Shown here: positions 1-43,831 of the stretch, in pieces | How the letters are laid out: every line of letters starts with the position of its first letter | Numbering within the stretch: the stretch's first letter is position 1 | Assembly: GCA_947631095.1 (NCBI GenBank) | Contig: CANRJX010000004.1 | Span: forward strand, 1-43,831 | Direction: 5' to 3' | Origin: an uncultured Wohlfahrtiimonas sp. | GTDB lineage: Bacteria > Pseudomonadota > Gammaproteobacteria > Cardiobacteriales > Wohlfahrtiimonadaceae | Length of the DNA: 43,831 bases | Notes under the pieces: generated by a model | Seen by the model: only the letters and a program-made list of their open reading frames with translations | Told to the model about the DNA's origin: nothing | The model's database searches: none | Program-made: the position numbers and the translations under genes

Positions 1-225
1 TATGATGAAAATCCTGGCGCCGATGTTCCTGTAGAGCAAATGATTCGCAAAGCAACAGATAATACTAAAGGCATTCGCTTAGGTAATATGTTACAAATTC
101 GTACAATCATGGACGAAGAAGCAGAGCAGGTTTGGACAGGTAAACAAACCCCACAACAAGCTTTGGATAATGTTGTAGAGCGTGGTAATGCGTTATTAAA
201 ACGATTTGAACGTGTTAATCAATAG
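1..225 (+). CDS. UgpB-like solute-binding protein, C-terminal fragment (cut by window edge)
   Basis: The open frame runs into the window from its left edge and ends at TAG. The ORF-track start at base 40 is an internal Met; the reading frame is open from base 1. The 74 visible residues ([13 protein letters not shown]... to ...RFERVNQ) match the C-terminus of the complete UgpB encoded next door, with about 59 of 74 residues identical by hand count. This is therefore a tandem paralogue of the periplasmic sn-glycerol-3-phosphate binding protein. By family knowledge it would deliver a glycerophosphoryl-type ligand to the membrane complex UgpAE-UgpC. It is followed by a strong hairpin terminator, so it probably ends its own transcript. 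Whether the upstream part is intact cannot be seen. Confidence 0.9.
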
Positions 226-244
226 TCGATCAAGATAATATATG

Positions 245-270
245 AGCCCAATCATAGGATTGGGTTTTTT
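245..270 (+). terminator. Rho-independent terminator after the first ugpB copy
   Basis: CCCAATC pairs with GATTGGG around a four-base ATAG loop and is followed by six T. It lies 20 bases after the stop of the upstream ugpB-like gene and separates it from the second copy. The rest of the 226-397 gap is AT-rich; I see no convincing -35/-10 pair there and no obvious PhoB box. Confidence 0.85.
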
Positions 271-397
271 ATTTTGCTTACTTTTTAACTACATTGATTG
301 GGTGTTTAATTTAAAAATATGTGGTAAAAATAGTCCGAGGGTAAAATCTTCAGTTGGACGTATTAAATAAATATAAATTTTATGGAGTAAATCATAG

Positions 398-1708
398 ATG
401 AAATTAAATAAAATTGCTTTGGCAGCTATGTTGGGCGTTGGTTCATTGATGACAGCAACGTATGCACAAACTGAAATTCAATGGTGGCATTCGATGAATG
501 GTGCGTTGAATGATTGGGTGAATGATTTAGCCAATGAATTTAATGCGAGCCAATCGGATTATAAAGTTGTTCCAGTTTTTAAAGGTGACTATGAACAATC
601 TATGACAGCAGGAGTTGCGGCGATTCGTTCTGGTGAAGCCCCTGATATCCTACAAGTTTTTGAAGTGGGTACAGCATCCATGATCCACTCAAAAGGCATC
701 ACAAAATCTGTATCTGAAATTATGAAAGAGAATGATATTCCTTTTGATATTAATGATTATATCCCTGCAGTTGCGAGTTACTATGCATCGCCTGAAGGCG
801 ATTTGTTGTCATTACCATTCAACAGCTCGACAACTGTAATGTATTACAACAAAGATGAATTTAAAAAAGCAGGTTTAGATCCTGATAAAGCACCAAAAAC
901 TTGGAAAGAATTGCGTGAAGCAACAGAAGCTTTGAAAGCAGCGGGTAGCAAATGCCCTATGACTATTTCATGGATGGGATGGACGCAGCTAGAAAGCTTT
1001 TCAGCATGGCATAACGTGCCATATGCGACTAAAAATAATGGTTTTGACGGTTTAGATGTCGAATTACAATTTAATACACCATTGCACGTTAAGCATTTTG
1101 AAAACTTGAATGACATGGCAAAGAATGGTTTATTTGTTTACAAAGGCCGTTCAGTAGCATCTCAGCCTGCATTTTTATCAGGTGAATGTGCAATTTTCAT
1201 GGGTTCATCAGGTTTTTATTCAGGCTTAAAGCGTGATGCACAATTTGAATTTGCAGAAACAACATTGCCATATTATGACGATGTAGAAGGCGCACCACAA
1301 AATACAGTCATCGGTGGAGCAAGTTTATGGGTATTGAATGGTAAACCAGCAGAAAACTATAAAGGCGTTGCTAAATTCTTTGAATTCATTTCAGAGCCTG
1401 AAAGAGCAGCACAAAGCCACATGAGAACGGGTTATTTGCCCGTTACAAAAGAAGCATTTGAAATCACTGAAAAAACAGGTTTCTATAATGAAAACCCAGG
1501 TGCTGATGTTCCTGTAGAACAGATGATTAGAGATACAACTGACAATACAAAAGGTTTACGTTTAGGCAATATGCTTCAAATTCGTACAATCGTTGATGAA
1601 GAAACAGAGCAAATTTGGACAGGTAAAAAAGAACCAAAAGCTGCATTAGATAGCGCAGTTGAGCGTGGTAATGCATTGTTGAAACGTTTTGAGAGAGCGA
1701 ATAAGTAG
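398..1708 (+). CDS. ugpB: sn-glycerol-3-phosphate ABC transporter, periplasmic binding protein UgpB
   Basis: The 436-residue protein is close to the family length (E. coli UgpB is 438). It has a typical Sec signal peptide: a basic MKLNK start, a hydrophobic core, and an Ala-Tyr-Ala-like cleavage site before QTEIQWWHS. Recognisable UgpB stretches include ILQVFEVGTASMI, LPFNSSTTVMYYNKDEFKKAGLDP, IGGASLWVLNGK and [17 protein letters not shown]. It should bind glycerol-3-phosphate or glycerophosphodiesters in the periplasm for import by UgpAEC. The start is supported by GGAG about ten bases upstream. A terminator-like hairpin separates it from ugpA, which would favour a high binding-protein to permease ratio. 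It is the downstream member of a tandem duplication. Confidence 0.96.
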   Translation: MKLNKIALAAMLGVGSLMTATYAQTEIQWWHSMNGALNDWVNDLANEFNASQSDYKVVPVFKGDYEQSMTAGVAAIRSGEAPDILQVFEVGTASMIHSKGITKSVSEIMKENDIPFDINDYIPAVASYYASPEGDLLSLPFNSSTTVMYYNKDEFKKAGLDPDKAPKTWKELREATEALKAAGSKCPMTISWMGWTQLESFSAWHNVPYATKNNGFDGLDVELQFNTPLHVKHFENLNDMAKNGLFVYKGRSVASQPAFLSGECAIFMGSSGFYSGLKRDAQFEFAETTLPYYDDVEGAPQNTVIGGASLWVLNGKPAENYKGVAKFFEFISEPERAAQSHMRTGYLPVTKEAFEITEKTGFYNENPGADVPVEQMIRDTTDNTKGLRLGNMLQIRTIVDEETEQIWTGKKEPKAALDSAVERGNALLKRFERANK

Positions 1709-1716
1709 CTTTGATG

Positions 1717-1753
1717 AAGAAGTGGAGAAACTATTTCTTCACTTCTTTTTTTA
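1717..1753 (+). terminator. Attenuator-like hairpin between ugpB and ugpA
   Basis: AAGAAGTGGAGAAA pairs with TTTCTTCACTTCTT (14 positions, one G-U) around a three-base CTA loop, followed by a run of T. It lies inside an otherwise continuous operon, right after ugpB. Such a structure can terminate part of the transcripts or protect the ugpB message end, a common arrangement after binding-protein genes. Confidence 0.8.
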
Positions 1754-1781
1754 TTAGTATCGAAGCAAAGGCTATAGTTTT

Positions 1782-2660
1782 ATGAAATTATATTTTAAGC
1801 ATTATCGTGTTTTACCATGGCTGTTGATTCTGCCTCAATTAGTCATTATCGCCATTTTCTTTTATTGGCCTGCAGGACAAGCATTGGTCCAAAGTTTTCA
1901 GTTAGAAGATATTTTTGGCACGTCTCGTGAATGGGTTGGCTTTGAAAATTTCCGCACTCTGTTTGCGGATAAAACTTATGTTGGCTCTGTCTATGTAACG
2001 ATTTATTTTTCATTTTGGGTAACGTTGCTGGGCTTAAGTTTATCGCTATTTTTAGCATTTTTTATGCAAAAAGTCGTTCGAGCCTCACTTTTTTATCGCA
2101 CAGCATTAATTTTACCTTATGCAGTATCGCCAATTATTGTCGGTGTATTGTGGACATTTATGTTTGCACCATCGTTTGGTATTGTTTCTTATTGGTTAAG
2201 TAAGATAGGCATTACTTGGAACCATCAATTAGACGCTGATCAAGCGATGTGGTTGGTCATCATTGCTTCGATATGGAAGCAAATTTCTTATAACTTTTTA
2301 TTCTTCTTTGCAGGTTTGCAAGCCATTCCTAAATCATTGATGGAAGCTGCTGCAATTGATGGAGCAGGCCCTTGGCGTAGATTTTTTTCTATCCAATTTC
2401 CTTTATTGTGGCCAACAACATTCTTTTTATGCGTGATCAACGTGGTTTACGTTTTCTTTGATACATTTGCGATCATTGATGCTTTAACGCAAGGTGGGCC
2501 GGGTAAAGCAACATCAACATTGGTATACCGCATTTATTTTGATGGCTTTAAGGCTATGGATTATGGTGGCTCTGCGGCGCAATCTGTAATTCTCATGGGC
2601 TTTGTACTTATGTTGACAATCGTTCAATTCCGTTTCATCGATCGTAAGGGGAATCAATAA
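1782..2660 (+). CDS. ugpA: Glycerol-3-phosphate ABC transporter permease UgpA
   Basis: The product is 292 residues (E. coli UgpA is 295) with about six hydrophobic membrane segments. The binding-protein-dependent permease signature is the cytoplasmic EAA loop, seen here as MEAAAIDGAGPWRRFFSIQFPLL near residue 185. It belongs to the MalF/UgpA half of the MalFG-like inner-membrane permeases and should pair with UgpE, which starts three bases after its stop. The upstream site is a weak AAAGG. It lies between ugpB and ugpE in the canonical order ugpBAEC-Q. Assignment rests on order, length and motif together. Confidence 0.95.
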   Translation: MKLYFKHYRVLPWLLILPQLVIIAIFFYWPAGQALVQSFQLEDIFGTSREWVGFENFRTLFADKTYVGSVYVTIYFSFWVTLLGLSLSLFLAFFMQKVVRASLFYRTALILPYAVSPIIVGVLWTFMFAPSFGIVSYWLSKIGITWNHQLDADQAMWLVIIASIWKQISYNFLFFFAGLQAIPKSLMEAAAIDGAGPWRRFFSIQFPLLWPTTFFLCVINVVYVFFDTFAIIDALTQGGPGKATSTLVYRIYFDGFKAMDYGGSAAQSVILMGFVLMLTIVQFRFIDRKGNQ

Positions 2661-2662
2661 TT

Positions 2663-3505
2663 ATGATAGAGAATCGTCCCGGGTTAAAATTTTTATCCCA
2701 TTTCTTTTTAATCATCTCAGTATTGTTGGTTTGTTTTCCGATCTATTTGGCATTTGTCGCTTCAACGCAAACAGCTCAAGAAGTTGTGAATGTTCCGTTA
2801 TCTTTAGTGCCCGGTGATCAATTTTGGGCAAACTATTCTAAAGCTTTATCAGGCGGTGATGGTGTTTCGATCTCGGCAGCACGCATGCTATGGGTAACAA
2901 CGGTTATGACATTAATCATTGCCTTGGGAAAAATAGCGATTTCGTTATTATCAGCTTTTGCAATCGTCTATTTTAGATTTCCATTTAGAATTTTACTATT
3001 TTGGATCATCTTCATTACTTTGATGTTGCCAGTTGAAGTTCGTATTATTCCAACCTTTGATGTTGTGGCAAACTTAAAAATGTTGAATAGCTATGCAGGT
3101 TTAACCATTCCGTTAATTGCTTCTGCCACAGCAACATTTTTATTCCGCCAGTTTTTTAAGACAGTACCTGATGAGCTCTTAGAGGCAGCGAGGATTGATG
3201 GGGCAGGCGCATTACGTTTTTTTAAAGATATCTTATTGCCATTATCCATACCGACAGTTGCATCGTTATTTGTGATTCAATTCATTTATGGTTGGAATCA
3301 GTATTTGTGGCCACTTTTGATGGCAACCAAAGAAGACATGTTTCCGTTATCTGTTGGATTAAGACAGTTGATGGGGAATGGTGATGTCGCTGTAGATTGG
3401 AATATCGTAATGGCAACAGTTGTGTTGATGCTTATACCACCCATGTTAGTCATCTTATTGATGCAAAAATGGTTGGTAAAAGGCTTGATCGACAGCGAGA
3501 AATAA
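2663..3505 (+). CDS. ugpE: Glycerol-3-phosphate ABC transporter permease UgpE
   Basis: At 280 residues it matches E. coli UgpE (281). It is strongly hydrophobic with about six membrane segments. The EAA loop reads LLEAARIDGAGALRFFKDILLPLS around residue 175, and a preceding FRQFF segment is typical of MalG-like subunits. The ribosome binding site (AAGGGG) overlaps the end of ugpA, suggesting translational coupling. UgpE forms the inner-membrane channel with UgpA and is energised by UgpC encoded 20 bases downstream. Confidence 0.95.
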   Translation: MIENRPGLKFLSHFFLIISVLLVCFPIYLAFVASTQTAQEVVNVPLSLVPGDQFWANYSKALSGGDGVSISAARMLWVTTVMTLIIALGKIAISLLSAFAIVYFRFPFRILLFWIIFITLMLPVEVRIIPTFDVVANLKMLNSYAGLTIPLIASATATFLFRQFFKTVPDELLEAARIDGAGALRFFKDILLPLSIPTVASLFVIQFIYGWNQYLWPLLMATKEDMFPLSVGLRQLMGNGDVAVDWNIVMATVVLMLIPPMLVILLMQKWLVKGLIDSEK

Positions 3506-3525
3506 ACAAAGGAAGTTAGAAAATT

Positions 3526-4632
3526 ATGTCTACAGTTCAGTTAAAAAATATTACTAAGCATTATGGCTCAAAAAGAAAGCCAGGGCCTTTAATCCTTAAA
3601 GGGATTGATATTGATATTCAAGATGGTGAGTTTATTGTTGTTGTGGGTCCATCAGGTTGTGGTAAGTCGACGTTATTACGTGTCATTGCAGGTTTAGAAG
3701 AAAGTTCTGGTGGCACGATTATGATTGGTGATAAAGATGTTACTCAACTTGAGCCTGCTCAGCGTGATATTGCTATGGTTTTTCAAAACTATGCTTTATA
3801 TCCTCACATGAGTGTGCGTGAGAACATGGCTTATGGTGTGAAACTCGCTAAAATGCCGAAAGATGAAATAGATAGACGCATTCAAGATACGGCTAAAATG
3901 TTAGACATCGAGCAACACTTGGATAAAAAACCGAATCAATTATCTGGTGGGCAAAGACAACGTGTGGCGATGGGGCGTGCAATTGTGCGTAAACCAAAAT
4001 TATTTTTATTTGATGAGCCGCTGTCAAACTTGGATGCAAAATTAAGAACATCAACACGTTTAGAAATTCGTCGTCGTCATAATCAAATTGGCATTACTTC
4101 ATTGTATGTGACGCATGATCAAACTGAAGCGATGACATTGGCGGATAGAATCATCATTATGAATGGCGGTGTTGTGGAACAATTTGGTACACCTAGTGAA
4201 ATATTTCATTCACCAGCATCCACGTTCGTAGCTAATTTCATGGGTTCTCCTGCTATGAATTTATTGAATGTAGAGATTAAAGATCAGAAGGTCTATTTGG
4301 GTGATGTTGAGCTGAAAAATATTGCAATACCTGCTGGCATTCAAAATAGTGGTAAAAAAGAGTGGATATTGGGCATTCGTCCTGAACACTTTGAAATCTT
4401 AGCTGAAGAAAACGATCGCTCTTGGAATGTTGTATTGTCTTTGTCTGAAACTTTGGGTTCTGAACAATTGCTATATACCAATTTGGGAAATGTTGCATTG
4501 ACGATTCGAACAGAAGATTCTCGTGATTCGGATAGCAAATATCAACGTCATCAGAGTTTTTATGTCGTGCCAAAATTTGAAGAGATTTTATGGTTTGATG
4601 CAACAACACAAAAAAGATTCATCGATCAATAA
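3526..4632 (+). CDS. ugpC: Glycerol-3-phosphate ABC transporter ATPase UgpC
   Basis: This is a cytoplasmic MalK-type ATPase of 368 residues. It shows, in order, Walker A (GPSGCGKSTLLR, near residue 40), the Q-loop MVFQNYALYPHM, the ABC signature LSGGQRQRVAMGRA (near 140), Walker B LFLFDEPLSNLDAKLR and the H-loop YVTHDQTEAM. The C-terminal third is the OB-fold (MOI/TOBE) regulatory part, including LGIRPEHFEI. It is slightly longer than E. coli UgpC (356). The start has an AAGGAAG site. By motif alone MalK-family members overlap in specificity; the ugp gene order decides the call. Confidence 0.95.
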   Translation: MSTVQLKNITKHYGSKRKPGPLILKGIDIDIQDGEFIVVVGPSGCGKSTLLRVIAGLEESSGGTIMIGDKDVTQLEPAQRDIAMVFQNYALYPHMSVRENMAYGVKLAKMPKDEIDRRIQDTAKMLDIEQHLDKKPNQLSGGQRQRVAMGRAIVRKPKLFLFDEPLSNLDAKLRTSTRLEIRRRHNQIGITSLYVTHDQTEAMTLADRIIIMNGGVVEQFGTPSEIFHSPASTFVANFMGSPAMNLLNVEIKDQKVYLGDVELKNIAIPAGIQNSGKKEWILGIRPEHFEILAEENDRSWNVVLSLSETLGSEQLLYTNLGNVALTIRTEDSRDSDSKYQRHQSFYVVPKFEEILWFDATTQKRFIDQ

Positions 4633-4643
4633 AGGAGTATAAA

Positions 4644-5402
4644 ATGCCAGAAAATTTTAGATACCCAAATTTGATTGCTCATCGTGGAGCAGGCAAAGAA
4701 GCGCCTGAAAACACTTTGGCGGCATTTAGACTGGGTGCAAAAAATGGTTATACAATGTTTGAATGTGATGTGAAGTTATCGAAGGATAAAGAGCTGTTTT
4801 TGCATCATGATGATCATTTAGCACGAACGACCAATAGTGAAGGTTTAGCCAATTTATACACTTGGAATGAGCTTTCTAAAATAGATGCTGGCGGTTGGCA
4901 CTCTATGCATTACACTGGCGAGCCTTTGGCCAGATTAGCGCAATTGGTCGATTTTGTATTGATGAATAAATTCCAGCTAGACATTGAGCTAAAGCCAAAT
5001 GATGGTGAAGCGTATGAAACGGGTGTCGAAGTCGCTAATTATTTAGAAAATCGCTTAGAATTTAATGCTGATAAATATCCATTTTTATTATCATCTTTTC
5101 AGCCGGAAGCTTTGAAAGGGGCAATGGATACTGCACCACATATCCCAAGAGCTCTTTTGGTAGATGATTGGGAAAATGACATTGAGAAGTTTTTTGATAC
5201 ATTATCTGAATTAAAATGTGTTGGTATCATTACTAATTATAGAATTTTATCTGCTGAGATCGTTCATCGTTGCCATAGTTTAGGCGTTTTTGTGATGGTC
5301 TATACTGCAAATGAACCTGAAGATATTAAATATTTATTTTCAATCGGTGTCGATTCTGTAATTACAGATAATATGCGATTTTTAAAAGACTCTATGAGTT
5401 GA
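4644..5402 (+). CDS. ugpQ: Glycerophosphodiester phosphodiesterase UgpQ
   Basis: The 252-residue cytoplasmic GDPD-family hydrolase splits glycerophosphodiesters into glycerol-3-phosphate and an alcohol. The family signature is at the N-terminus: LIAHRGAGKEAPENTLAAF (catalytic His and Arg), then FECDVKLSKDKELFLHHDDHLARTT with the metal-binding Glu/Asp and second His. The C-terminal barrel strands GVFVMVYTANEPED and GVDSVITDN are also typical. No signal peptide is visible, consistent with the cytoplasmic UgpQ rather than periplasmic GlpQ. It begins 11 bases after ugpC with a good AAAGGAG site, so it is the last gene of the ugp operon and processes diesters imported by UgpBAEC. Confidence 0.95.
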   Translation: MPENFRYPNLIAHRGAGKEAPENTLAAFRLGAKNGYTMFECDVKLSKDKELFLHHDDHLARTTNSEGLANLYTWNELSKIDAGGWHSMHYTGEPLARLAQLVDFVLMNKFQLDIELKPNDGEAYETGVEVANYLENRLEFNADKYPFLLSSFQPEALKGAMDTAPHIPRALLVDDWENDIEKFFDTLSELKCVGIITNYRILSAEIVHRCHSLGVFVMVYTANEPEDIKYLFSIGVDSVITDNMRFLKDSMS

Positions 5403-5415
5403 AATTGATGAGTAA

Positions 5416-5450
5416 TAAAAAAAGCTTTGGCAATCGCCAAAGCTTTTTTT
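5416..5450. terminator. Bidirectional terminator between ugpQ and the YkvI-like gene
   Basis: AAGCTTTGGC pairs perfectly with GCCAAAGCTT around a four-base AATC loop, flanked by an A run on the left and a T run on the right. It therefore works on both strands and serves the two convergent genes. Confidence 0.92.
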
Positions 5451-5464
5451 ATTGCATGAAGAAT

Positions 5465-6565
5465 TTATACAGTTGGTGTAGCAATAACTTCTGCTTCTTC
5501 AGTAAGAAGAGCTTCTTTTTGATCTTTTTTAATTTTAAAAGGTGAGATGATTAAAATAGCGATCAATAATAAACCTAAATAGCCAATTAATGGATATAAG
5601 TAAGCAACTAAACTCGTAAAGCCTGCAAAACTGATTAAGAAACCAATAATGCCAGTTACAACTGCAAAGATGTATGAGCGTTTAGTTTGCATTACTGTAA
5701 AGCGTGCAACAAATGCGTAGTACATAGCAACGCCTGTGTTATAAATCATACCGAACAATACAAATGTCATTAATATGCCTAATGTTGGTGAGATATCTTG
5801 GATGATTTTTAATAAAGGTAAGCCAACATCTTTAACGTCATCAATTTTATAGAAAATTGCAAAGTGCGCGATGATGATCAATACGCCAATGCCTAATCCA
5901 CCTAATAAACCACCCCATTTCGCAATATTTTCATTTTTTTCACTACCGCCCATTACTAATGCCATACCCGCGCCGACAGCTACGTTAAATGAAACATAGT
6001 TAATGGTTGAAACAAACCAGTTTGGTAAAGAGCTTGGCACTGATTGTGCAATTGGCTCTAATTCTGCAAGTGTTGTCTGAGCTGATAATAAGCTGTAAGC
6101 ACAGATAATTGCTAATGCGATGATTAATGTTGGTGTGATCGCCGCAATTAAAGCAATAACGCGATTAATTGGCAATAACACAGTTGCGGTTACCAATACT
6201 GTCATGATTAAGCTGCCCACCCAATTTGGTAAAGCATATTGTTGATGAAGCATGCTACCTGCACCCGCAACCATTACAATACCTACGCCAAAGAGCGTTA
6301 AAATAATGATATAGTCGATTGCAATACCCATAAATTTACCGCTGAGTTTATAAATTGCTTCATCATGTGATTGTGCTTTTAAGCGACTGCCCATCATCAT
6401 CAACATCATGCCCATGTAGGCAAATAATCCTGTTGCCACGACTGCACCAGCTGTTCCCCACATGCCAAAGCTCGTGAAGTACTGAAGTATTTCTTGTCCA
6501 GACGCAAAACCAGCGCCAACAATTATTCCTATAAATGCAAATGCCATTTGAATCACTTTATACAT
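5465..6565 (-). CDS. YkvI-like (COG3949) membrane transporter, copy 1
   Basis: The 366-residue polytopic protein has about ten hydrophobic segments. The N-terminus, FIGIIVGAGFASGQEILQYFTSFG, carries the unwound-helix glycine motif seen in LeuT-fold (APC superfamily) transporters and resembles the uncharacterised B. subtilis YkvI family. No substrate is established for the family as far as I know; amino acids or similar solutes are an inference. A second copy lies at 14765-15883 beside lysine/pipecolate genes. The start has AAAGGGG upstream. It diverges from the MHS transporter across a 337-base AT-rich gap and ends at a terminator shared with ugpQ. Confidence 0.75.
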   Translation of the reverse strand: MYKVIQMAFAFIGIIVGAGFASGQEILQYFTSFGMWGTAGAVVATGLFAYMGMMLMMMGSRLKAQSHDEAIYKLSGKFMGIAIDYIIILTLFGVGIVMVAGAGSMLHQQYALPNWVGSLIMTVLVTATVLLPINRVIALIAAITPTLIIALAIICAYSLLSAQTTLAELEPIAQSVPSSLPNWFVSTINYVSFNVAVGAGMALVMGGSEKNENIAKWGGLLGGLGIGVLIIIAHFAIFYKIDDVKDVGLPLLKIIQDISPTLGILMTFVLFGMIYNTGVAMYYAFVARFTVMQTKRSYIFAVVTGIIGFLISFAGFTSLVAYLYPLIGYLGLLLIAILIISPFKIKKDQKEALLTEEAEVIATPTV

Positions 6566-6902
6566 AAATATCCCCTTTGATTTATAAATATGTAGTTAGT
6601 TTGTAGCTAAATAAACCAGCTATATAAACCATATTTTTTGATAAAACACAAATTTTCGGTAGTTAATTTTCAATTTAATGCAAATTTAAATCTTAATCTA
6701 TTGATTTATATTAAACATTTAATACATTAATTTTTGTTAATAGTGAGCTGAAAAATAACCCCGAAATACACCAATAATGCTTGGTGATAATTTAGAGTCA
6801 GTTGATGTTAATAAATATTTTCTTGAAAGGATTGAAATTTTAAAAGAGCTGTGGCTATGATTGTTGTTCATTTAAATTAAATTTAAGCTTAGGAACGTTT
6901 TT
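6566..6902. promoter_or_regulatory. Divergent intergenic region, AT-rich, with a short inverted repeat
   Basis: This 337-base gap must hold the promoters of the YkvI-like gene (leftward) and the MHS transporter (rightward). It is very AT-rich. The one clear element is CACCAA-N6-TTGGTG (6769-6786), a perfect six-base inverted repeat about 115 bases before the MHS start that could be an operator half-site pair. I see no ORF, RNA gene or strong consensus promoter in it. Confidence 0.45.
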
Positions 6903-8222
6903 ATGTCTGCAACCATATCTCAATCGGATAATTATTCTCCCTCCGCACGCCCGTTAAACAAAGAAGATTATAAAACATTAGGTCTCTCATCTTTAGGTGG
7001 GACTTTAGAGTTTTATGATTTTGTTATTTATGCTCTTTATATTGAAACCGTCGTTAAAAAACTGTTTTTACCAGCAGATCTGATGGGAACTGTTTGGGGT
7101 GATATTTATGCTTGGGGTGGCTTTGCTGCAGGTTATATTGCACGTCCGATTGGTGGCATTATTATGGCGCACTTTGGTGATACTTTAGGCCGTAAAAAAA
7201 TGTTTACCTTGAGTGTTGCGATGATGGCATTACCAACATTCGTCATAGGTGTGATGCCAACATATGAAACACTTGGTTTACTTGCTCCTGTTTTATTGAT
7301 CATTATGCGCATGTTCCAAGGCGCAGCAATTGGTGGTGAAATGCCAGGTGCTTGGGTATTTATTGCAGAACACACACCACGCAATCGTTATGGTTTAGGT
7401 ATCGGTGTTTTAACAAGCGGCATCACAGGCGGTATTTTATTAGGTTTCTTAGTTTCTATTTTGATCGACTTAACATTTACTCCTGAAGAAATTTTAGCTT
7501 ATGCATGGAGAATCCCATTTATTGCAGGCGGTTTATTTGGTGTTATTTCTGTGTATTTGCGTCGTTATTTATCTGAAACACCAATTTTCCAAGAGATGGC
7601 TGAACGTAAAGAGTTATCTAAAGAAATTCCCGTTGTCACTGTGATGAAAAAGCATAAATGGGCTTGTATTATTGTGACACTTTTGACGTGGACATTATCT
7701 ACAACAGTAATGGTTGTTATCTTAATGACACCTGTAAAAGTATTGGGGGGCATGTATAAATTATCATCCATTGATGCACGCATTACAGGTTCTATCATGG
7801 CATTAACGCTGACGTTAGGTTGTGTGCTATTTGGTTGGATGGAAGATATTTTAAAAACTCGTTTAACAGCGTTAATTGCCTGGGGCGGTTTAGCCATTAC
7901 ATCTTTCATCTTCTATATGGCTTTGACGATGAATCCAAGCACTGAAACGATCTATTTATTGGCAGGATTAATCGGTTTATTCACAGGCTCAATCGCATTG
8001 ACACCTATCATTGGTACAAGAGCATTTCCTGCAAAAATTCGTTATTCAGGTTTATCATTTTCTTATAACTTAGCATATGCCGCATTTAGTGCGATCACGC
8101 CTGCATTAACGATTTGGTTGCTAGACATTACACCAATCGGTGCAGCTTGGTACATTAGCGTCGTTGCAGTTTTAGGTATTATTGTTGCGTGCTTACCATT
8201 ATCTTATAAAGGTTATCAATAG
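6903..8222 (+). CDS. MFS transporter of the metabolite:H+ symporter (MHS) family
   Basis: The 439-residue protein has about twelve membrane segments. The N-terminal pattern LGGTLEFYDFVIYALY and the loop 2-3 signature AHFGDTLGRKKMF are characteristic of the MHS branch (ProP, KgtP, ShiA, citrate carriers). The second motif, MRMFQGAAIGGEMPGAWVFIAEH, follows in helices 4-5. Substrates in the family range over organic acids, betaines and dicarboxylates, so the cargo cannot be read from the sequence. It is followed on the same strand, after a long-range inverted repeat, by carbamate kinase, which suggests but does not prove that the substrate feeds a carbamoyl-phosphate-yielding pathway. Confidence 0.85.
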   Translation: MSATISQSDNYSPSARPLNKEDYKTLGLSSLGGTLEFYDFVIYALYIETVVKKLFLPADLMGTVWGDIYAWGGFAAGYIARPIGGIIMAHFGDTLGRKKMFTLSVAMMALPTFVIGVMPTYETLGLLAPVLLIIMRMFQGAAIGGEMPGAWVFIAEHTPRNRYGLGIGVLTSGITGGILLGFLVSILIDLTFTPEEILAYAWRIPFIAGGLFGVISVYLRRYLSETPIFQEMAERKELSKEIPVVTVMKKHKWACIIVTLLTWTLSTTVMVVILMTPVKVLGGMYKLSSIDARITGSIMALTLTLGCVLFGWMEDILKTRLTALIAWGGLAITSFIFYMALTMNPSTETIYLLAGLIGLFTGSIALTPIIGTRAFPAKIRYSGLSFSYNLAYAAFSAITPALTIWLLDITPIGAAWYISVVAVLGIIVACLPLSYKGYQ

Positions 8223-8237
8223 GTTGAATCAAGTTTA

Positions 8238-8321
8238 TAGAGAATGCTCAATAATAGTTTTTTTTAATTTTAGATCATTCATTTAATTATTTTTATAACG
8301 TAATTATTGGTGCATTCTCTA
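8238..8321. repeat. Long-range inverted repeat between MHS transporter and carbamate kinase
   Basis: TAGAGAATGC (8238-8247) is repeated in perfect inverted form as GCATTCTCTA (8312-8321). Just inside, AATAAT faces ATTATT, extending the pairing across small internal loops. The intervening sequence is AT-rich with an eight-T run. It could act as an intercistronic RNA stem, an mRNA-end structure for the MHS gene, or a looped operator. Its function is not determined. Confidence 0.6.
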
Positions 8322-8375
8322 TTACACTGTTAGCGTTAATGAGCTTCATTACAACTTTATGAAAAGGAAAACTTT

Positions 8376-9332
8376 ATGACCGATCAAAAAAAAGTGCCTG
8401 TAATGGTTTTAGCAATTGGCGGTAACGCATTAATTGAAGACAATAATCATATTGATATGAAATCTCAGCGTGAAGTTGCTGAGAAACTGGCGGTTGATGT
8501 AGTTAATTTGGTCGAAGCTGGCTGGCGTGTTGTATTAACCCATGGCAATGGCCCACATGTAGGGATTCATTTAATACAAGATGCTGCAGCGACTGAGCTC
8601 CCTCAATATCCTTTAGATCATCATGTATCGAGTACACAAGGTGAAATTGGCTATTTATTACAATCAGCAATTGGTAATGAATTTAAGAAACGTGGCATCA
8701 ATAAACCTGTAGTATCGGTTGTGACTCAAGTTGAAGTTGATCCACAAGATCCTGCATTTTTAACGCCAAATAAACCTGTTGGCGTATTTATGGATGAAGC
8801 AGTGGCTAAAGAAAAATCGACTAAAGATGGCTGGGACATTGTTGAAGATTCTGGTCGCGGCTGGAGAAGGGTCGTTGCCTCTCCATCACCGAAAGCAATT
8901 GTTGAATTAGATGTTATTAAAAGTTTGGTGGATTCAGATGCTTTAGTCATTGCATGCGGTGGCGGTGGCATTCCTGTTCAGAGAAATGCTGATAATACCG
9001 TGACAGGCATTGAGTCAGTGATTGATAAAGATCGTGTATCTTCATTATTGGCAGCAGATTTACAAGCTGATGTATATTTGATTCCAACGGGTGTTGAACA
9101 AATTGCTGTGAATTTTGGCAAACCAAATCAAGAATGGTTGTCTGAATTATCAGTCGCGGATGCTGAAAAGTATAAAGCAGAAGGTCAGTTTCCTGCAGGC
9201 AGTATGTTGCCAAAAGTTGAATCATTGTTGGATTACATCGCGGCATGTCCAAATGGCGTTGGGATTGTGACAAAACTTGAAATGATGGCAGATGCATTAA
9301 AAGGTACTAAAGGGACTAGAATTCATAAATAG
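8376..9332 (+). CDS. arcC: Carbamate kinase
   Basis: The 318-residue amino-acid-kinase-fold protein is about the usual family length. Signature stretches are LAIGGNALIE at the N-terminus (usually LGGNAL), VVLTHGNGPHVG near residue 60, PQYPLDHHVSSTQGEIGY, IACGGGGIPV, and the C-terminal GSMLPKVESLLDYIA...GIVTKLEMMADALKGTKGTRI. It converts carbamoyl phosphate plus ADP to ATP, CO2 and ammonia in the cytoplasm. The usual partners of the arginine deiminase route (arcA, arcB) are absent here, so the source of carbamoyl phosphate is unclear; the neighbouring MHS transporter may supply the precursor. A GAAAAGGA site precedes the start and a strong terminator follows. Confidence 0.93.
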   Translation: MTDQKKVPVMVLAIGGNALIEDNNHIDMKSQREVAEKLAVDVVNLVEAGWRVVLTHGNGPHVGIHLIQDAAATELPQYPLDHHVSSTQGEIGYLLQSAIGNEFKKRGINKPVVSVVTQVEVDPQDPAFLTPNKPVGVFMDEAVAKEKSTKDGWDIVEDSGRGWRRVVASPSPKAIVELDVIKSLVDSDALVIACGGGGIPVQRNADNTVTGIESVIDKDRVSSLLAADLQADVYLIPTGVEQIAVNFGKPNQEWLSELSVADAEKYKAEGQFPAGSMLPKVESLLDYIAACPNGVGIVTKLEMMADALKGTKGTRIHK

Positions 9333-9352
9333 TTTTTTATTATCAATGTATT

Positions 9353-9377
9353 AAAAGGCGGTTTGACCGCCTTTTTT
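9353..9377 (+). terminator. Terminator after carbamate kinase
   Basis: AAAAGGCGGT pairs with ACCGCCTTTT around a three-base TTG loop and runs into T's, 20 bases after the stop. It closes the MHS transporter-arcC transcript and separates it from the LysR gene. Confidence 0.92.
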
Positions 9378-9453
9378 ATTTTTGATTATATTTAGATTTA
9401 GCAGAGAAAAAATTTTATTGCTCGTGATTATATGTATATTAATACGGATATAA

Positions 9454-9460
9454 AAAGGAG
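9454..9460 (+). promoter_or_regulatory. Ribosome binding site deciding the LysR start
   Basis: AAAGGAG lies ten bases before ATG at 9471. The ORF-track start at 9432 has no such site, so translation should begin at MSRLYLP and not at MYINTDI. Confidence 0.8.
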
Positions 9461-9470
9461 AGTTTGTAAA

Positions 9471-10382
9471 ATGAGTCGCTTATATTTACCGACAACACAT
9501 ACGATGAAATGCTTTCAGGTATCAGCAAAGCATTTAAGTTTCACATTGGCAGCGATTGAACTGAACTTAACGCAGAGCGCGATCAGTAAGCAAGTTGCAT
9601 TGTTAGAAAGCAGTTTACAAGTGCAATTGTTTGTTAGAAATCGACAGAAATTAGAGCTAACGCCTGCGGGTACGCAGTATTTATCTAATGTGAATACGAT
9701 TTTGCGCAAGATAGAAGAAAGTTCTAAGGAGATGTTGTCTTATGGTGTTTTTGCAGATGTGATTCGCATCGCATCGCATCCTTCGTTGTGTGCTGTTTGG
9801 CTCGTAAAAGCGCTCAAAGGATTTACTGCGCACTATGGCAATGTGCAATTATCATTTTATGAACAAATGCTGCCGGATGATCCGGGCGAAATGGATGTCG
9901 ATATCTCATTCTTATATGGGTACGGCGGTTGGTCTGGAATGGAAACAATCAAATTATTTGATGAAGAGATGATTCCTGTGTGCCATCCGGAAGTTTTAGA
10001 AAAAAATAAAGACAATGCGGAAATTGATATTTACTTCAATACAAGATTAATTGAATGTCGCTCGCGTTTGCATACATGGGATCAGTTTTTTGAAAGGTTT
10101 AATCAAATTTATCCAGATGGTTATCGTTCTTTATTATTTGAGCGTTGGTCATCGTGTATTAGTGCGGCAAAGACAGGTTGCGGTATAGCACTTGTGCCGA
10201 AAGTTTTAGTCGAAACAGACTTGATGAATGGAACGTTGGTTCCAGCATCTTCACATCGTCTAACAGGATTAGGATCTTACTATATGGCTTATCAGCAATG
10301 TTATGCATCGGAGCCAAAAATTAAAATTATTACGGAATGGATTTTGCAGTATTTAAACAAACAAAATGAATTAAGTCTCTGA
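9471..10382 (+). CDS. LysR-family transcriptional regulator
   Basis: With the corrected start the protein has 303 residues, normal for LysR regulators. The N-terminal winged helix-turn-helix is clear: HLSFTLAAIELNLTQSAISKQVALLESSLQVQLFVRNRQKLELTPAG. The remainder is the two-lobed effector domain, and the SCISAAKTGCGIALVPKVLV stretch is typical of the GcvA-like subgroup. It is convergent with amaA and adjacent to the lysine/pipecolate genes, so control of that cluster is a reasonable inference; arcC lies just as close on the other side. The inducer is unknown. Confidence 0.9.
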   Translation: MSRLYLPTTHTMKCFQVSAKHLSFTLAAIELNLTQSAISKQVALLESSLQVQLFVRNRQKLELTPAGTQYLSNVNTILRKIEESSKEMLSYGVFADVIRIASHPSLCAVWLVKALKGFTAHYGNVQLSFYEQMLPDDPGEMDVDISFLYGYGGWSGMETIKLFDEEMIPVCHPEVLEKNKDNAEIDIYFNTRLIECRSRLHTWDQFFERFNQIYPDGYRSLLFERWSSCISAAKTGCGIALVPKVLVETDLMNGTLVPASSHRLTGLGSYYMAYQQCYASEPKIKIITEWILQYLNKQNELSL

Positions 10383-10392
10383 TGCAAAGTGA

Positions 10393-10441
10393 CTCTCCCT
10401 CTCGCATTTTGAGGAGAAAACGTGTGTGTTGAGAGGGAGAG
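10393..10441. terminator. Long-loop hairpin between convergent LysR gene and amaA
   Basis: CTCTCCCTCTC and GAGAGGGAGAG form a perfect 11-bp stem around a 27-base loop in the 63-base convergent gap. Neither strand has a T run after it, so it is not a classical Rho-independent terminator. It may stop or protect both convergent transcripts. Confidence 0.5.
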
Positions 10442-10445
10442 ATCG

Positions 10446-11759
10446 TTAACGAATAACTTTAAGGCACTGCCCTAAGTGATATAAAGTAAAACCTGTTTCA
10501 ATAAATAATGATTTAGCTTGAGAGAAATTACACTTTGATTGATTCACTGAAGAATAGAATGGCAGAGGGATCTCTGAGCTGTCTTCTTCAATTAAATAAT
10601 CTGCAAACAATTTGCCAATTAAAGTTCCTGTTGTGATACCTCTACCGTTGTAGCCAATTGCAGCGACCAATCCTTGTGCGGGTTCAAAGATTTTAGGTGT
10701 ATGGTTATCTGTAAATCCAATGCGGCCACACCAACTATATTCCCAATTAATCTGAGAGTTTAGCTGTGGAAAATAATGCTGTTGAATACGATCTGCCCAA
10801 GTTTTGAGATACCAAGCAGGTTTATTGATTGCCTTTCCCATACTACCGAGTACTAAGCGACCATTTTTATCTAAGCGTATGCTACTTAATACTAAACGTG
10901 TATCCCATGAGCCTTGTTTGTGGGGCAGTACCGACGCACCAGCATCACCAACAAGTGGAGCAGAAGCCACTTGATAATAATAGCCACTATAAATGGCTTG
11001 GCGATATTCTGAGAGTTCACCTTCTGCGTATGCATTTGTGGCAATAATCACTTTTTCTGCACGCACTTCATGGCCTAAAGCGGTAACAACCCATTCACCT
11101 TGCTTATGGCAATTTACAGAACTTACAGGTGAGTTTTCATAAATTTTTACGCCTAATTTAGCTGCAGTTTTAGCAAGACCTGTTGCATAAGCAAATGGAT
11201 TAACAGTGCCAGCACGGTGATCTAATAATGCAGCAGGAATTTTTTTACTGCCCGAATATTCTTCTATGCGGGTTCCCGTTAATAATTCAACAGGTGCGCC
11301 ACGACGAGTTAATTGTTCTAAGCGATCTTTTAGATCAGGCACACCTTTTTCACTGTGAGCCATATGCAATGTTCCAACTTGTTGTTGCTGTGCATCGATG
11401 CCATATTTGTTAATGATAGAGAATACTAAGCTTGGCGCATCACCTAATGCAGAAACCAATCTTTCACCCATGTCTTTGCCCAACATATCCACCATGAAAT
11501 CAGGTTTATTCCAAGTGCCAGCATTCACTAAACCAACATTTCGCCCACTGCCACCATAAGCAATGTGTTGAGCTTCTAAGACAATAACTGATTTACCACG
11601 TTCGGCTAAATGAATGGCTGCGGATAATCCAGTGAAACCTCCGCCAATGATACAAACATCAGCAATTTCATTTTGTTCGAGCACGGGGAAAGAGACTTTA
11701 TCATCCACCAAAGTGTGCCATAGGTTTTCATATTTAAATGATTGATGTGAAGTCGTCAT
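10446..11759 (-). CDS. amaA: FAD-dependent oxidoreductase, probable L-pipecolate oxidase (AmaA type)
   Basis: This 437-residue DAO-fold flavoprotein has the dinucleotide-binding motif ADVCIIGGGFTGLSAAIHLAERG near residue 30 and the C-terminal FAD contact GLVAAIGYNGRGITTGTLIG. The stretch GGSGRNVGLVNAGTWNKPD agrees with my recollection of Pseudomonas AmaA. It would oxidise L-pipecolate to delta1-piperideine-6-carboxylate, which opens to 2-aminoadipate semialdehyde. The gene starts two bases after dpkA stops, with an AGGAA site, and sits downstream of amaB, whose product handles the next step. The alternative is a PuuB-like gamma-glutamylputrescine oxidase; the dpkA/amaB context favours AmaA. 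Confidence 0.8.
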   Translation of the reverse strand: MTTSHQSFKYENLWHTLVDDKVSFPVLEQNEIADVCIIGGGFTGLSAAIHLAERGKSVIVLEAQHIAYGGSGRNVGLVNAGTWNKPDFMVDMLGKDMGERLVSALGDAPSLVFSIINKYGIDAQQQQVGTLHMAHSEKGVPDLKDRLEQLTRRGAPVELLTGTRIEEYSGSKKIPAALLDHRAGTVNPFAYATGLAKTAAKLGVKIYENSPVSSVNCHKQGEWVVTALGHEVRAEKVIIATNAYAEGELSEYRQAIYSGYYYQVASAPLVGDAGASVLPHKQGSWDTRLVLSSIRLDKNGRLVLGSMGKAINKPAWYLKTWADRIQQHYFPQLNSQINWEYSWCGRIGFTDNHTPKIFEPAQGLVAAIGYNGRGITTGTLIGKLFADYLIEEDSSEIPLPFYSSVNQSKCNFSQAKSLFIETGFTLYHLGQCLKVIR

Positions 11760-11761
11760 AG

Positions 11762-12772
11762 TTAATTCCTAATGAGGTTTTTAAGATTTTCAATCAATGA
11801 ATCATCAATTGTTAGCGTATTGTTTTGGAGATTTTGATCGCGAGCATCAAAACGACGTTCAGATGGAAGACGAACACCAGCTTTGCTAAATTGATTAAGA
11901 AAATCTTCTGCTTTTTGCGTCGCATTTGGTCTATCTGTACCCAAAATGATTTCAGGGTCAATCGCAATAATGATCTCACCACCATATGGTAATGCGGCAC
12001 CATCTTTTGCCGCTTTTTGTGATTCTTGGCTAGTGAAGTCATTGATCAATGGTCCTGCCATCAGTTCAATCATAGTGGAAATTGCAGTTCCCTTATGGCC
12101 ACCAAAGGCCAGCATAGCGCCTTTTAATGCTTCATTCGGATCATTTGTAGGGTTTCCATTGCTATCGATCGCCACACCATCAGGTAGGTCAGTATTGCTT
12201 CGTGCATGCAACTGAATTTCACCGCGTGCAGTTGCACTTGTTGCAAAGTCAAAGATATATGGGCGATTTGGATTGGTGCGAGGCCATGCAAATGCTAAAG
12301 GATTCGTGCCTAATAACGGTATATTGCCACCATGCGGTGCAACCCAGGCATGGCTTGTCGTCATTGCTAAGCCGACTAAGTTATGTTTTGCCAGTTCTTC
12401 TAATTCCACCCAAAGCGCCGAAAAATGAATACAGTGATTGATGGCTAATAACGCAATTCCTAATTCTTTAGCACGTTCAATTAGTAATGGAATACCAATT
12501 TGATGACCATATTGTGCTGCTGTCATTTGGCAATCTAAACGAATGATTGCGCCTTTATTCTGTGTGATTTGTGGAATGGCTGCAGGATTTAACATCCCTT
12601 TGTCTTGATTTTTGATGAGCTCTAATAAACGCCAAACACCATGTGAATGACACTCTGCAATTTGTGCGGTCATTAAGTTTTGAGTAATAGCATCACGTTG
12701 AGGTTTAGAAAAACCTCTGCTATCTAAAATTGTCTCGACCAGCGTTTGTAGTTGATCAATAGAGATTTGCAT
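11762..12772 (-). CDS. dpkA: Probable delta1-piperideine-2-carboxylate reductase (Ldh_2 / DpkA family)
   Basis: The 336-residue protein belongs to the malate/L-lactate dehydrogenase (Ldh_2) family of NAD(P)H-dependent imine/keto reductases. Family landmarks are ECHSHGVWRL with the catalytic His, HFSALW near residue 115, VAPHGGNIPLLGTNPLAFAWP, FDFATSATARGEIQLHARS and AFGGHKGTAISTMIELMAG. These fit Pseudomonas DpkA, which reduces delta1-piperideine-2-carboxylate (the cyclised keto acid of lysine) to L-pipecolate. The neighbouring pipecolate oxidase and aminoadipate semialdehyde dehydrogenase support this. The start is fixed by a very strong AGGAGGAG site. Ureidoglycolate dehydrogenase (AllD) is the main alternative family member; nothing else of allantoin metabolism is visible. 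Confidence 0.8.
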   Translation of the reverse strand: MQISIDQLQTLVETILDSRGFSKPQRDAITQNLMTAQIAECHSHGVWRLLELIKNQDKGMLNPAAIPQITQNKGAIIRLDCQMTAAQYGHQIGIPLLIERAKELGIALLAINHCIHFSALWVELEELAKHNLVGLAMTTSHAWVAPHGGNIPLLGTNPLAFAWPRTNPNRPYIFDFATSATARGEIQLHARSNTDLPDGVAIDSNGNPTNDPNEALKGAMLAFGGHKGTAISTMIELMAGPLINDFTSQESQKAAKDGAALPYGGEIIIAIDPEIILGTDRPNATQKAEDFLNQFSKAGVRLPSERRFDARDQNLQNNTLTIDDSLIENLKNLIRN

Positions 12773-12821
12773 TCTCTCCTCCTGATGGATTTTTAATTAT
12801 CCAATTGTTTCTTTGGTAGTT

Positions 12822-12830
12822 TTTGGTTAT
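12822..12830 (-). promoter_or_regulatory. ATAACCAAA motif upstream of dpkA
   Basis: ATAACCAAA on the minus strand lies about 50 bases before the dpkA start. The same nine bases occur at 14624-14632 in the control region of the divergent amaB/transporter pair. This may be a shared regulator-binding element. It is AT-rich and short, so chance is possible. Confidence 0.3.
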
Positions 12831-12869
12831 CCGGCTATTGATATAGCTCTTTAATAGATGGTCAGACCT

Positions 12870-12906
12870 AGCGAAGAGTGTGGTTAGGGAATAATCACTC
12901 TTCGCT
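12870..12906. repeat. Perfect inverted repeat between amaB and dpkA
   Basis: AGCGAAGAGTG (12870-12880) and CACTCTTCGCT (12896-12906) form an 11-bp perfect stem with a 15-base loop, 17 bases after the amaB stop on the minus strand. There is no following T run. It may be an intercistronic mRNA-stability or partial-termination structure within the 151-base gap. Confidence 0.65.
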
Positions 12907-12923
12907 GGCTGTGAAGATTTACA

Positions 12924-14423
12924 TTAATCGAATTTAACGCCTTGCGCTAGTGGTAATTCACGAGAATAGTTAATGGTATTTGTTTGACGACGCATGTAAC
13001 CTTTCCATGAGTCAGAACCAGATTCACGACCGCCACCTGTTTCTTTTTCACCACCAAATGCACCGCCAATTTCTGCACCACTTGTACCGATGTTAACGTT
13101 TGCGATACCACAGTCACTACCTGCAGCACTTTGGAAGAACTCAGCTTCTCTGACATCATTTGTGAAGATGCATGATGATAAACCTTGTGGAACATCGTTG
13201 TTCATTGCCATTGCATCAGCAAAGTCTTCATATTCCATTACATATAAAATTGGTGCAAATGTTTCTGTTTCCACAACTTCATTTTGTTCAGGCATTTCAA
13301 CAATTGCAGGTTTCACATAATATGCATTTGGCATTTCGTCAGCAAGTACGCGTTCGCCACCGTGAACAACACCACCGGATGCTTTTGCACGTGCCAATGC
13401 TGCTTGCATTTCATCAAACGAACCCTTGTCAATTAATGGTCCAACTAGATTATTTGTGTCTAATGGCGAACCGACAGGGATTGTTTTATACGAAGCTTTT
13501 AAGCGCTCTAATACTTGTGCTTTTACTGACTTATGAATGATTAAACGACGCAATGTTGTACAACGCTGACCAGCTGTACCCACTGCACTGAATAAGATCG
13601 CACGAACTGCTAATTCTAAGTCTGCTGATTCTGTTAAGATCATCGCATTATTACCGCCCAATTCTAAAATTGAACGACCAAAACGTTCTGCAACTTTAGG
13701 ACCGATTTGACGTCCCATGCGTGTGCTACCTGTTGCGCTGACTAATGCTACTTTATGATTTTCAACAATGGCATTACCACAGTTGCGTGCGCCCATCACT
13801 AATTGTGATAAGTTTTTCGGCGCTGAACCGAAACGAGCCACAGCTTTTTCAAATACTGCTTGGCAAGCCAATGCAGTTAAAGGTGTTTTTTCTGATGGTT
13901 TCCAAACAACAGAGTTACCACAGATTAATGCCAATGCTGAGTTCCAAGACCATACTGCCATTGGGAAGTTAAACGCCGTAATAACGCCCACAACACCCAA
14001 AGGATGCCAAGTTTCACGCATGTGATGCCCTGGGCGCTCAGATGCGATTGTTAAACCATATAGTTGACGTGAGAGGCCAACTGCAAAGTCACAAATATCA
14101 ATCATTTCTTGCACTTCACCCAATGCTTCTGATTGAATCTTGCCAACTTCTAATGTGATTACAGCAGCTAAGTCTTCTTTATGTTCACGCAATACTTCAC
14201 CCAAAATGCGCACTAACTCACCACGAATAGGAGCAGGAACTGTACGCCATTCTAGAAATGCAGCATGAGCATCATCAATCATCTTATTGGTTGCAGCTTC
14301 ATCAATAAAATTAAGTTTTGCAATTACAGAGCCATCTAAAGGGCTAAAAACTTCATGTGTACCGCCGTTTAATACAGCGTCTGAAATACCGAGTTTATGT
14401 AATACTTTAGTTGAGATATCCAT
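12924..14423 (-). CDS. amaB: ALDH7-family L-2-aminoadipate semialdehyde dehydrogenase
   Basis: The 499-residue aldehyde dehydrogenase closely follows the antiquitin/ALDH7 pattern. The general-base Glu lies in RSILELGGNNAMIL, the nucleophile Cys in AGQRCTTLRRLIIHKS, and the distinctive C-terminal stretch is GSDCGIANVNIGTSGAEIGGAFGGEKETGGGRESGSDSWKGYMRRQTNTINYS. ALDH7 enzymes oxidise delta1-piperideine-6-carboxylate / 2-aminoadipate semialdehyde to L-2-aminoadipate with NAD(P)+; some members also act on betaine aldehyde. Together with dpkA and amaA downstream this completes pipecolate to aminoadipate conversion. An AAAGGAAA site precedes the ATG. It is the first gene of the leftward cluster and diverges from a YkvI-like transporter. 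Confidence 0.92.
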   Translation of the reverse strand: MDISTKVLHKLGISDAVLNGGTHEVFSPLDGSVIAKLNFIDEAATNKMIDDAHAAFLEWRTVPAPIRGELVRILGEVLREHKEDLAAVITLEVGKIQSEALGEVQEMIDICDFAVGLSRQLYGLTIASERPGHHMRETWHPLGVVGVITAFNFPMAVWSWNSALALICGNSVVWKPSEKTPLTALACQAVFEKAVARFGSAPKNLSQLVMGARNCGNAIVENHKVALVSATGSTRMGRQIGPKVAERFGRSILELGGNNAMILTESADLELAVRAILFSAVGTAGQRCTTLRRLIIHKSVKAQVLERLKASYKTIPVGSPLDTNNLVGPLIDKGSFDEMQAALARAKASGGVVHGGERVLADEMPNAYYVKPAIVEMPEQNEVVETETFAPILYVMEYEDFADAMAMNNDVPQGLSSCIFTNDVREAEFFQSAAGSDCGIANVNIGTSGAEIGGAFGGEKETGGGRESGSDSWKGYMRRQTNTINYSRELPLAQGVKFD

Positions 14424-14507
14424 CTTAATTTTCCTTTAGTACATAGAAGATAGTTGGATGCTACATGTTGACCGCAAGAGAAGGCAAACGAACTAAATGC
14501 ACAGAGT

Positions 14508-14524
14508 TATTCCTTCAAGGAATA
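14508..14524. promoter_or_regulatory. 17-bp palindrome, candidate operator
   Basis: TATTCCTT and AAGGAATA are perfect inverted copies around a single C. The element is 85 bases upstream of the amaB start. The size and one-base spacer suit a dimeric regulator. The cognate protein is unknown; a LysR or a GntR/Lrp-type protein encoded elsewhere are options. Confidence 0.45.
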
Positions 14525-14590
14525 GTTTATGTAGATGGCTGTTTTATAGCTGCTAAGAAAATAAATCATAATGTTCTGAATTCATATCTT

Positions 14591-14620
14591 TTGACACCTT
14601 TGGCACATAACCGTGATTAT
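14591..14620 (+). promoter_or_regulatory. Candidate sigma-70 promoter for the YkvI-like transporter
   Basis: A perfect -35 TTGACA (14591-14596) is followed after 18 bases by GATTAT (14615-14620), four of six matches to the -10 consensus. ATAACC repeats overlap the spacer and the start region. Transcription would begin near 14627, giving a leader of about 140 bases. Confidence 0.45.
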
Positions 14621-14670
14621 CAAATAACCAAATAACAAAGCTTGGGTTATATAAATCATTCAAAACAAGT

Positions 14671-14708
14671 ACCTATGATTATTTTGTTGTTTATAAAAAA
14701 TCATAGGT
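14671..14708. repeat. Perfect 10-bp inverted repeat in the transporter leader
   Basis: ACCTATGATT (14671-14680) and AATCATAGGT (14699-14708) are exact inverted copies around 18 AT-rich bases. Pairing continues inward with one mismatch. If transcription starts near 14627 this is a leader-RNA hairpin; otherwise it may be a DNA operator. It ends 45 bases before the ribosome binding site. Confidence 0.65.
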
Positions 14709-14752
14709 GGTGATATAAAACACAAAAAAATATCAGGGGTTTAAACCGCTGT

Positions 14753-14757
14753 GGAGG
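14753..14757 (+). promoter_or_regulatory. Ribosome binding site deciding the transporter start
   Basis: GGAGG lies seven bases before ATG at 14765. The ORF-track start at 14759 is a TTG only one base after this site, so the ATG two codons later is the better start. Confidence 0.85.
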
Positions 14758-14764
14758 ATTGGAG

Positions 14765-15883
14765 ATGAAAAAGGCAGTTGAGATTATAATAGTCGCTTGC
14801 GCATATGCCAGCGTCGTTGTTGGAGCAGGTAATGCCTCTGGCATGGAACCATTTTTTTACTATACATCTTTTGGGTTAGATGGAACGACAGGGCTAATAT
14901 TAGCGACCATTTTATACGGTATTGTGGGATATTTTGTCACAGGTATGGGGCAAAGATTGCGTTCGAAAAACTATAAAGAAGCAGTATATTTAGTGGGGGG
15001 CAAAACAGTAGGGCGCTTTGTAGATATTTTAATTTTAATCATGATGTTAGGGACAGGAATCATCATGTTATCTGGCAGTGGTTCGCTGTTTAAACAACAA
15101 TATGATCTGCCTTATTGGCAAGGTTCTTTGATCATGACAGTATTAGTCATTGGTACATTAATGCTGAGATTACGTAAAATTATTGTCGTGATTAGTTTAA
15201 TCACTCCTGTATTAATTGGTTTGTTGTGTATTGTTATTTACCAAGCGCTGAGCAATCAAACTGAAACGCTTGTTGATTTAAATGATTATGTTATTGCTGT
15301 GGGTAATACATTGCCTGATACATTACCAAATTGGTGGATTGCAGCGATTAACCACGTCACGATGATGACTGTTGCAGGTGTTGGCATGGCATTAGTTATT
15401 GGTGGCGAAGAGAAAGATCCTAGAATTGCTCGTTGGGGTGGTGCGTTAGGTGGTTTGATTATTGGTGGTATTCTTGCAATGGGACATTTTTCGTTATTTG
15501 CACAGATCAAAGTCATCGCACCAACAGTAGACACATTAGCGCATATGCCATCTTTGCAGATTATGAATAATTACATTCCTTTTTTAAGTCCGTTATTAAC
15601 ATTGGCAGCTTTGGCAATGATCTATAGTACGGCTGTAAGTATGTTCTACGTATTTATTTCTCGTTATGTGGAAATGGAAACACCAAAAGCTAATATTATT
15701 GTTTTAGTAACATTGATTATTAGTTATGGCATTAGTTTTGTAGGCTTCATTCAGTTGATGGGATATTTCTACCCATTCGCAGGTTATGCAGGAATTGTAT
15801 TAATCGGGATGATTTTCTACGGACCATTCAAAATTAAAAAATTAGAAACGAGTGGTATTTTGCCCAAAATCGCTTTTAATTGA
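14765..15883 (+). CDS. YkvI-like (COG3949) membrane transporter, copy 2
   Basis: The protein has 372 residues from the ATG preceded by GGAGG. It has about ten membrane segments and is a clear paralogue of the 5465-6565 gene: VVVGAGNASGMEPFFYYTSFG corresponds to IVGAGFASGQEILQYFTSFG, and LPYWQGSLIMTVLV to LPNWVGSLIMTVLV. Both have a LeuT-fold-like first helix with the GAG..SG break. The F-to-N and Q-to-M changes in that helix may reflect a different substrate. Because it diverges from amaB and precedes dadA, import of lysine, pipecolate or a related amino acid is the natural inference; no substrate is established. A strong terminator follows. Confidence 0.75.
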   Translation: MKKAVEIIIVACAYASVVVGAGNASGMEPFFYYTSFGLDGTTGLILATILYGIVGYFVTGMGQRLRSKNYKEAVYLVGGKTVGRFVDILILIMMLGTGIIMLSGSGSLFKQQYDLPYWQGSLIMTVLVIGTLMLRLRKIIVVISLITPVLIGLLCIVIYQALSNQTETLVDLNDYVIAVGNTLPDTLPNWWIAAINHVTMMTVAGVGMALVIGGEEKDPRIARWGGALGGLIIGGILAMGHFSLFAQIKVIAPTVDTLAHMPSLQIMNNYIPFLSPLLTLAALAMIYSTAVSMFYVFISRYVEMETPKANIIVLVTLIISYGISFVGFIQLMGYFYPFAGYAGIVLIGMIFYGPFKIKKLETSGILPKIAFN

Positions 15884-15903
15884 TGAATCATAAAAACTGA
15901 TTT

Positions 15904-15931
15904 AAAGCTTAGCCTTCGCTAAGCTTTTTTT
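15904..15931 (+). terminator. Terminator between the YkvI-like transporter and dadA
   Basis: AAAGCTTAGC pairs with GCTAAGCTTT around a four-base CTTC loop and is followed by T's. It indicates that the downstream DadA gene is probably transcribed separately or by read-through. Confidence 0.9.
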
Positions 15932-15971
15932 ATCCAAGAATATTGAGCAATAGAATCATTGAGAGGGAAAC

Positions 15972-17228
15972 ATGCATATTATTATTTTAGGTGCGGGTGT
16001 AATAGGAGTCACTCAAGCATATTATTTGGCTAAAAAAGGCCATAAAGTCACAGTTTTCGATCGTCATGAAAATTCAGCATTAGAGACAAGTTTTGGGAAT
16101 GCTGGACAAATTACACCGGGATATGCAATGCCATGGGCTGCACCCGGAATCCCGATGAAAGCTATTAAGTGGTTGTTTGAAAAGCATGCACCTTTGGCGA
16201 TTCAGCCAACATTAGATTTAGCGCAGTATAAATTTTTATGGAATATGTATCGCAATTGCACCAATCAAAAATTTGATATTAATAAATCGCGTTTAATGAG
16301 AATTTCAGAATACAGTCGTCAGTGTTTAATTGATTTAAGGGCAGAGACTGGCATTGCTTATGAAAATAGATCTTTGGGGATTACTCAGCTATTACGCACA
16401 CAGAAGCAAATGGAAAATGTTAACGCTTATACTAAAATCTTGGATGAGTTTTCTGTGCCTTATGAAATTTTAGATCAAGCAGGAATTTTAGCGGTTGAAC
16501 CCGGTTTGAAAGCATCTGCACATAAATTATTGGGTGGTTTACGTTTGCCAAATGATGAAACAGGTGATTGCTACCTATTTACAAGTCGATTAACAGAAAT
16601 GTGTGAAAGCTTGGGCGTGCAATTTAAGTTTAATCATACAATCGAAAATATCGTAACAGATGGTCATAAAATTGCTTCAATAACCGCCAATGGTGAAGAT
16701 TATAGTGGCGATGTTTTTGTGGATTGCTTGGGCTCATATACTCCATTTTTATTAAGAAAAATTGGGATTAATGTGCCAATTTATCCAATGAAAGGTTACT
16801 CATTAACGGCAGAAATTGATGATGAAGAATATGCGCCAGTATCGAGCATTCTCGATGATACGTACAAAGTTGCGATTACCCGTTTTGACAAGCGTATGAG
16901 AATCGGTGGTATGGCTGAGATATCTGGATTTAATTTGAAACTTAATCCGAAACGTAGAGAAACGCTAGAATTCATATTGAATGATCTGTTCCCAAAAGCA
17001 GGAAACATTAAAAGTGCAACGTTTTGGGCTGGTTTGCGTCCGAAAACACCTGACAGCACACCGATTATAGGAGCGACTCAATACAATAATTTATACATTA
17101 ACGCAGGGCACGGCACATTAGGTTGGACACAGGCATGCGGCTCTAGTCGTTATTTATCAGACATTATTTCAGGCAATGCACCAGAAATAGCAACAGAAGG
17201 ATTAGATATTTCTCGTTATGATTCCTAA
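15972..17228 (+). CDS. dadA: D-amino acid dehydrogenase, DadA type
   Basis: This 418-residue FAD enzyme (E. coli DadA is 432) has the N-terminal dinucleotide fold MHIIILGAGVIGVTQAYYLAKKGHKVTVFDR. Typical DadA stretches are ETSFGNAGQITPGYAMPWAAPGIP, LPNDETGDCYLFT, FWAGLRPKTPDSTPIIGAT and INAGHGTLGWTQACGSS. It oxidises D-amino acids to 2-oxo acids, passing electrons to the respiratory chain at the inner membrane. No alanine racemase (dadX) follows. Beside dpkA/amaA/amaB it could make 2-oxo-6-aminocaproate from D-lysine, which cyclises to the DpkA substrate; this link is inference, since DadA enzymes are broad and favour D-alanine. A GAGAGGG site supports the start. Confidence 0.92.
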   Translation: MHIIILGAGVIGVTQAYYLAKKGHKVTVFDRHENSALETSFGNAGQITPGYAMPWAAPGIPMKAIKWLFEKHAPLAIQPTLDLAQYKFLWNMYRNCTNQKFDINKSRLMRISEYSRQCLIDLRAETGIAYENRSLGITQLLRTQKQMENVNAYTKILDEFSVPYEILDQAGILAVEPGLKASAHKLLGGLRLPNDETGDCYLFTSRLTEMCESLGVQFKFNHTIENIVTDGHKIASITANGEDYSGDVFVDCLGSYTPFLLRKIGINVPIYPMKGYSLTAEIDDEEYAPVSSILDDTYKVAITRFDKRMRIGGMAEISGFNLKLNPKRRETLEFILNDLFPKAGNIKSATFWAGLRPKTPDSTPIIGATQYNNLYINAGHGTLGWTQACGSSRYLSDIISGNAPEIATEGLDISRYDS

Positions 17229-17356
17229 TACCATTATTTTTATAGAAAAAATATATGTGCAAAAAGCGTTGTCAAAAAACTGACACAATTGCTTGGTAAT
17301 CTCGAGTGAGCTTCATCATTGTCCTGAATATATAACTAAGCAGAGGAATGATCACG

Positions 17357-18034
17357 ATGAAAGATAAAACCATCATTAGCTTACCTGATGTACCCAAGCG
17401 CTCTATTTTGTTTATAGACATTGAAAATTGTCCATCCAAGATTAGCGAGCTCATCCTCGAATTTAAGGAATATCATAAAGTTGTGATTTGCTATGCCAAT
17501 ACTGGCGTTAAGATTCCCTTAGATTGGATTACATCATTGAGTGAATTTGTCATGCAAGGGCGATTAGAGTTAGTCAAAATGGGTGATATTGCAAATAATT
17601 CAGCAGATTTTGGCATCACGTTTATGCTCGGTTGTTACTTTGAGCAATATGATCGATTTGAAATATATTCTAATGATAAGGATTTTGATGCGATTATTAA
17701 TCTTGTGAATCGCTCACCCAATAAAAAAGCAAAACGTGTGGGTACAACGCGCAGTAATAAAGAGTTACAGTTTGATTCTTTGTTAATCAAAATGTGCAAG
17801 ATGTTGCATAAGATTGAAGATTACTCTCGACCTGTAAAACTTGAGAGCTTACGCAATACGATTCGCTCACAGTTAAAAGGCTCAGACATTACGGATAGAG
17901 CAAGAGAGCATTTAGTGAATCATGTAATCAGTCGAATGGAGTTTTTGGATGTTGTGCGCGTCAAAAATCAAGGCAATATTCTGCAATATAACTCCAATCG
18001 CATTGAAGATTTCTTGGGTAAAATGAGTGCGTAA
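17357..18034 (+). CDS. NYN/PIN-like domain protein, putative nuclease
   Basis: The second ATG (MKDKTIISLP) is chosen because AGAGGAA lies eight bases upstream; the ORF track begins three codons earlier. The 225-residue product starts with a PIN-like fold: SILFIDIENCPSKI has the first acidic strand end, NSADFGITFMLG a central Asp, and FEIYSNDKDFDAIINLV the third acidic cluster. These are the positions that bind metal in NYN/PIN RNases. The C-terminal half is helical, with a winged-helix-like feel (SLRNTIRSQLKGSDITDRAREHLVNHVI), and may bind nucleic acid. It stands alone without an obvious antitoxin gene. RNA cleavage is a family-level guess. Confidence 0.65.
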   Translation: MKDKTIISLPDVPKRSILFIDIENCPSKISELILEFKEYHKVVICYANTGVKIPLDWITSLSEFVMQGRLELVKMGDIANNSADFGITFMLGCYFEQYDRFEIYSNDKDFDAIINLVNRSPNKKAKRVGTTRSNKELQFDSLLIKMCKMLHKIEDYSRPVKLESLRNTIRSQLKGSDITDRAREHLVNHVISRMEFLDVVRVKNQGNILQYNSNRIEDFLGKMSA

Positions 18035-18111
18035 CATCGTGATTATTGATGGAAATATTGATTATTTTATTGTAGCTTTGTTAAACGCTCAAAAAATATA
18101 AGAGAATTAAT

Positions 18112-18489
18112 ATGCGCTATATAAAATATTTGATAATAAGTTTGTCTTTAATGATGATTGGAATGACTGCGACGATGCCTGATAAAATTCATAAAAACTG
18201 GTTAAGAGAATGGGATGATGGTTGGGTGGTTTATGCTTATCAGTCATCGGGTAATTTATACAGGGCAACACATGAAAAGCCTTATTTGGAAAATTTTGGC
18301 AAATATACAATAGAGAAAGATCGTATTAAGTTTATTGATAATCCTGAGAATTATACGGCTGTCATTTTTGATTTTTCAGTTGAAAATGGTGAAGATGTTT
18401 TACATCTTTATGATGCTGAAACCAGAAAACCTTATGGAAATTATCATTCAATTTCAGATATAGAGATGGATAATTTAATGCACGATTAG
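18112..18489 (+). CDS. Small exported protein of unknown function
   Basis: The 125-residue protein has an N-terminal signal or anchor: MRYIKYLIISLSLMMIGMTATMP, basic then hydrophobic. The mature part is rich in aromatic and acidic residues (WLREWDDGWVVYAYQSSGNLY; YTAVIFDFSVENGEDVLHLYDAE) and looks like a compact beta-rich domain. I recognise no family. An AGAGAATT sequence lies just upstream of the ATG and a strong bidirectional terminator follows, so it is a real transcription unit. The 77-base gap from the NYN gene could allow co-transcription. There is no cysteine, so a lipoprotein is excluded. Confidence 0.7.
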   Translation: MRYIKYLIISLSLMMIGMTATMPDKIHKNWLREWDDGWVVYAYQSSGNLYRATHEKPYLENFGKYTIEKDRIKFIDNPENYTAVIFDFSVENGEDVLHLYDAETRKPYGNYHSISDIEMDNLMHD

Positions 18490-18495
18490 TTAAAC

Positions 18496-18522
18496 AAAAA
18501 GCCCTCAATGAGGGCTTTTTTA
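18496..18522. terminator. Bidirectional terminator between the small exported protein and the AAA+ gene
   Basis: GCCCTC pairs with GAGGGC around a three-base loop, with A's before and T's after, in the 42-base convergent gap. It also ends the long ccm-AAA+ transcript on the minus strand. Confidence 0.9.
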
Positions 18523-18531
18523 TTGAATCAA

Positions 18532-20628
18532 TTATTTATTAGCCACAAACCCAATCGTAGTGCCTTTGGCTTGTTTGAGATCATTCTCTTTCACTAATTG
18601 CGCTAATATCTCTTCAGGTTTCGTGATCACGCCCAATTTAGCTTGACGGGCAGAGATCGCAAAGTCACCGGGTGCTAAGCTAGTTAGTTTTTTAAAGTTC
18701 ATTTCCAATGCTGGATCAATTTCTTTAAAGCCTAAATAACGGCATTGTTCATTGAACAATAACCAAGCTTGATCGGCTGTTAAGTAGTTAAATTTCACTT
18801 TAAAGTCAAAACGACGAAGCATCGCTTGATCTAAATGATCCATCAAGTTTGTGGTTGCGATGAAAATGCCTGAAAACTCTTCCATTTGCGTGAGCATTTC
18901 GTTGACCATTGTCACTTCATAATTTTGCTGAGCATGGCGACGATCACGCAAGAAGCTATCCACTTCATCCATCAATAAGATTGCGCCTGTTGTATTCGCT
19001 TCATGGAATGCAGCAGCGATTTGCTTCTCAGTTTCACCAACATATTTATCCATCAAATCAGATACTTTTTTGATGAGTAAAGGCTTATTCAAATAATCCG
19101 CTAAGTAATGTGCAAATGCTGATTTACCGGTGCCAGATGCACCATATAAACAGATGCGTGCTTCATTGAATACTTTTAGGCGTTCGGCCAATAATGCTAA
19201 GTTTGAATCAGTATTCGTAAATGCAGGATTATAAATGTCACTTAAGCCACCAATTTTAGCAATGCGAATTTCTTCATTGCCTTGTGCCTTCAGTGTGCCA
19301 TTAATGATGGTTGCCGCAGCTTCATCATAATTGCCATTGAGTGAGTCTTGAATGGTGTTTAAAACTTTTGCAGTGCGGTCAATAATCGCAGGCACTAAAT
19401 TTTTAGAAAGCGCCAATGCATTTAAAGTGTTAGGGCTTAGTGTACCTTTTAAGGCAGACTCCAACATTGCTTTGCGTTCTGATTTTGGCGGTGATGCTAA
19501 ATGGAAAGTAAAATCAAAACGGCGAATAATGGCAGGATCAATGTCATAAGTATCGTTACAAATCCAAATGGTCGGAATTTTATTGGTTTCTAAAATATGG
19601 TTGAACCATGCTTTAGAAAAGTTTGGTAAACCTTCCATGGAGCCATCAAAAAATACATCTTCAATTTCATCAAAAATGATCAATGATTTTTGATTACAGA
19701 AGAAGTTTTGTGCGGCCAAATAAGCATATAAACGCTGTTCGCCTTTTTCTACGCCTTCGCCTTGAATGGATTCAGAGACAACTTCATAAGCAGATACTTT
19801 GAAATAATCCACTAAAACACGCGCCAACTCTGTTTTGCCTGTGCCAGGTTCACCATAAATTAATATGTTGATGCCTTTTTCATTGTTATCTAAAGCATAT
19901 TGTAAATATGGCACTAAAATAGAGAGTTCAGTTTTTAAGTAGTTAAAGTTTTCGAGTGTTAAGTCTGTAGGTTTGCTCTTAGAAACAACATCTTTCAGAA
20001 TGTTATAGGGCGTTGTTTCGTGAGAGAACATCGCTTCAATAAAATTGCGTGACAACAAATCAATTTTGCCACGGAAGAATAGAGAAGGGCCATGATGTAC
20101 ACGCACTAAACCTGTGCGAGCTAATGTACCATCCGATGCGAATGCCGTACGAATTTCTTGTGGCGTAGTTTGAAGTAATACTGCCAAAATACGATACATT
20201 TGATCAGAGCTGATTGCGCCCAATAAGTCCAACGCATTATTCAATAATGTTTCATTGTACGTAATCAGCGTGAATTCTAATAAAGCACATTCAATGTCAG
20301 AAAGATCAATCAGAGATTTTAAGTTTTCTAAATTATGGCTTAAATCTGCATTGTAAGGCTTTTTAAAGAGTTCAGGATCAGCAGATAATGCTTCTTGCTG
20401 TTCTTTTAATGTTTTTAAAATATCAGCACGATTTAAAGGTGGTTTATGATTGATCCATTTATCTAAAGATAAGGCCGTTGCTAATTGATCATCACTAAAA
20501 TAGTCTTTATGAATAAACTCGCGATGGCCACCAAGATCAATAATAATTGTTAAAATCCATGATTGTACAATCGGTGGTAATTGTTGTGTGTAATCCATAG
20601 CTAAAGCCGGAGTTGTTTTGTTTGTCAT
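18532..20628 (-). CDS. Tandem AAA+ ATPase of unknown function
   Basis: The 698-residue protein carries two complete AAA+ modules. The first has Walker A YGEPGTGKTELAR near residue 259, Walker B LIIFDEIEDVFF and an IIRRFDF arginine-finger region. The second has Walker A YGASGTGKSAFAH near residue 496, Walker B ILLMDEVDSFL and MLRRFDF. The first 230 residues are a helical region I do not recognise. There is no protease, zinc-binding or membrane segment, so it looks like a cytoplasmic remodelling ATPase. It starts 17 bases after ccmB and lies in the same direction with no terminator between, so it should be the last gene of the ccm transcript. A link to cytochrome assembly is suggested only by position. 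Confidence 0.85.
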   Translation of the reverse strand: MTNKTTPALAMDYTQQLPPIVQSWILTIIIDLGGHREFIHKDYFSDDQLATALSLDKWINHKPPLNRADILKTLKEQQEALSADPELFKKPYNADLSHNLENLKSLIDLSDIECALLEFTLITYNETLLNNALDLLGAISSDQMYRILAVLLQTTPQEIRTAFASDGTLARTGLVRVHHGPSLFFRGKIDLLSRNFIEAMFSHETTPYNILKDVVSKSKPTDLTLENFNYLKTELSILVPYLQYALDNNEKGINILIYGEPGTGKTELARVLVDYFKVSAYEVVSESIQGEGVEKGEQRLYAYLAAQNFFCNQKSLIIFDEIEDVFFDGSMEGLPNFSKAWFNHILETNKIPTIWICNDTYDIDPAIIRRFDFTFHLASPPKSERKAMLESALKGTLSPNTLNALALSKNLVPAIIDRTAKVLNTIQDSLNGNYDEAAATIINGTLKAQGNEEIRIAKIGGLSDIYNPAFTNTDSNLALLAERLKVFNEARICLYGASGTGKSAFAHYLADYLNKPLLIKKVSDLMDKYVGETEKQIAAAFHEANTTGAILLMDEVDSFLRDRRHAQQNYEVTMVNEMLTQMEEFSGIFIATTNLMDHLDQAMLRRFDFKVKFNYLTADQAWLLFNEQCRYLGFKEIDPALEMNFKKLTSLAPGDFAISARQAKLGVITKPEEILAQLVKENDLKQAKGTTIGFVANK

Positions 20629-20645
20629 TTGAATCTCAAGAAAAT

Positions 20646-21314
20646 TTAATGAAGACTAATGCGAAGTGCAAAAGCTGTAATAAGTGGTGCGAGTGCAAGC
20701 GTAATAAGATCTAATGCAAAAAATACAGCATAAAATCCTGCCACAGAATGCCCTTCAACGATTCTAAGTGTTGCCTGTACACCAAAAATAAGCACAGGTA
20801 AAAAGAGAGGTAGAGCGATGATGCTGAGCAATAAGCCCGCGCGTCTTAATTGTAAAGTTAAGGCAGTACAAATTGCACCAATACAGCTCAAAATAGGTGT
20901 GGCGATTAATAGTAAAAATGCGATTTCTAGTACTTGTGGTACTGTGAAATACAGCATTAAACCTAAAATCGGTGAAACAATGATTAATGGGAGCGCAGTT
21001 AAACACCAATGTGCAATGATTTTTGCTAAAACAACCACCACCAATGGTGTGCCTGAAAGCATGAGTTGCTCTAATGAACCGTCATCATAGTCATTTTTAA
21101 ATAAACGTTCCATGATTAGCATGTTCGATAAAAGCGCACCAATCCATAAAATGGCTGGTGAAACATTGCGCATCACTTTTTCATTATCTAGCCCTAAACC
21201 TAATGGAAATAAGCTAACAATGATCAAAAAGAAGATCATTGGTGTTAATAATTCTGTTCGTTGGCGCATGCCCAGTTGTAGATCACGTTGAATGATCGCA
21301 GTGAATACACTCAT
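20646..21314 (-). CDS. ccmB: Heme exporter protein CcmB
   Basis: This 222-residue inner-membrane protein has six hydrophobic segments, the usual length and layout for CcmB. The N-terminus FTAIIQRDLQLGMRQRTELLTPMIFF and the loop LLSNMLIMERLFKNDYDDGSLEQLMLSG (acid-rich, before the third helix) are family hallmarks. With CcmA and CcmC it forms the ABC-type complex that, with ATP hydrolysis, releases heme-loaded CcmE in cytochrome c maturation System I. It overlaps ccmA by four bases (ATGA). It lies after ccmI rather than at the head of the operon. Confidence 0.95.
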   Translation of the reverse strand: MSVFTAIIQRDLQLGMRQRTELLTPMIFFLIIVSLFPLGLGLDNEKVMRNVSPAILWIGALLSNMLIMERLFKNDYDDGSLEQLMLSGTPLVVVVLAKIIAHWCLTALPLIIVSPILGLMLYFTVPQVLEIAFLLLIATPILSCIGAICTALTLQLRRAGLLLSIIALPLFLPVLIFGVQATLRIVEGHSVAGFYAVFFALDLITLALAPLITAFALRISLH

Positions 21315-21952
21315 TCTTTTCTATAGCTCTCAATAATGTGATGTTGATTATACACTGCTTCTGATGGTGTTTGATGTGATGTGAAAATAACTGTGCCATT
21401 TTGTTCATGATGGGCTTTTATGGCAGTCTCTAAAATTTCAACAGAACGTTTATCTAACGCTGTAAAAGGCTCATCTAGAATCCAAATTGTTTTAGGTTCT
21501 AGCCATAAGCGTGAAAGTGCAACACGACGCCTTTGTCCCGCAGATAAGAAACGAATTGCACGGCTTTGAGTAGGAATTGAAAGTTTTTCAAAAATTTCAT
21601 AAATTTCCGTATCAGACTTTTGTATGCCTTGAATTTTTAGCATTAAGCTAATGTTTTCATAAGCTGTTAAATCATCTTTCAAACCAAGCGCATGACCAAT
21701 GTATAAAATTTGTTGGTGATAAACATGCGCAAGCTCTTTGCGATTAATCTCATTTAAAAAAATATCACCTAAATAAATATTATTTAATCCTGCAATGACA
21801 CGTAAAAAAGTTGTTTTACCTGCACCATTTTCACCTTCAATATAAAGGCTATCACCATTTTTTAATGTCAGCGAAACAGGCGTAAAAACTTTTCGGTAAT
21901 TACGTGTTGCGCTGACATCTTGAATGGTTAATGTAAATTCAGGAAACATCAT
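21311..21952 (-). CDS. ccmA: Cytochrome c maturation ABC ATPase CcmA
   Basis: The 213-residue ATPase has Walker A GENGAGKTTFLR near residue 40, the signature LSAGQRRRVALSRLWL and Walker B IWILDEPFTALDKRS, followed by the H-loop VIFTSHQT. It lacks extra domains, as expected for CcmA. ATP hydrolysis by CcmA with CcmBC drives release of holo-CcmE. Its first base is the last base of the ccmI stop (TAATG-type overlap), and it overlaps ccmB by four bases, so translation is probably coupled. Confidence 0.95.
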   Translation of the reverse strand: MMFPEFTLTIQDVSATRNYRKVFTPVSLTLKNGDSLYIEGENGAGKTTFLRVIAGLNNIYLGDIFLNEINRKELAHVYHQQILYIGHALGLKDDLTAYENISLMLKIQGIQKSDTEIYEIFEKLSIPTQSRAIRFLSAGQRRRVALSRLWLEPKTIWILDEPFTALDKRSVEILETAIKAHHEQNGTVIFTSHQTPSEAVYNQHHIIESYRKE

Positions 21953-23691
21953 TAATTGGGCTTAATTGGTGATGCTTTTGAGCTATCACGAATTTGATCT
22001 AGAGTAATAATATTAATTTTTGCTGTTGGAATGGCTTCTTTAATGCTTTCAATATCTCCTGCTGTTCCCACTGCTTCGTTGGTCATACTTAAACGACCAC
22101 CAATTTCGAGATTATCATAAGAGAATAAGCTTGGTGAATTTGGCATTAATTTATCAGCATCTGTGATTTCTACTGTTAATGGAAAACTCAATGTTTTAGC
22201 CGCTGGAATTTTTTTAGCAGCCAAAGGCATACGAGAACCAGCCATAGAAATAAATAGATTGAGCGTAGTAGCATTTGGTAATGCTTCTAAATCAACATCT
22301 GGTGCATTCACTTGTACTAAAAAACGCTTATCTTGTTGTTTAGCAACCAAATCAACAAGTACGTTCATATTATTTGCAAATGGTTCTACATCATCTTTTG
22401 GCTCAAATAATAAAGCACTTTCATAAGCTCCTTTCGGTAATTGAACAAGTGGAGTTGTATAAATGGTTGAATTATTTTTAAGATTTTTGATGTCACCAAA
22501 CACAGCAATGTGCTCATAATTGCGAATTGGCTGGGCAATCCCTTCAAAACTATCAAAATCATTGATTGAGATTTCATCAGGAATATTTGAATTAGGCGTG
22601 ATTAAAATTTCTTTATAGGCCAATGGTGTATTTTCTTCTAAATCCATCATATATACCGTTAATAAAGAAGGATCCGATAAACTTTCCCAATTTAAAGCAT
22701 CTAATGATTTTGTGTTAATCACATAATTGCGAATTTGTGCAGTTTCCATTGTTTGCTGATTAATAGCCGCCAAAATCATATCAATCGCCTGCACTGTTTT
22801 TTCAGACTGCTCTTTTTGTTCTGGTGTAGTGTTGCGTTCAGCAAAGATTTTGCGAAGATTTTGCCATTGAACAATCGCTTCATCAATCATTTGGTTGTCA
22901 TACAATGCTTGAGCATACATCACACGCAAGCCAGTATCTTCAGGATTCAACGCCAAGAAAGCTTCAATCTTTTTAATTAAAGCAGGGGTTAATTGATTTT
23001 GAGAATTTTGTAACTCAATATCAATGATCATCGTATTTGCGATGTAATCGTTTGGCGATAACTCAATAACTCTTGAATAAACCTCATGTGCTGCAGGAAG
23101 CCATCTAACATCATAGAGCATTTTGCCAAGTAACTTTAATGTTGTCGGATTATCATGAGTCTCTTTTGCGCTCATGAAAAATAGTGCAGGGAAACCATAT
23201 TTTAACTCATTGAAAATTTCAGGGTTACGAGGTTGAGGTTCAACTTCTAAAATACTTTTCGGAGAATTTAACTCAGCCGATGGAATTGTATCGCGCCATT
23301 CTGTGAATTCTTGCACTAAGCGTGTGCGTTCAGAATCATAAAGACGAACATCTGGTGTGTATGATAAAGCCCAAAATCCACCAATTGCAAGGATAGGGAA
23401 GAGCAAAGCAATTAACGTTACGATAATGCGTGTAGGAGCAGATAATTTAACAACATTTTGTCTGCTAATTTTAAGCAAATCTCGTGCAGCTTCAGCTTTC
23501 TGAAGATCATATTGTTCTTGAGTCAGTGCACCACTTGCGAGTTCCTTAGATAAACGCTCTTCTGTTGCAATATAATTTTTCTTATAAATATCTTGCAACG
23601 AAACTTCTGGTTGAGCTGATTTTGATCTGACTAATGGGTAAAAAATTACTAATATTGTCAGTGCAAAAATTAAAAAAGAGGTGAAAATCAT
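21952..23691 (-). CDS. ccmI: Cytochrome c biogenesis protein CcmI (TPR-containing)
   Basis: The 579-residue protein has the CcmI plan: an N-terminal membrane helix (MIFTSFLIFALTILVIFYPLV), a cytoplasmic loop (EERLSKELASGALTQEQYDLQKAEAARDLL), a second helix near residue 90, then a periplasmic TPR region (LLGKMLYDVRWLPAAHEVYSRVIELSPNDY and IEAFLALNPEDTGLRVMYAQALYDNQMIDEAI). The C-terminal domain (LTVEITDADKLMPN...IGGRLSMTNEAVGTAGDIES) resembles the CcmI tail. It holds apocytochrome c and presents it to CcmF/CcmH. It is long for CcmI because of about 200 residues between TPR and tail. It overlaps ccmH by four bases. Confidence 0.9.
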   Translation of the reverse strand: MIFTSFLIFALTILVIFYPLVRSKSAQPEVSLQDIYKKNYIATEERLSKELASGALTQEQYDLQKAEAARDLLKISRQNVVKLSAPTRIIVTLIALLFPILAIGGFWALSYTPDVRLYDSERTRLVQEFTEWRDTIPSAELNSPKSILEVEPQPRNPEIFNELKYGFPALFFMSAKETHDNPTTLKLLGKMLYDVRWLPAAHEVYSRVIELSPNDYIANTMIIDIELQNSQNQLTPALIKKIEAFLALNPEDTGLRVMYAQALYDNQMIDEAIVQWQNLRKIFAERNTTPEQKEQSEKTVQAIDMILAAINQQTMETAQIRNYVINTKSLDALNWESLSDPSLLTVYMMDLEENTPLAYKEILITPNSNIPDEISINDFDSFEGIAQPIRNYEHIAVFGDIKNLKNNSTIYTTPLVQLPKGAYESALLFEPKDDVEPFANNMNVLVDLVAKQQDKRFLVQVNAPDVDLEALPNATTLNLFISMAGSRMPLAAKKIPAAKTLSFPLTVEITDADKLMPNSPSLFSYDNLEIGGRLSMTNEAVGTAGDIESIKEAIPTAKINIITLDQIRDSSKASPIKPN

Positions 23692-24146
23692 TGAGGAGTA
23701 TCCTTTTTGTTTAGCATTTCAGACAATTTTTCGATTTCTGCTTGTGATAAAGGTTGTATGTTTGTTGTTTCAGCTTTTCTACGGCGAGAAAAAATAATAA
23801 CAAGAACACCCAGTAAGACAATTGCAGGGCCGAACCAAAGCACAAAAGTAATAGGTTTAACTGGTGGCGTATATAGAACGAAATCACCATAACGATCGAC
23901 CATAAATGATAGGATCTCACTATCGCTTCTGCCATCATTGATCATAAAATAGACGCGGTCTTTCAAGTCTTTTGCTAATGGTGCGTCTGAATCGGCTAGA
24001 TTTTGATTCTGGCATTTCGGACAACGTAAGTCTTTGATTAATGAGTTAAAGCGTTTTTCGCTCACAGGATTATTAAAAGGATAAATGTTGACATTAGCAA
24101 CGGCTAACCCTGAAATGAGCACCAAAAAAATTAGGATTTTTTTCAT
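23688..24146 (-). CDS. ccmH: Cytochrome c maturation thiol protein CcmH
   Basis: The 152-residue protein has a signal peptide, then the CcmH/CycL domain. The redox pair lies in LRCPKCQNQNLADSDAPLAKDLKDRVYFMINDGRSDSEILSFMVDRYGDFVLYTPP, nearly the textbook family sequence. A single C-terminal membrane helix (VLWFGPAIVLLGVLVIIF) anchors it with the thiol domain in the periplasm. It reduces the apocytochrome CXXCH thiols for heme ligation. It corresponds to the short CcmH; the TPR part is the separate CcmI. It shares one base with ccmG and four with ccmI. Confidence 0.95.
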   Translation of the reverse strand: MKKILIFLVLISGLAVANVNIYPFNNPVSEKRFNSLIKDLRCPKCQNQNLADSDAPLAKDLKDRVYFMINDGRSDSEILSFMVDRYGDFVLYTPPVKPITFVLWFGPAIVLLGVLVIIFSRRRKAETTNIQPLSQAEIEKLSEMLNKKDTPQ

Positions 24147-24697
24147 TATGACTGATCTCCTTTGGCAAAGAGTGACTCATAAATCGTTTTCAATTGAGAG
24201 TTCCATACATCCGGTAAAATTGCACCAACATGACGATAACGAATGACATTATTTTCATCTACAAAAAATGTTTCAGGTGCACCATAAACGCCTAACTCGA
24301 TACCAACAGAGCCGCTTTCATCGAGAAAATTAAATAAATATGGGTCGCCAAGATCTTGTAACCATCTATGAGCAAGCACCGGGTCATCTTTGTAGTTAAT
24401 ACCATAAATAGTAATGCCTTGGTCTTTTAAAACATTTAAGGTTTCATGTTCATCACGACATGTTGGACACCATGTTGCCCATACATTGATCAATGCAGGG
24501 CCTTTGATGTCTTCATTCGTTAAAATCGCAGCGATACTATTGGGGGCGTCTAATTTTTTGGAACTGAATTCAGGAAGTGGCTTACCTTCTAGTTGAGAAG
24601 GTAATTTACTTGGATCATTGCCTAATGTTATGAAAAAGAAGCCAAATATAATAACTAAGGCAGATACTGTAAGTGCAGTAATTGCAGGTTTTTTCAT
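24146..24697 (-). CDS. ccmG: Thiol:disulfide interchange protein CcmG/DsbE
   Basis: This 183-residue membrane-anchored thioredoxin-fold protein has an N-terminal hydrophobic helix, then PALINVWATWCPTCRDEHETLNVL with the active-site CPTC pair, and the cis-Pro region GAPETFFVDENNVIRYRHVGAI. CcmG passes reducing equivalents to CcmH in the periplasm. It starts nine bases after ccmF with an AAGGAG site and overlaps ccmH by one base. Confidence 0.95.
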   Translation of the reverse strand: MKKPAITALTVSALVIIFGFFFITLGNDPSKLPSQLEGKPLPEFSSKKLDAPNSIAAILTNEDIKGPALINVWATWCPTCRDEHETLNVLKDQGITIYGINYKDDPVLAHRWLQDLGDPYLFNFLDESGSVGIELGVYGAPETFFVDENNVIRYRHVGAILPDVWNSQLKTIYESLFAKGDQS

Positions 24698-24706
24698 ATT
24701 AACTCC

Positions 24707-26686
24707 TTATTTTTCAGAGACACTTTGACGACGAAGGCTAAACAATGCAACCACTGCCGCCATTGCCATAATGATACCGCCGAACCAAATCCAACGAATG
24801 AACGGTTTAACATACAAACGAATCGCCCAACTTTGACCTGGTCGCTCTTCAGAAAGCGCAATATAAAGATCATCTAAGATAGATGCTCTTAGAGCCACTT
24901 CACTGATGGGCATTCCACTTGCTGTATAGATACGTTTTTCAGGATGCATCATGCGTAAAAATTCGCCTTGGAAACTCACGGAGAAAGTCCCTTTTGTTGC
25001 GGTATAGTTAGGACCTTGAATGTCTTCTAATTTCTCTAATTTGAAATCATAGCCTTGTACTGCCTCAGTTTGACCAACTTTTAATAAACGATCTGCTTCT
25101 ACGCTGTAATAGCTTGTCATAGTAATGCCGATGATTAAAATCACTGTACCAAAGTGACCCAAGTTCATTGCAACGCGAGACATCGACTGTGAAAAAAAGC
25201 CTTGAATGAAATTTGCATTGCGCGGTTTGTGCATGTAAATCTCAGACAATATGCCAAAAAATACCCAGTAACAAAGAATTAAACTCAGAGTTACCATCGG
25301 TTCTAGCAGTGGTAAAGGTAATTCATTATTGTGATTAAGATTATTGATATAAGTTACGTACAACGCATTTGATACTGGGCCTAAGATTAATGAAGCAATC
25401 GCCATAAAAATCAACGGTTTTTTAATGCGGCTCAGTTGATCTTTTTTGAAGCGAACCATCGGCGTGATGCCCATAATCACTAAAAGAATCAATGCGAGAG
25501 GATTAACGGTTTTATTGAAGAAGTTAGGGCCCACTGATATTTTACCAATCGCTAACATATCAATAATTAACGGATAAAGTGTTCCTAAAACAACGATAAA
25601 ACAAATAACTGATAAGAAAATATTATTCAATAAAATACCAGTTTCTCTTGAAACTAATGTCACATTTGCTTGCTGGCGAATTCTATTTGAACGGAATAAC
25701 AATAAACCGATTCCAAAAATTACAACCATTGCAAGGATCATTAAAATGATTGCACCACGTCTAGGATCTGCTGCGAATGAGTGAACAGATGTTAAAACAC
25801 CTGAACGGACTAGGAATGTACCTAATACACTTAAGCAGAAACATAAGATTGTCATTAAAACTGACCAAATAGAGAATGCTTGGCGTTTTTCAGTAGTAAT
25901 TAATGAGTGGAGAAGTGCAGTGGATAAAATCCATGGAATCAAAGATGCATTTTCTACAGGATCCCAGAACCACCAGCCACCCCAGCCAAGTTCATAATAA
26001 GCCCACCAGCTACCAACCGTGATGCCTAATGTCAAAAATGCCCAAGCTGCTAATACCCAAGGGCGCAACCAACGAACTGTGACACGGTCAATATAGCCAT
26101 TAATTAAAATCGCACATACAAAAGCATAAGGTACTGCAAAACCGACATAACCCATATACAACAAAGGAGGGTGTATGATTAAACCAACATCTTGTAGCAA
26201 AGGATTAAGATCACGACCATCAAAAATCATATTATCGATCATGCGGTCGAATGGATTAGATGTAAAGATGACAAATGCGATAAATGCAGCTGAAATCGCA
26301 CCTAAAATTGATAATGTCGTTGCGGTTAATTCAATCGGAAGCTTACGCATAAAGAATGTTGCAACATACATCCACAATGCCAATGTTAATACCCAAAGTA
26401 ATACAGAGCCTTCATGGCTGCCCCAAATTGCCGTAAATCTGAAAATGGCAGGCAATTGTGTGTTTGAGTTACGATATACATATGAATAACTGAAATCATT
26501 CACATAAAAAGCATAACCAAGGCATACAAAAGAAATTAACAGCATCCAAAATATCCATGCTGTTAATGGTTTTGAGGTCTGCATTAGCTTTATGTTATGG
26601 GTATAAAGCCCGACCATTGGTAGGAAAAGTAATAATAAAGATGAAGCTAGTGCGATATATAGGGTTAATTCGCCATATGGTAACAT
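24707..26686 (-). CDS. ccmF: Heme lyase subunit CcmF
   Basis: The 659-residue polytopic protein (E. coli CcmF is 647) carries the WWD heme-handling motif as GWGGWWFWDPVENASLIPWIL near residue 235. Further heme-ligand regions are WGSHEGSVLLW and HPPLLYMGYVGFAVPYAF. It joins heme from CcmE to apocytochrome c with CcmH and CcmI at the periplasmic face. It begins nine bases after ccmE. Confidence 0.97.
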   Translation of the reverse strand: MLPYGELTLYIALASSLLLLFLPMVGLYTHNIKLMQTSKPLTAWIFWMLLISFVCLGYAFYVNDFSYSYVYRNSNTQLPAIFRFTAIWGSHEGSVLLWVLTLALWMYVATFFMRKLPIELTATTLSILGAISAAFIAFVIFTSNPFDRMIDNMIFDGRDLNPLLQDVGLIIHPPLLYMGYVGFAVPYAFVCAILINGYIDRVTVRWLRPWVLAAWAFLTLGITVGSWWAYYELGWGGWWFWDPVENASLIPWILSTALLHSLITTEKRQAFSIWSVLMTILCFCLSVLGTFLVRSGVLTSVHSFAADPRRGAIILMILAMVVIFGIGLLLFRSNRIRQQANVTLVSRETGILLNNIFLSVICFIVVLGTLYPLIIDMLAIGKISVGPNFFNKTVNPLALILLVIMGITPMVRFKKDQLSRIKKPLIFMAIASLILGPVSNALYVTYINNLNHNNELPLPLLEPMVTLSLILCYWVFFGILSEIYMHKPRNANFIQGFFSQSMSRVAMNLGHFGTVILIIGITMTSYYSVEADRLLKVGQTEAVQGYDFKLEKLEDIQGPNYTATKGTFSVSFQGEFLRMMHPEKRIYTASGMPISEVALRASILDDLYIALSEERPGQSWAIRLYVKPFIRWIWFGGIIMAMAAVVALFSLRRQSVSEK

Positions 26687-26695
26687 GCCAACTCC

Positions 26696-27163
26696 TTAAG
26701 GTTGTGAGCCAGGATGTCTTGAGTTTTCATCAAGAACAATACCAGATTTTTCGAGAGATTCTTTCACTTCAGGTGGCATATATGTTTCATCATGTTTTGC
26801 TAAAATTTCAGTAGCAGTAAAAGTATTTTTATCAGATAAAAAGCCAGTTGCGATGACGCCTTGTCCTTCTCTAAATAAGTCAGGGAGCATTTTATCGTAA
26901 GTAACATTTACTCGTTCTTGCCCATCCATAATGTCGAAAGCAACATCGATTGTTTCAGTGCTTTTTACTATTGAACCCGGCGCAACTAAACCGCCTATTC
27001 TAATAGAGCGTTCTAAAGGTGCTTTACCTTCTTTAACTTCGATGGGTGAATAGTAGTAATTTAATTCACTTCTAGATGCATAAATTAGCAGCCCAATTGC
27101 TGCAAGCGTTACCGCTACCAATGCGGAGACAATAATGGCTCGTTGTTTTTGTTTCGGGGTCAT
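26696..27163 (-). CDS. ccmE: Periplasmic heme chaperone CcmE
   Basis: This 155-residue protein has an N-terminal anchor (AIIVSALVAVTLAAIGLLIYA) and the OB-fold heme-chaperone domain. The covalent heme-binding His and axial Tyr sit in ILAKHDETYMPPEV near residue 125. It takes heme from CcmC and hands it to CcmF. Its start codon overlaps the ccmD stop by one base. Confidence 0.97.
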   Translation of the reverse strand: MTPKQKQRAIIVSALVAVTLAAIGLLIYASRSELNYYYSPIEVKEGKAPLERSIRIGGLVAPGSIVKSTETIDVAFDIMDGQERVNVTYDKMLPDLFREGQGVIATGFLSDKNTFTATEILAKHDETYMPPEVKESLEKSGIVLDENSRHPGSQP

Positions 27164-27348
27164 TATTCAATTCCTTCTTGCTTCATAATTTGTTTTAGTT
27201 TCTTACTTTCACTAAATAGAGGGATCACTAAGCCAAGCACACAGATTAAAAAGAATCCATAACTCAGCCAAACATATAAACCATGTTTTCCCATTTGCAG
27301 AAATTCTGCAAAGCTCCCAAATGCAAATGTCATTGTTATTCCATCCAT
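27163..27348 (-). CDS. ccmD: Heme exporter protein CcmD
   Basis: The 61-residue single-helix protein contains the CcmD landmark MGKHGLYVWLSYGFF followed by a basic tail. It stabilises the CcmABC/CcmE complex in the inner membrane. The first ATG is two bases after the ccmC stop without its own Shine-Dalgarno; a second ATG five codons on has a GGATGGA upstream and may be the true start. Confidence 0.9.
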   Translation of the reverse strand: MDGITMTFAFGSFAEFLQMGKHGLYVWLSYGFFLICVLGLVIPLFSESKKLKQIMKQEGIE

Positions 27349-27350
27349 AA

Positions 27351-28091
27351 TTATTGATTCAAGTAATGTTTCATAACTTTTTCTCTGTTAATTAAGTTCA
27401 CACTCTTTTTTAGAACATAGCCTGTGGTGAATAGACTGTAAGCTATGATCATTAAAATAAGTGGTAACAACATATCCATCGGAATTTTAGGACCACCGGA
27501 TGCAAAAAGTGTACTTTTTTGGTGCAAAGAGTTGAAAAAGTATACTGAGAATTTTACAAGAATTGCGGTTGCTATACCAATTACAGCTAAAATTGATGTG
27601 AATAGATCTGCTGTTTGTCTATCTTCAATTGCATGATCAAATGCGATGTAGCCAATGTAAAAGAATAATAGTAATAGTTCAGAGGTTAATCTTATGTCCC
27701 AAACCCACCAAGTTCCCCACGTTGGTGCACCCCAAATCGCGCCAGTCACTAATGCAATTGCTGTATATACTGCGCCAATAACTGCAAGGCTTCTAGCAAC
27801 CAATGGTAATAGTTTAACTTTCCAAATTAAAAAGCAAAGACTTGTGATGGCCATTGTCATATATAAAGACGTAGAAAGCATAGCCGCAGGAACATGAATA
27901 TAAATGATTCTAAAGCTATTACCTTGTTGGTAATCTGGTGGTGCAAAACCCAAGCCAAGTGTTAAGCCAATTATTGTGAGAATAAGGCTTCCCCAAAGAC
28001 AATACGGTGTAATTGCATTTGCTAAAGGGATATAGTATTTATAGCTCGCATACTTTTTATACCAGCTTACTTTTTTTGTTGAAACAGCCAT
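27351..28091 (-). CDS. ccmC: Heme transporter CcmC
   Basis: The 246-residue protein has six membrane segments and the WWD motif WGTWWVWDIRLTSELLLLFFYIGY near residue 125, essentially the canonical CcmC sequence, with flanking His residues (IIYIHVPAAMLSTSLYM upstream). It attaches heme to CcmE. It is the first gene of the ccm transcript here, whereas most gammaproteobacterial clusters begin with ccmAB. A -10 sequence TATAAT lies about 32 bases upstream. Confidence 0.97.
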   Translation of the reverse strand: MAVSTKKVSWYKKYASYKYYIPLANAITPYCLWGSLILTIIGLTLGLGFAPPDYQQGNSFRIIYIHVPAAMLSTSLYMTMAITSLCFLIWKVKLLPLVARSLAVIGAVYTAIALVTGAIWGAPTWGTWWVWDIRLTSELLLLFFYIGYIAFDHAIEDRQTADLFTSILAVIGIATAILVKFSVYFFNSLHQKSTLFASGGPKIPMDMLLPLILMIIAYSLFTTGYVLKKSVNLINREKVMKHYLNQ

Positions 28092-28122
28092 AACTCACTC
28101 AATATAAAAGATAGAATGCATA

Positions 28123-28150
28123 ATTATAGCGAAATCGCTAAATATTGCAG
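28123..28150 (-). promoter_or_regulatory. Candidate ccm operon promoter with overlapping palindrome
   Basis: On the minus strand CTGCAA (28150-28145) is followed after 16 bases by a perfect TATAAT (28128-28123), which is 32 bases before the ccmC start. The 14-bp palindrome TAGCGAAATCGCTA (28127-28140) overlaps the spacer and the edge of the -10, a position where a bound repressor would block polymerase. Confidence 0.45.
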
Positions 28151-28189
28151 TAGATAATCTGCTTGTAAAGTTAAATTTACAACAGTTTG

Positions 28190-28699
28190 TTAGGAAAAAT
28201 CCCAAATTTCAAATGTAAAAGAATGACTATGTTTTTCATCTTTAGGGTGATTTTCTGTGTAAATTAATTCTGCTTTTTCAAAAGGCAAGGCTAAAATTTC
28301 GGGCAAAAATGTATCGCCTTCAACGTCAGTATTAACGCGTGTCAAATAGAGCTTATTCATATGTGAAATAGCTGAATTATAAAGTTGTGCACCACCAATA
28401 ATCATTATTTCAGGTGAATCTTTATAAGCGTTAATCGCTTTTTCTAAAGAGTCAAAATAAAAAACATTTTCAGGAAGATCATCGGGTTGTGGATTGCGAC
28501 TAATGATAATATTGTCGCGTTTGGGCAAAGGACGTCCTAATGACTCATAAGTTTTTCTGCCCATAATGATTGGTTTATTAAGTGTATGTTGTTTGAAAAA
28601 TGCTAAATCATTCGGTAAGTGCCAAGGTAAACTATTGTTGATACCAATTGTAGAGTTGTTTGCAATTGCAACAATCAATGAAACGTTAGGAACAGACAT
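28190..28699 (-). CDS. folA: Dihydrofolate reductase
   Basis: The 169-residue protein reads as a standard DHFR. It has the N-terminal strand VSLIVAIANNSTIGINNSLPWHLPNDLAFFK, where Trp-His-Leu-Pro-Asn-Asp supplies the catalytic acid, KPIIMGRKTYESLGRPLPKRDNIIISR for NADPH binding, and IMIIGGAQLYNSAI. It reduces dihydrofolate to tetrahydrofolate in the cytoplasm. An AAGGATAAT site precedes the ATG, and a TATAAT -10 is present on the minus strand at 28738-28733 (34 bases upstream) without a good -35. It lies 98 bases before ccmC in the same direction, with a separate candidate promoter between. Confidence 0.97.
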   Translation of the reverse strand: MSVPNVSLIVAIANNSTIGINNSLPWHLPNDLAFFKQHTLNKPIIMGRKTYESLGRPLPKRDNIIISRNPQPDDLPENVFYFDSLEKAINAYKDSPEIMIIGGAQLYNSAISHMNKLYLTRVNTDVEGDTFLPEILALPFEKAELIYTENHPKDEKHSHSFTFEIWDFS

Positions 28700-28872
28700 T
28701 AATTATCCTTTAAAAATATAGGTGTGTGGGCGATTATACTTAAGTTGCTTAGATAAGCGATTCGATTGATATTAAAAAAATACAATGATAGTGATAAAAG
28801 TATTTTAAAGTAGTGGGCTGAAAATGTTTTAAATAATTAAATAAACATTGATTAATTGAAAATAACTTATAA

Positions 28873-28889
28873 AATAAACACTGTTTATT
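28873..28889. promoter_or_regulatory. Short palindrome upstream of aas
   Basis: AATAAAC-ACT-GTTTATT is a perfect seven-base inverted repeat 24 bases before the aas start. A second AATAAACA lies about 32 bases further upstream. It is a candidate operator in the 214-base divergent folA/aas gap; base composition is so AT-rich that chance is possible. Confidence 0.35.
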
Positions 28890-28913
28890 AAATCAATATA
28901 GTGGTGAGCACTG

Positions 28914-31037
28914 ATGAAAATAATATTAAAATTCTTACTAAATCTATTTTTTAAAGTAGAAACTAAAATCGATGCTAAAGCTGCATCAACACATGGTGTT
29001 ATCGTATGTAATCACCAATCTTTTTTAGATGGGGTTTTGCTGGGTGCATTTTTACCTCAACGACCTGTGTTTGTTGTGAATACAGACATTGCAAATCGCT
29101 GGTACTTTAAACCATTCTTGAAATTAATAGATCATGTAACTGTTGATCCATTACATCCTATGGCTGTAAAAATGCTAACAAAAGAAGTCATGAAGGGCAG
29201 AACCATCGTGATTTTTCCAGAAGGTCGCATTACCTTAACAGGTAGCTTTATGAAAGTGTATGAGGGTGCTGCGTTTATTGCTAGAAAAGCAAATGTGCCT
29301 TTAATACCAGTGTTTTTAGAAGGTGCTGAATATACTTATTTCAGTCGTCTGAGAGGATTGGTAAAACAACGTTTATTTACACCCATTAAAATTACTATGG
29401 GCGGGCCTTTAGAAATTATTATTCCAGAGGGTTTATATGGCAAAAAACGACGTCAATATCTCGCTAAATATACACATGACATTATGATGGAAATGAGAAT
29501 CAATGTTTTTGAGCCAACATCACTTTTTAATATGATTTTGGAAGCTAAACATCGATTTGGTAATGATGCTTTATGCATTGAAGATATTCAGCGTAAACCA
29601 GAAACATATGATCAGTTTTTAATGAAGATTCTTGGCATTAGTAGAATTGTCACGAAATTCACATCAAAGAATGAAAGAGTTGGAATTTTATTACCTAATG
29701 CTATAGGTTCAATCGCGACAATCTTGGCTTTAAATCTTACAAAACGAGTTTCGGCATTGTTGAATTATACTGCTGGAGTGGATGGGATGGGCGCTGCTAT
29801 TACTGCAGCAGAAGTTAAAACGATCATTACATCTCGTATTTTTTTAGATAAAGGTAATTTAGGATATTTGGTTGAGGCATTTCCTGAGATTAATTGGGTA
29901 TATGCGGAGGATCTACGTAAGCAAATTACTAAAGAAGATAAGTTGTGGGTATTAAAAGCTAAGTTGATGCCAAATAAGTATTTAGAAAAAGGTGATCCTG
30001 ATGATGAAGCATTGGTGCTATTTACATCAGGATCAGAGGGTAAGCCTAAAGGTGTTGTACATACGAATAGATCGCTTTTAACAAATATCGAACAATTATG
30101 TACCGTGGCAGATTTTACAACGAAAGACATTTTTATGAGCCCATTGCCTGTGTTTCATGCATTTGGTTTAACTGCGGGTGTATTATTGCCGCTAAGAGCT
30201 GGTTGTAAAACATTTTTATATCCATCACCTTTGCACTATCGAGTGATTCCTGAGTTGGTTTACGACGTACAAGCGACAGTTTTATTCGGTACGTCAACGT
30301 TTTTACAAAACTATGCGAAATATGCAAATCCATATGACTTTACAACTTTACGATATGTAGTGGCAGGAGCAGAACGTTTAGCAGAATCTGTGCGAGATAG
30401 TTGGTCGGATAAATTTGGTATTCGTATCTTAGAAGGCTATGGAGCAACAGAATGTTCACCTGTCATTTCGATTAATGTGCCAATGAGCTACAAAGAAAAT
30501 AGTATTGGTCGAATTTTACCAGGCATGAAATCAGTTTTGGAACCGATTGATGGTATTGCTGAAGGCGGTAAATTGGTTGTAGAAGGTAATAACGTGATGA
30601 AAGGTTACTTATTCTATGATAATCCGGGTGTACTAGTGCCTTCTGAATATCATGGGCAGCAGAATTGGTACGATACCGGAGATGTTGTGACGATGGATGA
30701 AGATGGTTATATGGCCATCAAAGGTCGTGTAAAACGCTTTGCAAAAATTGCAGGTGAAATGGTGACATTGGAAACAGCTGAGAAACTGTTTAAAGAAGTC
30801 TATAAAGAGGATCATCATGCTGCTGTGGTTAGAAAAGATGCAAGTAAAGGTGAGGCAATTGTTATCTTTACGACGCAAGCAAATGTAATCCGATCAGATG
30901 TATCTGCAATGGCTAAATCTTTAGGGATTCCAGAGTTGGCGGTAGCACGAGACATTCGTGTGTTAAAAGAAATTCCATTATTGGGCACAGGGAAAATTGA
31001 TTACGTTACTTTGACCAATATGGCTAAGGATGAATAA
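28914..31037 (+). CDS. aas: Acyl-ACP synthetase / 2-acylglycerophosphoethanolamine acyltransferase (Aas)
   Basis: The 707-residue fusion has the same plan as E. coli Aas (719). The N-terminal PlsC-type acyltransferase domain (about 1-190) has CNHQSFLDGVLLG (HX4D) and FPEGRITLTG. The C-terminal AMP-binding domain has the P-loop LFTSGSEGKPKGVVHTNRSL near residue 370, LEGYGATECSPVIS, WYDTGDVVTMDEDGYMAIKGR and the catalytic Lys near GTGKIDYV. It activates fatty acids onto bound ACP and re-acylates lysophospholipid at the inner membrane. lplT follows after three bases, so import and repair are encoded together; in E. coli the order is lplT-aas. Confidence 0.95.
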   Translation: MKIILKFLLNLFFKVETKIDAKAASTHGVIVCNHQSFLDGVLLGAFLPQRPVFVVNTDIANRWYFKPFLKLIDHVTVDPLHPMAVKMLTKEVMKGRTIVIFPEGRITLTGSFMKVYEGAAFIARKANVPLIPVFLEGAEYTYFSRLRGLVKQRLFTPIKITMGGPLEIIIPEGLYGKKRRQYLAKYTHDIMMEMRINVFEPTSLFNMILEAKHRFGNDALCIEDIQRKPETYDQFLMKILGISRIVTKFTSKNERVGILLPNAIGSIATILALNLTKRVSALLNYTAGVDGMGAAITAAEVKTIITSRIFLDKGNLGYLVEAFPEINWVYAEDLRKQITKEDKLWVLKAKLMPNKYLEKGDPDDEALVLFTSGSEGKPKGVVHTNRSLLTNIEQLCTVADFTTKDIFMSPLPVFHAFGLTAGVLLPLRAGCKTFLYPSPLHYRVIPELVYDVQATVLFGTSTFLQNYAKYANPYDFTTLRYVVAGAERLAESVRDSWSDKFGIRILEGYGATECSPVISINVPMSYKENSIGRILPGMKSVLEPIDGIAEGGKLVVEGNNVMKGYLFYDNPGVLVPSEYHGQQNWYDTGDVVTMDEDGYMAIKGRVKRFAKIAGEMVTLETAEKLFKEVYKEDHHAAVVRKDASKGEAIVIFTTQANVIRSDVSAMAKSLGIPELAVARDIRVLKEIPLLGTGKIDYVTLTNMAKDE

Positions 31038-31040
31038 ATC

Positions 31041-32246
31041 ATGAAACATAGTCCTTCTGATAAATTGCTGAATAAAGGTGTCATTAGTGTTGTGAATGCG
31101 CAGTTTTTTTCAGCTTTTGCTGATAATGCGTTGTTCTTTGCGTTGCTTGAGCTGTTGAATAAGCTAGAAGCTTTAAAAGAAAGTGCTTATTTACTGCAAG
31201 CATGCTTTTTATTCTCTTATATTTTATTAGCGCCTATTGTTGGCTTATTTGCAGATAATCAGCCAAAAGGTCGTGTATTGATGATAGGGAATGGTACGAA
31301 ACTTTTGGGTGTTGCTTTGCTATTTTTCGATGCCAGTCCATTTTTGTGCTATGCGATTGTTGGTATTGGCGCAGCCATTTACTCACCTGCCAAGTTTGGT
31401 ATTTTGGGTGAGCTTGTTACAACTAAATTATTGGTGAAAGTAAATGGATTGGTAGAGGGATCGACAATTTTAGCAATATTACTTGGTGCATATTTGGGTG
31501 GCTTGTTGGCTGAAAAAAATATTGTAATGGCATTTGTGTTTGCAGGTGGAATGTATGCTGTTGCTGTTGTCTTTAATCTATTTATACCCAAAATTGCTGC
31601 AACGCGTAAAGATAGCTTTGCACCGAAAGCATTGTTGAAAAGTTTTGGCGGGATTTTGCGAAAATTGGCTTGTGATAAGCAGGCAAGATTTGCCATTTTA
31701 GGCACAAGTTTATTTTGGGGTGCTGCAAGCACATTGCGACTATTACTGAATGATTGGGTTAGGGTCGTTTTAGATGGCGGTACAGAAATGGTGGCTACGC
31801 TTAGTGCTATTGTAAGCATTGGGATCGTGTTTGGTGCATTAATTGCATCATTATTTATCAGTATTAAAAATATCAAATGGTGCTTGTGGGCAGGTTTTGG
31901 AATGGGCATCATTACGATCATTTTTTCATTCCAAACCGATGTATATGCGATTTATGGCTTTTTAATTTTGATCGGTATGTTGGGTGGAACATTTGTGATA
32001 CCTATGAACGCATTATTACAAGAGCGTGGTAAATTGTTTGAAAGTGCTGGTACAGCTGTCGCAGTCCAGAATTTTTCAGAAAATGTTGTAATGATTTTAA
32101 TGATGGTAATTTTTGGTTTACTTGCATACTACAATGTTTCTGTGATCGCTTTAATGATCTGCTTTGGAGTTTTATTCTCCATAGGAATAGGTGGGCTCTT
32201 CTATCATATTCGAAAACGAAGTGTATTAGCCACAGCGGAAGATTAA
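31041..32246 (+). CDS. lplT: Lysophospholipid transporter LplT
   Basis: The 401-residue MFS-fold protein (E. coli LplT is 397) has about twelve hydrophobic segments. Recognisable stretches are NAQFFSAFADNALFFALLELL at the N-terminus, LAPIVGLFADNQPKGRVLMIGNGTKLLG, YSPAKFGILGELV and GGTFVIPMNALLQERGK. It flips lysophosphatidylethanolamine and related lipids into the inner leaflet for re-acylation by Aas. Its position three bases after aas makes the assignment firm. Confidence 0.95.
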   Translation: MKHSPSDKLLNKGVISVVNAQFFSAFADNALFFALLELLNKLEALKESAYLLQACFLFSYILLAPIVGLFADNQPKGRVLMIGNGTKLLGVALLFFDASPFLCYAIVGIGAAIYSPAKFGILGELVTTKLLVKVNGLVEGSTILAILLGAYLGGLLAEKNIVMAFVFAGGMYAVAVVFNLFIPKIAATRKDSFAPKALLKSFGGILRKLACDKQARFAILGTSLFWGAASTLRLLLNDWVRVVLDGGTEMVATLSAIVSIGIVFGALIASLFISIKNIKWCLWAGFGMGIITIIFSFQTDVYAIYGFLILIGMLGGTFVIPMNALLQERGKLFESAGTAVAVQNFSENVVMILMMVIFGLLAYYNVSVIALMICFGVLFSIGIGGLFYHIRKRSVLATAED

Positions 32247-32295
32247 AAACTGATGTATGCTAGTGAAAAAATTGTACTGCCATTCGGGTGTTGAC

Positions 32296-34635
32296 ATGAA
32301 AAAACTAATTAAAATATTTATCTATCTAATTATCACTTTTGTTGTCGTGATTGCTTTGGCGATTGGTGGCATCGTTATGTTCATTAACCCCAATCAATTT
32401 AAACCCCAAATCACAGAGCTGGTGCAGAAGAATGCTAATGTTGTGCTCAATATAGATGGAGATATTGAGTGGACATTTTATCCATGGTTAGGCATTAAAG
32501 TTCAAAATATTTCGATTGCAAGCCCAAATACACCGACAGTTCCGTTAGCAAAAATTCAATTGGCGCAAGCTTCTATACTTTTAAATAGTTTATTGAATAA
32601 AGAGCTGAATATTAGTGATGTAGTTGTGAATGGTTTATCTGTTTCACTGTTGAAAGATGTCAATGGAAATACAAACTGGTCTTTTGAAAAAGCAGAACAG
32701 GCTGCTACAACAAATGGTCAAAAGATTGAAGATAAACCATCAGCTAATACAGCGCAGGGTAGTGCGAATATTTATATCAAAAGCATTAGTGTGAATGATG
32801 CAAGTTTGGTTTATAAAGATGCGCAAAATAACCAAGCAATTGCACTGAAAAATTTATATGTAAATACAGGTGAGGTTAGGCCAAATCAACCAATAGATGC
32901 ATCAATAAAAAGTGGATATGCGCTGTATGATCCTAAAATTGAAGGAGCTGTAGATCTTTCTGCAACGATTGATTTTGACGCTGGTAAAGAATATCTGCAA
33001 ATTAAGGATTTAAAACTAAACAATAATGTAACCCTTGATAATATTCATTTAGTGACTGATTTAACAGGGAAAGTAGATTTCGATTTGAAAGCACAGTTAT
33101 TACAAGTTTCAAATTTATCCATCAATAATAATGGGAAGCTGGGTGATATTGCTTTGAAAGATTTGCAATTCAAAGGACTCGTAAAAGCTGATTTACAAAA
33201 AAAAATTATTAATTTTGATCAGATGCAAGTGGTTATGAATGATTTACAAGTCACGGGCAATTTGATTGCAGAAAACTATGGTAGTGATAATCTGAAATTT
33301 GTTAGCGAGCTTAATACTAATACATTTAATGCTAAGTCTTTATTGAGACAGTTGAATGTTGAGTTGCCACAAATGGAATCTAAAACAGCCTTAGATAAGG
33401 TTTCAGCAAAATTTTCTATTCATGGTAATTTGAAAAATATCGATATTAATCCAATTAATATCAATCTAGATAGCACAAAAATTACAGGTTCAGGGGCGAT
33501 TGCACTGTCTAAGGTACCGACAATTGCTTTGGTTTTAAAAGGCGACCAATTGGTCATTAATCATTATTTGCCACCGAAGCAAGCATCATCTCAAGCAGAA
33601 CAGAATAAAGTTCAAAATCACCCATCTACCAAGTCTCCTGTTAATCCTGAGATTATTCCTGTATTACCAGATGATTTGAATATAATTGCTGATATTCAAT
33701 GGAGTACATTGATTTTTGATCAATTGAATTTAAACGATAATCTTTTGAAAGCATCATTAAAAAATGGTGATTTGATTGTCGATCACATTCAAACGAAAAT
33801 TTATGATGGTACTATAAGTCTTTCTGGGTCTTTGAAAGGTAAAAAAGAACCAAAGATTACGATTAATGGTGGATTGCAACATATTGATTTAACAAAAATT
33901 CTTCCTCAGTTTTCTTTAAAAGAATATATTAGTAGTGACTTTTTATTGTCAAGATTGAATCAAAATCATAAAGATATTACAGTTCAAGGAGTTTTAAATA
34001 GTCAATTTAGTATGACTTCTTCGGGGCGCAAACAAAACCAAGTGATTGCTAATCTAAATGGCAATGCAACTTTTGATTTACAACAAGGGCGAGTGAATAA
34101 TCTCAATTATGAAAAGCTAATGTGTCAGGGCATTGCATTGTTAAATCAAAAGCAGATAACGGGTAAGTTTGATCGTACATTTACTGATTTCCAGAAATTA
34201 TCAGGAAAAATTAGTATTCGAAATGGTGTGGTAACAAATGATCCATTCCAAATGATTATTCCAGGTGTTGCATTGAATGGGAAAGGCGATGTTAATTTAA
34301 ATCGTATGACAATTGATTATCGAATGAATGCTATTTTAACGGGTGATGATTCTATTAATTCAGATCCTGCTTGTCAGATTAATCAAAGATTTAAAGGATT
34401 ACCAATTCCTTTGATTTGTGAGGGATCTCTTGAACAGACTGATGGATTGTGTCGATTAGATACAGAGCAATTAGGTCAAGTCGCTTTAAATCTTGCAAAA
34501 GATGCTGCGAAAGATAAAGTTAAAAAAGAGTTGGATAAGGAAAAAGATAAATTACAAAACAAGTTAGATAGTGAAATCGAGAAACAAATTAATAAAAATC
34601 CAGCGATAAAAGGTCTATTAAAAAATTTATTATGA
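32296..34635 (+). CDS. asmA: AsmA family inner-membrane/periplasmic protein
   Basis: From the ATG at 32296 the protein has 779 residues and begins with a single signal-anchor helix, MKKLIKIFIYLIITFVVVIALAIGG. The ORF-track start 13 codons upstream adds an unlikely hydrophilic leader. The following FINPNQFKPQITELVQKNANVVLNIDGDIEWTFYPWLGIKVQNISI is the AsmA N-terminal signature. The rest is repetitive beta-rich sequence, and the C-terminal part holds the second AsmA block (LNGNATFDLQQGRVNNLNYEKLMCQGIALLN). The tail is a charged Lys/Glu/Asp coiled-coil-like stretch. AsmA-like proteins act in envelope lipid trafficking, fitting the preceding aas-lplT pair. The ribosome binding site is weak. Confidence 0.88.
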   Translation: MKKLIKIFIYLIITFVVVIALAIGGIVMFINPNQFKPQITELVQKNANVVLNIDGDIEWTFYPWLGIKVQNISIASPNTPTVPLAKIQLAQASILLNSLLNKELNISDVVVNGLSVSLLKDVNGNTNWSFEKAEQAATTNGQKIEDKPSANTAQGSANIYIKSISVNDASLVYKDAQNNQAIALKNLYVNTGEVRPNQPIDASIKSGYALYDPKIEGAVDLSATIDFDAGKEYLQIKDLKLNNNVTLDNIHLVTDLTGKVDFDLKAQLLQVSNLSINNNGKLGDIALKDLQFKGLVKADLQKKIINFDQMQVVMNDLQVTGNLIAENYGSDNLKFVSELNTNTFNAKSLLRQLNVELPQMESKTALDKVSAKFSIHGNLKNIDINPININLDSTKITGSGAIALSKVPTIALVLKGDQLVINHYLPPKQASSQAEQNKVQNHPSTKSPVNPEIIPVLPDDLNIIADIQWSTLIFDQLNLNDNLLKASLKNGDLIVDHIQTKIYDGTISLSGSLKGKKEPKITINGGLQHIDLTKILPQFSLKEYISSDFLLSRLNQNHKDITVQGVLNSQFSMTSSGRKQNQVIANLNGNATFDLQQGRVNNLNYEKLMCQGIALLNQKQITGKFDRTFTDFQKLSGKISIRNGVVTNDPFQMIIPGVALNGKGDVNLNRMTIDYRMNAILTGDDSINSDPACQINQRFKGLPIPLICEGSLEQTDGLCRLDTEQLGQVALNLAKDAAKDKVKKELDKEKDKLQNKLDSEIEKQINKNPAIKGLLKNLL

Positions 34636-35213
34636 TTTATCGTTATCTAACGGCGCTATTATTCGCGTTTATGGATTTAGGCTTTGCACTCGAAGTTCAA
34701 TTAATAAAGAAGCATTATGAGATTGATCCAGAAAATTTTAAAGGCATTACACATTCTATAGGCACTGCATCGATCATTGTGGATGACAATGTTGGCTTAC
34801 ATACTGCTGCTAGTTATACGGCATCAGTATCGATTAAGAATATCCATGTCAAACATGATGCAGGTGTATGTTATGCAGATAAATTTGAACTGCGATTAAA
34901 AGGTGTCATGATATTGCCTAGGTTAAAAATGGGTAATTATTTACTCACGACACGTCAAGCATTTGAGGAAGAGTATTTAACTTTAAAGACTCATGAACAT
35001 GAGCATGAAGAGCTTTGGAAAAACTCTTTATTAGTATTTGAAAAAAATGTTAAGAAGTTAAAAATTAAAGATAATGAAGAATGTACTTACTTAATAGATG
35101 AGATTAATCAAAGAATGATTCTCACGTTATCGGATATTATACGGAAAAATATTCAGTTTGATTGTAATGCATATGGTTATCAGCTCGGTTTACCAGAATG
35201 TAAACATACATAG
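34632..35213 (+). CDS. Exported DUF922-like protein with an HExxH motif
   Basis: The 193-residue protein overlaps the asmA stop by four bases (ATGA), so it is probably translationally coupled. A short signal peptide (MIYRYLTALLFAFMDLGFA) is followed by a domain with YTASVSIKNIHVKHDAGVCYADKFELRLKGVMILPRLKMG. The sequence LKTHEHEHEELWKNSLLVFE contains HEHEH, fitting the zinc-protease HExxH pattern in the helix where DUF922 proteins carry theirs. Three Cys lie in the mature part. The DUF922 link is by resemblance only. Proteolysis is not shown. Confidence 0.6.
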   Translation: MIYRYLTALLFAFMDLGFALEVQLIKKHYEIDPENFKGITHSIGTASIIVDDNVGLHTAASYTASVSIKNIHVKHDAGVCYADKFELRLKGVMILPRLKMGNYLLTTRQAFEEEYLTLKTHEHEHEELWKNSLLVFEKNVKKLKIKDNEECTYLIDEINQRMILTLSDIIRKNIQFDCNAYGYQLGLPECKHT

Positions 35214-35310
35214 AAGTAAAAATTTGTAGTAGCCAAATATTTCAAAAGATTACTATACATGCATTATTTGCTAGAATATGCGAAATGTGTCGATATAATT
35301 AGAGGATAAA

Positions 35311-35688
35311 ATGACAATAAAAGAACAAAAAGGCTCATTCCTACTAGAATTTCTTATTGCTTTAGCAATATTTTCAGTTGCAATTATTGGCTTAGTGAAA
35401 TTACAAAATCGCTCGATTTCAGATTTGGGTGATTTGGGTTCGAATATGTCCATTCCTATTTTGATTGATGATTTTACAGCTCGTATTAACTTGACTGAAG
35501 ATGGTAGTGAGCTCACAAATACTGATAAGGCAGAGTTAGAGGAAACCGCGAAGACAATGTTAAAAACGGTAGAGTTTGTTGGTGATACTATTACTATTAT
35601 TGATATGAATAATCCTGATGATAAACGCCAATATACCGTTGTTCTAGATAGTAGTCGTTTAAACCCTGTTGCTAATGATGACGATTAA
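35311..35688 (+). CDS. PilV-like minor type IV pilin (prepilin)
   Basis: The 125-residue protein has a type III prepilin signal: a short basic leader MTIKEQKG, cleavage after Gly, then SFLLEFLIALAIFSVAIIGLVKLQNRSI with Glu at +5 and the long hydrophobic helix. The layout and the following SDLGDLGSNMSIPILIDDFTARINL fit PilV/GspI-type minor pilins. The acidic mature part is small. After prepilin-peptidase processing it would join a pilus or pseudopilus tip. A TATAAT sits just before the AGAGGA site. A PilX-like gene follows after 32 bases. Confidence 0.72.
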   Translation: MTIKEQKGSFLLEFLIALAIFSVAIIGLVKLQNRSISDLGDLGSNMSIPILIDDFTARINLTEDGSELTNTDKAELEETAKTMLKTVEFVGDTITIIDMNNPDDKRQYTVVLDSSRLNPVANDDD

Positions 35689-35720
35689 TAATAACTGTAA
35701 TAAAAATAATAGGTAATTGA

Positions 35721-36290
35721 ATGATCAAAAATCAACTTGAAAAAGGATTCATTTTATTTATAACATTGATGATGCTGATTATCTTTGCAATTGTTGGTAT
35801 TAGCTTATATCAACAAACGTCTATAGCAACTTTAAATGTTCAATATGTAACTTTTAAGCAAGAAGCTGAAGATCTTGCAATGCATGCTTTAAATGCACTG
35901 GAAGAGGGTATTAATGCTGAGGTGGGTTCAGGTAATACTTCTACTGTGTACTCAAGAAGGCCTTTATGTGGTGAGTTATCAATAGAAAATGGTGTTGAAA
36001 AGCCTATATACGAGCCTTATAGATGCGACAATATAACTGACTTAGAGATTAATACTGCATTATCAGAATTAAAATCAGGTAAAAAACCGCTTTCTGGTGA
36101 TTGGGAGCGATTGACGGACGAAGATTTTGTCGGTTCATTTTCAGGAGATGGCGGCGCATATTATATTATTCAGCAATTAGGTCGAGATTCTCAAAATATT
36201 GGATATTTATTATATAGAATCACAATTATTGCGCAGATTTTAGATACTTATAACATTATTAGCGCTGTAACTGCAGTACCTGAAAATTAA
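35721..36290 (+). CDS. PilX-like minor pilin assembly protein
   Basis: This 189-residue protein starts MIKNQLEKGFILFITLMMLIIFAIVGISLYQQTSIATLNV, the PilX pattern: a basic leader ending in Gly, then a hydrophobic helix lacking Glu at +5, followed by an amphipathic continuation. The mature region has two Cys (RRPLCGELS, PYRCDNI) that could form a disulfide. PilX proteins work with PilV, PilW and PilY1 at the pilus tip; only PilV and PilX analogues are visible here. A hairpin terminator follows. Confidence 0.65.
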   Translation: MIKNQLEKGFILFITLMMLIIFAIVGISLYQQTSIATLNVQYVTFKQEAEDLAMHALNALEEGINAEVGSGNTSTVYSRRPLCGELSIENGVEKPIYEPYRCDNITDLEINTALSELKSGKKPLSGDWERLTDEDFVGSFSGDGGAYYIIQQLGRDSQNIGYLLYRITIIAQILDTYNIISAVTAVPEN

Positions 36291-36298
36291 TAAGTATA

Positions 36299-36331
36299 AT
36301 TACCTCTAGAGTAAATATAGAGGTAATATTT
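36299..36331. terminator. Hairpin between pilX-like gene and yhbY
   Basis: ATTACCTCTA pairs perfectly with TAGAGGTAAT around nine bases and is followed by ATTTTG in the 53-base convergent gap. The T run is short, so termination strength is uncertain. Confidence 0.6.
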
Positions 36332-36343
36332 TGTTATTCATTA

Positions 36344-36649
36344 TTATTTAGAGAAGAATATTTTTGGTGCTTCATGGTTGCGTTTAAATAGTGTTAAAAC
36401 GTTTCCAATATGTTGAACCAATGTTGCATTTAATGCGGCAGTTAATTCAGCGGCAATTTCTTTTTTTTCTTCTCTGTCATCACCGGCGATACGAATTTTG
36501 ATCAGCTCGTGATATTCTATAGCACGCTCTGCTTCAGCAATGAAAGATTCTGTCAAACCTTTATCTCCCATTATTAGCACAGGTTTGATAGTATGTGCGA
36601 GTCCTTTTAAAGAACGAATGTGTTCCTTTGTTAATTTCATTTGAGTCAT
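36344..36649 (-). CDS. yhbY: Ribosome assembly RNA-binding protein YhbY
   Basis: The 101-residue CRM-domain protein (E. coli YhbY is 97) has LKGLAHTIKPVLIMGDKGLTESFIAEAERAIEYHELIKIRI, including the GxxG loop GDKG, and the end GNVLTLFKRNHE. It associates with pre-50S ribosomes. AGGA nine bases before the first ATG supports MTQMKL as the start. It is divergent from the rsuA-rlmE-ftsH group, and its ATG overlaps the opposite-strand ATG of the next gene within a CATG tetramer. Confidence 0.95.
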   Translation of the reverse strand: MTQMKLTKEHIRSLKGLAHTIKPVLIMGDKGLTESFIAEAERAIEYHELIKIRIAGDDREEKKEIAAELTAALNATLVQHIGNVLTLFKRNHEAPKIFFSK

Positions 36650-36911
36650 GAATAACGATCCTAGTCAAAAAAAAGTGGGGGCAAGCTTATCGCAACCACG
36701 AAAAATTCACCAGCTTTTCTTTAGTTTAAGAATTTTAGCAGTGATGTTTGTAGTCGCGGGCATAATCCTGTTGATTATTTTACCATTCTTTTCATTATCT
36801 CAACGAGATGAATTTATCATTTTAGCGTTTTATGGATTGATCAGCGGTGGGTTTTTAGTAGGACGAGCGCGCTCTTTTATTACAGATACACAAAGAAAAA
36901 ATAAACCTTAA
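36648..36911 (+). CDS. Small two-helix membrane protein of unknown function
   Basis: The 87-residue product has a polar, basic N-terminus, then two predicted membrane helices (LRILAVMFVVAGIILLIILPFF and FIILAFYGLISGGFLVGRA) and a basic tail. I do not recognise a family. It has no clear Shine-Dalgarno, but its stop shares one base with the rsuA start (TAATG), which argues that it is translated and coupled to rsuA. Its start overlaps the divergent yhbY start, so the promoter for this strand must lie inside yhbY. Confidence 0.65.
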   Translation: MNNDPSQKKVGASLSQPRKIHQLFFSLRILAVMFVVAGIILLIILPFFSLSQRDEFIILAFYGLISGGFLVGRARSFITDTQRKNKP

Positions 36912-37624
36912 TGCACCTTTATCAGTTTTTATTAAAAGAATTATCTTTTTCTAAGAAAGAAATTAGACATTTGATACAGACCAATTCTATTAAAATAAAT
37001 CACAATGTTGTGATAGATGAAAAAATAGAAGTGGATGGATTATTTCATCAGTTGAGTATTAAAAATCAAATAGTAAGATTAAAACAACATCAGTATCTTA
37101 TGATGAATAAGCCACAAGGTTTAATCTCGGCAGTACGAGATAAAAAGCTACCAACAATTTGTGATCAGATTGATGTTGAAGTATGGCCGATTGGACGCTT
37201 AGATCGGAATACCGAAGGATTGATTTTATTAACAGATAATGGGCAATTAAGCTTTCGATTGCCGTTGCCTAAATATAAAATTGAAAAAATATATCGAGTA
37301 AAAGTTAATGGTTTGTTAACTGTTAAAGAAATTGAGCAATTTGCAGACGGTATTGAGTTTTATGGTGGTATTTGTTGTACACCTGCTAAACTAGAGATTA
37401 TTCAAGCGAATCAAAATGAAAGCGAAGCATTAGTAACATTAACAGAAGGTAAATATCATCAAGTAAAAAAGATGTTTTTAGCAGTAGGACTTTATGTTAC
37501 CTATCTTCAAAGAATTCAGTATGGTCCATTAATTTTGGACCGTAATTTACAACCGGGCGATTACAGAGCACTGACGCTAAATGAAGTGAAAATGCTTTGG
37601 GACTGTGCCCAATTGCAATATTAA
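36911..37624 (+). CDS. rsuA: 16S rRNA pseudouridine(516) synthase RsuA
   Basis: This 237-residue enzyme matches RsuA in length (231) and layout. It has an N-terminal S4-like RNA-binding domain (MHLYQFLLKELSFSKKEIRHLIQTNSIKINH), then YLMMNKPQGLISA and the catalytic Asp motif GRLDRNTEGLILLTDNGQ near residue 97. The C-terminal block EGKYHQVKKMFLAVG is the RsuA family motif II/III. RsuA makes pseudouridine 516 in 16S rRNA. RluE/RluF are the alternatives, but the length and N-terminal domain favour RsuA. Its neighbours are other ribosome maturation genes. Confidence 0.88.
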   Translation: MHLYQFLLKELSFSKKEIRHLIQTNSIKINHNVVIDEKIEVDGLFHQLSIKNQIVRLKQHQYLMMNKPQGLISAVRDKKLPTICDQIDVEVWPIGRLDRNTEGLILLTDNGQLSFRLPLPKYKIEKIYRVKVNGLLTVKEIEQFADGIEFYGGICCTPAKLEIIQANQNESEALVTLTEGKYHQVKKMFLAVGLYVTYLQRIQYGPLILDRNLQPGDYRALTLNEVKMLWDCAQLQY

Positions 37625-37637
37625 AGTGATTTAAAGT

Positions 37638-38273
37638 ATGGGAAAAAAACGTACACCAAGCAGTTCTCGTTGGTTAAAAGAACATCATGATGATGAATAT
37701 GTATTGCGTGCGCGCAAAGAAAATTGGCGTTCACGCGCAATTTATAAGTTATCAGAAATGGATGAAAAGGACTTACTATTTAAGCAAGGCATGACAGTTG
37801 TTGATCTTGGTGCAGCACCAGGAAGTTGGTCGCAATATGCGATGCACAAAGTCGGTCATAACGGAAAAGTATTTGCTTTGGATATTCTGCCAATGAGCGC
37901 AATCGCAGGTGTGGATATTATTACAGGCGATTTCCGTGAAGATGAAGTATTAAAACAACTCGAAACATTATTAGATGGGCGTAAGATTGATATTGTTATT
38001 TCTGATATGGCTCCGAATACCAGTGGTGTAAAAGGTGTTGATCAGCCAAGAATGATGTATTTGCTAGAGTTGGCATTTGATTTCTCTATCCATCATTTAA
38101 AGCCAGGCGGAGATTTTTTAATGAAAATTTTCCAAGGAGAAGGCTTTGAAGAGTATTTAAAGCTGTTAAGAGAAAACTTTGATAAAGTTTTAACGAGAAA
38201 GCCTAAAGCTTCTCGCGCAAGAAGCTCTGAAATATACTTATTGGCGCGTGGTTTTAAAGGAAAAGAAGAATAA
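37638..38273 (+). CDS. rlmE: 23S rRNA 2'-O-methyltransferase RlmE (FtsJ/RrmJ)
   Basis: The 211-residue Rossmann methyltransferase (E. coli 209) has SAM motif I as [15 protein letters not shown]. The K-D-K-E catalytic tetrad is visible: [10 protein letters not shown] (Lys), [12 protein letters not shown] (Asp), [11 protein letters not shown] (Lys) and [11 protein letters not shown] (Glu). It methylates U2552 of 23S rRNA in the 50S subunit and is heat-induced in E. coli. It precedes ftsH, as in most gammaproteobacteria. Confidence 0.97.
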
Positions 38274-38285
38274 TTTTTAACATCT

Positions 38286-38311
38286 ATTGTATTTGGTAAT
38301 TTTCGCCCCAT
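38286..38311 (+). promoter_or_regulatory. Candidate sigma-32 (heat-shock) promoter for ftsH
   Basis: CCCCAT (38306-38311), continuing as TAA, is an exact match to the sigma-32 -10 core. ATTGTA lies 14 bases upstream, within the allowed 13-17 spacer, with four of six matches to CTTGAA. It lies about 100 bases before the ftsH start, in the 139-base gap after rlmE. Known heat-shock control of ftsH in E. coli supports the reading. Confidence 0.5.
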
Positions 38312-38412
38312 TAATGTGAGAATGATGACTAAATCAAAGATATTCGGTATAGTTACAATTCAAATTTATTCACATAAATGACAACTTTTTAACTTAGCAA
38401 GAGGTTAATCTT

Positions 38413-40287
38413 TTGAAATATAACGGAAGAGATATCATCGTTTTGATTGTGGCTATACTTGGTGTATTGCTTGTATTTCAAAACTTTGGCAGTTCACCAG
38501 GACAGGGGCTCGCTTATTCAGAGTTTTTAAATGCGATTGAAGATGGTCGTGTTAAAGAGGTAACGATCTCTGGACCTGAAATTAGTGGTGTTTATAGTAG
38601 TGGTCAACGATTCACAACTTATAACCCTGAAACTAGTAATGGCATGTTGATTGATGTATTGCGTGCGAAGGATGTCACCATTGTTGGTAAAGAAATTCGT
38701 TCACGTGGTATTTTGTTGTCGATCATCTTGAACTTACTACCAATTTTGATTTTATTTGGACTCATCATGTTTATGATGCGCCAATCATCAGGTGGTGGTA
38801 AAAATCCAATGAGTTTTGGTAAATCAAAAGCTCGCATGATTTCTCCTGATGAAATTAAAACACGTTTTTCAGATGTTGCAGGTGCGGATGAAGCTAAACA
38901 AGAAGTGGGTGAAATTGTCGATTTCTTAAGAGAGCCAACACGTTTCCAACGCTTAGGTGGAAAAATGCCAAAAGGTATCTTGATGGTAGGGCCGCCAGGT
39001 ACAGGTAAGACATTATTAGCAAAAGCAATTGCAGGTGAAGCAGGTGTACCATTCTTCTCAATTTCTGGTTCTGACTTCATGGAAATGTTTGTGGGCGTAG
39101 GTGCTGCTCGTGTTCGAGATATGTTTGAACAAGCAAAAAAACATGCGCCATGCATTATCTTTATCGATGAAATTGATGCTGTTGGTCGCCATCGTGGTTC
39201 AGGCTTAGGTGGTGGTCATGATGAGCGTGAGCAAACATTAAACCAAATGTTAGTAGAAATGGATGGCTTTGGTGATAACTCAGGAATTATTATTATTGCA
39301 GCAACTAACCGTGTTGATGTATTAGATCCTGCATTATTGCGCCCAGGTCGTTTTGATAGACAAGTAGTGGTTCCATTACCAGACATTAAAGGCCGTGAAG
39401 CAATTTTAAAAGTACATTTACGTAAAATTCCTTTGGCGAATGATGTTGATGTATTGAGCTTAGCTAAAGGTACGCCTGGTTTTTCAGGTGCTGATTTGGC
39501 TAACCTTGCGAATGAGGCTGCTTTGTTTGCCGCTCGCAAGAACAAAGATGAAGTCAATATGGGCGACATTGAAGAAGCTAAAGATAAAATCTTTATGGGT
39601 GCAGAGCGTCGTTCATTAATGATGACAGCAGATGAAATGAAGCTAACTGCTTATCATGAAGCTGGTCATGCGATTATTGCTTATCGATTGAAATCAGATC
39701 CTGTGTATAAAGTAACCATTATTCCAAGAGGAAGGGCTTTGGGTGTAACTTGGACCTTGCCTGAAAATGATAGTGTTAGTCAGTCTCGTGAATGGTTGAA
39801 TAATAAAATGGCAATGGTATTCGGTGGTCGTATCGCTGAAGAGCTCATTTTTGGATATGATAAAGTGACAACTGGTGCAATGAGTGATATTCAACACTCT
39901 ACAAGCATGGCTCGTAACATGGTTACTAAGTGGGGATTGTCAGATAAAGTAGGTTTCTTATTCTACGGTGAAGGTGATGGCGGTGCTATGGGTAGACCTT
40001 CTTCTCAATCAGCTATTTCTGATGAAACTGCGCGAATTATTGATGAAGAAGTGAAGCGTATTATCGAAGATAACTATGCTAGAGCCAAAAAAGTTTTAGA
40101 AGATGATTTGCCAAGATTACATCGTATGGCAGATGTTCTATTAGACATTGAAACTATTGATGCTGATCAGGTTGACGATATTATGAATGATCGTGAATTG
40201 CGCTCATCTTCTTTGAATAGTAAGTCAAAAAATGGCGACAATACGCCTAAAGCGGAACCAACTCCACCAACTTTAGACTTTGTTTAA
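38413..40287 (+). CDS. ftsH: ATP-dependent zinc metalloprotease FtsH
   Basis: The 624-residue membrane protease (E. coli 644) has two N-terminal membrane helices flanking a small periplasmic domain. The AAA module has Walker [17 protein letters not shown] near residue 195, Walker [17 protein letters not shown] and the second region of homology [20 protein letters not shown]. The zinc site HEAGH is near residue 417, with a distal Asp in TTGAMSDIQ. It degrades misassembled membrane proteins and regulators such as sigma-32 and LpxC in E. coli. The start is TTG, supported by AAGAGG eight bases upstream and by the absence of an earlier in-frame ATG giving the membrane helix. Confidence 0.98.
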
Positions 40288-40300
40288 TTAATTTAAAAAG

Positions 40301-40330
40301 AAAAGCCTCTGTTGTTACAGAGGCTTTTTT
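40301..40330 (+). terminator. Terminator after ftsH
   Basis: AAAAGCCTCTG pairs with CAGAGGCTTTT around a six-base loop, followed by T's. It closes the rlmE-ftsH transcript. Confidence 0.93.
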
Positions 40331-40407
40331 GCATTCTGTCATTAGTCATTTTGTAATTCATTTTATATGTCTTATCATAACGTACTTTATATTTAAAAAA
40401 ATTGAAC

Positions 40408-41760
40408 ATGAAAACTACCCAAACACTCAATCGAAGTTTAAAAAATCGACATATTCAAATGATCGCCCTTGGTGGATGTATTGGCACGGGGCTTTTTTAT
40501 GGAACCGCTGAATCTATTCCGTTGGCAGGGCCGGGTTTAATTCTTGGTTATTTGTTGGGTGGATTTGTCATTTATATGATCATGCGAATGATTGGGGAAA
40601 TGGCAACTGAAGAGCCGGTGTCAGGAGCATTCAGCTATTTTGCGAATAAATATTGTGGTGGATATGCAGGATTTTTGGCGGGTTGGAACTATTGGCTGCT
40701 CTATATTTTGGTGAGCATGGCAGAGCTTTCTGCGATAGGAAAATATATTTTATTATGGTTTCCTGATGTGCCTGTTTGGTTTACGGTTTTAGCCACGATT
40801 ATCATCATTACTGCAATTAATTTAGCAAGCGTAAAGTTTTTTGGTGAAACAGAGTTTTGGTTAGCATTAATTAAAGTATTAGCTGTTGTCGGTATGATCG
40901 TTTTTGGCTTATTTTTAGTGGCTAAAGGCTTATTTATTTCTGATTCGACAGTTAAAATTTCTAACTTATGGGAACATGGCTCTGGCGGACTCAGCAATGT
41001 TTTTCCTAACGGTGCTTGGGGTGTTTGGGTGTCATTAGTCATTGTAATGTTTTCGTTTGGTGGAACTGAAATGATTGCGATTGCTGCAGCTGAGGCAGAA
41101 GAGCCAGAAAAAACGATTCCTATCGCGATTAAGCAGGTCATGTGGCGCATATTATTGTTTTATGTGGGTTCCATTATTATCATGTTGGTTTTAGTGCCTT
41201 GGACTGATATTAAAGCTGGAATTAGTCCATTTGTATTAGTATTTGATCAACTGGGTTTGCCAAATGTTGCAGGAATATTGAATTTTATTATTTTGACAGC
41301 AGCCATCTCGGTTTATAACAGTGGAATCTATAGTAATGGCCGTATGCTATTTGGTTTGGCTGAACAAAAGCAGGCACCAAAAGTATTTTTGAAGCTGAGT
41401 AAAAATAATGTTCCATATGCAGCGATTTTGTTTTCATCAGCATGTACATTAATCGCTGTTGTGATCAATCTTTTAGTGCCAAATGGTGCATTTATGATTG
41501 TAATGTCTGTAGCGATTGCCGCTGCTGTTATCACATGGGCATTAATCATTATTATGCATTTGCGCTTTAGAAAAGCGAATATGGATAAAAAGTTGAAATT
41601 TAAAACACCTTTCTTTCCATATGTGAATTATTTTTGTTTGATTTTTTTAGTTGTCGTTATTGGTGCAATGACGCAATTAAATAGCTTTAAACCCGCTGTG
41701 ATCGTATTGCCGTGTTGGCTATTGCTAACATATATCGGCTATGTAATCAGTAAAAAATAG
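40408..41760 (+). CDS. Amino acid permease, AroP/PheP-like (AAT family)
   Basis: Starting at the ATG (the ORF track uses a TTG two codons earlier; neither has a clear ribosome binding site) the protein has 450 residues and about twelve membrane helices. The opening SLKNRHIQMIALGGCIGTGLFYGTAE, PLAGPGLILGY and GEMATEEPVSGAFSYFANKYCGGYAGFLAGWNYWLLYILVSMAEL closely follow E. coli AroP and PheP. It imports amino acids by proton symport, aromatic ones being the best guess; AnsP/ProY-like specificity is possible. The gene stands between the ftsH terminator and rlhA. Confidence 0.85.
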   Translation: MKTTQTLNRSLKNRHIQMIALGGCIGTGLFYGTAESIPLAGPGLILGYLLGGFVIYMIMRMIGEMATEEPVSGAFSYFANKYCGGYAGFLAGWNYWLLYILVSMAELSAIGKYILLWFPDVPVWFTVLATIIIITAINLASVKFFGETEFWLALIKVLAVVGMIVFGLFLVAKGLFISDSTVKISNLWEHGSGGLSNVFPNGAWGVWVSLVIVMFSFGGTEMIAIAAAEAEEPEKTIPIAIKQVMWRILLFYVGSIIIMLVLVPWTDIKAGISPFVLVFDQLGLPNVAGILNFIILTAAISVYNSGIYSNGRMLFGLAEQKQAPKVFLKLSKNNVPYAAILFSSACTLIAVVINLLVPNGAFMIVMSVAIAAAVITWALIIIMHLRFRKANMDKKLKFKTPFFPYVNYFCLIFLVVVIGAMTQLNSFKPAVIVLPCWLLLTYIGYVISKK

Positions 41761-41795
41761 AAACATTATCTCATTAATTTTTGTAGATTTTAGCT

Positions 41796-43715
41796 ATGTT
41801 AAAACATAATCAATTGGAATTACTAAGTCCTGCACGCGACATTGAAATTGGACGTGAGACAATTTTGCACGGAGCAGATGCCGTTTATATTGGTGGACCA
41901 AGCTTTGGTGCTCGCTATAATGCAGAAAATAGCGTATCAGATATTGCAAAGCTAGTAGAGTTTGCTCATCAATATCACTCTAAAATTTTTGTGACTATGA
42001 ATACTATTATTCATGATAATGAATTACCTATTGTCCGAAAGCAGATTCATGAATTATATGATGCTGGTGTGGATGCTTTAATTGTGCAGGATATGGGAAT
42101 TTTAAAGTTAGACATTCCACCAATTGAGTTGCATGCATCAACGCAAACAGATATTCGAACATTAAATCGAGCAAAATTTTTGTCGAAAGTTGGCTTTTCA
42201 CAGTTAGTTTTAGCACGTGAATTGTCCTTAAAAGAAATTAAAGCTATACATGAAGCTGTGGATACACCATTAGAATTCTTTATTCATGGTGCATTGTGTG
42301 TGGCTTTTTCTGGTCAGTGTTATATTTCTCATGCAGATACAGGCAGAAGTGCTAATCGCGGTGATTGTTCGCAAGCATGCCGTTTGCCATATACATTGAA
42401 AGATAAAGAAGGGCGAGTGGTTGCGTTTGATAAACACCTATTATCAATGAAGGATAATAACCAAACTGAAAACTTGGGTGCTTTGGTTGATGCAGGTATT
42501 CGTTCCTTCAAGATAGAAGGTCGTTATAAAGATATGGCGTACTCTAAAAATATTACTGCTCATTATCGAAAGATGTTGGATCAGTTTTTAGAGGTGAATC
42601 CAGATTATAGTCGTAGTTCATTAGGGGCAACAGTGCATCATTTTATTCCAAATCCTGATAAAACTTTTAATCGAGGATCAACGGATTATTTTGTGAATGC
42701 TCGTAAAGATGATATTGGGGCTTTTGATTCACCCAAATTTCGTGGTGTTGAAGTTGGCGAAGTGATCAAATTTGGTGGTAATCATTTAGAAGTTAAAACA
42801 TCTGAGCCGTTAGCCAATGGTGATGGATTAAATGTTTTAGTTAAACGAGAAGTCGTAGGTTTTAGAGCCAGTGAAGTGAAAGAAATTGGTGATAAGCATT
42901 ATCTCGTTTATTGGCATGAAGAAGCACCGACAGATATAGAGAAAGTTAAAGTTGGGCAGGCGTTATATCGTAATGCTGATACAGCATGGCAAAAACTTTT
43001 AATGAGAGAGTCATCATCTCGTAAAATAGCGATTGATTTGGCATTTATTGAGGAAAATGGTCAGTATAAAATTATTGTAACGGGTGAAAATAATCTTGTA
43101 TTGCAGCATAAAATTGAGGGTAGTTTTGAAGCTGCGCAGAATGTTGAAAAAAGCATTCAAGGCATCAAAGAGGCATTGCAAAAGCTTGGCGATACAATTT
43201 TTGAGGCTAAAAATATTACGGTAGATGTAAGCACTGTGCCATTTATGCCTAAGAGTTTGTTGAATCAAATTCGACGCGATGCAATTGAAACCGTAAGGCA
43301 CGCTTATATAGATAGTAATGACAGTGGCACTCGTTTATATGAAGGTGATGAGAAAGCTGTATATCCCTCTGAACATATTACATATTTAGAGAATGTTTAT
43401 AATCAAAAAGCACGTGAGTTTTATGAAGAGCATGGCGTTAAATTAATTGAGCCCGCTTATGAAGCGCATCAAGAAAAAGGCGAAGTACCTGTGATGATAA
43501 CTAAACATTGCTTACGTTTTGCTTATAATTTATGTCCTAAACAAGCCAAAGGTGTCACAGGTGTACAGGGGCAGGTGCGAGCAGAACCAATGGTTTTAAT
43601 GCATAATGATGAAGAGATTCGTTTAGAGTTTAAATGTCGTCCATGTGAGATGCATGTCATGGGGAAAATTAAACCTCATATTTTAAAAACCGCGTTAGTA
43701 GGCAGTGGTGCTTAG
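41796..43715 (+). CDS. rlhA: 23S rRNA 5-hydroxycytidine C2501 synthase RlhA (peptidase U32 family)
   Basis: The 639-residue protein matches E. coli RlhA/YdcP (653) far better than the 453-residue TrhP/YegQ. Shared landmarks include LHGADAVYIGGPSFGARYNAENS, VDALIVQDMGILKLDIPPIELHASTQ, FFIHGALCVAFSGQCYISHADTGRSANRGDCSQACRLPY, SFKIEGRYKDMAYSKNITAHYR and GEVPVMITKHCLRFAYNLCPKQAKG. Conserved Cys occur in GDCSQAC, HCLRFAYNLC and CRPCEMHV, suited to an iron-sulfur centre. The enzyme hydroxylates C2501 of 23S rRNA. The old U32 peptidase label is probably a family-name artefact. The ribosome binding site is weak. Confidence 0.93.
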   Translation: MLKHNQLELLSPARDIEIGRETILHGADAVYIGGPSFGARYNAENSVSDIAKLVEFAHQYHSKIFVTMNTIIHDNELPIVRKQIHELYDAGVDALIVQDMGILKLDIPPIELHASTQTDIRTLNRAKFLSKVGFSQLVLARELSLKEIKAIHEAVDTPLEFFIHGALCVAFSGQCYISHADTGRSANRGDCSQACRLPYTLKDKEGRVVAFDKHLLSMKDNNQTENLGALVDAGIRSFKIEGRYKDMAYSKNITAHYRKMLDQFLEVNPDYSRSSLGATVHHFIPNPDKTFNRGSTDYFVNARKDDIGAFDSPKFRGVEVGEVIKFGGNHLEVKTSEPLANGDGLNVLVKREVVGFRASEVKEIGDKHYLVYWHEEAPTDIEKVKVGQALYRNADTAWQKLLMRESSSRKIAIDLAFIEENGQYKIIVTGENNLVLQHKIEGSFEAAQNVEKSIQGIKEALQKLGDTIFEAKNITVDVSTVPFMPKSLLNQIRRDAIETVRHAYIDSNDSGTRLYEGDEKAVYPSEHITYLENVYNQKAREFYEEHGVKLIEPAYEAHQEKGEVPVMITKHCLRFAYNLCPKQAKGVTGVQGQVRAEPMVLMHNDEEIRLEFKCRPCEMHVMGKIKPHILKTALVGSGA

Positions 43716-43741
43716 TGGTTAATATTTGATCACATATAAAT

Positions 43742-43770
43742 TTGACAGCAATAATGATGTTGGCTATTAT
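43742..43770 (+). promoter_or_regulatory. Sigma-70 promoter for tRNA-Val
   Basis: TTGACA (43742-43747), a 17-base spacer and TATTAT (43765-43770) give a near-consensus promoter, ending 13 bases before the tRNA 5' end. Confidence 0.88.
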
Positions 43771-43783
43771 AGCAACCTCTTTC

Positions 43784-43831
43784 GGGTAGTTAGCTCAGCT
43801 GGTAGAGCATCGCCCTTACAAGGCGAGGGTC
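43784..43831 (+). tRNA. tRNA-Val (anticodon UAC), truncated by window edge
   Basis: The first 48 nt of a tRNA are visible: acceptor 5' strand GGGTAGT, D-arm with AGCTCAGCTGGTAGAGC, and an anticodon stem CGCCC/GGGCG-like loop with CTTACAA, giving anticodon TAC (valine, GUA codons). It closely follows the E. coli tRNA-Val pattern. The T-arm and 3' acceptor lie beyond the window. More tRNA genes may follow. Confidence 0.93.

Follow-up and report, generated by a model that had tools for sequence, protein, structure and literature searches.

The gene at positions 18532-20628 (minus strand) probably encodes a Cdc48-like tandem AAA+ unfoldase or segregase. It belongs to an unnamed mobile family whose members often lie in mobile or defence islands, accompanied by a WYL-domain regulator; one copy is fixed directly behind ccmB in this genus and is likely reached by read-through. 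This reading is given a probability of roughly 0.6. The position is best read as co-option or hitchhiking behind the cytochrome c maturation (ccm) genes, and the gene is probably a settled passenger that is not part of the cytochrome machinery. The window, i.e., the whole stretch of DNA that was analysed (43,831 nucleotides), is an entire contig of an 81.5%-complete genome of an uncultured Wohlfahrtiimonas sp.

The gene and its transcription unit

The open reading frame (18532-20628, minus strand) begins with ATG, has no internal stop, and encodes 698 amino acids. It is identified by the reading frame, its Pfam domains, and a full-length match to PHROG 10401. Upstream, on the same strand, is a complete ccm set in the order ccmC, D, E, F, G, H, I, A, B. 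The genes ccmI, ccmH, ccmG, ccmF, ccmE, ccmD, and ccmC occupy 21952-28091 and are assigned from reading frames and profile matches; ccmD is a CcmD-like frame of 61 aa (27163-27348) between ccmE and ccmC. ccmA (21311-21952) is assigned by a profile match, and ccmB (20646-21314) by PF03379 (E=4e-63).

The spacer between ccmB and the AAA gene (20629-20645, minus strand) is 17 bp long. A search of this stretch for a terminator-like hairpin found none, and it folds no better than its shuffles, so the coordinates and the hairpin scan agree with the earlier note, which had placed the gene 17 bases after ccmB with no terminator between. Just 3' of the AAA stop codon is a bidirectional hairpin resembling an intrinsic terminator (18496-18520; 11 pairs; dG -15.4/-15.5 kcal/mol; z of about -4), which can be read from both strands. 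A search for an internal promoter of the AAA gene was uninformative, with 51 promoter-like matches in the region vs 47.2 in shuffles. Judged by this layout, the AAA gene is most likely the last gene of the ccm transcription unit. Co-transcription with ccmB is predicted as likely because the 17-bp gap lacks a terminator, a strong terminator follows the AAA gene, the junction is found in all six species compared, and the gene is under purifying selection.

Conservation within the genus

The ccmB-AAA junction is present in 6/6 species of the genus, namely the window genome and five others. In those five genomes the AAA gene lies 15-17 bp after ccmB, and in one it is split over two contig ends. 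Identity of the protein within the genus is 85-96% where a full-length comparison is possible. The dN/dS of the gene is 0.04-0.07, equal to that of ccmB and, in comparisons restricted to unsaturated dS, below that of ccmA or ccmI. The AAA gene is therefore a working gene, and decay of a passenger is ruled out by the same values. The suggestion in the earlier note that this "may simply be a passenger gene" comes closest to the present reading, but strong purifying selection means that the passenger is functional.

Protein architecture

The Pfam AAA family (PF00004) matches the protein twice (total E=1.3e-44), and in the genome scan the two matches fall at 19501-19866 for AAA1 and 18787-19155 for AAA2. 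AAA module 1 spans residues 226-440 (19309-19953, minus strand) and carries the Walker A motif GEPGTGKT, the Walker B motif FDEIED, N358, and R369/R370. AAA module 2 spans residues 477-686 (18571-19200, minus strand) with Walker A GASGTGKS, Walker B LMDEVDSF, N594, and R605/R606. Its pore-loop-1 motif is KYVGETE (residues 528-534). Across 38 aligned homologues, the Walker A Lys, Walker B Glu, sensor-1 Asn, and two Arg are invariant in both modules, and the Walker B Asp has a single exception, in AAA1. The pore loop [YW]VG is kept in AAA2 of nearly all 38 members; an aromatic pore-loop motif is absent from AAA1 in this alignment. The protein thus has complete catalytic residues in both modules and an aromatic-hydrophobic-Gly pore loop 1 in AAA2, as looked for in tandem AAA unfoldases.

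Ahead of AAA1, no Pfam family scores above its cut-off. The earlier description of two complete AAA+ modules behind an unrecognised N-terminal region therefore holds. Residues 17-215 (19984-20580, minus strand) are confidently predicted to form an all-helical domain (pLDDT 93.3 and pTM 0.87 for the domain alone). The domain model has no match among PDB and viral folds at E<=0.001. A winged helix variant, PF22977, matches the region weakly in 10/38 members (best E 0.0074) and is left as a hint, too weak to name the domain. The full-length model, which resembles a soluble protein, has a mean pLDDT of 89, with low confidence only at residues 1-13, 330-333, and 690-698.

The best PDB relatives by both sequence and fold are the archaeal VCP-like ATPase, Rix7, Cdc48, and NVL, all of them tandem AAA unfoldases. 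Like Cdc48/p97/VAT, NVL, and Rix7, the protein places an N-domain ahead of two tandem classical AAA modules, and its catalytic sites are complete. Superposition of the whole model on Cdc48-type chains is nevertheless poor (TM 0.36-0.45), partly because a monomer model leaves the position of the modules relative to each other uncertain. The N-domain of Cdc48 differs from the all-helical domain seen here, and the IGF tail at the C-terminus is the protein's own. Against the CDC48 family model TIGR01243, the protein scores 68.8 bits vs a cut-off of 802.65. Membership of the IetA, FtsH, CDC48, and SpoVK families was rejected, with all scores far below the curated cut-offs.

Unfoldase activity is inferred from motifs and fold because no studied homologue was found in the papers searched. 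Six subunits would assemble into a double ring. The AAA1 ring would hydrolyze ATP and, having no aromatic pore loop, may serve chiefly as a structural or regulatory element. In the AAA2 ring, the KYVG pore loops would pull on polypeptide; substrates may be chosen by the helical N-domain, and the C-terminal IGF tail may dock the ring onto a partner.

Distribution of the family

The protein's own family is PHROG 10401 ('ATPase'), which it matches over its full length (residues 17-692 to profile positions 10-665 of 667, E=1.2e-121). This PHROG has no functional description, and the members found here are mostly chromosomal and plasmid-borne. A search of the available papers for the family, or for AAA+ proteins in ccm operons, found no description. 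The family was traced with PHROG 10401 and through 274 gammaproteobacterial genomes, named genomes (80 loci), plasmids, phage records, and viral contigs. It is scattered over chromosomes of Proteobacteria and Campylobacterota and occurs on 14 plasmid records (at least 80% coverage) and one phage record. The viral contigs gave one match, of 33% over residues 166-694. The homologue loci share ancestry and were sampled unevenly, and their neighbours are named from Pfam, PADLOC, or record annotation.

In Comamonadaceae and relatives (L151-L187), a longer AAA protein, in many cases extended at its N-terminus, is encoded on chromosomes close to RecQ and PEPCK genes. The family seems to have settled there too, as a second resident lineage. 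Two divergent copies are adjacent or a few kb apart in L101 (7224-9359 and 10704-12860), L122, and L107.

Relation to cytochrome c maturation

Only in this genus is the gene linked to ccm. Outside the genus, none of the 93 loci with a family ORF has ccm genes (0/93). CcmB was sought in 29 homologue-bearing genomes, and eight gave no detectable match; these include G084 (100%-complete, single contig), Pandoraea terrae, Lampropedia puyangensis, Campylobacter troglodytis, and G006, whose genome is no more than 80% complete. The family thus neither stays linked to ccm across lineages nor follows ccm in its phyletic pattern. Sister genera of the same family have ccmB and lack the AAA homologue. In several of them, sequences read by eye place a MarR-like gene and an efflux lipoprotein after ccmB. 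The tree pairs the window clade with the copy of G006, from another genus of the family (support 100/99), and this sister copy sits behind ribF on a contig with rpoA. Either the ccm linkage arose within the genus, then, or the sister lineage lost it.

These results give no support to a role in heme stress, which the earlier note suggested, or in cytochrome c biogenesis: the survey of gene neighbourhoods that the note proposed finds homologues consistently away from ccm. A cytochrome role argued from conserved linkage is rejected, the linkage being confined to the genus. A narrower version would make the protein a maturation or quality-control factor of this genus alone, recruited to clear or remodel misassembled apocytochromes or the Ccm proteins themselves. 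The unbroken junction with its 15-17 bp spacer, purifying selection equal to that on ccmB, and a terminator only after the AAA gene speak for it, and the exact junction in 6/6 species, which could reflect such a function, also counts against the passenger reading. Against it stand the absence of ccm from all outside loci, the CcmB-less genomes, the sister genera that manage without the AAA gene, and the ribF-linked nearest relative. Most Ccm proteins are membrane or periplasmic, and the model here is of a soluble protein. A genus-specific cytochrome role is accordingly improbable, the least likely of the roles weighed.

Neighbours and the case for defence

A WYL-domain regulator lies within ~7 kb of 36/93 homologue loci, often at less than 100 bp. 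About 0.4 of 93 loci would be expected from 47 WYL matches in 56 genomes of the class; the enrichment is an indication, not a test, and the loci are not phylogenetically independent. WYL proteins have been described as regulators of defence systems (PMC4012209). Other neighbours at homologue loci are DUF2779, SIR2, RtcB, and ADP-ribosylglycohydrolase genes. One plasmid locus has BREX pglZ/brxD neighbours, and another locus has a DrmD-like helicase with a type III methyltransferase. A constant operon partner was sought and rejected; WYL is the commonest neighbour, followed by DUF2779 and RecQ (11 loci each). The RecQ neighbours belong to a fixed betaproteobacterial subclade, a large one from which WYL and defence neighbours are absent and in which the AAA gene may be housekeeping.

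A recurrent cluster was seen at L081, L084, L112, and L115, with the order AAA, (DUF2779), WYL, a ~420-aa protein, a ~655-aa protein, and an SNF2/DEAD helicase. The ~655-aa protein is phospholipase D-like in L081. The cluster is possibly an unnamed defence operon.

Within the genus, the interval behind the AAA gene is a variable-cargo site that differs from species to species. In the window, the interval beyond the terminator (17348-18489, plus strand) holds a PIN7-domain gene (17348-18034) and a 125-aa orphan ORF. In G002, a PARIS AriAB fusion (E=1.8e-107; L039:11968-13878) comes immediately behind the AAA gene. In G004, a RelA/SpoT-type gene matching PADLOC PDC-S33 begins 10 bp after the AAA stop (L040:12187-13203). 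G005 has a 177-aa protein without assignment in this interval, and G001 and G003 have no cargo after the AAA gene.

Among known defence proteins, the best PADLOC and NCBIfam model is IetA, the AAA ATPase of the IetAS anti-phage system, which matches over AAA2. IetA differs in being a single-AAA protein of ~370 aa (profile length), and the protein studied here scores 110.4 bits vs a cut-off of 510. An IetS-type protease gene was not seen beside the AAA gene within the window.

The C-terminal tail

The codons of the tripeptide I692-G693-F694 (18547-18555, minus strand) lie in a tail predicted to be disordered (pLDDT 43 at residues 690-698). G693 and F694 are present in 38/38 homologues, and the first position is I/V/M/L in 37. 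The motif falls within the last 14 residues of 85/97 family ORFs, vs 7/814 other ORFs at the same loci; some of the 12 family ORFs without it have truncated or shifted ends. ClpP is encoded in the same genome, and the docking loop of that genome's ClpX (L006:1171-2457), GGIGFTADL, contains the same tripeptide, IGF.

In ClpX/A/C, the docking motif belongs to an internal loop and not to the C-terminus. The AAA protein differs from ClpX in carrying the motif in a C-terminal tail, and from both ClpX and HslU in being a classical tandem AAA protein and not a single ClpX/HslU-type module. It resembles HslU in having a docking-type motif at the C-terminus. The known ClpP-docking motif is (L/I/V)-G-(F/L) (PMC8745299), which IGF fits, and the C-terminal tail of HslU docks onto HslV (PMC4106860). 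In free HslU, the same tail is buried in the neighbouring subunit (PMC4106860).

Weighing the possible roles

The unfoldase reading is favoured by two complete ATPase sites, an aromatic pore loop confined to AAA2, and PDB matches that are tandem AAA unfoldases. Its mobile origin agrees with the spread of the family over plasmids, a phage record, and many chromosomes, with WYL near more than a third of the loci, and with sister genera that have ccm and lack the AAA gene. The low TM scores count against the first part, and the RecQ-linked subclade without WYL or defence neighbours counts against the second. As for what such an unfoldase does, the neighbours make defence or conflict the leading idea, a tentative one. 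The protein would be a component of anti-phage defence or mobile-element conflict, elsewhere under a ligand-sensing WYL regulator, and in this genus would mark a defence hotspot behind ccm. The WYL enrichment, the defence-type genes at loci elsewhere, and the PARIS fusion and PDC-S33-type gene carried by congeners point this way. Yet there is no constant partner, a search turned up no WYL gene beside the window copy or elsewhere in its genome, and in two congeners the AAA gene stands without any cargo. Among PADLOC models none covers the protein in full, that of IetA reaching the AAA part only, and the neighbour loci share ancestry.

The tail offers the leading mechanistic lead, though a doubtful one. 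By analogy with the ClpX loop, IGF would dock the unfoldase on ClpP and make it a second type of ClpP unfoldase. The near-invariance of the motif, the predicted disorder of the tail, the ClpP and matching ClpX loop of the same genome, and the HslU precedent for a C-terminal tail are consistent with docking. Set against them, the motif is internal in the Clp ATPases, and a short hydrophobic tail could equally bind a neighbouring subunit, as in free HslU, or another partner. Defence, ClpP docking, and a cytochrome role are not mutually exclusive. A bolder combination would have mobile double-ring unfoldases borrow the host ClpP or another ring protease through IGF, act in phage or plasmid conflict under WYL control, and be domesticated behind ccm here; this is unlikely. 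Under the favoured reading, a Cdc48-like unfoldase from a mobile family, one copy would have become fixed directly behind ccmB in the genus and, to judge from the layout, would be transcribed by read-through from the ccm operon, without the WYL regulator of many relatives.

Significance

The idea of an AAA+ factor that acts in cytochrome c maturation turns out to be a false lead. What takes its place is a defined bacterial family of probable Cdc48-like unfoldases whose N-domain has no assignment, whose C-terminus carries a docking-type motif that hardly varies, and whose genes are strongly linked to WYL regulators. Docking of the tail on ClpP, if real, would mean that a type of ClpP unfoldase moves horizontally among bacteria. 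If the family acts in defence, a protein-unfolding motor would be added to the defence repertoire.
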